Of a DNA stretch of 64,000 nt, positions 1-64,000 are shown piece after piece. This DNA comes from Lutibacter sp. (GTDB lineage Bacteria > Bacteroidota > Bacteroidia > Flavobacteriales > Flavobacteriaceae), in NCBI RefSeq assembly GCF_030692605.1, contig NZ_JAUYUD010000106.1, forward strand, positions 1 through 64,000, given 5' to 3'. Under the pieces are notes generated by a model, which was not told the origin of the DNA, did not search any database, and worked only from the letters and a program-made list of their open reading frames with translations. Position numbers and translations under genes: made by a program. Numbering within the stretch: position 1 is the stretch's first letter; each line of letters begins with the position of its first letter.

Positions 1-110
1 AGTATCGTTTGTTGTTGGTTGTAATGTCTGAAATTCATAGTTAAGTATCTGTATATCAATGATTAAATATACAAAAAACTAATAAAACTTCCAAATAAAA
101 GTATAAATAA

Positions 111-135
111 ACCGTCTCTAGTTGTGAGACAGCTT
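111..135 (+). terminator. possible terminator hairpin
   Basis: GTCTC at 114-118 pairs with GAGAC at 126-130 around a 7-base loop, followed by a T-rich run. It resembles the intrinsic terminators of this lineage, but the stem is short and no upstream gene is visible in bases 1-110, so it would serve a gene that ends before the window. Confidence 0.3.
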
Positions 136-173
136 CTTTTATTGCTATTATTTGGGTTTTATCCTTCTGGTTG

Positions 174-245
174 AGCTTTCTTCTATTCCTTTTTTTACAA
201 TTCCACTCCGTTTTATTGTAAAAAAGGATGTCGCTGCAATCCCTA
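174..245. repeat. degenerate dispersed hairpin element
   Basis: A long hairpin: CCTTTTTTTACAA near 188-200 pairs with TTGTAAAAAAGG at 216-227, flanked by GAGCTTTC on one side and GTCGCTGCAATCCCT on the other. From memory, flavobacterial genomes carry an abundant intergenic element of this layout (AGGGAT..GCAGCG..ATCCTTTTTT..hairpin..GGAAAGC). This copy looks decayed. The rest of 1-357 holds no convincing gene. Confidence 0.45.
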
Positions 246-357
246 ATGCATTATTAAATCGTCAGTATCAACTTATTTCGGCATTGTATCCAATTTTTCA
301 TTAATCATTATTAGAACATACATTTCAACTGACCCAATGACCGATTGATGAAAAAGC

Positions 358-813
358 CTAATTTATTTCCAAAATAGTAGCGTCATTAAATCGTATAATA
401 GCACCAACTGTTTTACCAAGCAGCTGTTTTCCGATAGGAGAATTTGTTGAAATCGCAAAATAATCAACCAAATCAATTGTGATTTTTCCAGCACTTATGG
501 CTAAATAGTAATTCACTTTTGTAGTTTTAATTAAACTCCCTAAACAAATACTATCTGAAGATTTTTTAATTGAAATTTTTGTTAGTATTTCTTTCATTTC
601 AATTACAGACGCTAATTGTTGACTCGTTTTTTCCATTTCCAATTGCAACATAGCTCTTCCGATTTCGTGTTTATCTCCTGCTGAGCTTTTTGTTTCTGCT
701 GTTAAATCGTTTTTAAAAGATTGCATCACAGTTTCAATAGTCTTGTATCTCTCATCTACAAAAAGTACACAAGCTTCAAACAATTTCTTTTTAACTTTAA
801 CGTAGTTCATCAT
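358..813 (-). CDS. GreA/GreB-like C-terminal domain protein
   Basis: The 151-aa product has a charged helical N-terminal half and a C-terminal part (ISTNSPIGKQLLGKTVGA then ILEI) that matches the FKBP-like C-terminal domain of transcription elongation factors GreA/GreB. It is probably an RNA polymerase secondary-channel or nucleoside diphosphate kinase regulator (Rnk)-type protein; Bacteroidetes homologues are often mislabelled 3-oxoacyl-ACP synthase. I chose the ATG at 813, the first of two consecutive ATGs; an upstream TTG at 837 would add eight residues. The N-terminal half is not clearly the GreA coiled coil, so true cleavage-factor activity is uncertain. It is divergent from the radical SAM gene. 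Confidence 0.7.
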   Translation of the reverse strand: MMNYVKVKKKLFEACVLFVDERYKTIETVMQSFKNDLTAETKSSAGDKHEIGRAMLQLEMEKTSQQLASVIEMKEILTKISIKKSSDSICLGSLIKTTKVNYYLAISAGKITIDLVDYFAISTNSPIGKQLLGKTVGAIIRFNDATILEIN

Positions 814-877
814 AATTAGCTTGTAAAAATAACCCAATCCATAATGTTTTAATAATTTTACGCTATAATTTTTAAAA

Positions 878-1813
878 ATGAAATTTACAGGAAAACGTTA
901 TTTAGATTATACCTCTTTTATTAAATCTACATTTGGTGAAAGAGTTCAAAAAATATCATTAGATATTGGTTTTTCTTGTCCAAACAGAGATGGTTCCAAA
1001 GGGTATGGAGGCTGTACTTATTGTAACAATAATACATTTAATCCTGATTATTGTGAACCTTCAAAATCTGTTAAGCTTCAACTTGAAGAAGGTATATCAT
1101 TCTTTTCGAAAAAATATAAAGTACAACAATACTTAGCTTATTTTCAGGCATATACAAATACATATTCAGATATTGAATCGCTAAAAAAAATGTATGAGGA
1201 AGCTTTAAATATTGAAGGAGTTATTGGTTTGGTAATTGGTACGCGTCCCGATTGTATTTCAGATGAAGTAATTGAACACTTGTCTCTTTTATCAAAAAAG
1301 TACTTTATTTCATTAGAATTTGGAGTTGAAAGTACATTAAATAAAACCTTGGAAAAAGTAAACCGTTGCCATACATTTGAAGAAACCCAACAAGCTTTTT
1401 CAGCTTGTAAAAACAAAGGATTTCATTTAGGAGCTCATTTAGTTATTGGTTTACCTGGCGAAACTAAAGAAGAACTTTTAAATCACGCCATAGAGGTTTC
1501 GAAATTACCAATAGATACTTTAAAGCTACATCATTTACAAATTGTAAAAAATTCGGTGATGGCGGCTCAATATAAAAGAAATCCAGAAAATTTCGATTTG
1601 TTTACTTCAGAAGAATACATTGAGTTTATTTCAGAATTTATTGGCATTTTACGACCAAATATAATAATTGAACGGTTTATTAGCGAAACGCCTTCTGATT
1701 TATTAATTGCTCCAAATTGGAACAAGTTGAAAAACTTTGAGATAATGGCTAAAATTGATAAAAAATTAGAAGAAAAAAATACATTTCAAGGTAAATTTTA
1801 CACTGAAAATTAA
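878..1813 (+). CDS. YhcC-type radical SAM protein (TIGR01212 family)
   Basis: A 311-aa radical SAM protein. The three cluster cysteines are C34, C46 and C49 in the spaced pattern C-x11-C-x2-C, which is typical of the YhcC/TIGR01212 family rather than the usual CxxxCxxC. LEFGVES and the GxHLVIGLPGET segment are the conserved SAM-binding strands. Length matches the family (about 300 aa). Family members are related to Elp3/HemN-like enzymes, but the substrate is unknown. It stands alone, with a 240-bp gap before the next gene. Confidence 0.88.
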   Translation: MKFTGKRYLDYTSFIKSTFGERVQKISLDIGFSCPNRDGSKGYGGCTYCNNNTFNPDYCEPSKSVKLQLEEGISFFSKKYKVQQYLAYFQAYTNTYSDIESLKKMYEEALNIEGVIGLVIGTRPDCISDEVIEHLSLLSKKYFISLEFGVESTLNKTLEKVNRCHTFEETQQAFSACKNKGFHLGAHLVIGLPGETKEELLNHAIEVSKLPIDTLKLHHLQIVKNSVMAAQYKRNPENFDLFTSEEYIEFISEFIGILRPNIIIERFISETPSDLLIAPNWNKLKNFEIMAKIDKKLEEKNTFQGKFYTEN

Positions 1814-1841
1814 TTTGTGTTTATATTATTTGTAAGTTTAA

Positions 1842-1935
1842 CCTATGAAACGAGCAAGCTAAAAAGCTTATCATACTATAAAATGACTTATAGCGAACAG
1901 CATGTGACCGTTAAAAAAAATAACATAGACGCATG
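1842..1935 (+). repeat. dispersed ~95-bp element, copy 1
   Basis: This segment aligns with 62050-62140. Shared blocks are CTATGAA-CGAGCA at the left end and ATAGCGAACAGCAT in the middle, and both copies end at an ATGA. The middle is diverged. Copy 2 abuts the start codon of the acyltransferase gene. Copy 1 abuts a 20-codon ORF at 1933-1995 of doubtful reality. No protein function is assigned; it could be a leader-type or REP-like element. Confidence 0.5.
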
Positions 1936-2053
1936 AAAATAACTTCAATAAAAAACATTTCTGAAATGCCCTGGATTTTTATTCCGGGTTTATAAATACT
2001 TCCTTTTCTTCAACAGTCAAACTTTTAAATTTTTTAACTTTAAACTCAAAAAA

Positions 2054-3187
2054 ATGAGCAATATAATTATATTAGGCGCCGGTATGGTTGGTAGCACAAT
2101 GGCTATTGATTTGTCAAAAAAACATGATGTTACAATTACAGATTTTAATGAAAAGGCATTAGAAAATGCAATCAAAAAATGTGATAAATTAATTCCTGAA
2201 GTTTTAGATGTAACCAATAAATTGCTTCTTCAAGAAACCATAAAACCCTTCGATTTAGTTATTTGTGCAGTGCCAGGATTTTTAGGTTTCGAAACTTTAA
2301 AATCGATTATTGAAGCTGAAAAAAATGTAATTGATATTTCGTTTTTTCCAGAAAACTCATTGGAATTAGATGCTTTAGCTAAAGAAAAAAATGTTACCGC
2401 AATTGTAGATTGTGGTGTTGCACCTGGAATGGGAAATATTATTTTAGGGTATTACAATGAAAAATTAAAATTAACAGATTTTGAATGTTTGGTTGGTGGT
2501 TTGCCAAAAATAAAAAAATGGCCATTTAGTTACAAGGCTCCTTTTTCTCCTGTCGATGTTATTGAAGAATATACGCGACCAGCTCGTTATGTAGAAAACG
2601 GTCATATCGTTGTAAAAGAAGCCCTGTCTGATTGTGAATTTGTTGATTTTGAAAATGTTGGAACCCTAGAATCGTTTAATTCTGATGGATTGCGTTCTAT
2701 TATTTTTACGATGCCACATATAAAAAACATGAAAGAAAAAACCTTGCGTTACCCAGATCATATTGAATATATTAAAGTGTTAAAAGCAAGTGGCTTTTTT
2801 AGTGAAGGAAAAATAATGATAAACGGAACTGAAGTTTCACCTTTAGATTTTACTTCAAAAATATTATTTAATGAATGGAAATTAGGTGATACGGAACCTG
2901 AAATAACCGTAATGCGAATTACCTTAAAAGGAACAAACGAAAAAGGTGAAAATAAAACTATAGTTTATAATTTACACGATGAATTCTGTCCCAAAACAAA
3001 CACCTCTTCTATGGCTCGTACAACAGGGTACACAGCGACTGCTGCAGCAAACATGTTTTTAGATGGTTTATTTAAAGAAAAAGGTGTTTTTCCACCAGAA
3101 TTAGTAGGTAAACATGAAGTTTGTTTCAATTATATTTTAAACTATTTAGAAGCAAGAAATGTGATTTATACATTAAAAGAATCATAA
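2054..3187 (+). CDS. saccharopine dehydrogenase-like NAD(P)-binding protein
   Basis: The 377-aa protein starts with a Rossmann nucleotide-binding loop, GAGMVG at residues 8-13, followed by an acidic strand end (ITDFN). The C-terminal half contains a conserved substrate-domain signature (RTTGYTATAAANMFLDG). This architecture is that of the saccharopine dehydrogenase (glutamate-forming) / carboxynorspermidine synthase superfamily, so an amino-acid or polyamine imine reductase role is likely. No lysine-degradation partner lies next to it. Confident on fold, less on substrate. Confidence 0.8.
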   Translation: MSNIIILGAGMVGSTMAIDLSKKHDVTITDFNEKALENAIKKCDKLIPEVLDVTNKLLLQETIKPFDLVICAVPGFLGFETLKSIIEAEKNVIDISFFPENSLELDALAKEKNVTAIVDCGVAPGMGNIILGYYNEKLKLTDFECLVGGLPKIKKWPFSYKAPFSPVDVIEEYTRPARYVENGHIVVKEALSDCEFVDFENVGTLESFNSDGLRSIIFTMPHIKNMKEKTLRYPDHIEYIKVLKASGFFSEGKIMINGTEVSPLDFTSKILFNEWKLGDTEPEITVMRITLKGTNEKGENKTIVYNLHDEFCPKTNTSSMARTTGYTATAAANMFLDGLFKEKGVFPPELVGKHEVCFNYILNYLEARNVIYTLKES

Positions 3188-3190
3188 TAC

Positions 3191-3295
3191 AGTCTTTGTT
3201 GTCATTCCTACGAAGGCGGAATCCATAACTACATCTTTAAACAGATACCTTTAGGAGTTTCTCTTCGTATATACGTGGACAGTTATAACAGCTAT
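3191..3295. repeat. REP-like intergenic sequence
   Basis: The convergent gap between the dehydrogenase and dinB contains GTCATTCCTACGAAGGCGG (3201-3219). It resembles the ends of the GTCATTGCGA palindromic family seen at 37.2 and 43.4-43.9 kb. No complete inverted partner is obvious, so this is probably a half element. Confidence 0.35.
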
Positions 3296-4390
3296 TTAAA
3301 ACTCAAATTTTAATTGCACTTCAATAGGTTTTTCAATTTTTATTTTTGAATGAATGTTCAAATTTGAAACTGAAATTCCTAATAATCGAACAGAATTGAG
3401 TACTTTCTCTTGAAACAAGAGTTCTTTTACGGTTTCTAACAAAACAGCTCCTTCTTTTACAAAATAAGGCAAGGTTTTACTTCGGGTTTGAGTTTTAAAA
3501 TCGCTGTATTTTATTTTTAACGTAATGGTTTTTCCAGATACTTTCGTTTTTATCATTCGTTGCTCCAGTTCTTCCGAAATTTTTTCCAATTTTTGAAGCA
3601 TAAATAGTTCAGAAGTCAAATTGGTTATAAAGGTATGTTCAGCCGCTACTGATTTTCGTTTTCGGTTTGGCTTCACTTCACTAAAAAGGTTTCCTCTAAC
3701 AATATTGTAATAATGTATCCCCGAACTTTTAAAATGTTGTGTTAAAAATTCTTCGGTTTTTAGTTTTAAATCGCTTCCTTTAAAAATGCCTAAATTGTAC
3801 ATTTTAACAGCAGTAACCTTCCCTATACCATAAAATTTTTCGATAGGTAATTCTTCTAAAAAAGCAAACACTTCTTCTGGCTGAATTGTTTTTTGTCCGT
3901 TTGGTTTGTTAATATCGGAAGCAACTTTAGCAACAAATTTACTATTTGAAATACCAGCTGAAGCATTTAATTGCAACTCATCAAAAATTCGTTGTCTAAT
4001 TTCTTTTGCTATTAAACTTGCAGACGGATTTCCTTTTTTATTTATTGTAACATCTAAATAAGCTTCATCTAAAGAAAGTGGTTCAACCAAATCTGTATAT
4101 TCATGAAAAATTGCTCTAATTTTTTTTGAAATTTCATGGTATCGTTCAAATCGTGGTTTAACAAAAATTAAATGAGGACAATTCTTTTTTGCTTGCACGC
4201 CACTCATAGCCGATCGCACTCCAAATTTACGAGCTTCATAACTTGCCGCAGCAACTACTCCGCGCTCTCCACCACCTCCAACAGCAATAGGCTTTCCTCT
4301 TAATTCAGGATTATCGAGTTGCTCTACAGACGCATAAAAAGCATCCATGTCTATATGAATAATTTTGCGGTATTTGTTTATTTCAGCCAT
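3296..4390 (-). CDS. dinB: DNA polymerase IV (Y family)
   Basis: The 364-aa Y-family translesion polymerase has catalytic motif I, IIHIDMDAFYASVE, with D14, and motif III SLDEAYLD with D108 and E109. Together these hold the two Mg ions. The little-finger domain occupies roughly residues 240-350. The extreme C terminus, QLKFEF, resembles a beta-clamp binding motif. Length matches Pol IV. It begins just downstream of the gdhA terminator, and no SOS box was recognised upstream. It allows replication past lesions at the cost of fidelity. Confidence 0.95.
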   Translation of the reverse strand: MAEINKYRKIIHIDMDAFYASVEQLDNPELRGKPIAVGGGGERGVVAAASYEARKFGVRSAMSGVQAKKNCPHLIFVKPRFERYHEISKKIRAIFHEYTDLVEPLSLDEAYLDVTINKKGNPSASLIAKEIRQRIFDELQLNASAGISNSKFVAKVASDINKPNGQKTIQPEEVFAFLEELPIEKFYGIGKVTAVKMYNLGIFKGSDLKLKTEEFLTQHFKSSGIHYYNIVRGNLFSEVKPNRKRKSVAAEHTFITNLTSELFMLQKLEKISEELEQRMIKTKVSGKTITLKIKYSDFKTQTRSKTLPYFVKEGAVLLETVKELLFQEKVLNSVRLLGISVSNLNIHSKIKIEKPIEVQLKFEF

Positions 4391-4404
4391 TTGAACAAAT
4401 ATAT

Positions 4405-4440
4405 AAAAGAAAAAGGGCTGTTAAATAACAACCCTTTTTT
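4405..4440 (-). terminator. gdhA terminator
   Basis: On the minus strand AAAGGGTTGTT pairs with AACAGCCCTTT across a short AT loop (one mismatch) and is followed by TTTTTCTTTT. It lies 66 bases after the gdhA stop codon and directly upstream of the dinB start. Confidence 0.75.
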
Positions 4441-4505
4441 ATATTTCTAAATCTTAACCATATTCATTTCCCCTTTCACGAAAATGTCTTCAAAGATTAA
4501 GGAGA

Positions 4506-5843
4506 TTATATAATTCCCTGATCTAACATAGCATCTGCAACTTTAATAAATCCGGCAATATTAGCTCCTTTTACATAGTTAATATAACCATCATCTTGGG
4601 TTCCAAATTTTATACAAGCTTCGTGTATTGAAGTCATAATTTGAACTAATTTAGCATCAACTTCTTCCAATGTCCAATTTAATTTCATTGCATTTTGCGA
4701 CATTTCTAAACCTGAAACAGCAACTCCACCCGCATTTACTGCTTTCCCTGGAGCGTATAATATTTTTGCTTTATGAAACACATCTACTGCTTCTGGTGTG
4801 CAACCCATATTTGATACCTCGGCTACATACTTAGCTCCATTAGCAACTAATTTTATTGCATCGTCACCATTCAATTCATTTTGAGTGGCACAAGGCATGG
4901 CAATATCACAAGCAACTCCCCAAGGTTTTTCACCTGGATAGAATATAGCCTCTGAAAACTCTTCGGCATAAGGAGAAACAATATCGTTATTTGAGGCTCT
5001 TAATTGCAATAAGTAATCAATTTTTTCAGCATCTAAACCTTTTTTATCATAAATATAACCATCTGGACCCGAAATAGTAACAACTTTTCCACCAAATTCT
5101 GTAACTTTTAAAGCAACACCCCAAGTAACATTTCCAAAACCAGACAAGCTAACTATTTTTCCTTTGAAAGTGTCCTTTTTAGTATCTAGCATTTGTTTGG
5201 TAAAATAAGTCCCTCCAAATCCAGTTGCTTCTGGTCTAATTAAACTTCCTCCCCAATTTAATCCTTTTCCTGTAAAAACACCTGTGTTTTCCATTTGTAG
5301 TTTTTTGTACATACCGTACATAAAACCAATTTCTCTACCACCTGTTCCTATATCACCTGCTGGAACATCGGTATTTGGGCCAATAATTCTCCATAATTCT
5401 AACATAAAACCTTGGCAAAAACGCATAATTTCACCATCTGATTTTCCTTTTGGATTAAAATCAGATCCTCCTTTAGCTCCACCCATTGGCAATGTAGTAA
5501 GAGCATTTTTAAATATTTGCTCAAATCCTAAAAATTTAAGAATACTCAAATTAACACTAGGATGCAAACGAATTCCTCCTTTATATGGTCCAATGGCATT
5601 GTTAAACTGAACTCTGTAACCAATGTTTACTTGAACTTCACCAGCATCATCTACCCATGAAATTCTAAACGTTAAAATACGATCTGGTTCTACTAAACGC
5701 TCAATAATTTTTGCAGCCTCATATTGAGGATTTTCATTATAGATTGTTTCAATAGATTCTAACACTTCGTGCACTGCTTGTAGGTACTCTTGCTCTCCAG
5801 GATGTTTTGCTTCCAACCCGTTTAATATATTTTTTACGTTCAT
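4506..5843 (-). CDS. gdhA: NADP-specific glutamate dehydrogenase
   Basis: The 445-aa protein matches the hexameric bacterial enzyme (about 445-450 aa). It catalyses reductive amination of 2-oxoglutarate with ammonium in the cytoplasm. Visible motifs are YKGGIRLHPSVN, then PMGGAKGGSDFNPKGKS containing the catalytic lysine K124, and a dinucleotide-binding LSGFGNVTWG in the second domain. The length and the PMGGAKGG context favour the NADP-dependent assimilatory type. It is monocistronic, with its own terminator and a TAAATTTG element 48 bases upstream. Confidence 0.96.
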   Translation of the reverse strand: MNVKNILNGLEAKHPGEQEYLQAVHEVLESIETIYNENPQYEAAKIIERLVEPDRILTFRISWVDDAGEVQVNIGYRVQFNNAIGPYKGGIRLHPSVNLSILKFLGFEQIFKNALTTLPMGGAKGGSDFNPKGKSDGEIMRFCQGFMLELWRIIGPNTDVPAGDIGTGGREIGFMYGMYKKLQMENTGVFTGKGLNWGGSLIRPEATGFGGTYFTKQMLDTKKDTFKGKIVSLSGFGNVTWGVALKVTEFGGKVVTISGPDGYIYDKKGLDAEKIDYLLQLRASNNDIVSPYAEEFSEAIFYPGEKPWGVACDIAMPCATQNELNGDDAIKLVANGAKYVAEVSNMGCTPEAVDVFHKAKILYAPGKAVNAGGVAVSGLEMSQNAMKLNWTLEEVDAKLVQIMTSIHEACIKFGTQDDGYINYVKGANIAGFIKVADAMLDQGII

Positions 5844-5890
5844 ATTAGTTATGATTTATGACTTGTTGAAAATTATTTTAAATAGTAGTA

Positions 5891-5898
5891 CAAATTTA
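5891..5898 (-). promoter_or_regulatory. putative -7 element for gdhA
   Basis: The minus strand reads TAAATTTG, matching the Bacteroidetes TAnnTTTG consensus, 48 bases upstream of the gdhA ATG. No clean -33 TTTG was found, so this remains tentative. Confidence 0.4.
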
Positions 5899-6048
5899 CA
5901 TATATTAATTTCAATTTAGACATAAAAAATATTCAAATTTTTATACATATTACGGTTTTATTTGCAATATGTTAATAATTACAAATATATGTCATGCTAA
6001 AACAGGTAAAAATTATTAAATCAATAATATGATTGTATTTTTTTAATT

Positions 6049-9000
6049 TTACAAAAAACCCTGTGAATGAAAATCATTAGAAATATTTTCTTCTGTTTCT
6101 ATAGTATTATTGTATTTAAAATCTTCTTTAAAAATTGCTGCCTTATTGCTTTTTCCATCAATAATAATGGTTAAAGGGTTATTAAATTTTATATGTCTTA
6201 TGTAGGTGTCTTCAAAAACTGCAGTTTGATTGTCTAAATAATTTAAATCGAAAAAACCGTCACCTATAAAAGGATTAATTGTTATGTATCCCATTTTAAA
6301 TGATGTTAAATTTTGGAAAAAATGAGTTCCTTGACTTGGATCTATTCTAAAATTATGAAGTCCAGATTCTACAATTATTTTTGCAGCTGAAATTTGCGCC
6401 CAAATTACAGGAATTCCCAACCAAGGATCACTAGAACCCCAGCGTCCTGGACCTATTAAAATATAGTTTTTGTTGGCTTCAATAAATTTTTTATTAATTT
6501 TATCTACTGCCACTGCTATATCTCTTGTATTAGCTGGATTAAAGGTTTCGGGCTTAACATATACAATATCACAAATGCCATCATGTTTTCCATTTCCTAA
6601 TGCCGACTCAGAGTATATAATAGTATCTGAATTGTTAAAATTTTCTGGAAGATTGCTCGAAACATCAACACTTTCAACAATTGGTCTTATTTGTAAAAAA
6701 CTGAATTCTTTAGGTTGTCCTTCGGGAACATCTAGCTTAACCGCAAATTCAATTTCAATTGGATTTCTTATTTCTCGCTGTCCAATTCTTAATAAATCTT
6801 GAAGTATTTCAGGTAATGGAAATGTATTATATTTTAATATGTTATCGAAAGTTATTACTCTAATTCCATTATGTAAAACACCTGGTTTAATTATATTATT
6901 TTGTAAATCGTATGTTGAAGCTACAAATTTTAGCGAACCATGTTTTTCGGCATTTCTTATGGTAATTTTCTTTTTATTGATAGACTCATTTGTTGAAGCT
7001 ATATAACTGTCTGGATTTAAATCTAAACCATAAAAAAACTGTTGTGTATCTCTTTGTGTGGATCCAGGTGATGAAAGTTGTAATATCTTCTTTGAATGAT
7101 AAGGTGAAAAACGTAATGTTTTACCTCCACCTACAACAATTTCTCCTAATCCTAATGCAATGTGTGCAATACCTTCATTTGGTTTTTCGTTTCCAATTGG
7201 ATAAAAATTAATGGAACGTGCAACACCTGAAATATTTGGATAGTACACATCATCATATTGTTTACCTGTTACTTCTTGTAAAATAACAGCCATTTTATCT
7301 TCTTCAAAAGTATGGGAAATGGCTTTTAAATAAGCCTTGGTCCCTTGGAAAAAAGCAGATGCAATAACAGATTTAATAGCGTTAGAGGTCATTTCTAACA
7401 TTTTTATTTTTTGCGTATTAGGTATCATGTATGTTGCAAAAACACCTGCAAATGGCTGAAAATGAGAATCTTCTAAAACGCTTGACGACCTTATAGCAAT
7501 AGGAGCTTTGGTTGTTTTTAAAAATGCTCGAACATCATCCATCACCCATTTTGGTAATGATTTTGAAATAAATTCATTTAAAATTTCTTCATCGTTATTA
7601 CAGTTTGCAACAAAATTAATTAATTCGTGCTCTTCCATAAACTGATCATACACTTCGGTACTTAATACCACGGTTCGAGGTATAGAAATGTTTACCTCTT
7701 TATACTTGTTAAATAATTTATGGCGTTTTAAAAACGAATCTATAAATGCTAATCCTCTTCCTTTTCCTCCTAATGAGCCCTCACCAATTCTGGCAAAGCC
7801 TAAATATTCATCATATCGGTATTTATTAAATTTTACAATAACACCTCTTGATCTATAAACACGATATGCTTTAATTGCATTAATTAAAAAATCTCTAATT
7901 TGCTCTCCATCTTCAAAATCATCATATTCAACAGTACTAAACAAATTTGCTAAGGAAAAAAGGGCTCTTGATTTTAACCACTTAGAATATTCACTTCGTT
8001 TGGCGTGATATACAATTGAAGCTTCAGAAACAATGTCTAATGTTTTTTGAAAATTATTTAAATCCTTTACGGTTGCCAAAACTTTCATTTGTTCTGGATC
8101 CCAAAATTCAAAAGCGCCAAATGAAAAATATTTTGTAATATATTTTTTAATATCATCTCCTAGAGTTTCGGAGTGTTTATATAAAAATTTTCCTTTTAGT
8201 TCTAAAGCTCTTCCTTCATTTTTGTCATCGGATGATTGTATTAATACCGGAAAATAACGTTTATAATTACGCGCAAATTTTAAAAATTCAAAACCAGCTT
8301 CGGCATCCCTTTTTCCGTTTTTAAAATAACTAACATCCGAAATAACTCCTAAAAGATTGTCTTTATACTTTTCAAACAATTCGACACCTTCTTCAAAAGT
8401 AGTAGCCAGCAAAATTTTTGGTCGACCTCTCATAAGCATCATCCCTCTATGTTCATTTAGACCTTCAGACATAAATGAACGAGTTTGCTTTAAAATAACT
8501 TTATAAATAAGAGGTAAATATCTTGAATAAAACCGAAGTGAATCTTCAACCAATAAAATGGCTTTAACGCCAATTTGATTAATATCTTTTTCAGCATTCA
8601 TTCTATCTTCAGTAAGTTTTATAATTGCTAAAAAAATATCAACATTCCCATTCCAATGAAAAACAAAATCAATTATACCTGTATTTGCCTTATTAATTTT
8701 TTCTCTTAATTGAGATGAGTAATGACTAAGCGCCGCAATAGGCACAGTTGGAAATTCCTGTTTTATTATCTTAGACGTTTCAAATGCTTTGTAATCTCCA
8801 ATATCCAGCCATGTAATTACTAAATCTATTTTATCTGAATTAAGAACTTTTATGGCTCTTCTTGCTGAATTGGCATGAATAAAACTTGGTGGATATCTTA
8901 AACTTAAGGCAGTATATTCATTAAAAATACGTTCGTCAATTCTACCATCTTCCTCTAACATATAGAAATCATAGTTAGAACAAACTATTAAAACTTTATT

Positions 9001-9081
9001 TATTCTATTTTGCATTAATTCATTAAATGCAACATCTTCAAATTCATATTTTTTTAAATCTGGTAATGGATTTTTGCTCAT
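6049..9081 (-). CDS. receiver plus PEP-synthase-type ATP-grasp protein
   Basis: A 1010-aa Bacteroidetes-type protein. Residues about 29-160 form a degenerate receiver-like domain with no acidic pair. Residues about 173-320 form a receiver with its key residues in place: the acidic pair in LLVEDSLRFY, an aspartate in GVISDVSYF, a serine in LIQSS and a lysine in LYKHSE. A pyruvate-phosphate dikinase N-terminal ATP-grasp domain follows (SLGGKGRGLAF, then IAIRSSSVLED, then LQIRPIVE). The swivelling phosphohistidine domain and the PEP TIM barrel of real PEP synthase are absent; the last ~190 residues (including IGPGRWGSSDPW) are unassigned. So it is unlikely to make PEP alone. I infer a phosphorelay-controlled nucleotide-binding or phosphotransfer protein. 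It is divergent from pheS. Confidence 0.75.
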   Translation of the reverse strand: MSKNPLPDLKKYEFEDVAFNELMQNRINKVLIVCSNYDFYMLEEDGRIDERIFNEYTALSLRYPPSFIHANSARRAIKVLNSDKIDLVITWLDIGDYKAFETSKIIKQEFPTVPIAALSHYSSQLREKINKANTGIIDFVFHWNGNVDIFLAIIKLTEDRMNAEKDINQIGVKAILLVEDSLRFYSRYLPLIYKVILKQTRSFMSEGLNEHRGMMLMRGRPKILLATTFEEGVELFEKYKDNLLGVISDVSYFKNGKRDAEAGFEFLKFARNYKRYFPVLIQSSDDKNEGRALELKGKFLYKHSETLGDDIKKYITKYFSFGAFEFWDPEQMKVLATVKDLNNFQKTLDIVSEASIVYHAKRSEYSKWLKSRALFSLANLFSTVEYDDFEDGEQIRDFLINAIKAYRVYRSRGVIVKFNKYRYDEYLGFARIGEGSLGGKGRGLAFIDSFLKRHKLFNKYKEVNISIPRTVVLSTEVYDQFMEEHELINFVANCNNDEEILNEFISKSLPKWVMDDVRAFLKTTKAPIAIRSSSVLEDSHFQPFAGVFATYMIPNTQKIKMLEMTSNAIKSVIASAFFQGTKAYLKAISHTFEEDKMAVILQEVTGKQYDDVYYPNISGVARSINFYPIGNEKPNEGIAHIALGLGEIVVGGGKTLRFSPYHSKKILQLSSPGSTQRDTQQFFYGLDLNPDSYIASTNESINKKKITIRNAEKHGSLKFVASTYDLQNNIIKPGVLHNGIRVITFDNILKYNTFPLPEILQDLLRIGQREIRNPIEIEFAVKLDVPEGQPKEFSFLQIRPIVESVDVSSNLPENFNNSDTIIYSESALGNGKHDGICDIVYVKPETFNPANTRDIAVAVDKINKKFIEANKNYILIGPGRWGSSDPWLGIPVIWAQISAAKIIVESGLHNFRIDPSQGTHFFQNLTSFKMGYITINPFIGDGFFDLNYLDNQTAVFEDTYIRHIKFNNPLTIIIDGKSNKAAIFKEDFKYNNTIETEENISNDFHSQGFL

Positions 9082-9293
9082 ATAGTTTAATGCTAAAATT
9101 TAATAATGCAAGATAGAATAATAACACTAAATTACTATAATTTTATTATGAATAGTTGGCATATTACTAAATTATTGATGTAAAAAACTTGATTTTCTAC
9201 TAAGTTTTACCAACAATAAACATCTAATTTTATAATTAAAAATTCGCTAATTACTAAGTTAATACTTATTCCTTTTTTAAAAATAAAAATGTT

Positions 9294-9301
9294 TAAATTT
9301 G
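9294..9301 (+). promoter_or_regulatory. putative -7 element for pheS
   Basis: TAAATTTG matches TAnnTTTG 22 bases upstream of the pheS ATG, giving a leader of roughly 15 nt. Confidence 0.5.
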
Positions 9302-9322
9302 CAACTTAACTTTAGAAGAAAA

Positions 9323-10342
9323 ATGTTAGATAAAGTAAAGGAACTAATTGGGGATGTACATTCATTTAATTCAACTAATAAAGACGAAATAGAATCTTTT
9401 AGAATTAAATTTTTAGGAAAAAAAGGTATTTTAAACGATTTATTCGAGGAATTTAAAAATGTTGCTCCCACAGAACGAAAAGATTTTGGACAAGCGCTTA
9501 ATACTTTAAAGAACGATGCTCAAGATAAAATAAATCAGTTAAAAGAAGCCTTAGAAAATAGTGGTGACGAAAAAGGATTTTATGGCGATTTAACAAGACC
9601 TGAGGAACCCATTGAATTGGGATCTAGACATCCAATTTCTTTAGTTAGAAACAAAATTATTGATATATTTTCTCGCATTGGTTTTACGGTTTCTGAAGGT
9701 CCAGAAATTGAAGATGACTGGCACAATTTTACAGCATTGAATTTACCTGAATATCACCCAGCACGTGATATGCAGGATACTTTTTTTATTGAAAAAAATC
9801 CAGATATTTTATTAAGAACACATACTTCATCTGTTCAAGTGCGATATATGGAAAGTCATAAACCACCAATTAGAACTATTTCTCCAGGTCGTGTTTTTAG
9901 AAATGAAGATATATCAGCACGTGCCCATTGCATTTTTCATCAAGTTGAAGGTTTATATATTGATACCAATGTGTCTTTTGCCGATTTAAAACAAACTTTG
10001 TTATATTTTACCAAAGAAATGTTTGGGAAATCTAAAATTAGACTTCGCCCGTCTTATTTCCCATTTACCGAACCAAGCGCCGAAGTAGATATTTATTGGG
10101 GATTGGAAACAGAAACCGACTACAAAATTACTAAAGGAACTGGTTGGTTAGAAATTATGGGCTGCGGTATGGTAGACCCTAACGTGCTAAAAAATGTAAA
10201 CATTGATCCAGAAGTTTATTCTGGTTATGCTTTTGGGATGGGAATTGAGCGAATTGCAATGCTTTTGTATCAAATTCCAGACATTAGAATGTTTTATGAA
10301 AACGATGTTCGGTTTTTAAATCAGTTTAAGTCGGTAATCTAA
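9323..10342 (+). CDS. pheS: phenylalanyl-tRNA synthetase alpha subunit
   Basis: The 339-aa catalytic subunit of the alpha2-beta2 PheRS charges tRNA-Phe. An N-terminal coiled coil (residues 1-85) is followed by the class II core: [20 protein letters not shown] (motif 2) and [15 protein letters not shown] (motif 3). I chose the ATG at 9323 over an in-frame TTG at 9299 because the TTG overlaps the -7 promoter element and GAAGAAAA precedes the ATG. pheT is not adjacent, as is usual in flavobacteria. Confidence 0.97.
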
Positions 10343-10449
10343 AGTTAGATTGAAAGAGCAAAAGGTAAAGGGTGAAAGATACACCCCAAAAGCCTGAAAG
10401 GCTATTAAAATTAATTGATACAAGATACCTACTGCCAGATACCCTGTAA

Positions 10450-10851
10450 ATGAAAAAAGATATTCAAATACCTGAAGTTTCAGATGTTTTTATGGCTGTT
10501 GTAAAAGAATATAACCCAGAATTTCAATGTAATGATTGGAACGTTTATATTATTAACAACAAATTGGTTGATTTGGAAATGATTATGATTATTTCTAAAG
10601 GATATGATGATGAAAACGGATTAGAAACCTCCACAATGAGGCATAAAGTTGAGAAGTTGCAAGCTAAATCTTTTGCTAAAGTTGAATTACTAATGGGTGA
10701 TGTTTTAAAAATTTCTAACTCATTTAATGTTTCTTTTTTTGAAGGTTCTCAATTATATGATAAAAAATATGTTTTTGATAAAGGAGCACTCAAGGAAAGT
10801 TCTTTGAGAACAATTCCGTTATTAAAAAAACGTGGTATTTTAGTGAAATAA
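10450..10851 (+). CDS. conserved hypothetical protein downstream of pheS
   Basis: A 133-aa soluble protein with no signal peptide or TM segment. It has a strand-rich centre and a basic C terminus (RTIPLLKKRGILVK). Homologues in flavobacteria sit next to pheS and are sometimes mislabelled as PheRS subunits, but nothing in it resembles a synthetase. The 107-bp gap before it contains a small AGCC/GGCT hairpin and no gene. Function unknown. Confidence 0.7.
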   Translation: MKKDIQIPEVSDVFMAVVKEYNPEFQCNDWNVYIINNKLVDLEMIMIISKGYDDENGLETSTMRHKVEKLQAKSFAKVELLMGDVLKISNSFNVSFFEGSQLYDKKYVFDKGALKESSLRTIPLLKKRGILVK

Positions 10852-10868
10852 TATTTAAACAAAATTCT

Positions 10869-11945
10869 ATGAAAACTTTTTTATTCATCCTTTTATCTAC
10901 GTTTTATATAATTTCAAACGCTCAAAATATTCCATTGTATGTAGGCACTTATACTGGTGATGGAAGTGAAGGAATTTATTATTACAATTTTAACACCAAA
11001 ACAGGAGCGTTAAGTGCTAAAAAATTGGCTATTGAAACTGAGAATCCTTCGTTTATAGCTTTTTCATCCAACAAAAAATTTATTTATTCGGTTGGTGAAG
11101 TTGATAATTACCAAGGTAGTTCAAGCGGTTTTATTTCCGCATATGAAGTGCTCTCCAACGGCAATCTTAAGTTTTTAAACAAAGTTAGCAGTAATGGGGC
11201 GCATCCTTGTCATATTGCCCTAAACTCAAGCAATACTAAATTAGCTGTTTCCAATTATACTGGCGGTTCTATTTCTATTTATAGTGTTAATAAAAAAGGA
11301 ACAATTGAGTCTGTGAGTCAAATTATTGATCATAATACTACTTCTAAAAAATCTCATGCACATTCAGCCAAATTTTTTAAAGATAACTTGTTTATTGCCG
11401 ATCTCGGTCTCGATTTATTTGCACAATATGTTTTAGAAAAAGGTCAAAGAACATACCGTTTAAAAAATTCTTTTAAAATGAAAGAAAATGCAGGACCTCG
11501 GCATTTTGAAATATCCAAAAAAGGAAAATTTTTGTATGTTATAAACGAATTAAATTCAACCGTCACCGTATTAGAAAAGCAAAACGACACCTATACAAAC
11601 ATTCAAGATGTCAGTACACTAGATGAAAATTTTAAAGCATTTAATGCTTGTGCTGATATTCATTTATCAAAAAATGAACAATTTTTATATGGCTCTAACC
11701 GTGGTGAAAATAGCATTGTAGTTTTTAAAAGAGATTTAAAAAGTGGAAAACTTCAAAAAACACAAACCATAAGTACTCATGGCGATTGGCCACGAAATTT
11801 CACTATAGTTCCAAACGGAAAGTTTTTACTAGTTGCAAATCAGAGAAGTAAAAATATTAGCGTTTACAGTATCAACAAAACTACAGGTGCATTGAATTTT
11901 AAATACAGTATTGATGCTCCTGCTCCAGCTTGTTTATTGTTTTAA
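10869..11945 (+). CDS. lactonase family beta-propeller (6-phosphogluconolactonase-like)
   Basis: The 358-aa protein opens with a signal peptide (residues 1-18, ending SNAQN). The seven-bladed propeller of the YbhE/Pgl family follows, with conserved YVGTYT near the start, HPCHIALNS, GPRHFEIS and a late GDWPRNFTIVPNGKFL segment. The family hydrolyses 6-phosphogluconolactone or related sugar lactones. The signal peptide suggests a periplasmic member acting on external lactones. Its 3' end overlaps the convergent next gene by 12 bases. Confidence 0.85.
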   Translation: MKTFLFILLSTFYIISNAQNIPLYVGTYTGDGSEGIYYYNFNTKTGALSAKKLAIETENPSFIAFSSNKKFIYSVGEVDNYQGSSSGFISAYEVLSNGNLKFLNKVSSNGAHPCHIALNSSNTKLAVSNYTGGSISIYSVNKKGTIESVSQIIDHNTTSKKSHAHSAKFFKDNLFIADLGLDLFAQYVLEKGQRTYRLKNSFKMKENAGPRHFEISKKGKFLYVINELNSTVTVLEKQNDTYTNIQDVSTLDENFKAFNACADIHLSKNEQFLYGSNRGENSIVVFKRDLKSGKLQKTQTISTHGDWPRNFTIVPNGKFLLVANQRSKNISVYSINKTTGALNFKYSIDAPAPACLLF

Positions 11946-12827
11946 TTCGAAAAAATAGATATTATTGGTATTGTCGTATCTATACGTATTAATATAACCA
12001 ATTTTTTCTGTTTTAAATATAACTCCTAAATCATCATAATCAGAATTAAAAAAAGATGCTTTTTCAGGTAATTGCCATTTCCCATCAATTCTAATAATTT
12101 TATAAATATTATAAACACCATTTTCTCTATACGTTTTTACAATCTTCATTGCGCCTGTCACAAAAGAATATTTATAACCTTTTATTTTGCCAATAAAATA
12201 ATTACTTGAAAAATAAATAGTGTTTTCATTATAAAATGTCGGGTTTATAATGTTGAAATTAGGTTGTGTTATAAAAATGATACCTGATCTAACCCATTCG
12301 TTTTCATTATTTCTTGTCAATTCTACTAAATGAAATACTCCATTCTCGTTTGTAACAATAGCCATTCTTTTTCCATCTTTTGAAAGGGTCGGATATTCAT
12401 AGGAAAAACCCTTTTTGCAAAATGGTAGTAACTCAACTTTAGATACATTTAAATTCTCAATGTTTCCTTTATAAATTGCTAAATTATAAGTACTATCAAC
12501 GCTTATTGTTTTAGTGTTTTTTGAAAAATAAATTTCATTATCAAAAATAGCGGTAGTCCCAACTTTTGTTTTATCTCTAATTTTCAATAATTGAGGAGCG
12601 GTTTTTAAATCTGAAAAATATAATCTATAGTATTGCGATTTATTTTTTGAAGCATAAATAAGACCGTCATTGTGTATAATTGGAGAAATATTTTCAGTTG
12701 AATTTAAAGATATGTAGGTTTCAAAAAGTGAAATACTATCAGTTTTAACTATTATTATTTTTTCTTGTCCATTAAATTTTATCGTTAAAAAAAAGACAGC
12801 ATAAAAAAGCACATTTCTAAAATTCAT
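11934..12827 (-). CDS. exported TolB/PD40-like propeller protein
   Basis: The 297-aa protein has an N-terminal hydrophobic signal (NVLFYAVFFLTIKFNGQ). Repeated strands such as YEYPTLSKDGKRMAIVTN and INPTFYNENTIYFSSN are typical of PD40/TolB-type propeller blades. Likely periplasmic. It starts 12 bases after the hybrid kinase gene on the same strand and is probably co-transcribed, so it could be an output or sensor partner. No enzymatic residues were recognised. Confidence 0.65.
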   Translation of the reverse strand: MNFRNVLFYAVFFLTIKFNGQEKIIIVKTDSISLFETYISLNSTENISPIIHNDGLIYASKNKSQYYRLYFSDLKTAPQLLKIRDKTKVGTTAIFDNEIYFSKNTKTISVDSTYNLAIYKGNIENLNVSKVELLPFCKKGFSYEYPTLSKDGKRMAIVTNENGVFHLVELTRNNENEWVRSGIIFITQPNFNIINPTFYNENTIYFSSNYFIGKIKGYKYSFVTGAMKIVKTYRENGVYNIYKIIRIDGKWQLPEKASFFNSDYDDLGVIFKTEKIGYINTYRYDNTNNIYFFELKQ

Positions 12828-12838
12828 TTTATGGCATT

Positions 12839-15388
12839 CTAATTATCACTTTCAGAATCCACTACTAATGAATATTTTTTCAATAAATTCTCTAACATTT
12901 CTTTTGTTATTGGTTTTGATATAAAATCGTTACAACCCGCTGAAATAGCAATTTTTTTGTCTTCAATTGTTGAATAGGCTGTTTGGGCAATTATTGGTAA
13001 ATTTGGTCGAAATTCTCTTATCAATTTAGTAGCATCAAGCCCATTCATTTTGGGCATTTTTAAATCCATCAAAACAAAATTAATGTATGGATTATTTTTA
13101 CAAACCTCGACTGCTTCAACTCCATCTTTTGCATGAATTAGGGTACACGGAAGTTTAATTTCATCCATTAATAATATTTCAAAAAATAAATAATTCACTT
13201 CTTCATCTTCAGCAATTAAAATGATGTATTTCTTTTGTTCACTTATAATTTTCTCTTTTGAATCTTTATTTTTTGAGATTGTATTTATGGGTTTGTAAGG
13301 AATGGTGATAAAAAAAGTAGCTCCTTTCATCATTTCAGATTCTACTCTAATTTTACCTCCTATCAATTCTGTATTCTCTTTAGCAATCGATAATCCAAGT
13401 CCTAATCCACCAACATTTTTTGATAATTCCTTTTCGGCTTGTGAAAATCGCTCAAAAATTAATTCATGTTTTTCTGGTTTTATTCCTATTCCTGTGTCTT
13501 TTATATAGATTTCTAATTCGGTTGTCTCACCATCTGTTTTAAGGTTATACCCAATTTCTATAAATCCTTTATTAGTAAATTTTAAGGCATTTTCTATTAA
13601 ATTGCTTAGTATTTTAAAAATTTTAGATTTATCTAAAAAAACAATACTTTGTTCGTTTGAAAGTCCCTTTTTAAAATATAGCGGTATCTTTTTCTTTTTT
13701 GCTTTTATATCAAATATTGAAAATAATTCTAGTAAAACATCATTTAAACAAACTTCTGTTTCGTGTATTTTCACTTGCTTTGTTCCCAATCTTGAAATTT
13801 CTATAATATCATCAATAATATGAAGTAATTGATTACCACTATTTTGAATGATTTTCACGAAATGTTTTCGCTTTTCAATAGTTAAATTTGGATCCTCTAA
13901 AAACTGTGAAAAACCCAAAATACCATCCATTGGAGTCCGTATCTCATGAGACATATTATTAATAAACTCGGTTTTTAAGCGATCGCTTTCCTCTGCCTTT
14001 TCTTTGGCAGTTATCAGCTCTAATTCAACTTTTTTTCGTTGTGTAATATTTCTCCACACACAATGAAGAACTCTATTATCAGGTTCATTTACAATAGATG
14101 TTAACAGAACCTCAACAGGAAAGTCATTTCCATTGCTTTTAGTATGTATCCATTCAAATCGATGGGTTCCATTTTTAAAAGCAGCTACTATCATTTCTTC
14201 AGCTTTTATATGGGAAGATCTTCCGTCTGGCTGTATTTCTGGAGATAATTTTGAAGGATGAGTGTTTAAAAACTCCTCTTTAGTTTTATATCCAAGCAAA
14301 TCAACAGTTGCTTTATTACAATCAACAAAAGTTCCGTTTTCAATAATTAATATTGAGTCACTAGATTTTTCATATAATTCTCTAAATTTTTTCTCACTTT
14401 TTAAAGCCTTGTCTTTAGCTTTTGTAAGTTCTTGTTCGGCTTTTTTTAATGGTGTAATATCAATTACTGAGGCAATAGCTGCACCTTTTTCATTTATTAG
14501 TACTGATTTTACTATAACAGTAATTACATCGCCGTTTGTACTATGAAATTCCGTTTCCCCTTTAAACTCTTTTTTATTTGAAACAAAAGATAAAAGTTCA
14601 AGCTTAAGCGCTTCAAAAGCTTTTTTAGAATTCGTTTTTCTAATCTGAGATATAAGTTCTTCTTTAGTTTTAACTCCAAGTAATTCTAGCGTGACTTTAT
14701 TTACATTTAATATTTTTATTTTTGAAATGCATTCATCAACAAAATCAGGATGTTCATCAAAGTACTTTTTTAAATTACCTATTTCCTTTTTTTTCTTCTT
14801 CAATAATTGTATTACTTCATAGAAATCTTCTTCCCAAAGTGAAACGGGGCTTTGTTCAAATAAATTTTTAAACCTTTTTTGACTATCAAAAAGTAATCTG
14901 TTTTTTTCTGATAATTCATTACTAATAAGCCTTAATTCTTCATTTTGCTTTTTTAACTGTTGACCTGTTTTTTTATATTCTGTAATATCTTCTCCTAAAC
15001 ATAAATGGCCTATTACATTTCCATTGTTATCTTTTAATAATTGATTGTGCCAAATAATAATCCTTTCTTCTCCTTTTTTGGTTAAAATCAAATTTTCATA
15101 CTTATCTACTTTTTTAATTTTCCCAGAAAGTAATTTTTTAAAAATTGAAAGAAGTTCTAATTTTAATCGTTCAGGAATAAAATTTTCAAACCAATTTTTT
15201 CCTAAAATTTCCTTTTCTTCATAGCCCAATACCTCACATGTTTTTGAATTAACCAAGGTAACAATTCCATTTGTATTAAGTTCAACAAGTAGTTTTCCTG
15301 AAAAATCTAAAAGAATTTGCTTGTAAACATCTCCTTTTAAGATTTCAAGTTCCTTTTCTAATTCTTGGTAAGTGGGTTTCTTTTGCAT
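12839..15388 (-). CDS. multi-PAS hybrid histidine kinase
   Basis: An 849-aa soluble hybrid sensor kinase. It has at least three PAS/PAC units (about residues 15-140, 165-315 and 330-455), a HisKA box MSHEIRTPMDGI with phospho-acceptor H481, HATPase N/G boxes (NLIENALKF, DTGIGI, GGLGLGLSIA), and a C-terminal receiver with D775 in LMDLKMPKMNG. There are no TM segments, so the signal is probably cytoplasmic (redox, ligand or light). No HTH regulator is adjacent, so it likely acts through a separate Hpt/regulator. It is followed on the same strand by the TolB-like gene. Confidence 0.93.
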   Translation of the reverse strand: MQKKPTYQELEKELEILKGDVYKQILLDFSGKLLVELNTNGIVTLVNSKTCEVLGYEEKEILGKNWFENFIPERLKLELLSIFKKLLSGKIKKVDKYENLILTKKGEERIIIWHNQLLKDNNGNVIGHLCLGEDITEYKKTGQQLKKQNEELRLISNELSEKNRLLFDSQKRFKNLFEQSPVSLWEEDFYEVIQLLKKKKKEIGNLKKYFDEHPDFVDECISKIKILNVNKVTLELLGVKTKEELISQIRKTNSKKAFEALKLELLSFVSNKKEFKGETEFHSTNGDVITVIVKSVLINEKGAAIASVIDITPLKKAEQELTKAKDKALKSEKKFRELYEKSSDSILIIENGTFVDCNKATVDLLGYKTKEEFLNTHPSKLSPEIQPDGRSSHIKAEEMIVAAFKNGTHRFEWIHTKSNGNDFPVEVLLTSIVNEPDNRVLHCVWRNITQRKKVELELITAKEKAEESDRLKTEFINNMSHEIRTPMDGILGFSQFLEDPNLTIEKRKHFVKIIQNSGNQLLHIIDDIIEISRLGTKQVKIHETEVCLNDVLLELFSIFDIKAKKKKIPLYFKKGLSNEQSIVFLDKSKIFKILSNLIENALKFTNKGFIEIGYNLKTDGETTELEIYIKDTGIGIKPEKHELIFERFSQAEKELSKNVGGLGLGLSIAKENTELIGGKIRVESEMMKGATFFITIPYKPINTISKNKDSKEKIISEQKKYIILIAEDEEVNYLFFEILLMDEIKLPCTLIHAKDGVEAVEVCKNNPYINFVLMDLKMPKMNGLDATKLIREFRPNLPIIAQTAYSTIEDKKIAISAGCNDFISKPITKEMLENLLKKYSLVVDSESDN

Positions 15389-15422
15389 AAAAATATCAAA
15401 GTTTTCTAGGGCTCAACATTCT

Positions 15423-15430
15423 CAAATATA
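15423..15430 (-). promoter_or_regulatory. putative -7 element for hybrid kinase gene
   Basis: The minus strand reads TATATTTG 35 bases upstream of the kinase ATG. No -33 partner at proper spacing, so confidence is low. Confidence 0.35.
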
Positions 15431-15471
15431 CAAAACTTACTTAATTGATTTTAAGATATGTAATAGAATAA

Positions 15472-15999
15472 TTATAATTTGCATACTGTCTCTCCAAATG
15501 CTGTTACTTTTTTCCAATTTGTATAATCAATTTCAGTACTAATATCTGTTGGTCCTTTGGTCATCCACATAATAAACTGAATCATTACACGATCAAAATA
15601 TGGATATTTTTTATAATCTAATTTTCCTGCAAAAACTTCAACTAAACTAGGTTTCCATGTTATTTTTTTAAAAAATTTTATTACGTACGGGTTTGTTTCA
15701 GGTCTGTTCTTTTCTTCTTTTCTTGCTACCAGATTAACTGAGAAAAAGGCTGTTTTAACAGCATCTAATTGTGGTTTATTTGCGTTTATAAATTCAATTA
15801 CTTTTTTATTATGCACCCCATATCGAATGCTTGAACCAATTACAAATTTTTGATAATCAGATATTTCACCATTAAAATTATCAATATTAAATAATGCTAC
15901 ATGTTGATTATTCTTTTTTAAAACCTGAACTATTTCATTGCAAATTTTTAATGTTTGTCCGTCAACAGTGGAATAAACTATAGCAGTTTTATCATTCAT
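15472..15999 (-). CDS. hemG: HemG-like flavodoxin (protoporphyrinogen IX dehydrogenase)
   Basis: The 175-aa flavodoxin-fold protein has the FMN phosphate loop near YSTVDGQT at the N terminus and the HemG-typical C-terminal stretch IMWMTKGPTD..DYTNW. Length matches HemG (about 175-180 aa). The family oxidises protoporphyrinogen IX to protoporphyrin IX with menaquinone as acceptor, which fits a menaquinone-using Bacteroidete. No other heme biosynthesis gene is nearby. A 162-bp AT-rich gap separates it from gpsA. Confidence 0.85.
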   Translation of the reverse strand: MNDKTAIVYSTVDGQTLKICNEIVQVLKKNNQHVALFNIDNFNGEISDYQKFVIGSSIRYGVHNKKVIEFINANKPQLDAVKTAFFSVNLVARKEEKNRPETNPYVIKFFKKITWKPSLVEVFAGKLDYKKYPYFDRVMIQFIMWMTKGPTDISTEIDYTNWKKVTAFGETVCKL

Positions 16000-16161
16000 T
16001 ATATTTATTTTTATATTACAACTAACTTAATTTGTTTTACAGTTTGCTCAAAGCTAATAATACTTTTTAAAATAAAAGTAGCTATAATATTGTTGCTATT
16101 TTTTTTATGAAAACAAATACTAATTCGTTTAAAATATGTAAAACTAATTTTACAAGGATAA

Positions 16162-17157
16162 TTAATCCAATAGTTCTGTCAATTTTTTAAATACACTTTT
16201 CGGATTTTTATTCCCATAAAGAACATCATAAACAGCATCTATAATCGGTGTTTTTGCTTTATTTATTTGGTTAATTTGATAAGCGCTTTTTGCAGCGTAA
16301 TACCCTTCTGCAACCATGCTCATTTCCATCATAGCACTTTTTACGGTATAGCCTTTCCCAATCATATTCCCAAACATTCTATTTCTACTAAAAGTTGAAT
16401 AACCCGTTACCAATAAATCTCCTAAATAAGCCGAATTATTTATGTTACGCTTCATTTTATGAACCTTTTTAATGTAACGTTTCATTTCTCTAATTGAATT
16501 AGACATTAACACCGATTGAAAATTATCTCCATACCCTAATCCATGTGCAATACCAGCTGCAATTGCAAAAATGTTCTTTAACATAGCAGCATATTCAGTT
16601 CCAATAATATCATCAGAAGTTTTGGTATTTATATAAGAGCTGCTTAATAATTTACTAATTTCTGTGGCCTTCTTTTTATCTTGACAGGCAATCGTTAAAT
16701 AAGATAAACGTTCCATTGCAACTTCTTCAGCATGACACGGTCCTGTAATTACACCAATGTTTTCAATTGGAACGTTATAAAATTCGTTGAAATGTTCACC
16801 AACAATTTTTCCGGTTTCCGGAACAATACCTTTTATAGCTGAAAACACAATTTTCGTCGAAAAATCAATGCTTATTTTATTTAATTCATCACTTAAAAAA
16901 GCAGATGGTATGGCGAATATTAAAATATCGGCATAGTTAACCATTTCGTTAATGTTGCTGCTTAAATATAATTTGTTAATATCAAACTCGGCCGAACTTA
17001 AATAATTTGGATTATGTTCATTTTCTTTAATATATGCTATGGCACTATCACTTCTCATATACCACCCAACTATATCCAAATTTTCACATAACATTTTTAC
17101 AATTGCTGTTGCCCAACTTCCACCTCCAAAAACCACAACTTTAGGAATTTCATTCAT
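16162..17157 (-). CDS. gpsA: glycerol-3-phosphate dehydrogenase [NAD(P)+]
   Basis: The 331-aa enzyme reduces dihydroxyacetone phosphate to sn-glycerol 3-phosphate for phospholipid synthesis. It has the Rossmann loop FGGGSWATA at the N terminus, the conserved ITGPCHAEEVA substrate segment, and the family sequence TEYAAMLKNIFAIAAG containing the catalytic lysine. Length matches family. A good TTTG-N19-TACTTTTG promoter lies just upstream. Confidence 0.96.
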   Translation of the reverse strand: MNEIPKVVVFGGGSWATAIVKMLCENLDIVGWYMRSDSAIAYIKENEHNPNYLSSAEFDINKLYLSSNINEMVNYADILIFAIPSAFLSDELNKISIDFSTKIVFSAIKGIVPETGKIVGEHFNEFYNVPIENIGVITGPCHAEEVAMERLSYLTIACQDKKKATEISKLLSSSYINTKTSDDIIGTEYAAMLKNIFAIAAGIAHGLGYGDNFQSVLMSNSIREMKRYIKKVHKMKRNINNSAYLGDLLVTGYSTFSRNRMFGNMIGKGYTVKSAMMEMSMVAEGYYAAKSAYQINQINKAKTPIIDAVYDVLYGNKNPKSVFKKLTELLD

Positions 17158-17176
17158 TTATGATGTATTTAAAACC

Positions 17177-17207
17177 CAAAAGTAAACAAACTAAAACTAA
17201 GACCAAA
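17177..17207 (-). promoter_or_regulatory. gpsA promoter, both elements present
   Basis: Minus-strand TACTTTTG (17177-17184) is preceded by TTTG (17204-17207) with exactly 19 bases between, the Bacteroidetes -33/-7 consensus. The -7 element lies 20 bases from the gpsA ATG. This is the cleanest promoter I found in the window. Confidence 0.65.
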
Positions 17208-17327
17208 ACTAAAATGCTTAACAATTATTGAAGTTAAATTGGTTGTTATATGCTATTTTGATTTTAATAAATAAACAAAAAATCTTTTGTACTTTTAAAC
17301 TTTTAACTTTTTTACTTTAAACTCAGA

Positions 17328-18788
17328 TTGAGCACTCTTAAACGATTTTTTAAAGATACTTTTATTTATGGTATTGCCGCCGTACTACCAAGGGTCATCA
17401 ATTTTTTACTGGTTCGTATTCATACCGATGCTTTACCAACAACTAACTATGCTGAAAACACAAATTTTTACATTTGGGCATCACTATTCTCAGTAATTTT
17501 AACTTTTGGAATGGAAACTGCATTTTTCCGTTTTTATAGCAAAGAAGAAAAAAAGGATCCCTTAATTTCTACAACTTTTATAGCGGTTTTAGCAGCAGCA
17601 TTTGTATTTGTGGTTTTTGGCTTGCTCTTTTATAATCAGCTTATCTCTCTTTTTAGTTTTGAAAATAATCAGCTTCAATTAAAATTATTGATTGCCATTT
17701 TAGCATTGGATACTTTAGCTGTTATACCATTTGCTTATTTACGCGCTTCAGGAAGGCCAATTAAATATGCTTTTATTAAACTAATTAATGTTGGCATAAT
17801 TGTATTTATAAACTTACTTTTTTTAAAATTCATTCCTATATTTAATGAAAATGAAACTTATATACCAGGTTTTTTAACCAACATTTTTGAAAGTACCTCT
17901 TTAGTGAATTTCATTTTTATTGCAAATGTTATTGGTAGTGCCGTTTGTTTAATAATGCTGGTGCCTTACTTATTGAAATTTAAATGGACTTTTGACACCC
18001 TGCTATTTAAAAAATTAATTTCATACTCTTGGCCAATTGCAATTGCTGGAATTGCATATGTAATTAATGAAAATTTAGACAAATATTTAATAGGACAATT
18101 AATAGGCGATTCCGAAATGGGAATTTATAGTGCCTGTTACAAATTGGCCATTTTTATGAATTTATACATCATGGCGTTTAGGTTAGGCGCTGAGCCATTC
18201 TTTTTTAATCATTCAGATAAATTAAACGCTAAAGAAACCTATGCTCGAATTTTAAATTATTTTATTATAATTGGTTCATTAGTTTTTGTAGGAATCGTAG
18301 TTTTTATTGATTTTTTAAAACAATTATTTATTAATCATTTATATTGGGATGCAATAATAATTGTTCCAATTGTTTTACTGGCAAATCTTTTTTTAGGAAT
18401 TTATCACAATCTTGCTATTTGGTACAAATTAACTGATAAAACAAGGTATGCTATGATTTTTTCTTTAATTGCAGCAGCTATAACCATTGTTTTAAACTTA
18501 ATTTTAATTCCAACAGTAGGTTATATTGGTGCTGCTTGGGCAACATTAGCTGCTTATGGAACTATGATGATTTTGTCTTATTTTATAGGAAAAAAATACT
18601 ATCCAGTACCGTATAATATTCAAAAATCTGGTAGTTATTTAATTGCCTCAATTGTTATTTCTTACGTGTCATTTGTGTTTTTTAGAGAAAATTATTTAGT
18701 TTCTTTTGGATTGGTATTCTTATTTGGTTCTTTAATTTTTTACAATGAAAAGAATGAAATTTTAACAATTATAAAACGAAAAAAATGA
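17328..18788 (+). CDS. MOP-superfamily polysaccharide flippase-like protein
   Basis: The 486-aa membrane protein has about 12-14 hydrophobic segments, like Wzx/MATE-type exporters of the polysaccharide biosynthesis family. It likely moves lipid-linked glycans or a peptidoglycan precursor across the inner membrane. The start is a TTG (STLKRFFKD follows). I prefer it because homologues, as I recall them, share this N terminus and there is no in-frame ATG before the first TM helix. The stop overlaps the esterase start (ATGA), indicating translational coupling. Confidence 0.85.
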   Translation: MSTLKRFFKDTFIYGIAAVLPRVINFLLVRIHTDALPTTNYAENTNFYIWASLFSVILTFGMETAFFRFYSKEEKKDPLISTTFIAVLAAAFVFVVFGLLFYNQLISLFSFENNQLQLKLLIAILALDTLAVIPFAYLRASGRPIKYAFIKLINVGIIVFINLLFLKFIPIFNENETYIPGFLTNIFESTSLVNFIFIANVIGSAVCLIMLVPYLLKFKWTFDTLLFKKLISYSWPIAIAGIAYVINENLDKYLIGQLIGDSEMGIYSACYKLAIFMNLYIMAFRLGAEPFFFNHSDKLNAKETYARILNYFIIIGSLVFVGIVVFIDFLKQLFINHLYWDAIIIVPIVLLANLFLGIYHNLAIWYKLTDKTRYAMIFSLIAAAITIVLNLILIPTVGYIGAAWATLAAYGTMMILSYFIGKKYYPVPYNIQKSGSYLIASIVISYVSFVFFRENYLVSFGLVFLFGSLIFYNEKNEILTIIKRKK

Positions 18789-19618
18789 AACAATTTCTTC
18801 TTTTTATAAGTGTTATTTTTTTTACTTTATCAACAATAGGACAAGAAAAAAAATCTACAGCATCCGAAAATATTCAACTATTAGAGTATCAATTCACTAT
18901 TCCTGAATTTTCTAATTTTAAACCTAACATTTGGATTTATCTTCCGCCAGATTATAATACTTCTTCCAAAAAATATCCTGTAATTTATATGCATGATGCA
19001 CAAAATTTATTTGATGCTGCCACTTCATTTGCTGGTGAGTGGGAAGTAGATGAAACGTTGAATGCTGTTTTTGAACAAACAAAAAAAGGTTTTATAGTTA
19101 TTGGAATTGAAAACTCAGGAGAACAGAGAATAAACCAATATACACCATGGGAAAACAAAAAATACGGTGGCGGTAAAGGATTTGTTTATGTAAATTTTTT
19201 AATAGATACTCTTAAACCTTTTATAGATTCTAATTATAGAACAAAATCACGACCAAAACATACAGCGCTAATTGGCAGTTCATTAGGTGGTTTAATTTCA
19301 TATTATGGTGGCTTAAAACACCCAAATGTTTTTGGAAAAATTGGAGCATTGTCAACCTCGTTTTGGTTTTCAGAAAAGGTAATAGAATTTACCACTTTAA
19401 ACGCTAAAAATGCGGACATAAAACTATTTCTTTTGGTTGGTGGCAAAGAAGGCGAAGAAATGGAAAACGACACAAAACAATTTGAAAAACTTCTTTTAGA
19501 ATCTGGGTTCAACCCTAAAAATTTAAAAACTGTAATAAAACCAGAAGGAAACCATAATGAAGGTTTTTGGAAATCAGAATTTTTGAATGTAGTTACTTGG
19601 TTGTATAACATAAATTAA
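18785..19618 (+). CDS. secreted Fes/esterase D-type alpha/beta hydrolase
   Basis: The 277-aa protein has a signal peptide (residues 1-20, ending TIGQ) and the putative-esterase fold. The nucleophile elbow is GSSLGG with S166, the oxyanion segment is PVIYMHDAQNLFD, and a late H (GNHNEGFW) is the likely catalytic histidine. The family includes enterochelin, feruloyl and acetylxylan esterases; substrate cannot be assigned here. It sits between a flippase and dut, with a 4-base overlap upstream and 6 bases downstream. Confidence 0.85.
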   Translation: MKQFLLFISVIFFTLSTIGQEKKSTASENIQLLEYQFTIPEFSNFKPNIWIYLPPDYNTSSKKYPVIYMHDAQNLFDAATSFAGEWEVDETLNAVFEQTKKGFIVIGIENSGEQRINQYTPWENKKYGGGKGFVYVNFLIDTLKPFIDSNYRTKSRPKHTALIGSSLGGLISYYGGLKHPNVFGKIGALSTSFWFSEKVIEFTTLNAKNADIKLFLLVGGKEGEEMENDTKQFEKLLLESGFNPKNLKTVIKPEGNHNEGFWKSEFLNVVTWLYNIN

Positions 19619-19624
19619 TATAAA

Positions 19625-20056
19625 ATGAAAATTGAAATAATAAATAACTCCAAACACGAATTACCTAGTTATGAAACCATTGCATCGGCAGGAATGGATT
19701 TACGTGCAAATATTGATGAAGCTATTACGCTAAAACCTTTAGAGAGGGCTATTGTAAAAACAGGTTTGTTTATTGCATTACCAGCTGGTACAGAAGCGCA
19801 AGTTAGGCCACGTAGTGGACTTGCAGCTAAAAAAGGTGTTACCGTGTTAAATGCTCCCGGAACTGTTGATGCAGATTATAGAGGTGAAATAGGAGTAATT
19901 TTGATAAACCTATCGAACGATGATTTTATTATAAATGATGGAGAACGAATTGCACAATTGGTAATTTCACAACATGAACGGGCCGAATGGAGCGAAGTTG
20001 CTATATTAAGCGAAACAGAGCGTGGCGCTGGCGGATTTGGCTCTACAGGAATCTAA
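19625..20056 (+). CDS. dut: dUTP diphosphatase (dUTPase)
   Basis: The 143-aa trimeric dUTPase hydrolyses dUTP to dUMP, keeping uracil out of DNA and feeding dTMP synthesis. All five motifs are visible: AGMDLRA (1), RPRSGLA (2), [12 protein letters not shown] with catalytic D82 (3), ERIAQLVI (4) and the C-terminal P-loop-like GAGGFGSTG (5). It is in the middle of a plus-strand run starting at the flippase. Confidence 0.97.
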
Positions 20057-20079
20057 AAAATAGCACCTAACTTTATATT

Positions 20080-20853
20080 ATGGAAATAATTATCATATCA
20101 TTAACCGCATTTCTTGCTTCCATTCTAACTTTTTTTTCTGGTTTTGGATTGGGTACCATTCTAACTCCAGTTTTTATGATTTTTTTTCCTGTTGAGTTGG
20201 CTATAGGTTTAACTGGTGTGGTACATTTTTTAAATAATATTTTTAAAGTGTTTTTAGTAGGTAAAAATGCGGACAAAACTGTATTATTAAAATTTGGTAT
20301 TCCTGCAGTTATTGCCGCTTTTTTTGGTGCTTGGTTGTTATTTCAAATTCCAGATGCTAAGCCATTATTTACTTATGAAATGATGAATAAAACCTTTGAA
20401 GTGTATCCTGTTAAATTTATTATATCCATTTTATTAATAATTTTTGCCAGTATTGATTTAATTCCATATTTAAATAATTTGAAATTTGGAAAAGAAAAAT
20501 TACCTTTAGGAGGTGCCTTAAGTGGATTTTTTGGAGGTCTTTCTGGAAATCAAGGTGCTTTGAGAAGTGCTTTTCTAATTAAGGCTGGTCTTTCAAAAGA
20601 AGCTTTTATTGGAACTGCTGTTATTGTTTCTGTTTTTGTAGATTTCACAAGATTGAGCGTTTACGCTTCTAAATTTTCCAAATCTGGAATTACCGATAAT
20701 TTAACTTTAATAATTTGTGCCACTTTATCAGCAATAATTGGAGCTTATATTGGTAATAAACTTTTAAAGAAAGTAACTATTAAATTTTTACAGATTTTTG
20801 TTGCTATTATGCTAATTATCATTTCAATAGCATTAGGATCGGGTTTAATTTAA
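20080..20853 (+). CDS. TSUP-family permease (TauE/SafE-like)
   Basis: The 257-aa membrane protein has about seven to eight TM segments and two related halves, each with a glycine-rich repeat: FFSGFGLGTILTPVF near the N terminus and GFFGGLSGNQGALRSAFL in the middle. This is the 4-toluene sulfonate uptake permease/TauE family, whose members export sulfite or organosulfur anions. Substrate unknown. Its stop overlaps that of the convergent ABC gene by 4 bases. Confidence 0.85.
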   Translation: MEIIIISLTAFLASILTFFSGFGLGTILTPVFMIFFPVELAIGLTGVVHFLNNIFKVFLVGKNADKTVLLKFGIPAVIAAFFGAWLLFQIPDAKPLFTYEMMNKTFEVYPVKFIISILLIIFASIDLIPYLNNLKFGKEKLPLGGALSGFFGGLSGNQGALRSAFLIKAGLSKEAFIGTAVIVSVFVDFTRLSVYASKFSKSGITDNLTLIICATLSAIIGAYIGNKLLKKVTIKFLQIFVAIMLIIISIALGSGLI

Positions 20854-21800
20854 ATCCGATTCTTAATTTCAAGAAATACCTTTTCGCCTTCATTTATAGC
20901 TTTGGTATGCTCAAAAAATATAATCGTTCTTTTTAATTTAGCTTCAATTAAAAAACAATATCCTTTAAAATAAGAATTTAAAACAGTTGCTTTTAAATTG
21001 GATTTTTTAACAACTTTTAGCTGATTTGGGTATGCTAAAATTGCTTTTAAAGAAGTTGTTTCTGCATCAATTTCAATTAAAGGTATTTCATTTATATCGT
21101 TAAAAAAAGAGGAAATATATTCATTTTTGGGATAGTTATATAAATTTTCAGGAGTATCTTTTGCAATAAGTTTTCCCTTTTTAATTACTATAATTTCATT
21201 GGCAAAAGAAAGTGCGTCTGTTGAATCGTGTGTTGCCACAATACACAGTATGTTTTTAGCTTTCAAATGTTTAAATAAATTTCTTCTCAATTTATTTTTT
21301 CTGAAATTATCTATATGGCTAAAAGGCTCGTCTAATAATAAAACTTCGGGTTCTTTTGCAATTACTTTTGCAATTGCAATTCGTTGTTTTTGACCACCAC
21401 TTAAGTTTTTAACCTTTGTTTTAGCAAAATCGAGCATATCTACAACTTCTAATAATTCAGTAATACGTTGCTGTTTATTAGGGTTTAAAGCCGAAATGTT
21501 CTTTCCCACATTTTCTTCAACAGTGGTATAAGGCATTAAATCGAAATCTTGCGGTAAATATTTCATGAAATTCTCACCTGGAATGAGGTAAAAATTAGGA
21601 CCTAATAATTTTTTATCATTCCAAAATACTGCTCCTTTTTCAATATGAAGTAATCCATATATAATTTCTAAAAGTGTACTTTTTCCGCAGCCACTTTCAC
21701 CAACTATAGCAATATATTCACCTTTATTTGCGGTGAAACTAATATTTTTAATCACTTCTTTTGAAGTGTATCCAAATGATATGTTGTCTACTTTTAGCAC
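20850..21800 (-). CDS. orphan ABC transporter ATP-binding protein
   Basis: The 316-aa ATPase has Walker A GESGCGKST (34-42), signature LSGGQ (133-137) and Walker B VLLLDEP (D157, E158), then a ~80-residue C-terminal domain resembling TOBE/regulatory extensions of importer ATPases. No permease or binding protein is nearby. It lies 4 bases downstream of the deacylase gene and so appears to be part of the RimB/RimK operon. I infer either a translation- or stress-linked role or a permease encoded elsewhere. Confidence 0.88.
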   Translation of the reverse strand: MLKVDNISFGYTSKEVIKNISFTANKGEYIAIVGESGCGKSTLLEIIYGLLHIEKGAVFWNDKKLLGPNFYLIPGENFMKYLPQDFDLMPYTTVEENVGKNISALNPNKQQRITELLEVVDMLDFAKTKVKNLSGGQKQRIAIAKVIAKEPEVLLLDEPFSHIDNFRKNKLRRNLFKHLKAKNILCIVATHDSTDALSFANEIIVIKKGKLIAKDTPENLYNYPKNEYISSFFNDINEIPLIEIDAETTSLKAILAYPNQLKVVKKSNLKATVLNSYFKGYCFLIEAKLKRTIIFFEHTKAINEGEKVFLEIKNRI

Positions 21801-21804
21801 CCTT

Positions 21805-22752
21805 TTATTCGTATCCTATATGAAAAAGGGCATCGCCTTGATTAACAACTGGAGCGTGATTCGAATTTAAAATATAACCAGTCTGAGTGTTTTTAAAACT
21901 TTGTTCAAAAGTTCCAAACGGATCTGAAATACTCCCAATTTTAATTCCTCTTTCCACTTTTTGGCCGGCACTTACAAAAGACCTATACATACCAGAGTGT
22001 TTGGCTCTAATCCATTTCGATTTTTTAATAATTATTGATGCGTTCTCTAAAGTGGGTCTTGAAACCTTACCATTAAAATCTCTTATGCCAAGATGGTTCA
22101 TTATATTTAATGCGCCTTGGATACCAGATTGAGTAACGTTTTTATCCAAACTAAACGATTTTCCTCCTTCAAATAACAATACTTTTTTACCTAAATTGGT
22201 CATCGATTTTCGAATAGTTCTATCTTTACTTTGGCTAAATAAAATAAAAGGAGCTCCAAAAACTTGAGCTAATTTCAAATTTTCTGGATCATTATCGTCA
22301 ATCCGAATTTGAGAATAATTAAATCGTTGTGCACCTCCAGTATGATAGTCTATACAGACATCTATATGCGGTACAACTTCTTTCATAATATGAAAGGCAA
22401 ACCTACTTGCTAAAGAACCAGTTATAGAACCTGGAAAAACCCTATTTAAATCTCTTCCATCAGGAAATTCTCTACGCTGATTTAAAAAACCAAAAACATT
22501 TAATAATGGAATACAGATTACAGTTCCTTTTTCTGGTTTATTATAGCCCTTTGCTACAATTTGGCGAACAATTTCTATTCCGTTAATTTCATCTCCATGA
22601 ACACCTCCTAATAACAAAATACAAGGGCCATCAACCTTTGCTCTCTCTACAATAATTGGAACTTCAATAATAGAGCGAGTATTTAACCGTGCAAAATCCA
22701 TTTTAACTTGAACAGACTCCCCTAAACCAATTTTATGATTAAGAATTTTCAT
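21805..22752 (-). CDS. succinylglutamate desuccinylase/aspartoacylase family zinc hydrolase
   Basis: The 315-aa M14-like zinc deacylase carries GGVHGDEINGIEIV (Zn ligands H and E), a second histidine in CIDYHTGGAQR and a likely catalytic glutamate in LLFEGGKS. The C-terminal ~100 residues form the barrel-sandwich domain found in this family. It is 9 bases from rimK and belongs to the commonly seen RimB-RimK-deacylase cluster, so I infer a role in processing or removing amino-acid adducts (e.g. glutamyl) rather than arginine catabolism. Confidence 0.88.
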   Translation of the reverse strand: MKILNHKIGLGESVQVKMDFARLNTRSIIEVPIIVERAKVDGPCILLLGGVHGDEINGIEIVRQIVAKGYNKPEKGTVICIPLLNVFGFLNQRREFPDGRDLNRVFPGSITGSLASRFAFHIMKEVVPHIDVCIDYHTGGAQRFNYSQIRIDDNDPENLKLAQVFGAPFILFSQSKDRTIRKSMTNLGKKVLLFEGGKSFSLDKNVTQSGIQGALNIMNHLGIRDFNGKVSRPTLENASIIIKKSKWIRAKHSGMYRSFVSAGQKVERGIKIGSISDPFGTFEQSFKNTQTGYILNSNHAPVVNQGDALFHIGYE

Positions 22753-22761
22753 TTACCTAAA

Positions 22762-23643
22762 TTAATCAATATCAACGTGTCTTTCTATATAATGAATAAT
22801 TTTGCCAGCAATATCAACACCAGTAGCTCTTTCAATACCCTCTAAACCAGGTGAGGAATTAACTTCTAAAATAAGTGGTCCCCTTGCCGATTGCAATAAA
22901 TCCACCCCAGCAACACCTAATCCCATAACACGTGCTGCTTTTAGTGCAGCATTTTTTTCATCAATAGATAATTTTATAATTTCAGCGGTACCTCCACGAT
23001 GTAAATTAGATCTAAATTCACCTTCTTTTCCTTGTCTTTTCATTGCGCCAACAACTTCACCATCAACAACAAAAACTCGGATGTCTGCTCCTTTGGCTTC
23101 CTTAATAAATTCTTGAACAATAACACGTGCTTTTAAACCATTAAAGGCTTCTAAAACAGAGGTAGCGGCATTTTCATTTTCAGCTAAAACAACTCCTAAA
23201 CCTTGAGTTCCTTCTAATAATTTTATCACTAAAGGAGTACCTCCAACACTTTCTATAACGTCATGTACATTTTTTGAATAGTTGGTAAATACTGTTTTTG
23301 GAAGGCCTAATCCAGCTCTAGATAGCACTTGTAAGCTTCTTAGTTTATCTCTTGAACGCATTAATGCTTGAGATTCTACCGCCGTAAAAACTTTCATCAT
23401 TTCAAATTGTCTGACAACTGCCGTACCATAAAAGGTAACTGAAGCCCCAATTCTTGGAATTACAGCATCAATATCTAATAATAGCTCATGTTTATAACGT
23501 ATGGCTGGTTTTTTTCTTTCAATAATAATGTCGCATTTTGTATGATCTACTACTACTATTTCATGATTTCTTTCTTTTCCAGCTTCAACAAGTCTTTTTG
23601 TTGAATATAAATTTTGGTTTCTCGATAAAACGACAATTTTCAT
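22762..23643 (-). CDS. rimK: RimK-type ATP-grasp alpha-L-glutamate ligase
   Basis: The 293-aa ATP-grasp ligase is close in length to E. coli RimK (300 aa), which adds glutamates to the C terminus of ribosomal protein S6 and can make poly-alpha-glutamate. Motifs: an N-terminal [20 protein letters not shown] domain, the ATP-grasp strand [17 protein letters not shown] and the metal-binding [15 protein letters not shown]. It is flanked by RimB (2-base gap) and the zinc deacylase. Confidence 0.92.
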
Positions 23644-23645
23644 AT

Positions 23646-24089
23646 TTAAATTTTTGTTATATTGTTAGTTAAGGATAGATCTTTTTTTGATGTATCTATT
23701 ATAAATTTTCTTGAAAGAAATTTTCTCCCTAATAATACAGGAAACCTCATAGAACCTCTTTCGGTTATAGTTAATTCAATAGCACGAATTCTATTAAAAA
23801 TTAAAATTTCTGTTTTGATTAAATATCTTTTTTCAACAACTCCATTAGAGCTTTTAACATTTTTTTGTTTAAAATCGCTAAAAATCAATGGTTTTTGATG
23901 AAAATCTTGATGTTTAGGATCTAAAAATAAACATTTTAGTATATTATTTTCCTCAATAATATGATGGCAATGAATACTTGAGGTATACGCGCCTGAATCT
24001 ATTTTAATATCAATACCTAATAAATCTAACTTCGGAAAATCTACTACATCAGTTCTTCCAATTAAGATTTTTGGTTTCGCGTTTTTCAA
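23646..24089 (-). CDS. RimB/RimK-associated retropepsin-like protease
   Basis: The 147-aa protein has an aspartyl-protease-like D31-S-G signature in [12 protein letters not shown] and the family end [14 protein letters not shown]. These are the 'ATP-dependent zinc protease' (RimB) family, which trims glutamate tails added by RimK in other bacteria. First gene of the operon rimB-rimK-deacylase-ABC, with a -7 element just upstream. Confidence 0.87.
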
Positions 24090-24120
24090 TTTTATGTTTA
24101 TTAATTTGGTAGTAATGTTG

Positions 24121-24150
24121 CAAAAATAATCTTTTATTGCTTATCTCAAG
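24121..24150 (-). promoter_or_regulatory. putative promoter of the rim operon
   Basis: Minus-strand TATTTTTG (24121-24128) with CTTG (24147-24150) 18 bases upstream approximates the TTTG/TAnnTTTG consensus. It is 32 bases from the RimB-like ATG. Confidence 0.45.
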
Positions 24151-24204
24151 GTTTCTGTGAGTCGCTTCGACAAAATAGGTAAATTTTTTGTTAAAAACAA
24201 TCCT

Positions 24205-24247
24205 AAAATAAAAAAAGGTTGTTCTAAATTTCTTTAAAACAACCCTT
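24205..24247 (-). terminator. recA terminator
   Basis: On the minus strand GGTTGTT (24237-24243) pairs with AACAACC (24216-24222), followed by an unbroken T run of seven and more T-rich sequence. It lies 25 bases after the recA stop. Confidence 0.8.
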
Positions 24248-24267
24248 TAATAAATAACACTTTATCC

Positions 24268-25272
24268 CTATTGTACTTTAATCGTCTCTTTTATTTTAGT
24301 TTCTAATTCTTCCGCTAATTCTGGATTGTCTTTAATCAATGCTTTTACGGCATCCCTACCTTGACCTAATTTTGTTTCACCATAACTAAACCAAGAGCCA
24401 CTTTTTTTAATAATTCCGTATTCTACACCTAAATCTAAAATTTCTCCTGTTTTAGAAATTCCTTCGCCGTACATAATATCAAATTCTGCTACTTTAAAAG
24501 GTGGAGCTACTTTATTTTTAACTACTTTAACTTTGGTACTATTACCAGTGGCAACTTCTCCATCTTTTATTTGAGTACGCCTTCTAATATCTAACCGAAC
24601 CGATGCATAAAATTTAAGCGCATTACCACCTGTAGTTGTTTCAGGATTTCCAAACATAACTCCAATTTTATCACGTAACTGATTAATAAAAATTACAGTA
24701 CAATTTGTTTTATGAATAGTACCTGTTAATTTACGTAGCGCTTGAGACATTAAACGTGCATGTAAGCCCATTTTAGAGTCACCCATTTCGCCTTCAATTT
24801 CACTTTTTGGAGTTAATGCTGCTACTGAATCAATTACAATAATATCAATAGCACCAGAACTAATTAGGTTGTCTGCAATTTCCAATGCTTGCTCACCATA
24901 ATCCGGTTGAGAAATAATTAAATTATCAATGTCTATACCTAATTTTTCAGCATAAAAACGGTCGAATGCGTGTTCTGCATCTATAAATGCTGCTATACCA
25001 CCTGCTTTTTGAGCTTCGGCAATTGCATGTAAGCTTAAGGTTGTTTTACCCGAAGATTCTGGTCCATAAATTTCAATTATTCTTCCTCTTGGATAACCGC
25101 CAACACCCATAGCTAAATCTAATCCTAGCGACCCCGATGAGATTACTTGAATATCAGAAATGGCCATATCTCCCATTTTCATAACTGCTCCCTTTCCATA
25201 GGTTTTATCTAATTTATCTAAGGTAAGTTGTAATGATTTTAATTTTGCTGCTTTTTCTTTATCTTCTGCCAT
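24268..25272 (-). CDS. recA: recombinase A
   Basis: The 334-aa RecA carries out strand exchange and activates LexA-type self-cleavage. Walker A is GPESSGKTT (70-78). Other signatures are IDAEHAFD, the Walker B strand [10 protein letters not shown], the L1 region [20 protein letters not shown] and L2 [20 protein letters not shown]. Length is typical of Bacteroidetes RecA. Monocistronic, with its own terminator. No intein. Confidence 0.98.
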
Positions 25273-25389
25273 AATCTTTATTAAGTTAATTTTTGAATGT
25301 TGCTAAAATATAAAAAAGATATGAGTATATTAAACCTTTAGTTATAATAATATCAACGCTTTTTATGCTGATGAAAATAAATTTAATAA

Positions 25390-25512
25390 TAGCACTTTTA
25401 AGCTTACAGTTCTAAGTTTTTGGTTTACAGTTTTTGGTTTACGGTTTTAAGTTTATAACTTATTTCCATTATAATTTTCTTCTTAAAACTTAATGCTTAG
25501 AACTTACAACTA
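25390..25512. repeat. degenerate short direct repeats
   Basis: The gap upstream of recA holds several near-copies of a phrase like GTTTACAGTTTTTGG / GTTTACGGTTTTAAG and then mirrored AACTTAATGC/AACTTACAAC. It is low-complexity sequence with no ORF. Comparable decayed phrases occur at 10.4 and 58.3 kb. Confidence 0.4.
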
Positions 25513-25514
25513 AA

Positions 25515-26096
25515 TCAAACCAAATTATTAATCTTGGCGTATTGTAATAGGATAATGGTTTTAGCATCACAAATTTCACCTGTTGAAACCATTGTTAGTG
25601 CTTTATAAAAATCTAATTCTATAACTTCAATTTCTTCCGATTCTTCTACTAAACCTCCTCCACTAGTAATTTTTAAATCATCATTATATTCTGCAATAAA
25701 ATAGTGTATTTTTTCAGTAACAGCTCCAGGAGTTGAATAGATTTCGAAAATTTTTATTGGGTTTTCAATTTTGAATCCGGTTTCTTCTTCTGTTTCTTTT
25801 TTGATACAATCTACCGGGTTATCATTGTCTAATAAACCTGCACAAACTTCAATCATCATCCCATCATTATTACCGTTTAAGTAACTGGGCATTCTAAATT
25901 GTTTGGTAAGAATTACTTTTTTTTTGTCTGGATTATACAATAAAATTGCAGCTCCATCACCTCTATCATAACTTTCTCTATTCTGATTTTGCCATGTTCC
26001 ACTTTTTGTTTGAAAATCAAAATTTACTTTATCTAACTTATACCATTCGTTTGAAAGGTTTGTAATGGTTTTAATTTTAACTTTAGAATTTTTCAT
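25515..26096 (-). CDS. nudK: NudK-like Nudix hydrolase
   Basis: The 193-aa protein resembles the GDP-mannose pyrophosphatase NudK (191 aa in E. coli), including AILLYNPDKKKVILTKQFRMP and the Nudix box region GLLDNDNPVDCIKKETEEE. The first box glutamate is Asn here (DNDN, versus DNDE in NudK), while the metal-binding ETEEETG cluster is intact. It overlaps the acetyltransferase gene by 14 bases, so it is the last gene of a CDF-GNAT-Nudix operon. Confidence 0.85.
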   Translation of the reverse strand: MKNSKVKIKTITNLSNEWYKLDKVNFDFQTKSGTWQNQNRESYDRGDGAAILLYNPDKKKVILTKQFRMPSYLNGNNDGMMIEVCAGLLDNDNPVDCIKKETEEETGFKIENPIKIFEIYSTPGAVTEKIHYFIAEYNDDLKITSGGGLVEESEEIEVIELDFYKALTMVSTGEICDAKTIILLQYAKINNLV

Positions 26097-26541
26097 AGGT
26101 AGTTCTAATCATAGCAATATGTGGTATGTTATCTTCTAAATATTCTTCTCCTATTTGTATAAAATTATGAGATTCATAAAACTTTTTAAGGTATAATTGT
26201 GCAGAAATTTTAATTAGATCTTGATCAAAATAATTTTTAATAGCATCTATAGAATGTTTCATAATTACATGACCATAACCAAATTTTCTCTCATTAATTG
26301 CAACAACTACCCTACCAATACTTGCTTCAGAAAAATAATCTCTAGGTTTAAAAATGCGAGTATAGGCAACTATTTTATTGTTTTTTGTACCAATAATATG
26401 AATTGCTTTTTGGTCTTTTCCGTCTACATCTTGATACACACAATTTTGTTCAACCACAAAAACCTCGACTCTTAATTGAAGAATTTCGTACAATTCGGAG
26501 GTGGTTAATTCTGAATAAGATTTACTATAAATATGTAGCAT
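26083..26541 (-). CDS. ElaA-like GNAT N-acetyltransferase
   Basis: The 152-aa protein matches the ElaA family: an N-terminal SELYEILQLRVEVFVVEQNC..YQDVDGKD signature, the acetyl-CoA-binding strand around IGRVVVAINERKFGYGHVIM, and the late QLYLKKFYESHNFIQIGEEYLEDNIPHI segment. Substrate unknown. Its start touches the end of the CDF gene (1-base overlap) and its end overlaps nudK. Confidence 0.87.
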   Translation of the reverse strand: MLHIYSKSYSELTTSELYEILQLRVEVFVVEQNCVYQDVDGKDQKAIHIIGTKNNKIVAYTRIFKPRDYFSEASIGRVVVAINERKFGYGHVIMKHSIDAIKNYFDQDLIKISAQLYLKKFYESHNFIQIGEEYLEDNIPHIAMIRTTYEKF

Positions 26542-27449
26542 TAATCTTGAATTATAATTTCTTTGGAATCATTTCTACTAAATTCTGGTTGTAAATTACA
26601 ATGATTGATATGAAATTTATCAAACAAAACAGTTTCAACGTGTTCGCATATAAAATCAAATTCAGATAATTTAATATCTTCAGAAAATTCTATATGTGCT
26701 TCAAAATGACAATCGTGATCGTTTAATTGCCAAATATGAACATGGTGTACATTTTTAATTCCTACAACTTTTGATACTTCTGCAACTACTTCTTCTATAT
26801 TAAGGTGAGATGGTGCAAACAGCATTAAAATTTTAAGTGAAGTTATTAAAATATTCCAACTTAAATACATTAGATAGATTGATATTATAAGAGTTAAAAA
26901 AGCATCGATCCAATATATTTCATAAAATTTCATAAGTAAACCACCTATTAAAACTGCCACCGATGTTAGCATATCTGTAAATAAATGAAGATATGCCGAT
27001 TGCATATTAAGATTGTGTTTTGCATCATTTTTTAATAATAAAACGCTAAAACCATTTACAGCAATACCTAAAATAGCTAACCAAATAACTATATTACTTT
27101 CTATTTCTTGAGGATTATAAAACCGTTTAACGGCTTCAAATCCAAGAAAAACAGCAATAATAATTAGAGATAAGGCATTTATAAAAGCGGCAACAATTTC
27201 AGCTCTTTTATATCCAAAAGTAGAAGATGCTGTTTGCTTTTTTTTGTTGCTTAGCACATGTGCACCATAACTAATAATTAATGAAATTACATCTGAAAAA
27301 TTATGTACGGCATCTGAAATTAACGCTAAACTACCTGAAACAAATCCTCCTATTAATTGCGCAATTGTAATTATACTATTTAAAATTATAGATAGTAATA
27401 AATTTTTTCCACTTAATTTAGGATGATGATGTGAATGATTATTCCCCAT
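26541..27449 (-). CDS. cation diffusion facilitator (CzcD-like)
   Basis: The 302-aa inner-membrane metal/proton antiporter has a His-rich N terminus (NNHSHHHPK), six TM helices and paired HxxxD/DxxxD sites in TM2 and TM5 (ALISDAVHNFSD, HLFTDMLTSV). The cytoplasmic C-terminal domain is visible (NVHHVHIWQLNDHDCHFEAH). Zn2+ efflux is the usual role. First gene of a three-gene operon. Confidence 0.93.
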   Translation of the reverse strand: MGNNHSHHHPKLSGKNLLLSIILNSIITIAQLIGGFVSGSLALISDAVHNFSDVISLIISYGAHVLSNKKKQTASSTFGYKRAEIVAAFINALSLIIIAVFLGFEAVKRFYNPQEIESNIVIWLAILGIAVNGFSVLLLKNDAKHNLNMQSAYLHLFTDMLTSVAVLIGGLLMKFYEIYWIDAFLTLIISIYLMYLSWNILITSLKILMLFAPSHLNIEEVVAEVSKVVGIKNVHHVHIWQLNDHDCHFEAHIEFSEDIKLSEFDFICEHVETVLFDKFHINHCNLQPEFSRNDSKEIIIQD

Positions 27450-27467
27450 TTAATTATTGATGAATGA

Positions 27468-27475
27468 CAAAATTA
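27468..27475 (-). promoter_or_regulatory. putative -7 element for the CDF operon
   Basis: The minus strand reads TAATTTTG 18 bases before the CDF gene start. Confidence 0.35.
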
Positions 27476-27487
27476 ATGATGCTTTGC

Positions 27488-27925
27488 TTAACAACATTTA
27501 GTTGGTATTTTTTCAACTCTTATTTGGTGCCTTCCACCTTCAAATTCAGTTTTCAAAAATAGTTCTACAAAACCCATAGCTTGCTGTAACGAAACAAATC
27601 TTGCCGGAATACTTAAAATATTAGCATTATTATGAAGTCTAGCTAGTTCAACTAATTCATTATTCCAACAAAGTGCCGCTCTAATTCCTTGGTGTTTATT
27701 GGCTGTAATTTGAGCACCGTTCCCACTACCGCAAATTATAATTCCAAAAGTTGCTTTATTAGTTTCTACCGCAGTTGCAACCGGGTGAATGGTATCTGGA
27801 TAATCCATACTATCTTCTAAATCTGTTCCAAAATTTAAAACTTCAATCCCTTTAGATTTTAATAACTTTGTAATTTCAAATTTGTAGTGTGTACCTGCGT
27901 GATCATTACCTATTGCAATTATCAT
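27488..27925 (-). CDS. rpiB: ribose-5-phosphate isomerase B
   Basis: The 145-aa RpiB/LacAB-type isomerase interconverts ribose 5-phosphate and ribulose 5-phosphate in the pentose phosphate pathway. AIGNDHAG at the N terminus, the active-site IICGSGNGAQITANK with the catalytic cysteine, and RAALCWN are all typical. Length matches. The leader begins at the edge of the proposed origin region. Confidence 0.95.
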   Translation of the reverse strand: MIIAIGNDHAGTHYKFEITKLLKSKGIEVLNFGTDLEDSMDYPDTIHPVATAVETNKATFGIIICGSGNGAQITANKHQGIRAALCWNNELVELARLHNNANILSIPARFVSLQQAMGFVELFLKTEFEGGRHQIRVEKIPTKCC

Positions 27926-27951
27926 AAACTTAATTTTAAATTATACCGGTA

Positions 27952-27959
27952 CAAAAGTA
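27952..27959 (-). promoter_or_regulatory. putative -7 element for rpiB
   Basis: The minus strand reads TACTTTTG 27 bases upstream of the rpiB ATG, a full match to TAnnTTTG. The -33 region is only T-rich. Confidence 0.5.
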
Positions 27960-28226
27960 CAAATTCATACTTATTAACTGTAAAAATACAGAATGTTAAT
28001 AGCATTTTTTAATTAACTGATTAACAATACTTTTAATTTAAACAGCAATTGTGGATAAATTCAACGTTAAAAATGATAAGTAAATTTTGAAATATTAAAA
28101 CTATTCACTAATACAATAAACCTGTTTTTATAAACAACTTTTTTTATTAAATTTTAATAGGTAGTTGTAAACATTTTTTAGTAGGTTTATAAACAAAATA
28201 TTTTTAAAAGTTATTCAAAAAATAAG

Positions 28227-28265
28227 ATAAACTAGTTATAAACACTATGTTTATAACTAGTTTAT
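28227..28265. repeat. 17-bp perfect inverted repeat
   Basis: ATAAACTAGTTATAAAC (28227-28243) and its exact reverse complement (28249-28265) flank ACTAT. Each arm contains one DnaA-like TTATAAAC nonamer, so two such sites face each other. It could also act as a hairpin terminator for the small minus-strand gene. Confidence 0.6.
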
Positions 28266-28360
28266 TTTTATTGAAAATTAAGTAATTACAAATATTATAT
28301 GTGTTGGTAATTATTTATAAATAGTAATAAAAAATTAATTTAATAAAATTTATCATACAT

Positions 28361-28436
28361 ATTAACACACTATAATAACAATCAATATTTTTATAATAAT
28401 TTAAATTAAAAATATAAATTAATAATGTGTGTTAAT
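28361..28436. repeat. 10-bp inverted repeat ATTAACACAC
   Basis: ATTAACACAC at 28361-28370 and its reverse complement GTGTGTTAAT at 28427-28436 are separated by 56 AT-rich bases, at the right edge of the candidate origin. Confidence 0.4.
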
Positions 28437-28438
28437 AA

Positions 28439-28597
28439 CTAAAATTGAATTTGTGATTTTACTAAAGTTGAAGAAACTTGAACTATTTCTACATTACTTT
28501 TTGATGAAAAGAAGGTATTTATACTTTTTATTGTAATTAATATTCCTATTAAAAATATAACAAAAAATAGTGCAATTATTTTATATAACCTTTTCAT
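28439..28597 (-). CDS. small single-TM protein, unknown
   Basis: A 52-aa ORF with a basic start (MKRLYK) and one hydrophobic helix (residues 7-24), then a polar tail. I chose the ATG at 28597, although the frame is open further upstream. It lies between the lipid kinase gene and the candidate origin on the same strand. No family recognised; it may be a small membrane peptide or chance ORF. Confidence 0.45.
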   Translation of the reverse strand: MKRLYKIIALFFVIFLIGILITIKSINTFFSSKSNVEIVQVSSTLVKSQIQF

Positions 28598-28671
28598 TGT
28601 TAAAGTCTTCTGTATAAAATAGACGAAGTACTTTTGCAAATGTTACACTTTTATTAAGAAAATTTTAATTT

Positions 28672-29592
28672 TTATGGTTTTGGAACTATAAAGTTGATTG
28701 CTTTTGGAAGTAGTTTTACCTTAAAATTACCAGAGCCTATTAGTTCTCCATCTGCCTGAATATATGTTAATTGATTGTCTAAAACTTTAATTTTTAATTG
28801 TGAAGTTTTATAATTATTAACCGATTTATGATTGGTTAAATTACCATTAAATAATCCTCTTAAATTACTTAAAATAGTAAATAAAGTTATTTTTGAAACA
28901 TGAGTGATATCAAAAAGGGAATCAGTTGGATTTGCATTTTTAGTTAATTGCATTCCACCACCAGAAAATTTACATAACCCTATTAAAAATAAAAGTGTTT
29001 TTTGTTTAATTATAATATTGTTAAATTTTATTTCTAAAGTGCTTTTATTATAACTGGTTAAACTTACTAATGCTCCCGTTAAATAAGCTAAAAAACCTAA
29101 ATGTTTAAATTTACTTACTTTATTTACTACATAACCGTCAAAACCAATTCCTGCTAAATTATTAAAGTAAATTATTTTATTACTTTCTTTAATTTTTATT
29201 TTTCCTATATCTTGTGATATAGTATTTTCGTTTTTAATAATTGCAATTGATTTTTTATAATTTTTAGATATTTTATAAGTTTTAATCCAATCATTCCCAG
29301 TACCTATTGGAATAACTCCAATTTTAAGTTCATTTTTATTTGAAGGATTTAAATGTAAAATTCCATTTACTAAATGATGAATAGTTCCATCTCCACCAAC
29401 ACATATAAATTTTGTAAATTCTTTAATTATAGCTTGTTTAACTAATTCTACAGCATGGTTATGATGTTTTGTAAATTCATATTCAAAATCAAAGTTTTGA
29501 ATAATTAATTCTTTTTTTATTAAAGGCCACTTTTTTTTGGCAGATCCATGACCAGATTTTGGATTAATAATTACAAACCAATTGGTGTTCAT
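28672..29592 (-). CDS. diacylglycerol kinase family lipid kinase (YegS/DgkB-like)
   Basis: The 306-aa cytosolic lipid kinase has IINPKSGHGSAKKKW at the N terminus, the nucleotide-binding VGGDGTIHHLVNG and PIGTGNDW. The C-terminal half is the beta-sandwich domain with LFLIGLCKFSGGGMQL and IQADGEL. It likely phosphorylates diacylglycerol or a related lipid. I prefer the ATG at 29592 (MNTNWF) over the in-frame ATG 24 bases upstream because the family begins close to the INPKSG strand. Divergent from rnr. Confidence 0.88.
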   Translation of the reverse strand: MNTNWFVIINPKSGHGSAKKKWPLIKKELIIQNFDFEYEFTKHHNHAVELVKQAIIKEFTKFICVGGDGTIHHLVNGILHLNPSNKNELKIGVIPIGTGNDWIKTYKISKNYKKSIAIIKNENTISQDIGKIKIKESNKIIYFNNLAGIGFDGYVVNKVSKFKHLGFLAYLTGALVSLTSYNKSTLEIKFNNIIIKQKTLLFLIGLCKFSGGGMQLTKNANPTDSLFDITHVSKITLFTILSNLRGLFNGNLTNHKSVNNYKTSQLKIKVLDNQLTYIQADGELIGSGNFKVKLLPKAINFIVPKP

Positions 29593-29667
29593 ATAAATAC
29601 ATTTTTCAATGTGCAAAGTACAAATTGTAATTAATAATTAATTAACATAATCCTGTTTAAATAATCG

Positions 29668-29675
29668 TAATTTTG
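29668..29675 (+). promoter_or_regulatory. putative -7 element for rnr
   Basis: TAATTTTG matches TAnnTTTG 22 bases upstream of the rnr ATG; no clear -33 box. Confidence 0.45.
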
Positions 29676-29696
29676 AATTTATTAATAAAAAAGTGA

Positions 29697-31946
29697 ATGT
29701 CAAATAGAAAAAAAATATTTAAAAAAAAAGATGATGAAGTTAAAGATTTAACAAAACTAATCTTAAAAAGTCTTACCCAATCTCCTAATTCTAATTTTAA
29801 TTACCGTCAACTTGCATCAAAATTAGAAATTAGTGATGCGAAGGGAAGAAATCAATTAATTCAAAAGTTAGAAGCCTTAAAAATTCAAAAAAAAATTGAA
29901 GAAGTTAGCAGAGGTAAATTTAAAATAGCGGCAAAATCTAAATACTATATAGGAACTTTAGATGTTACATCTAACGGTAATGCCTACTTTATTTGTGATG
30001 AATTAGAGCACGATATATACATACCAGCTCGAAATTTAAATAGAGGTTTAGATAAAGATACCGTTAAAATTTATGTTTATAGTCGCAAGCATAATAGTAA
30101 AGATGAAGGTGATGTTGTTGAAATAATTAAAAGAGCAAAGACTGAATTTGTTGGTGTATTACAGTTAAACAAAAATTTTGGTTTTGTTGTTCCAGATGAT
30201 TTTAAAATGTATGCCGATATTTTTATCCCAAAAAACAAATTGAAAGATGCTGAAGATGGAGTAAAAGTGTTAGTAACTATTACAGATTGGCCTGATAATT
30301 CAAAAAATCCGTTTGGGGAAGTTTTAGAAATTTTAGGAATACCTGGGGATCACAATACTGAAATTCATTCCATACTTTTAGAATATGGGTTACCCTACAA
30401 ATTTCCTGAAAATGTTGAGTCAGAAGCGCAATATTTACCGTTAGAAATTACAGAGGACGAAATTAGAAAACGTAGAGATGTTCGCCAAGTAACTACATTT
30501 ACCATAGATCCAAAAGATGCAAAAGATTTTGACGATGCATTGTCTTTTGAGGTATTAAAAAATGGGAACTTTCAAATAGGAATTCATATTGCCGATGTAT
30601 CACATTACGTTAAAAATAATACCATTTTAGATGTAGAAGCCTATAAAAGAGCTACTTCTGTATATTTAGTAGATAGAGTAGTTCCAATGTTACCTGAAAT
30701 TTTATCGAACGGTGTTTGTTCATTACGTCCTAATGAAGAAAAACTAACATTTTCTGCTATTTTTGAAATAGATAAAAAGGCGCATGTAATTAATGAATGG
30801 TTTGGAAGAACAATTATTTATTCTGATAAACGATTTGCCTATGAAGAGGCTCAAGAACTAATTGAAAATAATACATCTGTCATTCCTTCTAAATTAGAAA
30901 TCGAAAAATTAAATTGTAGTATACCTGATGAAATATCGATTACAAATGAAGCATACATTGTTCAACCAGAAATTGTTTCAGCTATTTTAAAATTAAATGA
31001 ATTAGCTAAAATTCTTCGTAAGAAAAGATTAAAAGATGGGGCCATTACATTTGATAGAGTTGAAGTGAAATTTATTCTAGATGAAGAATCTGAACCAACA
31101 GGTGTTTACTTTAAAGAATCTAAAGATGCTAATAAGTTAATTGAAGAATTTATGTTATTAGCAAATAGAAGAGTAGCCCAATTTATTGGAACTGCCAATG
31201 GTATACCTTCAAAAAATACCTTTATATATAGAGTTCATGATGAACCAGATTTAGATAAATTAATGGCATTGCAAGCCATTGTAAAAAAGTTTGGGTATAC
31301 TAATAAAATTGACACTAAAAATAAACAAACCACTTCAGCTACGTTGAATAAATTATTAGAAGATGTACATGGAAAAGGAGAAGCAAATATGATTGAAACA
31401 CTAGCGGTAAGATCGATGAGTAAGGCCGAATATACCACTCAAAACATAGGTCATTACGGCTTATCATTTGATTATTATAGTCATTTTACATCACCTATTA
31501 GAAGATATCCAGATGTAATGACGCATCGGTTGTTACAGCATTATTTAGATGGCGGAAAATCTCCAAAAGCGGAAGAATTTGAGGATAAATGCAAACACAC
31601 CACAGATAGAGAAATTTTAGCTTCAAAAGCAGAACGCGATTCCATAAAATATATGCAAGTTAAGTATATGGAAAAACATAAAGATCAAGAATTTGAAGGT
31701 GTTATTTCCGGGGTAACAGAATGGGGAATTTATGTTGAAATTATTGAGAATAAATGTGAAGGAATGTGCAGAATACGTGAAATTAAAGATGATTATTATT
31801 TGTACGACGAAAAACAATATGCACTTGTTGGTCAGGTAACAAAAAATTTATATCAACTAGGAGATCACGTATTAATTAAAGTGAAGCATACCGATTTGGA
31901 ACGAAAACACTTAGATTTTACACTTTTAGAAAAGATTGAGAAATAA
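29697..31946 (+). CDS. rnr: ribonuclease R
   Basis: The 749-aa RNB-family 3'-5' exoribonuclease degrades structured RNA and aids ribosome quality control. An N-terminal winged-helix region (about 12-75) is followed by cold-shock-type domains (about 80-220), the RNB core with FTIDPKDAKDFDDALSFE (acidic metal site) and HYGLSFDYYSHFTSPIRRYP, and a C-terminal S1 domain (EGVISGVTEWGIYVEI). It ends about 20 aa after S1 with no long basic tail. Length fits the family. First plus-strand gene to the right of the candidate origin. Confidence 0.95.
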   Translation: MSNRKKIFKKKDDEVKDLTKLILKSLTQSPNSNFNYRQLASKLEISDAKGRNQLIQKLEALKIQKKIEEVSRGKFKIAAKSKYYIGTLDVTSNGNAYFICDELEHDIYIPARNLNRGLDKDTVKIYVYSRKHNSKDEGDVVEIIKRAKTEFVGVLQLNKNFGFVVPDDFKMYADIFIPKNKLKDAEDGVKVLVTITDWPDNSKNPFGEVLEILGIPGDHNTEIHSILLEYGLPYKFPENVESEAQYLPLEITEDEIRKRRDVRQVTTFTIDPKDAKDFDDALSFEVLKNGNFQIGIHIADVSHYVKNNTILDVEAYKRATSVYLVDRVVPMLPEILSNGVCSLRPNEEKLTFSAIFEIDKKAHVINEWFGRTIIYSDKRFAYEEAQELIENNTSVIPSKLEIEKLNCSIPDEISITNEAYIVQPEIVSAILKLNELAKILRKKRLKDGAITFDRVEVKFILDEESEPTGVYFKESKDANKLIEEFMLLANRRVAQFIGTANGIPSKNTFIYRVHDEPDLDKLMALQAIVKKFGYTNKIDTKNKQTTSATLNKLLEDVHGKGEANMIETLAVRSMSKAEYTTQNIGHYGLSFDYYSHFTSPIRRYPDVMTHRLLQHYLDGGKSPKAEEFEDKCKHTTDREILASKAERDSIKYMQVKYMEKHKDQEFEGVISGVTEWGIYVEIIENKCEGMCRIREIKDDYYLYDEKQYALVGQVTKNLYQLGDHVLIKVKHTDLERKHLDFTLLEKIEK

Positions 31947-32006
31947 TAATCGGCTTAGGCATACTATTTGCGTTAGGTAGTTATTAATAATTGTAAAATA
32001 TAAATA

Positions 32007-32681
32007 ATGAAAAAACTAGTTTTAATACTGCTATTTGTTAGTACAATAGTAGTAGCGCAACAACCAGTATCCACTAATTTAGGAGATTTTAATACCTTAA
32101 AAGTTTATAATGGACTAACGGTAGAAATTAAAAAGGGAACTGAATCAAAAATTGAAATTACAGGACCTAGAGCAGATGATATTTCAATTAAAAACAGCGA
32201 TGGAATTTTAAAAGTTCGTTTAAAATTTCCAGATAATTTTGAAATGGATGGAACTACAATAGTACTTTATTACTCTAAAAATATTGAGGTTTTAGATGCA
32301 AATGAAGGAGCTAAAATAGTTTCAGAAAATAAATTGAAACAGCCACTTTTAGATGTTAAAGTACAAGAAGGTGCCATTATAAAACTTGATATTGATGTTA
32401 AACATTTAACTATTAAAACTGTTTCCGGGGGTATTATCGATTTAAAAGGGATAGCTGAAAATCAGAATATTGAAGCAAATACAGGTGGAATTTATAATGG
32501 TTTTGATGTTGAAAGTAAACAGGCGATTGTAAACTCATTGGCAGGTTCAGTAGTGGAAATTGATGTTTCTGAGGTGTTAGATGCGAAAGCACAATTTGGC
32601 GGTTCTATTTTTTATAAAGGAAAGCCAAGTATTGTAAAATCTAAATCGGTTGTAAAAGGTGTAATTAAATCGGTTAATTAA
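32007..32681 (+). CDS. GIN-domain (DUF2807) exported protein
   Basis: The 224-aa protein has a signal peptide (residues 1-18, VSTIVVAQQ) and a right-handed repeated-strand body with the family's ..FNTLKVYNGLTVEIKKG.., I-D-L-K-G and N..AGSVVEIDVS patterns. DUF2807 ('putative auto-transporter adhesin head GIN') proteins are common in Bacteroidetes and of unknown function; likely periplasmic or outer-membrane attached. About 60 bases after rnr, with a possible own promoter. Confidence 0.82.
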   Translation: MKKLVLILLFVSTIVVAQQPVSTNLGDFNTLKVYNGLTVEIKKGTESKIEITGPRADDISIKNSDGILKVRLKFPDNFEMDGTTIVLYYSKNIEVLDANEGAKIVSENKLKQPLLDVKVQEGAIIKLDIDVKHLTIKTVSGGIIDLKGIAENQNIEANTGGIYNGFDVESKQAIVNSLAGSVVEIDVSEVLDAKAQFGGSIFYKGKPSIVKSKSVVKGVIKSVN

Positions 32682-32793
32682 AAATTTAGATGATCATAAA
32701 TTTCAATATTTTTAATTCAAAATTGGTTTTTATAAAGGAAAATTAAACCGAATCAAGTTTTTTAAAAAATAATAGTTTTTTAGATTTAATTAG

Positions 32794-32801
32794 TACCTTT
32801 G
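32794..32801 (+). promoter_or_regulatory. putative -7 element for tatA
   Basis: TACCTTTG matches TAnnTTTG 20 bases upstream of the tatA ATG; the upstream -33 area is T-rich. Confidence 0.5.
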
Positions 32802-32820
32802 TATCTTAAAATTTTATAAT

Positions 32821-33018
32821 ATGAATGCATTAGTTGTTTTTTTAGGAATGGTTGGTCCTTGGCAATGGATTATTATTGGATTGGCAATTTTATTGTTATT
32901 TGGAGGAAAAAAATTACCTGAGTTAATGAAGGGACTAGGAAGTGGAATTAAGGAATTTAAAAAGGCTTCTAAAGATGAAGATCCTGATACTAAAAAAGAA
33001 GAAGAAGACAAAAATTAG
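32821..33018 (+). CDS. tatA: twin-arginine translocase subunit TatA
   Basis: The 65-aa protein has one TM helix (about residues 13-27, [21 protein letters not shown]), the conserved FGGKKLPEL hinge, an amphipathic helix [10 protein letters not shown] and an acidic/basic tail. It forms the protein-conducting part of the Tat system. It is near the Tat-signal-bearing molybdenum hydroxylase at 34990, which would be a substrate, but tatC is not in this window. Confidence 0.93.
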
Positions 33019-33040
33019 AAAATAATTTAGTATTTGATAA

Positions 33041-33071
33041 AAAAACCTGTGTATTTTACACAGGCTTTTTA
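33041..33071 (+). terminator. tatA terminator (convergent)
   Basis: CCTGTGTA (33046-33053) pairs perfectly with TACACAGG (33057-33064) across a TTT loop, followed by C then TTTTT; the A run on the left gives a T tract on the other strand too, so it can serve the YbjQ-like gene as well. Confidence 0.85.
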
Positions 33072-33094
33072 GTTTATCAAGGAAGGAGTTAAAA

Positions 33095-33412
33095 TTAAAT
33101 TTTTACTGCAGTTCCAGAGGCGGTAACCATAAGCATACCACCGTTTTTACCAATAGTTTCATAATCTAAATCAATACCAATAACTGCGTTTGCACCAAGT
33201 TTTTGCGCTTGCACTTCCATTTCTATTAAAGCAGTATCTTTAGCTTCTCTAAGCACTTTTTCATAAGAACCAGATCTACCACCAACTATATCTCTTATAC
33301 CAGCTAAAAAATCTTTAAAAATATTAGCACCAATTATTGTTTCGCCAGTAACAATTCCTAAATATTCCTTTACAGAATGTGAGTCTATTGAATTTGTTGT
33401 TGTTAAAATCAT
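33095..33412 (-). CDS. YbjQ/UPF0145 family protein
   Basis: The 105-aa protein matches the YbjQ family: [47 protein letters not shown] split around a conserved GGRSGSYE and the [16 protein letters not shown] strand. Homologues form pentameric rings of unknown function. Its ATG overlaps the SPFH stop by one base, so the two are translationally coupled. Confidence 0.9.
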
Positions 33413-34344
33413 TATTTTTTAGATTTTGGATCTTTTTTTATTTCCTCAGTATTTGAAGATTCTATAACTTTATTGGCAGCAAGTAAACTAGTTACCATAT
33501 CGTTTAGCATTGAACTTGCAGCAGTAGGGTTATTAGGTAATAAAATTAAATTCGATTTTGTATCTGCACCAATACTTTGAAGGGTGTCATAATGTTGTGT
33601 AATAATAATTAAAGCTGAAGCCTCTTGGCTATTTATACCGGCTCTATTTAAAACAATCACACTTTCTTCTAAACCACGAGCTATTTCTCTTCGTTGATCT
33701 GCAATACCTTTACCTTGTAATCGCTTACTTTCAGCTTCAGCTTTTGCACGTTCTACAATTAAAATACGTTGTGCATCTCCTTCGTGTTGTGCTGCAATTT
33801 TTTCACGGTCTGCTGCATTTATACGATTCATAGCAATTTTTACATTTTCATCTGGGTCAATATCTGTAACTAATGCTTTAATAATATCGTACCCATAGTC
33901 TAGCATAGCTTCTTTTAAATCACGTTGAATAGCCAATGCAATTTCTTCTTTCTTTTCAAAAACATCATCCAATATCATTTTAGGAACTTCAGCACGCACC
34001 ACATCAAATATAAAGGCTGTAATTTGCTCATGCGGATTTTGAAGTTTATAAAACGCATCATAAACATGGTCTGGTCTAATTAAAAATTGTACTGAAATTT
34101 TTAAATGCACAAAAACATCATCTTTCGTTTTAGTTTCAACAATAACATCTAATTGTTGAACACGCAAACTAACCCGTCCTGCAACTTTATCAACAATGGG
34201 TATTTTAAGTTGTAAACCAGGAGTTCTTGTGCTTTGGAATTTTCCAAATCGTTCCACAATGGCAATTGTTTGTTGTTTTACGGTAAATAATCCTGAAACA
34301 ACAAGCACGACAATAATAAAAATAGTAATATACGTTCCAATCAT
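33412..34344 (-). CDS. SPFH/band 7 (stomatin-like) membrane protein
   Basis: The 310-aa protein has one N-terminal TM helix ([13 protein letters not shown]), then the SPFH domain ([24 protein letters not shown] near the start) and a coiled coil rich in Ala/Glu ([16 protein letters not shown]). It resembles QmcA/stomatin rather than HflK/C. Likely organises membrane protein complexes. Operon partner is the YbjQ-like gene. Confidence 0.9.
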
Positions 34345-34510
34345 TTTATTTTTTTTTAAAGGTTAATTAATTACATAAAGATACGGAATTTAGAATGATT
34401 TTAATTAATCATTTAAGATGAAATTGATTAGAAACTAATTGATTTATTACTTAAATTTGATAATAGATTTTTTTATTATTTAAATGGTCTGATACATAAA
34501 TAGTTATACA

Positions 34511-34987
34511 ATGAAAAAAACAATACGTTTTAAATTAAATGGCAAACCTGTTAATGTTGAAGTAGTTGGAGACGAATCGCTTTTAACAGTAATTAGAACC
34601 AATTTAAACCAAACGGGTACAAAATTTGGTTGTGGGTTGGGACAGTGTGGAACTTGTACAGTATTGGTAGATAATGAACCTTTTCAATCTTGTACAACGT
34701 ATATAGAAGATATGGAAGGGAAAGAAATTACTACCATTGAAGGAATGGTCACTAATGAAGTGTTACATCCAATACAAAAGGCATTTGTGGAACATGATGC
34801 GTTGCAATGTGGTTTTTGTACACCAGGTATGATTATGAACGCTTTCGGTTTATTGCTAAAAAATCCTGAGCCTTCAAGAGATCAAATTATTAAAGGCATG
34901 GAGCAAAATTTATGCAGGTGCGGTTCATATAACAGAATTGTAGATGCTATACAAACTGCAGGAATTGAAATGAACAAAAAAATATAA
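34511..34987 (+). CDS. [2Fe-2S] subunit of a molybdenum hydroxylase
   Basis: The 158-aa electron-transfer subunit of the xanthine oxidase family. The plant-type cluster uses C41, C46, C49 and C61 (CGLGQCGTC..), and the second cluster uses C100, C103, C135 and C137 (CGFCTPGM and CRCGSYNRI). It resembles the alpha subunit of isoquinoline 1-oxidoreductase and aldehyde dehydrogenases. It is 2 bases from the catalytic gene, forming a two-gene operon without a FAD subunit. Confidence 0.93.
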   Translation: MKKTIRFKLNGKPVNVEVVGDESLLTVIRTNLNQTGTKFGCGLGQCGTCTVLVDNEPFQSCTTYIEDMEGKEITTIEGMVTNEVLHPIQKAFVEHDALQCGFCTPGMIMNAFGLLLKNPEPSRDQIIKGMEQNLCRCGSYNRIVDAIQTAGIEMNKKI

Positions 34988-34989
34988 TT

Positions 34990-37125
34990 ATGGAAGCAGA
35001 TAAAATTACACAGTTGTATTTTAGTGATGTTAATGAACCCGTTCGTTACGATCGAAGAAAATTTTTAAAACAATTAGGAAAAGGAATTATAGTTATATTT
35101 TCTTTAAGTGAATTGTCTTTATTACAAGGATGGAGTCAAAATAATACCCAAGAAAAACAAATAGATTTCAATGCTTTTTTACGTGTAAATGAAGACGGAA
35201 CTGTAGATTGCTTTACTGGTAAAATTGAAATGGGACAAGGTATTATTACCTCATTAGCTCAAGTATTAGCAGAAGAACTAGAAGTTGGAATAAATGATGT
35301 AAAAATGATAATGGGAGATACAGATTTATGTCCTTATGATGCTGGAACTTGGGGTTCTTTAACCACCAGATTTGCAGATCCTGTTATTAGAGCTGCAGCT
35401 GCTGAGGCAAGAGAAATATTAATGGATATTGCATCTAAAAAGTTAAATGTGCCAATTGAAAATTTAGTTGCAAAAAATGGAGTTATTTATGTAAAAGATG
35501 ATTCTTCAAAAAAGATAACTTATGCTCAATTAACTAGAGGTCAAAAGATAGTTCAAAGTCTTACCAAAAAACCAGAAATTAAAAAAGCGAAAGATTTTAA
35601 ACTTATTGGAAAATCAATTATTAGTACCGATGCTGTTGCAAAAGTTACTGGAAAAGCACAATACACTGGAGATATAAAATTACCTGAAATGGTTTATGCA
35701 AATATTGTTAGATCAAGCGTATTTGGCTCAAAAAAAATAAGTGTAGATTCCAGTGGTTTAAAAGAATTTAAGGGAATTGAGTTAATTGATGATGGAGATT
35801 TAGTTGCAGTTGTACATTCTGATCCAGAAGTATCTTATAAAGCTTCTAAAAAGGTTAAAGTTATTTGGGATGAACCAAAATTAAATGTAGATAGCGAATC
35901 TATTTTTAATTATTTAGAAACCAACATAACATCTAGCTCTGTATTTGAAAATAGTGGTGATTTAGAGCAAGGAAGAACCAATTCAGCTAAAATTATTGAA
36001 GCAAAATATCTTGATGGTTATAAAGCTCATGCTGCAATGGAAACGCATTCCGCTACATGCCATTTTCAAGAAAATAAATTAATTATGTGGGCTTCAACTC
36101 AAACACCCTTTGGTACTCGAGCTGAATTAGCTAAAACATTTAATATGCCGGAAGAAGATGTAATAGTTAAACAAATTTTTGTTGGTGGTGGTTTTGGTGG
36201 AAAAATTTATAATCAACAAGCCGTAGAAGCTGCTAAAATTTCTAAAAAATGCGGTAAACCAGTTCAATTAGTTTGGAGTAGAAGAGAAGAGTTTATGTAT
36301 GATATGTTTAGACCGGCTGCAATTATAAATACCAAAGCAGGTGTAGACAGCTATGGAAAACTAAATTTATGGGAATTCGATATTTATTGCGCTGGAACTA
36401 GAGGTACCAAATTGTTTTATAATGTACCTCACAATAGAACTCGAATGTTTAACAAAAATGATGTTCATCCATTTGGAACTGGTGCTTGGAGAGCTCCTGG
36501 AAATAATACTACAACATTTGCCAGAGAATCTCATATAGATGTAATGGCTCATTCAGTTGGTATTGATGCGTTGCAATTTAGATTAAACAATTTAAAAGAT
36601 GATAATATGCGCGCTACTTTAGAATTGGCCGCAAAAACTTTTAATTGGGATAAACCTAAGAAAGAAGGACATGGCTATGGAATAGCTCTTGGAGAAGACG
36701 CAGGAACCTGTGTAGCTTTAATTGCAGAAGTATTTGTTAATAAAAAAACAGGTGAAGTTAAACCTATACGAATTGTTTGTGGGCAAGATATGGGACAAGT
36801 TGTAAATCCGCATGGTGCAATTTTACAAACAGAGGGAGGAATAACAATGGGATTGGGTTATGCGTTGTATGAAGATATTGAATTTACTGGAAGAACTATA
36901 AAATCTTGGGGATTTAGTAGTTATAAATTTACACAATTTTCAAATACACCTCCAATAGAATGTGTATTTATAGATAAAATGGATTCAAAACCACAAGGAG
37001 GCGGTGAACCAGCAATTATATGCGTTGGTGGCGCAATTGCAAATGCTGTTTTTGATGCTTGTGGCGCTAGAGTTAATAGATTGCCAGTTACACCTAAAAG
37101 AATATTAGAAGCGCTTAAAATTTAA
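34990..37125 (+). CDS. molybdopterin catalytic subunit, Tat-exported (IorB-like)
   Basis: The 711-aa large subunit of the xanthine dehydrogenase family. A Tat signal sits near the N terminus (DRRKFLKQLG, R22-R23, then a hydrophobic segment to ~45 ending QGWSQN). Cofactor motifs include EMGQGIITSLAQVLAEE, FVGGGFGGKIYNQQAVEA, GTGAWRAPG and QGGGEPAIICVGGAIANAV with the likely active-site glutamate. The two-subunit layout and signal resemble periplasmic isoquinoline 1-oxidoreductase or aldehyde oxidoreductases. The [2Fe-2S] subunit lacks its own signal and would be co-exported. Substrate unknown. Confidence 0.9.
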   Translation: MEADKITQLYFSDVNEPVRYDRRKFLKQLGKGIIVIFSLSELSLLQGWSQNNTQEKQIDFNAFLRVNEDGTVDCFTGKIEMGQGIITSLAQVLAEELEVGINDVKMIMGDTDLCPYDAGTWGSLTTRFADPVIRAAAAEAREILMDIASKKLNVPIENLVAKNGVIYVKDDSSKKITYAQLTRGQKIVQSLTKKPEIKKAKDFKLIGKSIISTDAVAKVTGKAQYTGDIKLPEMVYANIVRSSVFGSKKISVDSSGLKEFKGIELIDDGDLVAVVHSDPEVSYKASKKVKVIWDEPKLNVDSESIFNYLETNITSSSVFENSGDLEQGRTNSAKIIEAKYLDGYKAHAAMETHSATCHFQENKLIMWASTQTPFGTRAELAKTFNMPEEDVIVKQIFVGGGFGGKIYNQQAVEAAKISKKCGKPVQLVWSRREEFMYDMFRPAAIINTKAGVDSYGKLNLWEFDIYCAGTRGTKLFYNVPHNRTRMFNKNDVHPFGTGAWRAPGNNTTTFARESHIDVMAHSVGIDALQFRLNNLKDDNMRATLELAAKTFNWDKPKKEGHGYGIALGEDAGTCVALIAEVFVNKKTGEVKPIRIVCGQDMGQVVNPHGAILQTEGGITMGLGYALYEDIEFTGRTIKSWGFSSYKFTQFSNTPPIECVFIDKMDSKPQGGGEPAIICVGGAIANAVFDACGARVNRLPVTPKRILEALKI

Positions 37126-37163
37126 ATTTATTAAAAGGTTATAATGTAAAATTAGAACTACAG

Positions 37164-37256
37164 AAAACGTCATCGCGAAGTTTTGATAAAAACTAAAGAA
37201 ATCTGCCAATTAGAAACAGATTACTTCTTCGTTATCACTCATCGTAATGACGTTTT
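37164..37256. repeat. REP-like palindromic element
   Basis: AAAACGTCAT at 37164 onward has an inverted partner ATGACGTTTT near 37247-37256; inside are AAATCTG and CAGATT, the same inner arms as in the 43.4-kb repeats. It lies between two convergent genes (3' to 3') and may help terminate both. Confidence 0.55.
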
Positions 37257-37264
37257 TGAAAATT

Positions 37265-38836
37265 TTAGAATGTAGCAATCGCTTTTTGAATTCTTCTAAT
37301 TGTTTCTTGTTTCCCAATCATTTCAGCAATATCAAATAGGTGAGGACCTTTCATGTCTCCAACCAAACTTAATCTAAAAGGTTGCATCACTTTTCCAAAT
37401 CCAATTTCTTTAGAAGTAATCCATTCTTTAACAGCAGTTTCAATGTTTTGAGATTTAAAATCTTTAATAGATTCAAGAACAGTAATTAGCTCTTTCATTA
37501 TGTCTGAGGTATCTTCTTTCCAGTTTTTAGAGGCAGCTTTTTCATTATAAGAAGTTGGAGCTACAAAAAAGAAACTGCTTAATTCCCAAAAATCACTTAC
37601 AAATGTGGCTCGCTCTTTTATTTGTGAAACAACTTTGGTAATGTAATCAAGGTCAAATATGTGTGCGTCATTACGAGGAGTTGACGACGAAGTAATCTCA
37701 TCTTTCACAGCAAGGTGTTTTTCCACAATAGGAGCAAATAATTCAGCCAATTCGGCATCAGATTTTAACAACATGTATTGTTGATTAAACCAATTTGTTT
37801 TATCAGGATTAAATTTAGCACCACTTTTACTTACACGTTCTAATGTAAATGCTTCACAAAGTGCTGACAAGGTAAATAGTTCTTGTTCAGTTCCAGGATT
37901 CCAACCCAATAAAGCCAGCATATTTATAAAAGCATCGGCAAAATAACCATCTTCTTTATACCCTCTTGAAATCTCGTTTGTTTCTTCGTTTTTATATTCC
38001 AAAGGAAAAACAGGAAATCCTAATTTATCACCATCGCGTTTGCTTAATTTTCCTTTTCCTACAGGTTTTAAAATAAGTGGTAAATGAGCAAATTCAGGAG
38101 CTTCCCAGCCAAATGCTTCATATAAGGCTATGTGTAAAGGGAGCGATGGTAACCATTCTTCACCACGAATTACGTGGCTTATATCCATTAAATGATCGTC
38201 AACAATATTTGCTAAATGATAGGTTGGCATCCCGTCACTTTTAAACAAAATTTTATCGTCTAAAATATCTTTTCTAAATGAAATTGGACCACGAATTATA
38301 TCTATAGATTCTATAGTTTCTTGTTCACTTTCGGGTTCATACATTTTAAACCGAATTACATATTCTTCACCGTTTAAAAGGCGTTTTTGCACTTCATCTT
38401 TAGAAAGTGAAATAGAATTTGTAAGTTTTGTTCTGTTATGCCAGTTATAGATAAAAGTTTCCCCTTTTGCTTCGTAGTCTGTTCTATGAAAATCTAATGC
38501 TGAAGTAGTATCAAAACAGTAATAGGCATTACCGTTTTCAATTAATTGATCAGCATATTTTTTATAGATCTCTTTTCGATCAGATTGTCGATAAGGACCG
38601 TATTTTTCATTTTTATTTGGACCTTCATCAAAAGGAATGTTACACCAATTTAAAGCGTCAACTATATATTTTTCAGCATTAGCAACATATCTTGTTTGGT
38701 CTGTATCTTCAATTCGTAAAATAAAAGTACCCCCATGTTTTTTAGCGAATAAATAATTAAAAAGGGCAGTTCTAACACCACCAATATGTAAAGGTCCTGT
38801 TGGACTTGGGGCAAATCTCACTCTAACATTTTGCAT
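37265..38836 (-). CDS. gltX: glutamyl-tRNA synthetase with a repeat-derived insertion
   Basis: The 523-aa class I synthetase charges tRNA-Glu. The HIGH-type box is PSPTGPLHIGG near residue 10 and the KMSKS-type box is KLSKRDG. It is slightly longer than typical bacterial GluRS (about 465-510 aa). Residues about 379-391 (EITSSSTPRNDAH) are encoded by a segment, 37666-37702, that reads as a REP-like CGTCATTACGAGGAG..GACGACGAAGTAATCTCATC. The frame stays open, so the element looks tolerated as a surface loop. A -7 element lies upstream. Confidence 0.95.
   Translation of the reverse strand: MQNVRVRFAPSPTGPLHIGGVRTALFNYLFAKKHGGTFILRIEDTDQTRYVANAEKYIVDALNWCNIPFDEGPNKNEKYGPYRQSDRKEIYKKYADQLIENGNAYYCFDTTSALDFHRTDYEAKGETFIYNWHNRTKLTNSISLSKDEVQKRLLNGEEYVIRFKMYEPESEQETIESIDIIRGPISFRKDILDDKILFKSDGMPTYHLANIVDDHLMDISHVIRGEEWLPSLPLHIALYEAFGWEAPEFAHLPLILKPVGKGKLSKRDGDKLGFPVFPLEYKNEETNEISRGYKEDGYFADAFINMLALLGWNPGTEQELFTLSALCEAFTLERVSKSGAKFNPDKTNWFNQQYMLLKSDAELAELFAPIVEKHLAVKDEITSSSTPRNDAHIFDLDYITKVVSQIKERATFVSDFWELSSFFFVAPTSYNEKAASKNWKEDTSDIMKELITVLESIKDFKSQNIETAVKEWITSKEIGFGKVMQPFRLSLVGDMKGPHLFDIAEMIGKQETIRRIQKAIATF
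37666..37702. repeat. palindromic element inside gltX
   Basis: CGTCATTACGAGGAG at the left and GAAGTAATCTCATC at the right match the GTCATTGCGAGGA / GAAGCAATCTCATC ends of REP-like elements common between genes in this lineage. Length 37 bases, in frame with gltX. Confidence 0.55.
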
Positions 38837-38856
38837 TGTAAATGAATTTTAAAATG

Positions 38857-38864
38857 CAAAGATA
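38857..38864 (-). promoter_or_regulatory. putative -7 element for gltX
   Basis: Minus-strand TATCTTTG 20 bases upstream of the gltX ATG; no -33 at expected spacing. Confidence 0.35.
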
Positions 38865-38895
38865 AATTAACCAAAGAAATACACACCTTTATAAT

Positions 38896-38925
38896 ACAAA
38901 AAAAGGCTACAGGAATGTAGCCTTT
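38896..38925 (-). terminator. terminator of the 54-aa minus-strand gene
   Basis: AAAGGCTACA (38902-38911) pairs perfectly with TGTAGCCTTT (38916-38925) around GGAA. On the minus strand it ends in a T run of seven, so it would stop transcription of the small gene at 38998-39162 before gltX. Confidence 0.75.
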
Positions 38926-38997
38926 AAAAACGTTACCCAAAAACGATTTTTTAGAAATAGAGAATGTCAATCAACTATTTTAAAGTGTGGGTGACAA

Positions 38998-39162
38998 TTA
39001 ATATAATGTTCTGTTTGTGCTATTTTTAAATTCAATATCTGATCCCGCTTTAGTAATTATCTGATTCAATATATATAAGTTTAGTAAAAGAGCAAAAAAC
39101 ACAATTAATCCTATACCAAATGTTTGGATGCTTTTTTGGTTTAGGTATTTTAATATTTTCAT
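38998..39162 (-). CDS. small single-TM protein, unknown
   Basis: A 54-aa ORF: basic N terminus (MKILKYLNQKS), one hydrophobic helix (about residues 15-35, GIGLIVFFALLLNLYIL) and a polar tail. It lies alone in the ~500-bp gap between gltX and the 142-aa gene, with a strong terminator downstream, which supports it being transcribed. No family recognised. It is divergent from the 7TM locus that follows and might belong to it. Confidence 0.6.
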   Translation of the reverse strand: MKILKYLNQKSIQTFGIGLIVFFALLLNLYILNQIITKAGSDIEFKNSTNRTLY

Positions 39163-39265
39163 GTGTTGCTAATTTTATTTCTTTTTCAGATACCGAAGGT
39201 AGAACTTATTATAATTGTTTAAAAAGGGATTTACACTGTTAAATATGGGGAAAAACACCCTTTTT

Positions 39266-39273
39266 TATTTTTG
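39266..39273 (+). promoter_or_regulatory. putative -7 element for the 7TM locus
   Basis: TATTTTTG matches TAnnTTTG 58 bases upstream of the ATG at 39331. Local sequence is very T-rich, so chance is possible. Confidence 0.35.
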
Positions 39274-39330
39274 TTTTAAAATTGAAGCAAATACACTAAT
39301 TTTAACATTTAAATAAATATATATATAATT

Positions 39331-39759
39331 ATGAAATTAATTACACCACAAGAGGCAAAAGAATTAAATCAAAATTTTATTAAAACGCGCTCAAAAGAAT
39401 TAGATAAAATTGTTGAAAGAGAAACTGGAAATCCAACTAAAAAAGATGCCATTTCTAGTTGGTTTTCTTTGGAAGAATTAAAAGAATACATTGCGTATGT
39501 TGAAGCGCAAGGAAAAGCCAAAAATATTACTGTAAACGGGTTGCGCGTATATTTTGGAGCCTATGCTAAAAACGATAAAAAAGAAGATAAAAAAGCACTT
39601 TCTACTGTGTTTTTTGTACCCACCCAAGCTGCAGTAGGTTCTTTAAACAAAGAAGGTGTTGAGGGCGGAGAAGGCGGTTCTGATGTGGATAGCATTGATG
39701 GAATGAATTACGGAACATCAGGAAATCCTCCACAAGCACCTTATCCTCAGATACAATAG
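39331..39759 (+). CDS. conserved hypothetical protein with C-terminal YPQ tail
   Basis: A 142-aa soluble protein. An N-terminal helical region (about 1-70, including KKDAISSWFSLEELKEYI) is followed by VNGLRVYFGAY, a Gly-rich acidic linker (GVEGGEGGSDVDSIDG) and the tail MNYGTSGNPPQAPYPQ near the C terminus. No signal peptide or TM. The tail recurs almost exactly in the 35-aa ORF at 40395. It ends 8 bases before the first seven-TM gene and is likely co-transcribed with it. I believe similar proteins exist in other flavobacteria, but I know of no function. Confidence 0.75.
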   Translation: MKLITPQEAKELNQNFIKTRSKELDKIVERETGNPTKKDAISSWFSLEELKEYIAYVEAQGKAKNITVNGLRVYFGAYAKNDKKEDKKALSTVFFVPTQAAVGSLNKEGVEGGEGGSDVDSIDGMNYGTSGNPPQAPYPQIQ

Positions 39760-39767
39760 TAATTTTT

Positions 39768-40391
39768 ATGTGGGGTATAATAATTAATATATTACTGTTT
39801 ATTACAGTAATTATAGGAACTGTTACATATAAAAAATATAATCATACATTTTTAAAATATTTTTTATTTTTTTTATTCTATGATTTAATAAATGAAACAA
39901 CTGCGTTTTTTGTTGGTAATGGATTAAAAAAGAACACGTTTATTTTGTATAATATTTACATGTTTGTAAGTGTTTTATTTTACTTGTTTACAATCTACCA
40001 TTACACCAAAAAGAACAAAGTTTATTTACCATTATTAATTATTTTGTATATACTTTTTTGTTTAAGTAATGTTTTATTTTTTCAAAAATCAATTCAAACA
40101 AGCCAAACATATTCGCTTATAATAGGTAGTTTTTTTATACTTATAGGTGTTATTTATTTATTTGTAGAACTTTTAAAGAGTGATGATATATTAAAGATTA
40201 ATAAAATGCTTTTGTTTTGGTTAAGTATTGGAATTTTAATTTTTTATGCAGGTATTGTTCCAATATATGTAATGATAGAATTTCTAAATTACAAAGGAAT
40301 ATTTAAATATATTTTAGTCGCTTTAAATGTAATTATGTTAAGCTGTTTTAGTATTGGTTTTATTGTAACTAAAAAAGAATATAATAAATAA
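39768..40391 (+). CDS. seven-TM protein A (paralogue of 40525 and 41257 proteins)
   Basis: The 207-aa polytopic protein has about seven hydrophobic helices and almost no soluble domain. The last two helices carry the conserved W-[LI]-S-x-G-I-L-I-F..P-x-x-V..E..N..G and ..GF[IM]V-[ST]-KKEYN pattern shared with the two downstream paralogues. It ends in KKEYNK. It resembles the 7TM part of a receptor without any output domain. A histidine kinase lacking a sensor domain lies downstream, so I infer a possible sensor partner. No family name assigned. Confidence 0.7.
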   Translation: MWGIIINILLFITVIIGTVTYKKYNHTFLKYFLFFLFYDLINETTAFFVGNGLKKNTFILYNIYMFVSVLFYLFTIYHYTKKNKVYLPLLIILYILFCLSNVLFFQKSIQTSQTYSLIIGSFFILIGVIYLFVELLKSDDILKINKMLLFWLSIGILIFYAGIVPIYVMIEFLNYKGIFKYILVALNVIMLSCFSIGFIVTKKEYNK

Positions 40392-40394
40392 TGT

Positions 40395-40502
40395 ATGGAT
40401 AGTAAGAGTTTAACATGTTTGGAAGTAGATGATATTGATGAAATGAATTACGGAACATCAGGAAATCCTCCACAAGCACCTTACCCTCAAACCGAAGTTT
40501 AA
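40395..40502 (+). CDS. 35-aa mini-ORF repeating the YPQ tail
   Basis: Starts at ATG 40395 in the same frame as, and one codon after, the stop of 7TM protein A. Its product (MDSKSLTCLEVDDIDE, then MNYGTSGNPPQAPYPQ, then TEV) repeats the tail of the 142-aa protein; the DNA is almost identical over about 55 bases (39702-39756 against 40438-40492). It ends 22 bases before 7TM gene B. It could be a real small peptide or a truncated remnant of a duplicated 142-aa gene. The frame is intact and has its own start. Confidence 0.5.
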   Translation: MDSKSLTCLEVDDIDEMNYGTSGNPPQAPYPQTEV

Positions 40503-40524
40503 ATTTAAAAAATAATGCTCCTTT

Positions 40525-41157
40525 ATGGTTATTAGAGCTTTTTTAATTTTATTAGTTATTTCAATAACTTTTTTTGTAGCCATATTTAACTTTAAAAAGT
40601 TTAAAACAACACCTATAAAATATTTTATATATTTTATAGGTTATGTTTTTATTAGTGAAACTATTGCAAATATTTATTTATCAAAAGGAGTAAATACAGT
40701 TATTATAAATAATGTTTATAGCATTGCATATACTTTTTTCAATTTGTTTTTTTATTCGATTTTAATTAAAAATAAAAAGTCAAAAAAAATTGGTTATATA
40801 ATGATGTTTTTCTTTGCAATTAGTTTGATAATTAATCAGTTATATTTTCAAAAATTTGAACATAGGTTGCAGACTTATACATTCATTTTAGGATTATTTT
40901 TGGTAACATTTTTAGTTTTTATTTATTTTCTTGAAATTATGAATTCAAATAAAATTATTTACGTTACAAGGCTTTCTGAATTTTGGATTAGTACTGGAAT
41001 CATTATTTTTAACTTTGGTTTTATTCCTGTTTTAGTGGTTGCCGAACTTATAAAATGGGAAGGTGTATATCACTATATATTATTATTTGTAAACGTAATT
41101 ATGTATGGGTGCTTTATCACAGGTTTTATGGTAAGTAAAAAAGAATATAATGTTTAA
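40525..41157 (+). CDS. seven-TM protein B
   Basis: The 210-aa paralogue of the protein at 39768, sharing the C-terminal signature ..FWISTGIIIFNFGFIP..ELI..G.. and ending KKEYNV. About seven hydrophobic helices. The last eight bases of the gene overlap the start codon of the next mini-ORF. Function unknown; context suggests part of the same membrane signalling locus. Confidence 0.7.
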   Translation: MVIRAFLILLVISITFFVAIFNFKKFKTTPIKYFIYFIGYVFISETIANIYLSKGVNTVIINNVYSIAYTFFNLFFYSILIKNKKSKKIGYIMMFFFAISLIINQLYFQKFEHRLQTYTFILGLFLVTFLVFIYFLEIMNSNKIIYVTRLSEFWISTGIIIFNFGFIPVLVVAELIKWEGVYHYILLFVNVIMYGCFITGFMVSKKEYNV

Positions 41158-41260
41158 TTTTATAGCAAGTAAAGTCAGTAGTAATATTGAAGAATTTTAT
41201 GGGTTAAATAATGGCTCAGTAGTTCAATTACTTTCAGCAGTATATCCACAATTAAATTGA
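41150..41260 (+). CDS. 36-aa mini-ORF ending YPQLN
   Basis: Starts at ATG 41150 overlapping the stop of 7TM gene B, and ends in TGA at 41258-41260, overlapping the TTG start of 7TM gene C. The C terminus (AVYPQLN) resembles the APYPQ tails of the two upstream proteins, and an FYGLNNG precedes it. The start ATG is part of a sequence (AATATAATGTTTAA) found at the end of both B and C genes, so the reading frame could be fortuitous. Confidence 0.4.
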   Translation: MFNFIASKVSSNIEEFYGLNNGSVVQLLSAVYPQLN

Positions 41261-41895
41261 AATATTTTAATCTAATATATCCTTTAATTTATTTGATTAC
41301 AATATTGATTGTAGTTGTTAATTTTGATAAAATTAGAAGTAGTAATTTATTAAAATTACTACTAATTTTCTTAGTCTATTCATTTATAACAGAATTGATC
41401 TCCTTTGTAATTGGAGTAATTTTTAGAAAGGGCACATTTTATATATATAATATTTGGAATTTAGCTAATAGTTATTTTTATTTTTATTTTTTTTATAAGT
41501 TAATCAACAATAAATTATACCGTAATTTTATTAAAACTATTATATTGATTTATACATTAATTTCTATTATCGATATTGCTTTTTTTACAAATTTTATTTT
41601 AGAACATTTGAACTATAACATTATAGTTTCAAGTATTTTAATTGTTCTTTCGGTAATGTTGTATTTTATTGAATTATTAAAGAGTGATGCGGTTTTAAAA
41701 TTAAATACTTCAATCTATTTTTGGATAAGTATAGGGGTTTTATTTTTTAATATTGGCATGATTCCGATTTGTGTAATTGCCGAACTAATAAATTACAATG
41801 GTGTTTTTGATATTATAATTTTAAGTTTAAACATAATAATGGCTGGTTGCTTTATCACAGGTTTTATAGTAAGTAAAAAAGAATATAATGTTTAA
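41257..41895 (+). CDS. seven-TM protein C
   Basis: The 212-aa third paralogue, with the signature YFWISIGVLFFNIGMIP..ELINYNG and GCFITGFIVSKKEYNV at the end. The start is a TTG that overlaps the mini-ORF stop. About seven hydrophobic helices. It is 3 bases upstream of the histidine kinase gene, so the three membrane genes, the kinase and the regulator appear to form one operon. Confidence 0.7.
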   Translation: MKYFNLIYPLIYLITILIVVVNFDKIRSSNLLKLLLIFLVYSFITELISFVIGVIFRKGTFYIYNIWNLANSYFYFYFFYKLINNKLYRNFIKTIILIYTLISIIDIAFFTNFILEHLNYNIIVSSILIVLSVMLYFIELLKSDAVLKLNTSIYFWISIGVLFFNIGMIPICVIAELINYNGVFDIIILSLNIIMAGCFITGFIVSKKEYNV

Positions 41896-41898
41896 TTT

Positions 41899-42687
41899 AT
41901 GGGACAAACTGAAATTCAAATTTTAATTTTTGTAACCACTATTATAGTTTTAATATTGGCTATTACATTAATTGTGTTCTTTTTTTACTTTCAACAGAAA
42001 AAGACAGCTTATTTATTAAAACAGCGCGAAACACAATTACTTTTTGATGAAGAAATTACCAAGTCTAAATTAGAAATTCAAGAACAAGCACTTCAAAATA
42101 TAAGCTGGGAAATACACGATAATGTGGGGCAGTTACTTTCAGTTGCAAAAATGCAATTGAATATGGTACAATTAACATTACCTATAGAACAGCAAGAAAA
42201 AATTAGAGAAACGGGAGAAATTATTGGTAAAAGTTTACAAGAACTGCGTGGTTTGGCAAAATCTTTAAATCCAGATACTATTAAAAATAAGGGTTTAATA
42301 GAATCTATAACCCATGAAATTGAAAGGTACAATCGCTTAAATTTTATTAAATCTAATTTTGTAATTTCTGGGGAAACTTATAGTTTAACCAACGAAAAAG
42401 AAATAATTTTATTCAGAATATTACAGGAATTTTTTAATAATACTTTAAAACATGGAAAAGCAAAAATATTAAAGGTAGACCTTGTTTATCAACCTTCATT
42501 TTTAGAAATTTTTATTGAAGACAATGGCGTTGGTTTTGATGTTTTAGATACAGATTCACAAAAAGGAATTGGCCTTTTAAATATGAAAAGTAGAACCAAT
42601 TTAATTGGCGCCACGTTCAATTTAAACTCGAAAGTAAACGAAGGCACTAAGTTATATATAAAATGCCCAAAAGAAAAAGAGAGTTAA
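41899..42687 (+). CDS. HisKA_3 histidine kinase with a minimal sensor
   Basis: The 262-aa kinase has one N-terminal TM helix (about residues 8-30), a short coiled coil, the dimerisation box WEIHDNVGQ with H73, and HATPase motifs (ILQEFFNNTLKHGK, DNGVGFD, KGIGLLNMKSR). There is no periplasmic or PAS sensor domain, so its input must come from a partner; the upstream 7TM proteins are the obvious candidates. It ends 1 base before the cognate regulator. Confidence 0.92.
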   Translation: MGQTEIQILIFVTTIIVLILAITLIVFFFYFQQKKTAYLLKQRETQLLFDEEITKSKLEIQEQALQNISWEIHDNVGQLLSVAKMQLNMVQLTLPIEQQEKIRETGEIIGKSLQELRGLAKSLNPDTIKNKGLIESITHEIERYNRLNFIKSNFVISGETYSLTNEKEIILFRILQEFFNNTLKHGKAKILKVDLVYQPSFLEIFIEDNGVGFDVLDTDSQKGIGLLNMKSRTNLIGATFNLNSKVNEGTKLYIKCPKEKES

Positions 42688-42688
42688 A

Positions 42689-43333
42689 ATGGAAAAAATA
42701 GATATTATTATAGTAGACGATCACATGTTATTTTCTCAGGCTTTAAACGGCTTAGTTTCTCAATTTACACGATTTAACGTACTCAAAGTTTTGAGCAATG
42801 GCAAAGAAGTTGTGGACTATTTTTCGAATAGTAATAAAGAGCCTGAAATTATTTTAATGGACATACAAATGCCCTTAATGAATGGTATAGAAGCTACACA
42901 ATGGTTAAAAGATAATAAACCCGAAATTAAGGTTCTTGCGCTTTCTATGGAGGCCGATGAGGTTACTATTTTAAAAATGCTTCGTGCTGGCGCAAAAGGG
43001 TATTTATTGAAAGATATTCATCCAGATATTTTATTGCATGCATTAAATGAAGTGCACACTTCAGGATTTTATTATACCGAAAATGTAACCAACACACTGT
43101 TAAATTCTTCACCTAATAAAGAAAGCGAAAGACGTATAAAATTAAAAGACAGAGAATTGGAATTTTTGAAGCTCACGGTTTCTGAAAAAACATATAGAGA
43201 AATTGCAGAAGTCATGTTTTTAAGTCCGAAAACTGTTGAAAATTACCGAGAAGCATTGTTCGAAAAATTAGAAGTTAAATCACGTATTGGCTTGGTAATA
43301 TATGCCATTAAAGAAAAAATAGTGATTTTATAA
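42689..43333 (+). CDS. NarL/LuxR-type response regulator
   Basis: The 214-aa regulator has a receiver with the acidic pair VDDH, phospho-acceptor D58 in LMDIQMPLMNG, S86 and K108 (GAKGYLLKD), followed by a LuxR-type HTH (TVSEKTYREIAEVMFLSPKTV). It pairs with the HisKA_3 kinase immediately upstream. Its targets may include the 39.3-kb operon itself. The following 700-bp gap carries three tandem repeats and no obvious promoter partner. Confidence 0.94.
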   Translation: MEKIDIIIVDDHMLFSQALNGLVSQFTRFNVLKVLSNGKEVVDYFSNSNKEPEIILMDIQMPLMNGIEATQWLKDNKPEIKVLALSMEADEVTILKMLRAGAKGYLLKDIHPDILLHALNEVHTSGFYYTENVTNTLLNSSPNKESERRIKLKDRELEFLKLTVSEKTYREIAEVMFLSPKTVENYREALFEKLEVKSRIGLVIYAIKEKIVIL

Positions 43334-43369
43334 TCGCTTATTTTTCTATGAAAATTAGTTCAACGTACT

Positions 43370-43860
43370 AATAAATTAAAGGTAATTAATAGTTTAGAAA
43401 AATAGTCATTGCTAATTTTACTTTTTTTAAGTAAAATGTGGCAATCTCACGATTAATAAACAGATTGCCACACTCGTACCTCATTCGCAAAAGACGTAAA
43501 TAGTTTATATTCAGGTAGTATTGCTCTTTTTTATATCGAACTCACGTTAATAATAAATTAAAGGTAATTAATAGTTTAGAAAAACAGTCATTGCGAATTT
43601 TACTTTTTTTTAAGTAAAATGTGGCAATCTCACAATCAATAAACAGATTGCCACATTCGTACCTCATTCGCAAAGACGTAAATAGTTTATATTCAGGTAG
43701 TATTGCTCTTTTTTATATCGAACTCACGTTAATAATAAATTAAAGGTAATTAATAGTTTAGAAAAATAGTCATTGCGAATTTTACTTTTTTTAAGTAAAA
43801 TATGGCAATCTCACGATTAATAAACAGATTGCCACACTCGTACCTCATTCGCAAAGACGG
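43370..43860. repeat. three 182-bp tandem repeat units (third partial)
   Basis: Units start at 43370, 43552 and 43734 (AATAAATTAAAGG). Each contains three nested hairpins: ATTTTACTT/AAGTAAAAT, the arms GTGGCAATCT/AGATTGCCAC, and TTGCGAAT/ATTCGCAA as outer arms with GTCAT-like ends. Units differ at a few bases (e.g. first unit has GCTAATTTT where others have GCGAATTTT). No ORF inside. The family is related to 37164-37256. The remaining 43334-43369 and 43861-44032 hold nothing recognisable. Confidence 0.75.
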
Positions 43861-44032
43861 AATCGACTGATATTTAGAAATTAAAGTTTCATATTATTAA
43901 TTGAATTGGTTCTAATTGAATTTAGGTTATACTATTCTTTAACCGTTTAGGTTTGTTTTTTTGACTGCCTTTAGATAATTTATCTTATTATTTTAAGTAA
44001 ATTTATCAGCTACAACTTGTTAACTACTAAAA

Positions 44033-47000
44033 TTGAATTCAATAAACGAAATACAACTCAAATTACAACAGTTTATAAATAAATACTATTTAAATGAATT
44101 GTTAAAAGGCATGTTGCTGTTTTGCTCCATTGGTTTATTGTATTTTATTTTTACACTTTTAATCGAACATTTTTTATGGTTACAGCCAGTTGCTCGTACT
44201 CTTTTATTTTGGGTTTTTATTGGGGTAGAATTGTTGTTGTTTAATAATTACATTTTAAAATCTATTATTAAATTAGTTGGATTAAGAAGTGGAATTTCCA
44301 CAAAAGAAGCGGCAAAAATTATTGGCAATCATTTCCCAGAAGTAAGTGATAAGCTGCTTAATATGATACAGCTAAAAGAATTGTCGCAAGATTCTGATTT
44401 GGTGTTGGCAAGTATCGATCAAAAGGCAAAGCAATTGGTTCCAATTCCTTTTAAAAGGGCTATTGATTTTTCAAAAAATAAAAAATACGTACCGTATGCA
44501 GCTATTCCAATTTTATTTTTAGTTGGGGCTTATATATCTGGAAATCAGTTTATAGTAGGTGATAGTTTAAATAGAATTGTGCACTATAAAACAGCTTTTG
44601 AAGCACCTGCTCTATTTAGTTTTATTGTTGAAAATAAAGTTTTATCCGTAAAAGAGGGTGATGATTTTACCTTAAAAGTTGGTATTAAAGGTTCGGTTAT
44701 TCCTGAAAACCCGTTGATAATAATCGATGATGAACCATTTTATTTAGAAAGTGAATCTTCAGGAAAATTTAAATACACCTTTTCCAAATTAAAGAAGGCA
44801 GTTTCATTTCATTTTGTGGATGGAAAAGTCCGTTCAAAATCGTATGAAATTGCACTAAAAACTGTTCCAGTAATTGAAGAATTAAAAATGGTGTTAGATT
44901 ATCCTAATTACACCAATATTAAGGATGAAATTATATTGAATTCGGGTAATTTAAGTGTCCCAGCTGGAACAAAAATCACATGGATTGTAAGCACTGCTAA
45001 AACGGAATCATTGCAATTTATAAGCGATATCGGTCATTCTCAACCTTTTCAAATAGAAAAGGAAAATCACTTTAGGTTAATGCATACCTGCATGAAAGAT
45101 TTTAATTATAGTATTGGAACTACCAATAGAAACTTTAAAAATCACGAGGTGCTGGATTTTAAGATTCATGTTATAAATGACGAATTTCCAAAAATTCAAA
45201 TGGAGTCCAATCTAGATTCTATTCGTAACGAGCCAGTTTTATTTGTTGGACAGGTAAGTGATGATTATGGTATTTCTAAAGTAAATTTTATTTATTACAC
45301 TACCAATAAACCTAGCATTATTTCTACTGTTTCAGTTAGTGTTCAAAAAGGTTTTATTGCCGATGTAGCTTTTGTTGTACCAGAAAATTTGAAATTGAAA
45401 GAAGGCGAAAATTATGAAATGTATTTTGAAGTATTTGATAACGATGGAATACAAGGAGCTAAAAAGAGTAAGAGTAAAATATTCTCGTTTTATAAGATGA
45501 CCAAAGATGAAAAGGATATTGCAATGTTGAAAGATCAAAAGAATCAAATTGACGAAATGAGCAAATCTTTGGATAGATTTAAAAGAAGTAATAAAGAGGA
45601 AGAGGCTTTTAAAAATGCGCTAAAAACTAAAGAAAATTATAATTGGGACGATTTAAAAAAATTAGAAGATAATCTAAATCGTCATAAAAAATATGAACAG
45701 CTTTTTAAAGAATTAGGAGAACAATTTAAAAGTACGGTTCAAAAAGATTTTGAGAACGAAAAACTAAATACAGATAGCAAAGAGATAGAAAAAAGAATTT
45801 CTGAGAATCAGGAATTGATGCAGCAAAATAAATTATTGGATGAATTAAAGAAGTTGGCTGAAAAAATGGACAACGAAGGGATGATGCAAAAAATGGATGA
45901 TTTGGTTCAAAAGAATAAACGAAATGAAAAATCGTTGGAACGAATTTTAGAGCTTACAAAAAGATTTTATGTAGAACAAAAAATGAATAAAGTAAGTGAA
46001 GATTTACTAAAATTATCTGACGAACAGTTAAAAATTGCTGACAATCAAGTAAAGGAGAAACAAAGTGAATCGCAAGAAAGTATCAATAAAAAATTTAATG
46101 AAATTGAAAAGGATTTAGAGGAACTCAACAAGGAAAACGATAAACTGAAGCGACCTATGGATATTCCTGAGGTTAAAGACGATGTAGAGGAGGTAAAAAA
46201 AGAGCTGGAGAATCTTCCTAATGAATTGAAGCAACCCAATTCAAAAACGAATAGCAAGCAAAAATTTGCTGCTCGAAAAATGAAAGAGTTAGGTAAAAAA
46301 CTAGAAAAAAACATGCAAGAAGGTGAAAGTGAAATGATGGATGAAAACATTGAAGACCTGAGAATAATAGTTGAAAACCTGATCGAATTTTCTTTTAAAC
46401 AAGAAGATTTATTGAAAAAATATCAATCTAGTAAAGGAAATAGAATCGAGTTTTCCAGAAATCTTAAGGAGCAAAATTTACTCAAGGAATATTTTACACA
46501 TATTGACGATAGTTTGTATGTGCTTTCACTTCGTTTGGTTAAAATGAGCACAGCGATTCAAACCGAAGTTGAAAATACGCACTATTACTTGGATCAGTCC
46601 ATTTCAAATTTTTCTGAAAGTCTTTTTCCGCAAGGCTTTGCCGACCAGCAATTTGTTATTACAGGCGCTAATAATTTAGCAAATTCATTAAGTAATGTTT
46701 TGGAAAGCTTGTTAAATGCGTCTATGAGTATGGGTAAGGGAAAAGGAAAATCAGGTGATTTTTCGTTGCCAGACATTATTAAAAAGCAAGGTGATTTAAT
46801 GAAAGAGGCACAAAAAGGATTGGATAAATCAGGTCAAAAACCGGGAGAGAATGGCAAGGAAAAAGGAGATGGGGAAAATGGAGATCAAGATGGTGACAGT
46901 TTGTACGAGATATATAAGCAGCAAGAAATATTAAAAAACGCGTTGCAAGAGTTGTTAAATAAAAATGGTGAGGGCGGTTCTAAAGGAAATGCACCATTAA

Positions 47001-47299
47001 AATCTATGGAAGATTTGCAAGTTGAATTGCTTAAAAAAGGTTTTACAAAAGAACTTATTAAAAAAATGAGTGACATTCAATATCAGTTATTGAAATTAGA
47101 TGAAGCTAGTTTTGAACAAGGTGAAGATCAAAATAGAAAGGCTACTAAAAGTGAGGATAATTTTCAAATGACCAACGAATTAAAATTAAAGCATGAGCGC
47201 TTGTTTAAGAATTATTATGAAATATTAAATAGGCAATCATTACCTTTGCGTCCTGTTTTTAAAGAAAAGGTGCAAAATTATTTTAAGAAAGAGGAGTAA
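44033..47299 (+). CDS. DUF4175 family giant coiled-coil membrane protein
   Basis: The 1088-aa protein has two TM helices near the N terminus (about 22-80) and a third near 150-172, a beta-rich extracytoplasmic domain (about 185-490), then a very long charged coiled coil (about 500-850) and a Lys/Gly-rich tail. Bacteroidetes DUF4175 proteins have this layout and unknown function. The start is a TTG at 44033 (NSINEIQ); no earlier in-frame ATG. It is 3 bases from ybeY. Its position upstream of ybeY and mnmG is, from memory, common in the lineage. Confidence 0.82.
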   Translation: MNSINEIQLKLQQFINKYYLNELLKGMLLFCSIGLLYFIFTLLIEHFLWLQPVARTLLFWVFIGVELLLFNNYILKSIIKLVGLRSGISTKEAAKIIGNHFPEVSDKLLNMIQLKELSQDSDLVLASIDQKAKQLVPIPFKRAIDFSKNKKYVPYAAIPILFLVGAYISGNQFIVGDSLNRIVHYKTAFEAPALFSFIVENKVLSVKEGDDFTLKVGIKGSVIPENPLIIIDDEPFYLESESSGKFKYTFSKLKKAVSFHFVDGKVRSKSYEIALKTVPVIEELKMVLDYPNYTNIKDEIILNSGNLSVPAGTKITWIVSTAKTESLQFISDIGHSQPFQIEKENHFRLMHTCMKDFNYSIGTTNRNFKNHEVLDFKIHVINDEFPKIQMESNLDSIRNEPVLFVGQVSDDYGISKVNFIYYTTNKPSIISTVSVSVQKGFIADVAFVVPENLKLKEGENYEMYFEVFDNDGIQGAKKSKSKIFSFYKMTKDEKDIAMLKDQKNQIDEMSKSLDRFKRSNKEEEAFKNALKTKENYNWDDLKKLEDNLNRHKKYEQLFKELGEQFKSTVQKDFENEKLNTDSKEIEKRISENQELMQQNKLLDELKKLAEKMDNEGMMQKMDDLVQKNKRNEKSLERILELTKRFYVEQKMNKVSEDLLKLSDEQLKIADNQVKEKQSESQESINKKFNEIEKDLEELNKENDKLKRPMDIPEVKDDVEEVKKELENLPNELKQPNSKTNSKQKFAARKMKELGKKLEKNMQEGESEMMDENIEDLRIIVENLIEFSFKQEDLLKKYQSSKGNRIEFSRNLKEQNLLKEYFTHIDDSLYVLSLRLVKMSTAIQTEVENTHYYLDQSISNFSESLFPQGFADQQFVITGANNLANSLSNVLESLLNASMSMGKGKGKSGDFSLPDIIKKQGDLMKEAQKGLDKSGQKPGENGKEKGDGENGDQDGDSLYEIYKQQEILKNALQELLNKNGEGGSKGNAPLKSMEDLQVELLKKGFTKELIKKMSDIQYQLLKLDEASFEQGEDQNRKATKSEDNFQMTNELKLKHERLFKNYYEILNRQSLPLRPVFKEKVQNYFKKEE

Positions 47300-47302
47300 T
47301 TT

Positions 47303-47713
47303 ATGATTGAGTTTAATTATGAGACCGAGTTTAATGTAAGTAATGAAGACAAAGTTAAACATTGGATAAGCGGTTGTATAAAACGCTATAAGTTTAGAGA
47401 AGGCGAACTTAATTTTATATTTTGCGATGATAAGTATTTGTTAAAATTGAATCAAGATTTCTTGGAACATGACACTTTAACTGATATTATTAGCTTTGAT
47501 TACACGATGGGAAAACTAATAGGTGGAGATATTTTTATTTCTGTAGAAAGGGTTAAAGAAAACGCTATTTTATTTAATCAAACCTTTGATAATGAATTAA
47601 ATAGAGTTATAATTCATGGAATATTACATTTCTTTGGATTTAAAGATAAAGCAACTGAAGATGTAGTTAAAATGAGAACGGCTGAAGATGAATGTTTAGA
47701 ATATTTTAAATAG
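47303..47713 (+). CDS. ybeY: endoribonuclease YbeY
   Basis: The 136-aa rRNA maturation factor acts on 16S rRNA 3' end processing and 70S quality control. The metal site reads HGILHFFGFKD: H105 and H109 are present but the third histidine of the usual HGxLHxxGxxH is D115, a substitution I believe is common in Bacteroidetes. It is 3 bases after the DUF4175 gene and upstream of mnmG. Confidence 0.93.
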   Translation: MIEFNYETEFNVSNEDKVKHWISGCIKRYKFREGELNFIFCDDKYLLKLNQDFLEHDTLTDIISFDYTMGKLIGGDIFISVERVKENAILFNQTFDNELNRVIIHGILHFFGFKDKATEDVVKMRTAEDECLEYFK

Positions 47714-47714
47714 A

Positions 47715-47730
47715 TGTTCCACGTGGAACA
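47715..47730. promoter_or_regulatory. parS-like ParB site 1
   Basis: TGTTCCACGTGGAACA is a perfect 16-bp palindrome (extended to 18 by flanking A/T), matching the chromosomal parS consensus TGTTnCACGTGnAACA. It lies immediately after ybeY and 7 bases before the mnmG ATG. Confidence 0.8.
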
Positions 47731-47737
47731 TTAAAAA

Positions 47738-49618
47738 ATGAGTAATATGTTTAGCACAAAATACGATGTTATAGTTGTTGGAGGTGGTCATGCAGGTAGT
47801 GAAGCTGCTGCTGCAAGCGCAAACTTAGGAGCTAAAACTTTATTGATAACAATGAGTTTGCAAAACATTGCTCAAATGAGTTGCAATCCTGCTATGGGAG
47901 GTATTGCAAAAGGTCAGATTGTTAGAGAAATTGATGCCTTAGGTGGTTATAGTGGTATTGTTACAGATAAAACCGCTATTCAATTTAAAATGCTTAATAA
48001 ATCAAAAGGACCGGCAATGTGGAGTCCGAGAGCTCAAAGTGATCGTATGCGTTTTGCTGAATGTTGGAGATTAATGCTGGAACAAACGGAGAATTTAGAT
48101 TTTTATCAAGATATGGTAAACGGTCTTTTGTTTGATGGAGGGAAAGTAGTTGGGGTTAGAACTGCGCTAGGAATTGAAATTAAATCTACAAGCGTTATTA
48201 TAACTGCGGGCACTTTTTTAAATGGCTTAATACATATTGGAGATAAAACATTTGGTGGCGGTAGAGCTGGTGAAAGGGCTTCAACAGGAATTACTGAAGA
48301 TTTAGTTAAAAAGGGTTTTGAAGCAGGTAGAATGAAAACAGGAACACCCCCTCGAGTTGATGGAAGATCATTAGATTATTCAAAAATGATAGAACAACCC
48401 GGAGACGATAATCCTGAGAAATTCTCATTTTCTCCTAACACAAAACCACTTGCAATTCAGCGTTCATGTTATATGACATATACATCGTTGGATGTACATG
48501 ACTTACTTCGAACAGGTTTTGATAGGTCGCCCATGTTTAATGGAAGAATACAAAGTATTGGACCTAGATATTGCCCTTCTATTGAAGATAAAATTGATCG
48601 ATTTTCTACTAAAGAGCGACATCAATTATTTGTAGAGCCTGAAGGCTGGGACACTTGTGAAGTATATGTAAACGGATTTAGCACATCATTACCTGAAGAT
48701 GTTCAAGATAAGGCGTTGCGAAAAGTAGTGGGTTTTGAAAATGTAAAGTTTTTTAGATTTGGTTATGCGATTGAATACGATTACTTTCCACCAACCCAAT
48801 TAACTCATACCCTTGAAACGAAGCTGATTAAAAATTTATATTTTGCTGGCCAGATAAATGGCACTACTGGGTACGAAGAAGCGGCGGCTCAAGGCCTAAT
48901 GGCGGGTATTAATGCGGCATTGAAAATTCAAGAAAAAGAGCCTTTTATTTTAAAGCGAAGTGATGCTTATATTGGCGTTTTAATAGATGACTTAATAACA
49001 AAAGGCACAGAAGAACCTTATAGAATGTTTACTTCTAGAGCTGAATATCGAACACTATTAAGGCAAGATAATGCCGATTTAAGATTAACTCCGCTCTCAT
49101 TTGAGTTAGGTTTAGCGTCTAAAGAACGAATGAAAAGAGTAGAAGAAAAGCAAGAAAAAACAGATTTGTATGTTAAGTTTTTGCAAGATACAAGTGTAAA
49201 ACCCGAAGATATTAATCCAATTTTAGAAGGAAGAGAAACTGCTTTAATTGATCAGTCTATGAAGCTTTTTAAAATTGCATCTCGCCCTCAATTATCCTTT
49301 TCTGATCTTGAAAATTTAGTAACTATTAAAAAGTTTGTTGACACCAACAATATAGATACTGAAATACGTGAACAAACAGAAATTCATGTAAAGTATGCAG
49401 GTTATATTGAAAAAGAAAAGAACCAAGCAGATAAAGTAAATCGTTTAGAAAATGTAATTATTCCAGAGAGTTTTGATTACCGAAAAGTAAAATCGATATC
49501 CATAGAAGCTCGTCAAAAATTAACTAAAATTAAACCTAGAACCATTTCTCAAGCAGGGAGAATTAGCGGAGTTTCCCCAAGTGATATTTCGGTTTTGTTG
49601 GTTTATATGGGGCGCTAA
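47738..49618 (+). CDS. mnmG: tRNA uridine 5-carboxymethylaminomethyl modification enzyme
   Basis: The 626-aa FAD protein (GidA), with MnmE, installs cmnm5U34 on tRNAs. FAD loop GGGHAGSEAA near residue 15, the SCNPAMGGIAKGQ signature, the GTFLNGLIHIG and GTTGYEEAAAQGL segments, and the C-terminal SGVSPSDISVLLVYMGR are all conserved. Length fits (about 620-630). The start ATG is close to a parS site, consistent with the usual origin-proximal location of gidA. Confidence 0.98.
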   Translation: MSNMFSTKYDVIVVGGGHAGSEAAAASANLGAKTLLITMSLQNIAQMSCNPAMGGIAKGQIVREIDALGGYSGIVTDKTAIQFKMLNKSKGPAMWSPRAQSDRMRFAECWRLMLEQTENLDFYQDMVNGLLFDGGKVVGVRTALGIEIKSTSVIITAGTFLNGLIHIGDKTFGGGRAGERASTGITEDLVKKGFEAGRMKTGTPPRVDGRSLDYSKMIEQPGDDNPEKFSFSPNTKPLAIQRSCYMTYTSLDVHDLLRTGFDRSPMFNGRIQSIGPRYCPSIEDKIDRFSTKERHQLFVEPEGWDTCEVYVNGFSTSLPEDVQDKALRKVVGFENVKFFRFGYAIEYDYFPPTQLTHTLETKLIKNLYFAGQINGTTGYEEAAAQGLMAGINAALKIQEKEPFILKRSDAYIGVLIDDLITKGTEEPYRMFTSRAEYRTLLRQDNADLRLTPLSFELGLASKERMKRVEEKQEKTDLYVKFLQDTSVKPEDINPILEGRETALIDQSMKLFKIASRPQLSFSDLENLVTIKKFVDTNNIDTEIREQTEIHVKYAGYIEKEKNQADKVNRLENVIIPESFDYRKVKSISIEARQKLTKIKPRTISQAGRISGVSPSDISVLLVYMGR

Positions 49619-49624
49619 TAAATA

Positions 49625-49640
49625 TGTTCCACGTGGAACA
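49625..49640. promoter_or_regulatory. parS-like ParB site 2
   Basis: The same perfect 16-bp TGTTCCACGTGGAACA, 6 bases after the mnmG stop. Two identical sites 1.9 kb apart are strong evidence for a ParB loading region. Confidence 0.8.
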
Positions 49641-49706
49641 AGAAGATATTTTAAACAAAACGAAGAAAAAAAATACACATAATTTTTACAATACATCTTA
49701 ATAGTA

Positions 49707-50570
49707 GTGGGAGAAACAATATCTAAATTTCTAACGTGTGTAGATTATACCGTTTCAAATAAAAAATTTGACTTAATCTATAATGAAAAGTACGATATGC
49801 TTGAAACTTTTCCGCAACCCAAAGGGCGCGAATTAGCTTCATATTACGAAAGCGAAACCTACATTTCCCATACAGATGCAAAAAGATCGATTACGGATAA
49901 AATATATCAAATTGTTAAAAAACACACGCTACAAAAAAAGTTGCACCTCCTAAATTCATTTAAAACTGAAGGAAAGAATTTATTAGATGTTGGATGTGGC
50001 ACAGGTGAATTTTTAGTTGTTTGTAAAAACAAGGGATGGAATGTGGTTGGAGTTGAGCCAAATAAAAATGCTAGAGAATTGGCTTTGTCAAAATTAAATA
50101 CAGAAAACAATACCGAAATAATTAATGATTTATTTGAAGTTGAAAACCAAAAATTTGATGTTATTACATTATGGCATGTTTTAGAACATGTGCCAATGTT
50201 AGATGAATATATTCAAAAGCTTAAGTCATTATTGAAACCAAATGGCAGAATCGTTGTGGCCGTTCCAAATTTTAAGAGTTTCGATGCATACTATTATAAA
50301 CAGTTTTGGGCAGCGTATGATGTTCCTAGACACCTTTGGCATTTTTCGAAAAAAGCGATTGACATAATTTTTAAAAAGGAGCAATTAATTGTTGCCGAGG
50401 TTAAACCAATGTATTTTGATTCATTTTATGTTTCTATGCTAAGTGAAAAATATATGTATGGTAAAGCATCTCTATTTAAGGCTTTTTGGGTAGGATTAAT
50501 TTCTAATTTAAAAGCAGTGACTACAAAAGAGTATTCTTCCATAATTTATGTAATCAAAAACAGCAATTAG
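49707..50570 (+). CDS. class I SAM-dependent methyltransferase
   Basis: The 287-aa methyltransferase has a ~90-residue N-terminal region (VDYTVSNKKFDLIYNEKYDM.., ASYYESETYISHTD) and the SAM loop LLDVGCGTGEFL, then ITLWHVLEHVP and AVPNFKSF. It fits the Methyltransf_23-type family; substrate unknown. I used the GTG at 49707; no ATG precedes within the frame. An out-of-frame ATG inside parS site 2 opens a 25-codon ORF starting MFHVEQ. Homologues, as I remember them, begin with that very sequence, so the real N terminus may be affected by a small indel. Upstream of an OmpH-like gene. Confidence 0.85.
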   Translation: MGETISKFLTCVDYTVSNKKFDLIYNEKYDMLETFPQPKGRELASYYESETYISHTDAKRSITDKIYQIVKKHTLQKKLHLLNSFKTEGKNLLDVGCGTGEFLVVCKNKGWNVVGVEPNKNARELALSKLNTENNTEIINDLFEVENQKFDVITLWHVLEHVPMLDEYIQKLKSLLKPNGRIVVAVPNFKSFDAYYYKQFWAAYDVPRHLWHFSKKAIDIIFKKEQLIVAEVKPMYFDSFYVSMLSEKYMYGKASLFKAFWVGLISNLKAVTTKEYSSIIYVIKNSN

Positions 50571-50796
50571 ACGATTTAAGGCTTTTTAATGAGATTTTAA
50601 GCAGCGTGGCTCATAATTTAGTGTTTATTTTTCAAAACAAGCTAAAACAACAGTTAAATAAAGCTGATTTCTATAGAAATATTCTATTTATTTAAAACAT
50701 AGAATAACAAAAAACAATTAAACAAATTATTTGAACATTCTACACTTTTTGTTCATATATTCGCAAAAAAATATTTTAATATAATAATTTATAAAA

Positions 50797-51306
50797 ATGA
50801 AAAAAATAATTATTGTTGCTTTTGCAATCTTGTTAGCTTCTTGCTCTGAAACTAAAATTGCTTATATAGATGTAGAAGTATTAATGAAAGACTATGAAGC
50901 AACCAAAGCTTTAGAAATTATGTTGAAAGCAAAGCAAGAAACTATAGCGAAACAGTTAGATAGTTTACAAGCACCATTTCAATCAAAAGTTCAAGAGTAT
51001 TATGCAAATTCACAAAAAATGACTCCTCAAAAAAGAGCTGAAGTGGAAGGAGCATTGCAACAAGAACAACAATTTTTACAGGCGAAACAACAAGAGGCTT
51101 CTCAAATACTTCAAAAAGAGAATCAAGAAAATAGCGATGCTTTAACTAAAAAAGTTGATAGTTTTGTTGCAGATTATGCTAAATCTAAAGGATTTAAAGT
51201 GATTTTAGGTACTTCAGGAAAAGGTACAGTGATGTATGGTGATGAAAAATTAGATGTTACCAAAGATATTTTGGGAATTTTGAATAAAGAATATACCAAA
51301 AAATAA
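50797..51306 (+). CDS. OmpH/Skp-like periplasmic chaperone lipoprotein
   Basis: The 169-aa protein begins with a lipoprotein signal (residues 1-16, lipobox LASC with C16) and continues as an OmpH/Skp-type helical hairpin: ETKIAYIDVEVLMKDYEATK, then a long coiled coil rich in Gln/Glu (PFQSKVQEYYANSQKM.. to ~130). The C-terminal FKVILGTSGKGTVMYGDEKLDVT matches family ends. Skp binds unfolded outer-membrane proteins in the periplasm. The lipid anchor is a Bacteroidetes variation. Terminated by a strong hairpin. Confidence 0.9.
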   Translation: MKKIIIVAFAILLASCSETKIAYIDVEVLMKDYEATKALEIMLKAKQETIAKQLDSLQAPFQSKVQEYYANSQKMTPQKRAEVEGALQQEQQFLQAKQQEASQILQKENQENSDALTKKVDSFVADYAKSKGFKVILGTSGKGTVMYGDEKLDVTKDILGILNKEYTKK

Positions 51307-51328
51307 TAGTAAAAAATTAATAAATTTT

Positions 51329-51367
51329 AAACCCCCTTTAGCAATTTGTTAAAGGGGGTTTCGTTTT
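51329..51367. terminator. bidirectional terminator after the OmpH-like gene
   Basis: AAACCCCCTTTA (51329-51340) pairs perfectly with TAAAGGGGGTTT (51350-51361), 9-base loop, then CGTTTTTT. It separates the OmpH-like gene from the convergent gene at 51470. Confidence 0.9.
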
Positions 51368-51469
51368 TTAGAATTGATTTTAAGTTTAATATATTTTTTG
51401 ACTTTGTGTTAAATTTAATTTTTCTATCTAGATAAAACTTAAAGATAAAATAGTATGTATAAGTATAAA

Positions 51470-51991
51470 TTAAGATTTAGATCCCACAAATTGTTGTTCT
51501 TTTAATTTAAACAACACATTAAACGTTGTTAAACTTCCATAAATTCTGGTGATATATTGTTGCAAATCAACTTTGTCCTGATCATCTAAACTGCTTGCAT
51601 TTATTTTTTGTTCCATAACTCGAACACGGTCACGAACCATTACAATTTTATGGAAAAAAGTTTCAATCGGAATTTCTTTAGCGCTAAGGCTAGTATCTCC
51701 AGGTTCAAGAATTAAATTTCCGCCTTTCCATTTGTCGGCAATATGAACTACTTCTGTAACATCAGACCATTTTTGAAGTAAGTTTTTAAAAACTTTTTCA
51801 ACTTCGTAAAAACTGATCGCATCAACTTCATCTTCCAAATTTTCAATTATTTCAAAAGTACTGTCTATATCAATAGTTTCTAAACCACTTTCTATAAATG
51901 TTACCCAATAATGTTTAGCTGTTAAATTTGTTACAACTCCCATACCAAATTCGGGGTGTTTTATACGTGATCCAATTCCTAATAATTTCAT
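51470..51991 (-). CDS. conserved hypothetical protein with N-terminal KOW/Tudor-like strand
   Basis: A 173-aa soluble protein. The first ~45 residues (GSRIKHPEFGMGVVTNLTAKHYWVTF) look like the small beta-barrel found in CarD, PcrA C-terminal or UvrD-type interaction domains, and the rest is helical (VEKVFKNLLQKWSDVTEV..). I recall similar proteins in other Bacteroidetes with no assigned role. The barrel suggests nucleic-acid or polymerase binding; that is inference only. It is followed upstream by a membrane protein gene on the same strand. Confidence 0.65.
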   Translation of the reverse strand: MKLLGIGSRIKHPEFGMGVVTNLTAKHYWVTFIESGLETIDIDSTFEIIENLEDEVDAISFYEVEKVFKNLLQKWSDVTEVVHIADKWKGGNLILEPGDTSLSAKEIPIETFFHKIVMVRDRVRVMEQKINASSLDDQDKVDLQQYITRIYGSLTTFNVLFKLKEQQFVGSKS

Positions 51992-52001
51992 AATTAGTGT
52001 G

Positions 52002-52397
52002 TTATGTTAAAATGTAAATTCCAAAACAATTTAAAATAAAATAAATTGTTACATTCATTGCTCCAGTATAATCTTTTGCAATTCGCTGTCCGATAAGCAA
52101 AATTAGTAAGGTTATTGCCGAAAGAATAAATGCTATTTGAGCAACTAAAATTTGCTGTAAATTAATAATATAATACATCCCTAAAAGTAATATAAACAGG
52201 CATATAATTTCTAACACCACCACTACTTTAATAAAAAAGGCGAGGTGTTTAATCACGAAAGTTTTATCAAAATGAATTTTATAAAATTTAATGGTTCCTT
52301 TCCAACCAGTTAACTTTTCATAAATAGAAAAAAAATAAGTGATGCCAAAAAATAGCAGAATTAGAAGTGTTGTTAGATTTGAATAAATAGCATTCAT
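52002..52397 (-). CDS. DoxX-like four-TM membrane protein
   Basis: The 131-aa protein has four predicted TM helices and an early YFFSIYEKLTGWKG segment as in DoxX/methylamine-utilisation-type proteins. It is located 6 bases downstream of holB and 10 bases upstream of the 173-aa gene, so probably in one operon. Function unknown; DoxX relatives are linked to respiration or thiol stress. Confidence 0.7.
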   Translation of the reverse strand: MNAIYSNLTTLLILLFFGITYFFSIYEKLTGWKGTIKFYKIHFDKTFVIKHLAFFIKVVVVLEIICLFILLLGMYYIINLQQILVAQIAFILSAITLLILLIGQRIAKDYTGAMNVTIYFILNCFGIYILT

Positions 52398-52403
52398 TTT
52401 TTG

Positions 52404-53546
52404 TTATTCGGTGTCTTTTAGGTGTAAAAAACGAGTTAATTTGATAGATAAATCTAATAAAATTATTTTAGCATTTCCATTACGTTCAATATGATAAATA
52501 GCCTCATTTAATTCTTCAGTTATTAATAAAATATTGGAACCATGAATAAACGGAGCAAATTTTTCTAAACTAAAATTTGGTGTTTTTGGTTGTAAATAAA
52601 CCAAAGAACTTGCATTGTAATTTAGCAACAAAGCTTGTCTAAAATATTGAATACAAAAAGTTAAAAACCGTTTTTGTGTTTCGCGTCCAGTTTTGGAAAT
52701 AGTTTCACTCCATTCGATAAGAAGTTGAATAACAGATGAATCTCCTTTGGCCTTAAAAGCTGCTCGAATCCAGGTTATAAACCAGGTTTCAAATTGTTCA
52801 TCGGTGTTATCATTGTGCAATAAATGCATTGCTTTATTAAAATTTCCGTCTGATTGTTGTGCAATATATTTTGCTATTGGAGCATCAGTACCTTCACGCT
52901 CAATTAATCCTTGTGCAATTATTGTTTCAGGCAATAAAGGGAATTGTAAAATTTGACATCTTGAAGTGATGGTTGTTAATAATTGTTCTTGATTTTCACT
53001 GACCAAAATAAAAACGGTTTTATCAGGTGGTTCTTCTAACAATTTTAATAGTTTATTTGCAGCAGAAGTATGCATTTTTTCTGCTATCCAAATAACCATA
53101 ATTTTATATCCGCCTTCATATGATTTTAATTGCAAAGCCTTCACAATTTCCTCGGCTTCATCTACTCCAATTTGTCCTTGTTTATTTTCAACACCAATTT
53201 GCTGAAGCCATTCAAATAAATTACCATAAGGGTTATTTGTTATAAAAGACCGCCATTCGTCTAAAAATAATTTACTAACCGGTTTACTTTTTACGATATC
53301 GTTTATAGCCACAGGAAAGGCAAAATGTAAATCGGGATGTGCTAGTTTTGAACATTTTATTTCACACGATGTTCTATCAGTATTTGAAGAACATAAAAGA
53401 TATTGTGCATACGCAATTGCCATTGAAAGTGTTCCAGATCCTTCTTTTCCTACAAATAATTGGGCATGAGGAATTCTGCCATTATCAGTAGATTTTATTA
53501 AATGACTTTTTAAATGTTCTTGACCTAAAACTTCAGAAAATTTCAT
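52404..53546 (-). CDS. holB: DNA polymerase III delta' subunit
   Basis: The 380-aa clamp-loader subunit of the AAA+ family. It starts with MKFSEVLGQEHLKSHLIKS and RIPHAQLFVGKEGSGTLSMA; Walker-type loop GKEGSG, a zinc-site-like CSSNTDRTSCEIKCSKL, and the SRC motif TTITSRCQIL are visible. I chose the ATG at 53546; an ATG 27 bases upstream would add MLKMFYFRF, which is not part of the usual fold. Divergent from pgk. It loads the sliding clamp with DnaX and delta. Confidence 0.93.
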   Translation of the reverse strand: MKFSEVLGQEHLKSHLIKSTDNGRIPHAQLFVGKEGSGTLSMAIAYAQYLLCSSNTDRTSCEIKCSKLAHPDLHFAFPVAINDIVKSKPVSKLFLDEWRSFITNNPYGNLFEWLQQIGVENKQGQIGVDEAEEIVKALQLKSYEGGYKIMVIWIAEKMHTSAANKLLKLLEEPPDKTVFILVSENQEQLLTTITSRCQILQFPLLPETIIAQGLIEREGTDAPIAKYIAQQSDGNFNKAMHLLHNDNTDEQFETWFITWIRAAFKAKGDSSVIQLLIEWSETISKTGRETQKRFLTFCIQYFRQALLLNYNASSLVYLQPKTPNFSLEKFAPFIHGSNILLITEELNEAIYHIERNGNAKIILLDLSIKLTRFLHLKDTE

Positions 53547-53657
53547 AAAACGAAAGTAAAACATTTTCAGCAAATATAAATTGAGTATTGTGAATCTTTC
53601 AAACTTAACTCTGAAATCGGTTTCGTAAAAATCTTCAATGCATTATTTTTTTTGAAG

Positions 53658-53665
53658 TATATTTG
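53658..53665 (+). promoter_or_regulatory. putative -7 element for pgk
   Basis: TATATTTG matches TAnnTTTG 20 bases upstream of the pgk ATG at 53685. Confidence 0.5.
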
Positions 53666-53684
53666 TGAAACAAAAATTAACACA

Positions 53685-54872
53685 ATGAAAACAATAAACG
53701 ATATAGATTTTAAAGGTAAAAAGGCAATTATTAGAGTTGATTTTAACGTGCCTTTAGACGAAAATTTTAAGGTTACGGATCCTACCAGAATTGAAGCTGC
53801 AAAACCTACAATTGTTAAAATTTTGGCTGATGGGGGAGCTGTTATTTTAATGTCTCATTTAGGAAGGCCAAAAGGGGTAGAAGAAAAATATTCATTAAAG
53901 CATATTCTTAAAACTATTTCAAGTACTATAAGTGTTGAAGTAAAATTTGCGTCAAATTGCGTGGGTGAAATTGCGGAAAAAGCATCGTCTGAATTAAAAA
54001 TGGGTGAGGTTTTACTATTAGAGAATTTACGTTTTCATAAAGAAGAAGAAGCTGGAGATGAAACATTTTCGAAGCAACTTGCAAGTTTGGGTGATATTTA
54101 TGTTAATGATGCATTTGGTACTGCTCACAGAGCCCATGCTTCAACTACAATTGTAGCTAACTATTTTCCAAAAAACAAGTGTTTTGGTAGTTTATTGGCA
54201 CAAGAAATTATAAGCCTTAAAAAAATATTGGAAGAAGGGGAGAAACCTGTATTGGCAATTTTAGGTGGATCTAAAGTATCTTCTAAAATTACTATTATCG
54301 AAAATATTTTAGATAAAGTAGATCATCTAATAATTGGAGGTGGTATGAGTTTTACATTTATAAAAGCACTTGGAGGTAAAATTGGAGACTCTATTTGTGA
54401 AGATGACAAGCAAGAACTTGCCCTAGAAATACTTACAAAAGCAAAAGAAAAAGGAGTTCAAGTTCATATTCCTGTTGATGTAATTGCGGCAGACGATTTT
54501 AATAATAATGCGAACACTAAAGTTTGTAATATTAATGAAATACCTGATGGATGGCAAGGTTTAGACGCTGGACCAAAATCTCGAGAATTGTTCGATAAAA
54601 TTGTAAAACAATCAAAAACTATTCTTTGGAATGGACCAGTTGGTGTATTTGAAATGGAAAATTTTGCAGGAGGAACAATAGCCTTAGGGAATTCTATAGC
54701 CTCAGCTACAAAAAATGGTGCATTTTCTTTAGTTGGTGGGGGTGATTCCGTTGCGGCGGTAAAGCAATTTGGATTTGAAGATAAAGTAAGTTATGTTTCT
54801 ACTGGAGGAGGAGCAATGTTGGAAAGCTTAGAAGGAAAAGTGTTGCCAGGTATTGAAGCTATATTAAAATAA
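53685..54872 (+). CDS. pgk: phosphoglycerate kinase
   Basis: The 395-aa glycolytic kinase has [12 protein letters not shown] near the N terminus, the [10 protein letters not shown] substrate loop, [15 protein letters not shown], and the C-terminal ATP site [13 protein letters not shown] plus STGGGAMLE. Length matches (about 395-400 aa). I chose the ATG at 53685 ([13 protein letters not shown]) over an in-frame TTG 33 bases upstream, which lies before the -7 element. Monocistronic. Confidence 0.97.
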
Positions 54873-54977
54873 TAAACATCATTCTGGCCAAGAACGGAGT
54901 CAAATTCTGTTTCAGAATCTCATAATATTAGTCACTTTTTTATTGTAATACTAATTTATCGCGGTAGATTATTTCTT

Positions 54978-54985
54978 TACCTTTG
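54978..54985 (+). promoter_or_regulatory. putative -7 element for the aldo/keto reductase gene
   Basis: TACCTTTG matches TAnnTTTG 43 bases upstream of the ATG. Just before it (54890-54930) is a short ATTCTG/CAGAAT inverted repeat. Confidence 0.4.
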
Positions 54986-55027
54986 AAAATTAATTAGATA
55001 AACGATTTAACAAATAAACCATTAAAA

Positions 55028-56065
55028 ATGATTTACACTACCATTCCAAATACTTCAATAAAAGTTAGTAAAATATGTTTAGGAACCATGACTTTTGGCC
55101 AGCAAAATACAGAAAATGAAGCCCATGAGCAATTGAATTTTGCGGTAGAGAAAGGAATTAACTTTATTGATACCGCCGAAATGTATTCCATCCCAGGAAA
55201 AAAAGAAACACAAGGAAGCACAGAATTTTTTATAGGTAGTTGGTTAAAAAATAAAAAAAGAGAAGATATAGTAGTAGCCACCAAAGTAACAGGTCCAAAT
55301 GAATACTTTAAATATATAAGAGAAAACTTAGGATTCTCAAAACAAGTAATCCACGAAGCGTTAAACAAAAGTTTAAAGCGTTTACAAACCGATTATGTAG
55401 ATGTGTATCAGTTACATTGGCCAGATCGAACTACTAATTTTTTTGGACAACGAAATTATGTTCATAATCCAAATGAAAAATGGGATGATAATTTTAAGGA
55501 AGTTATAGAAACATTAGACAGTTTAGTAAAAGAAGGAAAAATTCGTCATTACGGTGTTTCTAATGAAACTTCTTGGGGTTTAATGCGGCATTTAACAGAA
55601 AGCAAGTATAATAATTTGGCACGCTGTAAAACCATTCAAAATTCATATTCATTATTAAACAGAATTTTTGAAATTAACTTAGCTGAAGTTTCTATGCGTG
55701 AAAATGTTGGGTTATTAGCCTATTCGCCTTTGGGTTTTGGAATGTTAACTGGTAAATATTTGAATGGAAATTTACCAGATAATTCTCGGTTAAAATTATT
55801 CCCAGCTTACGTACGTTATAATAGTGAGCAATCCCATATTTTAACTCAAAAATATGCTGATTTGGCCAAAGAACTAAACATAAGTCTTACTCAGCTTTCA
55901 CTTGCATTTGTAAATCAACAACCATTTGTTACTTCCACTATTATTGGAGCCACTACTCTTGAACAATTGAAAGAAAATATAGAAAGTGTTCACGTGGAAC
56001 TCTCGCAAGAAACACTTCAAAAAATAAACAAAATTCAAGAGTTACAACCAAATCCAGCTCCATAA
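55028..56065 (+). CDS. aldo/keto reductase (Tas-like)
   Basis: The 345-aa TIM-barrel NADPH reductase. Catalytic residues: D48 and Y53 in FIDTAEMY, a lysine in VVATKVTG and a histidine in VYQLHWPD. The C-terminal NADPH site is visible (TSTIIGATTLEQLKENI). Length and the LHWPDRTTNFFG segment resemble E. coli Tas (346 aa). Substrate unknown. A degenerate parS-like 13-mer GTTCACGTGGAAC is embedded in the coding sequence near 55988-56000. Confidence 0.9.
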   Translation: MIYTTIPNTSIKVSKICLGTMTFGQQNTENEAHEQLNFAVEKGINFIDTAEMYSIPGKKETQGSTEFFIGSWLKNKKREDIVVATKVTGPNEYFKYIRENLGFSKQVIHEALNKSLKRLQTDYVDVYQLHWPDRTTNFFGQRNYVHNPNEKWDDNFKEVIETLDSLVKEGKIRHYGVSNETSWGLMRHLTESKYNNLARCKTIQNSYSLLNRIFEINLAEVSMRENVGLLAYSPLGFGMLTGKYLNGNLPDNSRLKLFPAYVRYNSEQSHILTQKYADLAKELNISLTQLSLAFVNQQPFVTSTIIGATTLEQLKENIESVHVELSQETLQKINKIQELQPNPAP

Positions 56066-56092
56066 TTTTTAGTTAAAATATTTCTCTAATGT

Positions 56093-56107
56093 GTGATAAA
56101 AATCATA
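56093..56107. promoter_or_regulatory. FNR/CRP-family operator upstream of nrfHA
   Basis: GTGATAAAAATCATA contains TGAT-N4-ATCA, the core of the FNR/NnrR-type palindrome (TTGAT-N4-ATCAA). A GAAATTTG element (56128-56135) sits so that the operator centre would fall about 41-42 bases before the expected transcription start, the position of a class II activator site. It is 106 bases upstream of the nrfH ATG. Confidence 0.55.
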
Positions 56108-56212
56108 GTTTTTAATAAAGTTACGGATGAAATTTGCACTTTAAAGAAACTTAAAAGATAAAATTATCTTTAAATCTTTATATCAATAGATTAAAAAGCA
56201 AAACATCATTAG

Positions 56213-56821
56213 ATGAAAAGACTATTTAAATTTTTAACACCACCAAAACAATGGTTACTTCCAGCTATAATTTTAATGGGAGCTATGACTGGATTAACAC
56301 TTTATGGATTGGTAGAGTCAAAGGCAATTTCGTATTTGTCTGATGACCCAAAGGCTTGTGCCAATTGCCATGTTATGACACCACAGTATACTACTTGGCA
56401 AAATAGTTCTCATAGAGAGTGGGCTACTTGTACAGATTGTCATATTCCACAAGGAAGTTTTGTTGAAAAATATATGGCTAAAGCGCAAGATGGATTTTTT
56501 CATTCAGCTGTATTTATGATGCGTTCTGAACCTGAAGTAATTCAAATGAGAGCGGAAAGAGATATTACGGTTCAAAACAATTGCATTAGATGTCATAAAG
56601 ATCAAGTTACTGATGCAAAAAAAGCATCTTTGAGTGAAGATCATATAAAAAACGCTACCACCAAAAATTGTTGGGAGTGTCATAGAGAAGTACCACACGG
56701 AAGAGTAAATAGTTTATCATCAGTAAAATATTATGGTAGAATTGATGGAGAACAACAAGAAACTGTACCTCAATGGTTAGAAAAATATTTAAACAATTCA
56801 GAAAATAAAAACAATAAATGA
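56213..56821 (+). CDS. nrfH: NrfH-type tetraheme cytochrome c
   Basis: The 202-aa membrane-anchored NapC/NirT-family cytochrome takes electrons from menaquinol and passes them to NrfA. One N-terminal TM helix (about 14-34) and four CxxCH hemes: C49/C52 (ANCH), C73/C76 (TDCH), C124/C127 (IRCH) and C153/C156 (WECH). It ends one base before nrfA. Length is typical with a short C-terminal extension. Confidence 0.94.
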   Translation: MKRLFKFLTPPKQWLLPAIILMGAMTGLTLYGLVESKAISYLSDDPKACANCHVMTPQYTTWQNSSHREWATCTDCHIPQGSFVEKYMAKAQDGFFHSAVFMMRSEPEVIQMRAERDITVQNNCIRCHKDQVTDAKKASLSEDHIKNATTKNCWECHREVPHGRVNSLSSVKYYGRIDGEQQETVPQWLEKYLNNSENKNNK

Positions 56822-56822
56822 A

Positions 56823-58313
56823 ATGAGTAATACAAGAAAACCTTGGATGAACTGGGTGCTATTTTTCGCATCGTTAGTAGTAGTGTTTTTGTTAGGACTT
56901 TTAGTTTCTTCAATAACAGAACGCAAAATGGAGGCTAAATACGCCTATACTCCATTAAATAATATTAAAAAATTAGACCCTAGAAACGAAGTTTGGGGAG
57001 AAAATTTCCCACGTGAATTTGAATCGTATTATAGAACGGCAGATACTACGTTTAGTTCTAAATACAACAGTGCATCTAAAGTAGATTATTTAGAAAAATA
57101 TCCAGAATTTGTTGTTCTTTGGGCTGGTTATGGTTTTTCTAAAGATTATAATTCGGGTAGAGGTCACGTACACGCTATAGACGATTTACACAATACACTT
57201 AGAACTGGTGGACCTACAGGGTCAGAAGACGGACCAATGCCATCAACTTGTTGGACTTGTAAATCTCCAGATGTACCACGTTTAATTAACGATATTGGTG
57301 TAGATGCATATTACAAAGGAAAGTGGTCTAGCAAAGGTTCTCAAGTTGTAAATCCTATTGGTTGTGCAAACTGTCATAATGAGAAATCAATGAAATTAAC
57401 TATTACGCAACCTGCTTTAATTGAAGCTTTCCAACGTCAAGGTAAAGACATTACAAAAGCAACTCATAACGAAATGCGTTCGTTGGTTTGTGCACAATGT
57501 CATGTAGAATACTACTTTAAATCTGATATTCCAGGTAAAGAAGGTATCGCTTATTTAACTTTCCCTTGGGATGGTGGAGATACTATGGAAGATATGGAAA
57601 AATATTACGACAACGTTAAGCACGTAGACTGGGTACATTCATTAAGTAAAGCACCGATGTTAAAATCTCAACATCCAGATTACGAAATATATAAAATGGG
57701 TATTCATGGAAAAAGAGGTGTTTCTTGTGCAGATTGTCATATGCCTTATAAAACTGAAGGTGGACAAAAATTTACAGATCACCATATTCAATCTCCTTTA
57801 AACAATATTGCAAATTCTTGTCAAGTTTGTCATAAACAAGATAAAGATGAACTTATTAAAAACGTATTTGACAATCAAGATAAAATTGCAGCAAACCGTC
57901 AAGAATTAGAAAAATTACTAGTTCGTGCTCACGTTGAAGCAAAAAAATGCTGGGATTTAGGAGCAACTGAAGCTCAAATGAAGGATATTTTACAAGGATT
58001 AAGATTGGGTCAATGGCGTTGGGATTTTGTTGCATCTTCTCATGGTGGATCTTTCCACGCACCAGTAGAAATGGGTAGAGTTTTAGGAAAAGGTATTAAT
58101 ATTACGCAAGAAACTAGAATTAAACTAGCAAAGCTTTTAATGACACTTGGACATAAAGGTGATGTGCCTTATCCAGCAATTGAAACAAAAGCAGCAGCGC
58201 AAAAATTCATTGGTTTAGATATGTCTGCTTTAAAAGAAGAAAAGGAAAAATTCAAAAAAGAATTATTACCTAAATGGAAAGCTGAAGCAAAAGCTAGAGA
58301 GGCAAAATATTAA
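56823..58313 (+). CDS. nrfA: ammonia-forming cytochrome c nitrite reductase
   Basis: The 496-aa pentaheme enzyme reduces nitrite to ammonium in the periplasm using six electrons. The active-site heme is CWTCK (C143, C146, K147), the hallmark of most NrfA. Four normal CxxCH hemes follow: C181/C184, C223/C226, C302/C305 and C333/C336. The N terminus has a hydrophobic anchor/signal (about 9-30). HWD-type His residues and the Ca-binding region near YLTFPWDGGD are also present. Operon with nrfH and probably ccsBA. Confidence 0.97.
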   Translation: MSNTRKPWMNWVLFFASLVVVFLLGLLVSSITERKMEAKYAYTPLNNIKKLDPRNEVWGENFPREFESYYRTADTTFSSKYNSASKVDYLEKYPEFVVLWAGYGFSKDYNSGRGHVHAIDDLHNTLRTGGPTGSEDGPMPSTCWTCKSPDVPRLINDIGVDAYYKGKWSSKGSQVVNPIGCANCHNEKSMKLTITQPALIEAFQRQGKDITKATHNEMRSLVCAQCHVEYYFKSDIPGKEGIAYLTFPWDGGDTMEDMEKYYDNVKHVDWVHSLSKAPMLKSQHPDYEIYKMGIHGKRGVSCADCHMPYKTEGGQKFTDHHIQSPLNNIANSCQVCHKQDKDELIKNVFDNQDKIAANRQELEKLLVRAHVEAKKCWDLGATEAQMKDILQGLRLGQWRWDFVASSHGGSFHAPVEMGRVLGKGINITQETRIKLAKLLMTLGHKGDVPYPAIETKAAAQKFIGLDMSALKEEKEKFKKELLPKWKAEAKAREAKY

Positions 58314-58403
58314 AAGGGTATTTAGTAACTGGAATCTGGTATCAAGTTTTTAATTTTTTATACATTGTGCCAGTTACCAAATAATAGCTACTAGACTAAA
58401 AAT

Positions 58404-59651
58404 ATGAGTGAAAATAAGTTAAAAATTCAACGTAATCTTTGGGAAAGCCCATGGGGTTACGTTGAATCCTTTTTAATAGGATTTGGTCTAATTGTAACTG
58501 GTTTCTTTTTAGAAACTTTTAGTGCCTCTAGCAGCAGTCTAGAATTGGTATTCCCTTTTAACATACTTATTTTAAGCATCTATATTTTACTATTGTTTGT
58601 GCTTTATAAGTGGTTTTCGACGAGCGTAATTGTAAGATGGCTTACCAAAGTTCCTGCATCAATTTCAAGCATTGTCTTGGTTACCTTAATGGTTATGATA
58701 ATGGGAATAATTCCACAAGTAACCTCTGAAAACAATTTAATTAATAATTTAGGCTTAAATAGAATTACTAGTAATTGGGCGTTTTTACTTATTTTACTTC
58801 AGTTTTTAACCTGTTTAGGTTTAATTACAATTAAAAGAATTTTTCAATTCAGCTGGGCTAATTTAGGTTTTATACTCAATCATTTAGGACTTTTTATTGC
58901 ACTAACAGCTGGAGTAATGGGTTCTGGAGATTTGCAGCGTTTTTCAATAAATACTTTTGAAGGAAAACCAAGTTGGATTGCCAGTGATGCTCAAAAAAAA
59001 GAAATAGAATTACCCTTTGCATTTTATTTAAAAGATTTTATTATTGATGAATACAATCCTAAACTTGCTTTAATCGATAACAGTACCGGGGGAATTACAA
59101 ACAATAATGGTAATAATCTTTATTTGGTTGAAAAAGGAGAAAATTACGTTTTTAATAATTTTGAAGTTAACATAGAAAAATTTTTTCAATCGTCTGGCAG
59201 AATTGGAGAAAGGTATGAGCCAGTAAACGAATTAGGCGCTCCTCCAGCAGCTTATATTACTGTTAAAAATGTTAAAAACGATTCTATAGTTAGTGGCTGG
59301 ATAAGCAGCGGTAGTTTTGCACATCCTTATAAAGCTCTTAAAATAAATGAAGAGTTTTCTATGGTAATGACTATTCCAGAAATAAAAAAATTTAGTTCTG
59401 AAGTAGATATTTTAACACAAGAAGGAGAACGAATTAGTACTGTATTAGAAGTAAATAAACCATTTAGTTACGGAGGATATAAAATTTATCAGCTAAGCTA
59501 CGATGACAAAATGGGCAAATGGTCCGATTTGTCTGTATTAGAATTGGTTAAAGACCCTTGGTTACCTGTAATTTATTTTGGAATATTTATGATGATTGCA
59601 GGTGCTATTTATATGTTTTGGATGGGGAGTAGAATAACTAATAATCAATAA
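58404..59651 (+). CDS. ResB-like cytochrome c biogenesis protein
   Basis: The 415-aa membrane protein has four TM helices in the first ~185 residues, a large periplasmic domain (about 190-380) and a last TM helix near 395. The C-terminal LEVNKPFSYGGYKIYQLSYD is a ResB/Ccs1 signature. With CcsA it handles heme export and ligation to CxxCH motifs. It is 1 base upstream of ccsA and directly downstream of nrfA, so likely dedicated to maturing NrfH/NrfA. The 90-bp gap after nrfA contains a GTAACTGG/CCAGTTAC inverted repeat. Confidence 0.9.
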   Translation: MSENKLKIQRNLWESPWGYVESFLIGFGLIVTGFFLETFSASSSSLELVFPFNILILSIYILLLFVLYKWFSTSVIVRWLTKVPASISSIVLVTLMVMIMGIIPQVTSENNLINNLGLNRITSNWAFLLILLQFLTCLGLITIKRIFQFSWANLGFILNHLGLFIALTAGVMGSGDLQRFSINTFEGKPSWIASDAQKKEIELPFAFYLKDFIIDEYNPKLALIDNSTGGITNNNGNNLYLVEKGENYVFNNFEVNIEKFFQSSGRIGERYEPVNELGAPPAAYITVKNVKNDSIVSGWISSGSFAHPYKALKINEEFSMVMTIPEIKKFSSEVDILTQEGERISTVLEVNKPFSYGGYKIYQLSYDDKMGKWSDLSVLELVKDPWLPVIYFGIFMMIAGAIYMFWMGSRITNNQ

Positions 59652-59652
59652 A

Positions 59653-60456
59653 ATGACTTGGATAAATTTTCCTTTATATAGTGGTATCATAGCTTTATTA
59701 TGGTTTTTGGGAATCGTATTATTACTGTTTTCTTATAAAAAAGATAGGTATTTTAAATTTGCACAGCTTTTTTTTGTTGTAGGCTGGTTAACGCTTCTAT
59801 TATTTGTTATAAAGCTATGGATAGAATTAGATAGGCCACCAATGAGAACTTTAGGCGAAACCCGATTATGGTATTCAACTTTTTTGCCATTTATTGGTTT
59901 TGTAACCTATTTTAGGTGGAAATATAAATGGTTTTTAGCGTACAGTATTGGTATGGCTGGATTGTTCTTAGCAATTAATTATTTACATCCAGAAACCTAT
60001 TCTAAAACACTTATGCCAGCATTACAAAGTCCATGGTTTATACCTCATGTACTTGTATATTTATTTTCCTATGCCGTGTTGGCCGCATCTAGTATAGTTG
60101 CTCTAAAAGGACTTTACGATTTTTTTAAAGGAAACTACAAGCCCGAAACCCTAAAACTAGCAGATAACTTGGTATTTATAGGATTTGCATTTTTAACACT
60201 TGGATTATTATTTGGAGCACTTTGGGCTAAAGAAGCATGGGGACATTATTGGTCATGGGATCCAAAAGAGGTTTGGGCTTTTTTAACTTGGATGGGTTAT
60301 TTAATTTATATTCATTATCGTTATTTTCATTCTCAAAACACCAAACAAGCATTGTCAATTTTAGCTTTGGCATTTGTGGTGTTATTAGTATGTTGGTTTG
60401 GTGTAAACTATTTACCAGTTGCAAATACAAGTGTGCATACTTATACACAATACTAA
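59653..60456 (+). CDS. ccsA: CcsA/ResC-like heme handling protein
   Basis: The 267-aa protein has about seven to eight TM helices and the tryptophan-rich WWD domain GHYWSWDPKEVWAFLTW, the heme-binding signature of CcsA/CcmC/CcmF. Conserved histidines flank it (e.g. HVLVYLFSYAV). It pairs with the ResB-like gene to attach heme to apocytochromes. Translation starts 1 base after its partner ends. Confidence 0.93.
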   Translation: MTWINFPLYSGIIALLWFLGIVLLLFSYKKDRYFKFAQLFFVVGWLTLLLFVIKLWIELDRPPMRTLGETRLWYSTFLPFIGFVTYFRWKYKWFLAYSIGMAGLFLAINYLHPETYSKTLMPALQSPWFIPHVLVYLFSYAVLAASSIVALKGLYDFFKGNYKPETLKLADNLVFIGFAFLTLGLLFGALWAKEAWGHYWSWDPKEVWAFLTWMGYLIYIHYRYFHSQNTKQALSILALAFVVLLVCWFGVNYLPVANTSVHTYTQY

Positions 60457-60467
60457 AAAACAATTTT

Positions 60468-60944
60468 ATGGAATATTTAACCTTCGCAAGAGTTTTACAT
60501 GTTTTATCAGTTGTTTTATGGATTGGAGGTGTTTCAATGGTAACCACTGTAATAATTCCTGCAGTAAAAAAAATGAAATCTAAAGAAGAGCAAATAGAAA
60601 CCTTTGAAAAAATTGAAGGAAGGTTTGCTTTACAAGCCAAAATCACAACGTTAATTACCGGTTTGTCTGGAATTTATATGGTGTATGCTTCAAATGCGTG
60701 GAATCGTTTTTTAGAGCCTCGTTTTTGGTGGTTTCATACAATGGTAATTGTTTGGGTGCTTTTTACTGTTGTGTTGTATATTTTAGAACCTTTTGTATTA
60801 CATAAATTATTTAAAAAACAGGTCGCTAAAAATCCTGAAAAAACATTTAATTTTATACATAAAGCTCATTGGGCTTTACTAATTTTAAGTTTGGCAACAA
60901 TTTTTGGAGCAGTTGCAGGATGCCATGGCTGGTTTATTTTTTAA
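60468..60944 (+). CDS. CopD-like four-TM membrane protein
   Basis: The 158-aa protein starts at ATG 60468, just after ccsA; the reading frame is open further upstream inside ccsA but that part is antisense-like coding and not expected. Four TM helices with membrane-located histidines (RVLHVLSVVLWIGGVSM, WWFHTMVIVW, HKAHWALL) recall CopD/DUF2269-type heme- or copper-binding proteins. I infer a link to cytochrome maturation or respiration from its location. No direct functional evidence. Confidence 0.75.
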   Translation: MEYLTFARVLHVLSVVLWIGGVSMVTTVIIPAVKKMKSKEEQIETFEKIEGRFALQAKITTLITGLSGIYMVYASNAWNRFLEPRFWWFHTMVIVWVLFTVVLYILEPFVLHKLFKKQVAKNPEKTFNFIHKAHWALLILSLATIFGAVAGCHGWFIF

Positions 60945-60950
60945 ACAATA

Positions 60951-60986
60951 AAACTATTATTCTAAATTAATTTAGAATAATAGTTT
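60951..60986. terminator. bidirectional terminator between the CopD-like gene and trpS
   Basis: AAACTATTATTCTAAA (60951-60966) pairs perfectly with TTTAGAATAATAGTTT (60971-60986) around TTAA, giving a 36-base perfect palindrome. It ends both convergent genes. Confidence 0.85.
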
Positions 60987-61005
60987 ATACTTCGTGTTTT
61001 CAAAT

Positions 61006-61974
61006 CTAGTATCCTAATTTCTCTCGAACCCTTTTTAAAACGTCTTTAGCAACTTTACGCGCTTTTTCTGCGCCAATTTCCAACGCTTTGTCTACTTCTT
61101 CCAAATTATTCATAAAGTAGTTGTACCGTTCTCTTTCAAAGGAATATTTATTAACTAATAGTTCATAAAAAGCTTGTTTGGCTGTACCATAGCCGTAATT
61201 TCCACCTTCATAATTTGCTCTCATTTCAGCAATTTCTTCTTTTGAAGCAATTAGTTTATACAAAGTAAATAAATTACAAGTATCAGGATTTTTTGGAGCT
61301 TCCAACGGAGTAGAATCCGTTTGAATTTTCATAATCTGTTTACGCAATTCTTTATCTGGCAAAAATAAATTGATGATATTTCCGCTAGATTTACTCATTT
61401 TTCCACCATCGGTTCCAGGAACGTACATAGTTCCTTCTTGTATTTTTGCCTCTGGCGGAACCAAAGAATCGCCCATTTGGTGGTTAAATCTGTTAGCAAC
61501 ATCACGCGTCATTTCTAAATGTTGCAATTGATCTTTACCAACAGGTACTATTTCAGCATCGTACAATAAAATATCTGCTGCCATTAACATTGGATAAGAA
61601 AATAAACCTGCATTTACATCTTCTAATCGATCTGCCTTGTCTTTAAAGCTATGCGCTAATGTTAATCGTTGATACGGATAAAAGCAACTTAAATACCAAG
61701 AAAGTTCGGTAACTTGGGGAATATCGCTTTGTCTGTAAAAAATAGTTTTTGTTAGGTCTAAACCAAATGCAAGCCAAGTGGCAGCGGTACTATAGGTGTT
61801 TTCACGCAATTCATTTCCATTTTTTATTTGGGTTAATGAATGCATATCTGCAATAAATAAAAAGGATTCATTTTTAGGATCGTTTGCCATTTGAATGGCT
61901 GGAATAATCGCCCCTAATAAATTTCCTAAATGTGGGGTTCCTGTACTTTGAACGCCTGTTAAAATTCTTGACAT
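61006..61974 (-). CDS. trpS: tryptophanyl-tRNA synthetase
   Basis: The 322-aa class Ic synthetase has TGVQSTGTPHLGN (HIGH-type) at the N terminus, the ADILLYDAEIVPVGKDQLQH signature and KMSKSSGN. Length matches family (about 325-335 aa). A TATTTTTG element sits 18 bases upstream of its ATG. Monocistronic. Confidence 0.97.
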   Translation of the reverse strand: MSRILTGVQSTGTPHLGNLLGAIIPAIQMANDPKNESFLFIADMHSLTQIKNGNELRENTYSTAATWLAFGLDLTKTIFYRQSDIPQVTELSWYLSCFYPYQRLTLAHSFKDKADRLEDVNAGLFSYPMLMAADILLYDAEIVPVGKDQLQHLEMTRDVANRFNHQMGDSLVPPEAKIQEGTMYVPGTDGGKMSKSSGNIINLFLPDKELRKQIMKIQTDSTPLEAPKNPDTCNLFTLYKLIASKEEIAEMRANYEGGNYGYGTAKQAFYELLVNKYSFERERYNYFMNNLEEVDKALEIGAEKARKVAKDVLKRVREKLGY

Positions 61975-61991
61975 TTTGTATTTTTTGTAAG

Positions 61992-61999
61992 CAAAAATA
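61992..61999 (-). promoter_or_regulatory. putative -7 element for trpS
   Basis: The minus strand reads TATTTTTG 18 bases upstream of the trpS ATG; no -33 at expected spacing. Confidence 0.35.
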
Positions 62000-62049
62000 G
62001 TAATTTCAAAAAGAAAATAAGAATAGAATTAAAATTACTATTTTTGGTT

Positions 62050-62140
62050 TCTATGAACCGAGCATTCAAGATTTTTATTTTTATAAGAATGATTAATAGC
62101 GAACAGCATATGTTACAACTTAATAATAGAATGTAAACAT
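62050..62140 (+). repeat. dispersed ~95-bp element, copy 2
   Basis: Homologous to 1842-1935 (shared CTATGAA-CGAGCA and ATAGCGAACAGCAT). In this copy the frame from the first ATG (62052) stays open for 27 codons; in copy 1 it stops after five, which argues against a conserved protein. It directly abuts the start of the acyltransferase gene. Confidence 0.5.
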
Positions 62141-62884
62141 ATGAAATTTTTAAAACGTATTTTTTATATTTTTTGGCGTTGCTGGTTTTATGGCTGGGTG
62201 CTTTTTAGCATTATTGCCATATTTCCTGTCTTGTTGGTGGTAACTTCTTCTGAAAATTTATATCCTACTTTTTTTAAAATTGCGAGAATTTGGGCAAAAA
62301 CCAATTTATTTGTAATGGGTTTTAGAGTTAAAATTATTGAAAACCAATTTATTGATAAGCAAAAGAGTTATATGTTTTGTCCCAATCATACCTCCATGAT
62401 AGACGTAATGATTATGTTAGCAATTGCTAAAAATCCTTTTGTTTTTGTGGGTAAAATTGAATTAACCAAAATCCCTGTGTTTGGATTTTTTTATAAGCGA
62501 ACGTGTATTATAGTTGATAGAAGTGATTCGGGAAGTAGAAAAGCGGTATTTGATGAAGCCAGACGTAGATTAAATAATGGTTTAGATGTTTGTATTTTCC
62601 CTGAAGGGTTAGTACCAAGTGACGAGAGTGTTATTTTAAGCGATTTTAAAAATGGCGCCTTTAGATTGGCTATAGAGCATAAAATACCAATTGTTCCTAT
62701 TTCTTTTTACGATTGCAAAAAACGATTTTCGTATACTTTTTTTAGTGGAAGTCCAGGTCTACTGAGAGTTAAAATTCATCCTTTTATTGACACAAATAAT
62801 TTAACATTAAAAGATAGTAATTCATTAAAAAAACAGACATTTGGTTTAATTTACAACGATCTATTATCTGACTCTTTAAAATAA
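62141..62884 (+). CDS. plsC: 1-acyl-glycerol-3-phosphate acyltransferase
   Basis: The 247-aa membrane-associated acyltransferase has an N-terminal TM/amphipathic segment and the catalytic NHTSMID box (H83, D88), followed by FPEGLVPSDE as the substrate-binding motif. It converts lysophosphatidic acid to phosphatidic acid in phospholipid synthesis. The ATG directly follows the dispersed repeat. Confidence 0.9.
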   Translation: MKFLKRIFYIFWRCWFYGWVLFSIIAIFPVLLVVTSSENLYPTFFKIARIWAKTNLFVMGFRVKIIENQFIDKQKSYMFCPNHTSMIDVMIMLAIAKNPFVFVGKIELTKIPVFGFFYKRTCIIVDRSDSGSRKAVFDEARRRLNNGLDVCIFPEGLVPSDESVILSDFKNGAFRLAIEHKIPIVPISFYDCKKRFSYTFFSGSPGLLRVKIHPFIDTNNLTLKDSNSLKKQTFGLIYNDLLSDSLK

Positions 62885-62914
62885 AGTAGTTTTAGGAACG
62901 TTTCAATTTAGATT

Positions 62915-63574
62915 ATGAAAAATAAAATGTCAGCAAAATATTACGAACCAAAGGAAGAAAAAATCAATGTTATTACCCATAGTATTGGCCTGATTTTAAG
63001 TGTTGTTGCTCTAGTTTTATTGGTTGTAAACGCAAGTTTGTATGGTACTGCAAAGCACATTGTAAGTTTTAGTATTTATGGAGCAAGTTTAATTGTATTA
63101 TACTCAGCATCAACATTATATCATTATGTCCAAAGCCCTAATTTACGAATAAGACTCAATATCTTTGATCACGCCGCCATTTACGTTTTAATTGCAGGAA
63201 CCTATACTCCTTTTACCTTGGTAGTTTTAAAAGGCTGGGTTGGTTGGACTATTTTTGGGGTGGCTTGGGGGTTGGCAATTGGTGGAATTGTTTTTAAACT
63301 TTTTTTTACAGGGAGGTTCGATAAATTATCCACTGTAATGTATGTTTTAATGGGCTGGCTAATCATTTTCGCAGTAAAGCCACTTGTTGCTAATTTTGAA
63401 ACTTCTGGCCTACTTTGGCTACTTTTTGGAGGCATATTTTATACCGTTGGAGCCGTTCTTTATAGCATACAAAGCATAAAGTATAATCATGCTATTTTTC
63501 ATGTTTTTGTACTTTTAGGTAGTTTCAGCCATTTTGTGGCAATTTATTTTTATGTTTTACCAACATATAACTAA
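62915..63574 (+). CDS. hemolysin III (PAQR) family membrane protein
   Basis: The 219-aa protein has seven TM helices with the PAQR/YqfA motifs: an early EEKINVITHSIGLILS, STLYHY, FDHAAIYVLIAGTYTPF and the late HAIFHVFVLLGSFSHF. The histidines and aspartate form a metal site in PAQR relatives. A start 12 bases downstream (the second ATG) is also possible. Bacterial roles are unclear; the name hemolysin is historical. Confidence 0.92.
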   Translation: MKNKMSAKYYEPKEEKINVITHSIGLILSVVALVLLVVNASLYGTAKHIVSFSIYGASLIVLYSASTLYHYVQSPNLRIRLNIFDHAAIYVLIAGTYTPFTLVVLKGWVGWTIFGVAWGLAIGGIVFKLFFTGRFDKLSTVMYVLMGWLIIFAVKPLVANFETSGLLWLLFGGIFYTVGAVLYSIQSIKYNHAIFHVFVLLGSFSHFVAIYFYVLPTYN

Positions 63575-63690
63575 TAAAATTTAGTACTTTTATTGCGGAA
63601 ATGATAAAAATGATGCAAAAAATACTCTTTGTGGATATTTACAAATGTTGTAACTTGCAAAAAAATAACGCTTTAAAATAGTCCCTGATT

Positions 63691-64000
63691 ATGCTAAAAA
63701 TACTACTTGTTGATGATGAGAAAGATGCTCTCGAAGCTTTGGAATGGAAATTAAGCAATTACATTGATAATGTTGAAATTACCACATGTAATTCACCAAT
63801 AAAGGCTATAGACATTATAAATAACAATAAACCAGATGTGGTTTTTTTAGACATCCAAATGCCAGAAATGGATGGTTTTACGTTAATTGAAAAAGTAAAT
63901 AATAGAGATTTTAATTTAATTTTTACTACAGCTCATGACGAATTTGCTTTAAAAGCAATAAAAGTATCCGCAATAGATTACCTCCTTAAACCAGTTGATA
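63691..64000 (+). CDS. response regulator, N-terminal part (truncated by window end)
   Basis: The first 103 residues are a receiver: ILLVDDEKDA at the start, phospho-acceptor D in VVFLDIQMPEMDG, TTAHDEFA and the lysine of DYLLKPVD. The FALKAI..AIDYLLKPV phrase is typical of LytTR-type regulators (AlgR/LytR), so a LytTR DNA-binding domain is expected beyond the window. Start ATG at 63691. Confidence 0.85.
   Translation, partial: MLKILLVDDEKDALEALEWKLSNYIDNVEITTCNSPIKAIDIINNNKPDVVFLDIQMPEMDGFTLIEKVNNRDFNLIFTTAHDEFALKAIKVSAIDYLLKPVD

Follow-up and report, generated by a model that had tools for sequence, protein, structure and literature searches.

A run of eight genes on the forward strand of a Lutibacter sp. 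contig probably encodes a four-part membrane signalling module, made up of a 142-aa protein that we call SP, a seven-transmembrane protein (7TM), a histidine kinase and a response regulator, in which SP and the 7TM would provide the input and the 7TM is present three times. In the window, the whole 64,000-nucleotide stretch of DNA that was analysed, the run opens with SP (39331-39759, ending APYPQIQ) and continues with 7TM-A (39768-40391; 207 aa, ending KKEYNK), a 35-aa ORF that holds only a copy of the SP tail (40395-40502, ending APYPQTEV), 7TM-B (40525-41157; 210 aa, ending KKEYNV), a 36-aa ORF with a degenerate copy of the same tail (41150-41260, ending AVYPQLN and containing GLNNGSVVQLLSAVYPQLN), 7TM-C (41257-41895; 212 aa, TTG start, ending KKEYNV), the kinase (41899-42687) and the regulator (42689-43333). 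The intergenic spacings are, in order, 8, 3, 22, -8, -4, 3 and 1 nt; the 35-aa ORF begins 3 nt past the 7TM-A stop and ends 22 nt short of 7TM-B, and the 36-aa ORF shares bases with the final codons of 7TM-B and with the first codons of 7TM-C. This confirmed the arrangement described in an earlier note, namely three 7TM proteins, each behind a product with a YPQ tail, followed by kinase and regulator on one strand with gaps of 1-22 bases or overlaps (-8 to 22 nt).

The kinase carries one N-terminal transmembrane helix and no sensor domain. Its HisKA_3 and HATPase_c domains scored 39.6 and 38.5 bits against Pfam cut-offs of 24 and 26.4, and His73, D74 and N75 were invariant among 25 kinases. 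The regulator, which adjoins the kinase with a 1-nt gap, is of the NarL type, with Response_reg at 83.6 bits (cut-off 30.2) and GerE at 52.6 bits (cut-off 23.5). By these domains, and by adjacency for the pairing, the two are predicted to form a HisKA_3/NarL-type two-component system.

Comparison with other genomes indicates that the core of the locus is a four-gene module of SP, 7TM, one-TM HisKA_3 kinase and NarL-type regulator. Our set comprised 154 distinct Bacteroidota loci, 132 of them with a single 7TM. In 130 of these 132 the gene immediately before the 7TM was SP, both misses falling at contig edges. The kinase came next after the 7TM in 124; of the other eight, five run into a contig end, one has an insertion and two carry another kinase type. 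The co-occurrence and synteny of 7TM, SP and kinase, which the earlier note had proposed to check, were thus very strong. Among the 37 Lutibacter genomes covered by both the SP and the 7TM search, the same 27 have both proteins, and none of 11 Lutibacter genomes without SP gave a kinase match at E 1e-30 (three of three controls were positive). Where gltX could be placed in SP-less genomes, the module site was clean in four of six, gltX adjoining a 1088-aa gene (L392, L394, L397, L398); in L393 and L395 the regulator alone sits between the two. This comparison shows SP, 7TM and kinase to be kept or lost together in Lutibacter. In two Lutibacter genomes (L068/L069 modules) a second SP-7TM pair precedes a LytS-type kinase (His_kinase, PF06580) and a LytTR regulator, both called over Pfam cut-offs, and we count this apparent input swapping as support for the module. 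Of 299 Flavobacteriaceae genomes sampled, 213 gave a match to the 7TM profile. The proposal of a multi-receptor module stood as far as it joined 7TMs to a sensor-less kinase; the three 7TM genes are better described as a lineage expansion of the usual design of one SP and one 7TM.

The positive-inside rule gave an N-out/C-in topology for the 7TM in all 102 loci tested, and 7TM-C (41257..41895) was predicted to fold as a GPCR-like seven-helix bundle in this orientation. The 7TM may have a GPCR- or rhodopsin-like fold. Neither SP nor the 7TM matched a sequence family in Pfam, NCBIfam or PDB. None of the three window 7TMs matched 7TMR-DISM_7TM (PF07695) at the Pfam gathering score, one of 33 relatives matched it (E 0.0077), and among the matches listed in a PF07695 scan of 60 genomes none lay at a 7TM position. 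The hhalign probability for this family was 16.4% over 123 columns and 8.6% in another comparison, with 1.5% for a control of DISM against HisKA_7TM. Membership of HisKA_7TM (PF16927) was rejected, with probabilities of 0.7% and 0.4% and the 7TM being a separate gene rather than fused to a kinase. Placement of the 7TMs in an unrelated characterised family, which the earlier note had named as counting against its proposal, did not come out of the sequence comparison with Pfam, NCBIfam and PDB.

SP consists of a globular N-terminal domain (about residues 1-100), a variable linker and a conserved C-terminal tail, VDSIDGMNYGTSGNPPQAPYPQIQ. Its AF2 model has a mean pLDDT of 75, with residues 128-142 below 50. 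The DNA encoding the conserved tail (39685..39756, forward strand) lies inside one copy of direct repeat D3. An N..PP motif is found at the C-terminus of 132 of 150 SPs and is missing from 18, some with D replacing N and a few without a recognisable tail, and the YPQ tail is the Lutibacter form of this wider terminus. The tails of all 27 Lutibacter SPs share invariant N, G, P, P and P at a mean pS of 0.65 (pN 0.23), which argues that selection acts on the peptide, and yet the constraint on the whole tail is barely stronger than that on the SP domain (pN 0.24 versus 0.26, 12 genomes). A hydrophobic N-terminal segment is present in 56 of 150 SP loci, 42 of 150 combining a hydrophobic N-terminus with a loosely lipobox-like motif, and is absent from 94, the window's SP among them. 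SP is thus lipoprotein-like in certain lineages, such as Leeuwenhoekiella, and leaderless here, and both kinds occur together in one operon in L287 and L301, which means that a single docking face cannot fit all.

Most likely, SP and the 7TM form a sensor unit that drives the kinase. Because the kinase has one transmembrane helix and no sensor domain, we infer that the 7TM would act as receptor or transducer and contact it within the membrane. The SP tail may be a docking element that brings SP, or the tail alone as a free peptide, into contact with the 7TM-kinase complex. A bolder version, which we hold to be rather unlikely, is that the 7TMs are a phylum-wide class of GPCR-like receptors in bacteria whose switch is a peptide agonist built into the system, the SP tail N-x-G..PP..Y. 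The tail, carried on a lipoprotein, membrane-anchored or cytosolic sensory domain or freed as a tail-only mini-protein, would plug into the 7TM and so drive the sensor-less kinase; in that case tail-only genes would supply agonists of minimal size, acting constitutively or in competition. With the other distances controlled, tail divergence tracked that of the SP domain (partial r 0.44) and the kinase (0.20), neither value being reached in 500 permutations, and not that of the 7TM (0.05, reached in 68 of 500). These data do not favour docking of the tail to the 7TM.

We considered other functions for these parts. The 7TM could be a transporter, a channel or an enzyme that shares an operon with its own regulators, with SP as a cytosolic or periplasmic subunit; a receptor role is not proved by any family match, and Foldseek returned no significant match. 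We think this unlikely, as the kinase match is missing from all 11 genomes without SP, the SP-7TM pair is also found with a different kinase type, and the conserved residues E46 (Lutibacter set) and N65 (wider set) are placed by the inferred topology in the outer half, a possible site for a pocket. The tail might instead act in cis, its proline-rich nascent chain slowing the ribosome and setting translation of the next 7TM, as leader and arrest peptides do. In 24 of 27 Lutibacter loci the SP end lies -4 to 12 nt from where the 7TM is estimated to start, PP falls within the last 10 residues of 132 of 150 SPs, tail-only ORFs precede 7TM genes, and indifference to SP localisation would be accounted for. 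However, the motif is also found in SPs that precede another SP rather than a 7TM (L146, L147, L262, L273), tails are intact despite estimated SP-7TM gaps of more than 100 nt (L051, L266), and in Chitinophaga the motif lies about 20 residues ahead of the C-terminus, which makes the cis effect quite improbable in our view. We give very little credence to a released tail sensed outside by the 7TM as an autoinducing peptide pheromone, and the analysis does not support the processed peptide of the earlier note. The GPCR-like 7TM, the short conserved C-terminal peptide, the tail-only ORFs and the divergence of the 7TM, the highest in the module (mean distance 0.72 versus 0.57 for the kinase), would fit such a signal, but the window's SP and most others have no export segment, the core of the tail is kept from genus to genus rather than diversifying, and no dedicated protease, processing or export gene was noticed on inspection of the ORFs listed for 36500-47000.

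Nor do the mini-ORFs look like the separate ligand genes first suggested. We trained an HMM on the tails of 26 Lutibacter SPs other than this one and ran it on the window's 3100 six-frame stop-to-stop ORFs (at least 12 aa); it ranked SP (E 2.6e-10), the 35-aa ORF (2.2e-8) and, weakly, the 36-aa ORF (0.02) far above the next-best match (E 14), so the shared YPQ tails are not chance. At the DNA level the 3' ends of the three 7TM genes are repeats of one family, spaced at 766 and 738 nt, and the two strong tails recur at 740 nt, as expected for tandem cassettes. The two ORFs thus appear to be truncated SP-tail copies left by duplication of an SP+7TM cassette. Among 35 non-first 7TMs, nine are preceded by a full SP, three by a tail-only ORF, one by a truncated SP (L343) and 22 by none; the comparison shows tandem duplication of cassettes, in which a surplus SP copy can be reduced to a tail-only ORF. 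Five further Lutibacter loci carry two 7TMs and no mini-ORF, another point against a processed peptide ligand. It is close to an even call whether the mini-ORFs are functionless debris of deleted SP copies, the SP 3' end surviving because the adjoining 7TM start region must stay; this would be compatible with the four-part module. One would expect partial copies beside a 7TM start, the 36-aa ORF is a degenerate one, L042 holds a 7TM fragment, the truncated SP of L343 resembles an intermediate, and most other extra 7TMs manage without a tail. Against debris, the 35-aa tail differs from the SP tail more at synonymous than nonsynonymous sites, with borderline significance (2/11 versus 0/37 over a 16-codon core, p 0.049; 4/14 versus 3/52 over 22 codons, p 0.032), and similar mini-ORFs in two Gillisia keep the motif with pN 0.27 below pS 0.53 (p 0.05, also borderline). 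The low synonymous divergence of the 35-aa tail also allows recent copying or gene conversion. As cassette remnants, at least the 35-aa one may still serve as a docking peptide.

The nearest known systems each share part of the four-part design. In Uhp a separate polytopic membrane protein, UhpC, a 12-TM homologue of sugar-phosphate transporters, supplies the input of a HisKA_3 kinase and its NarL-type regulator. The window kinase scores 99.2 bits on the UhpB model, but this is far below the cut-off of 408, so that UhpB identity was rejected, and the module here has SP and a 7TM of no matched family. Rcs ends in a NarL-type regulator and works through a hybrid kinase. RcsF is an outer-membrane lipoprotein sensor and IgaA an inner-membrane protein, and RcsF-IgaA-RcsC/D-RcsB resembles the module in its series of lipoprotein sensor, inner-membrane mediator, kinase and regulator; Rcs, however, uses a phosphotransfer protein, and the SP of the window is leaderless, with only some of its relatives lipoprotein-like. 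An exported sensor of the Rcs type was rejected for the window's SP, which has no hydrophobic N-terminal segment. The 7TMR-DISM and HisKA_7TM domains are likewise bacterial signalling modules, with seven helices in some 200-225 aa, but are usually fused to signalling domains, whereas the window 7TMs are separate and below the Pfam cut-offs. BtsS and other LytS-type 7TM kinases also place a 7TM receptor upstream of the kinase but within one protein, whereas the L068/L069 modules combine a LytS-type kinase with a separate 7TM.

The earlier note knew of no described system with this layout, and we too found no matching family and no paper describing the module. This signalling operon is widespread in Bacteroidota yet apparently without earlier description, its probable sensor side consisting of two families for which no sequence relative was found in Pfam, NCBIfam or PDB. 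That SP resembles a lipoprotein in some operons but has no leader in others poses a real puzzle for any simple ligand-receptor picture, and the natural reduction series from full SP to truncated SP, tail only and none offers a way to test what the tail does. The module is a concrete candidate for how sensor-less kinases in Bacteroidota receive their input.

Re-reading of the window sequence bore out the eight reading frames, with the gaps and ends that the earlier note had claimed for the operon at 39331-43333 (+). The HisKA_3 kinase and the NarL-type regulator have ordinary domain content in Pfam. The 142-aa protein that opens the operon (SP, 39331-39759, +) and the three seven-helix membrane proteins 7TM-A, 7TM-B and 7TM-C gave no sequence match in Pfam, NCBIfam or the PDB; isolated matches of one or two relatives, at E 0.005-0.01, fell short of any cut-off. 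AlphaFold2 modelled SP as a small alpha/beta domain followed by a low-confidence tail, which is probably disordered. The sole 7TMR-DISM_7TM match in the genome (G000:C57:64471-65064) is on the same contig, 21 kb downstream from the module and just past the window end. Three tandem repeats of ~183 nt follow the regulator gene (43366-43855), and in every one an inverted repeat surrounds TGTGGCAATCTCAC...ATTGCCACA. Within the window, a 38-nt element of these repeats occurs only at 43435, 43618 and 43799, in a search allowing up to 8 mismatches.

The 7TM profile matched 213 of 299 sampled Flavobacteriaceae genomes (E 1e-5). SP profiles matched 45/196 genomes of the order (E 1e-3) and 47/392 of the phylum (E 1e-5), other families of the same class among them; because SP is diverse, these SP counts are lower bounds. 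Around 80 7TM matches we found SP in 79 regions, the kinase in 79 and a NarL-type regulator in 74, in a sample biased to close relatives, since it was mostly drawn from the top of the Flavobacteriaceae match list, with a few tandem loci chosen deliberately. The regulator was not recognised within five regions that hold the kinase (L271, L282, L286, L299 and L300). The full set of 154 distinct loci also takes in those found via Lutibacter SP and 7TM, and eight picked for tandem 7TMs. Here SP sat directly upstream of 7TM in 130 of 132 single-7TM loci, both misses (L064, L292) being at contig edges, and the kinase followed downstream in 124. Five of the eight kinase exceptions are at contig ends (L070, L135, L139, L159, L289). 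In L144 the kinase lies 978 nt further on, beyond an insertion; between it and the truncated 7TM is a 206-aa reading frame (7001-7618) that we take, by eye, to be transposase-like. The last two, L068 and L069, from two Lutibacter genomes, carry a second, divergent SP-7TM pair with a lipoprotein-like SP, and a one-TM kinase of the His_kinase type (LytS-like) followed by a LytTR regulator. Comparison of loci shows SP-7TM pairs alongside two kinase types. Four Kordia or Kordia-like loci (L146, L147, L262, L273) have two or three tandem long SP frames (~240-375 aa) upstream of one 7TM, every frame bearing an SPPP-type tail motif.

Within Lutibacter (Flavobacteriaceae), where named relatives place the window, SP and 7TM were both found in the same 27 of the 37 genomes covered by both searches and both not found in the same 10. 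The kinase gave no match at E 1e-30 in 11 genomes without SP, namely those 10 and G060, which was outside the 7TM search, with 7/11 less than 90% complete; controls matched 3/3. The window operon is flanked by gltX and a 1088-aa gene, each found in 25/31 relative regions; the remainder are on short contigs, belong to second loci or come from other genera. In four of seven module-free regions (L392, L394, L397, L398) gltX directly adjoins the 1088-aa gene; in L393 and L395 an orphan NarL-type regulator stands alone between them, with no SP, 7TM or kinase, and L396, too short for a site call, holds a piece of the regulator. This co-occurrence and these sites show, by comparison of gene content, that SP, 7TM and kinase are gained and lost as a block, which the regulator can outlast. 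In L042 a third 7TM gene is represented by a 56-aa fragment (8878-9048, oriented) that appears to be decaying.

In 27 Lutibacter SPs (the window's included, two divergent second-locus SPs excluded) the 19-residue stretch that closes with YPQ follows a consensus of about IDGLNxGxxGxPPSAxYPQ. The N, a G and three P are invariant, and the last residue of the stretch is Q in 26 and N in one. Mean pS across these tails is 0.65 and pN 0.23, and therefore it is the peptide, not the DNA, that is conserved. The whole tail is constrained about as much as the SP domain (pN 0.24 versus 0.26, 12 genomes), the invariance sitting in the tail core. Outside Lutibacter the tail is mostly NxGxxGxPPxxY, and in Chitinophaga and relatives N..PP is kept with ~20 residues following. 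An N then PP within nine residues, inside the last 45, occurs in 132 of 150 SPs; the remaining 18 have D for N, have lost PP or show no clear tail.

A Lutibacter tail HMM, built with the window excluded, matched among 3100 window ORFs only SP, the 35-aa ORF before 7TM-B and, weakly, the 36-aa ORF before 7TM-C. Across a 16-codon core, the 35-aa ORF differs from the SP tail at 2/11 synonymous and 0/37 nonsynonymous sites, far closer than 7TM-A is to 7TM-B (pS 0.50, pN 0.38), which argues for a fairly recent copy or a conversion; its tail is perhaps under constraint (p 0.049). Among 35 non-first 7TMs in 22 multi-7TM loci, a full SP precedes nine, a tail-only ORF three (two in the window, one in Gillisia L138), a truncated SP one (L343) and nothing 22. 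In a second Gillisia, L139, the contig stops within the second 7TM; a further tail-only ORF there scores E 8.9e-8 with a profile built without either L138 or L139 but with a third Gillisia, L148. The L138 ORF scores E 0.0028. No mini-ORF was found in five other Lutibacter loci with two 7TMs.

Scored by a simple hydropathy and motif rule on guessed start codons, SP has an N-terminal hydrophobic segment in 56/150 loci, accompanied in 42 by a loosely lipobox-like motif, and none in 94, the window's included. Lutibacter second-locus SPs are lipoprotein-like and first-locus SPs are not; L287 and L301 each hold one SP of either kind inside a single operon. In a distance analysis of 102 loci the tail correlates with the kinase and with the SP domain, and not with 7TM beyond their contribution. 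That the tail docks on 7TM is therefore guessed from the order of the genes and from the tail-only ORFs, not from covariation.

The module probably works with SP and 7TM as the input unit, 7TM relaying a signal through the membrane to the kinase, which would act on the regulator. The tail may keep SP in an SP-7TM-kinase complex, or substitute for SP there; we infer both these contacts and the direction of signalling. No prior description of the module was found in the open-access literature searched. Its logic, with a separate membrane receptor, an accessory protein, a HisKA_3 kinase and a NarL-type regulator, resembles that of Uhp and Rcs; its two protein families are new, and its conserved tail is unusual.
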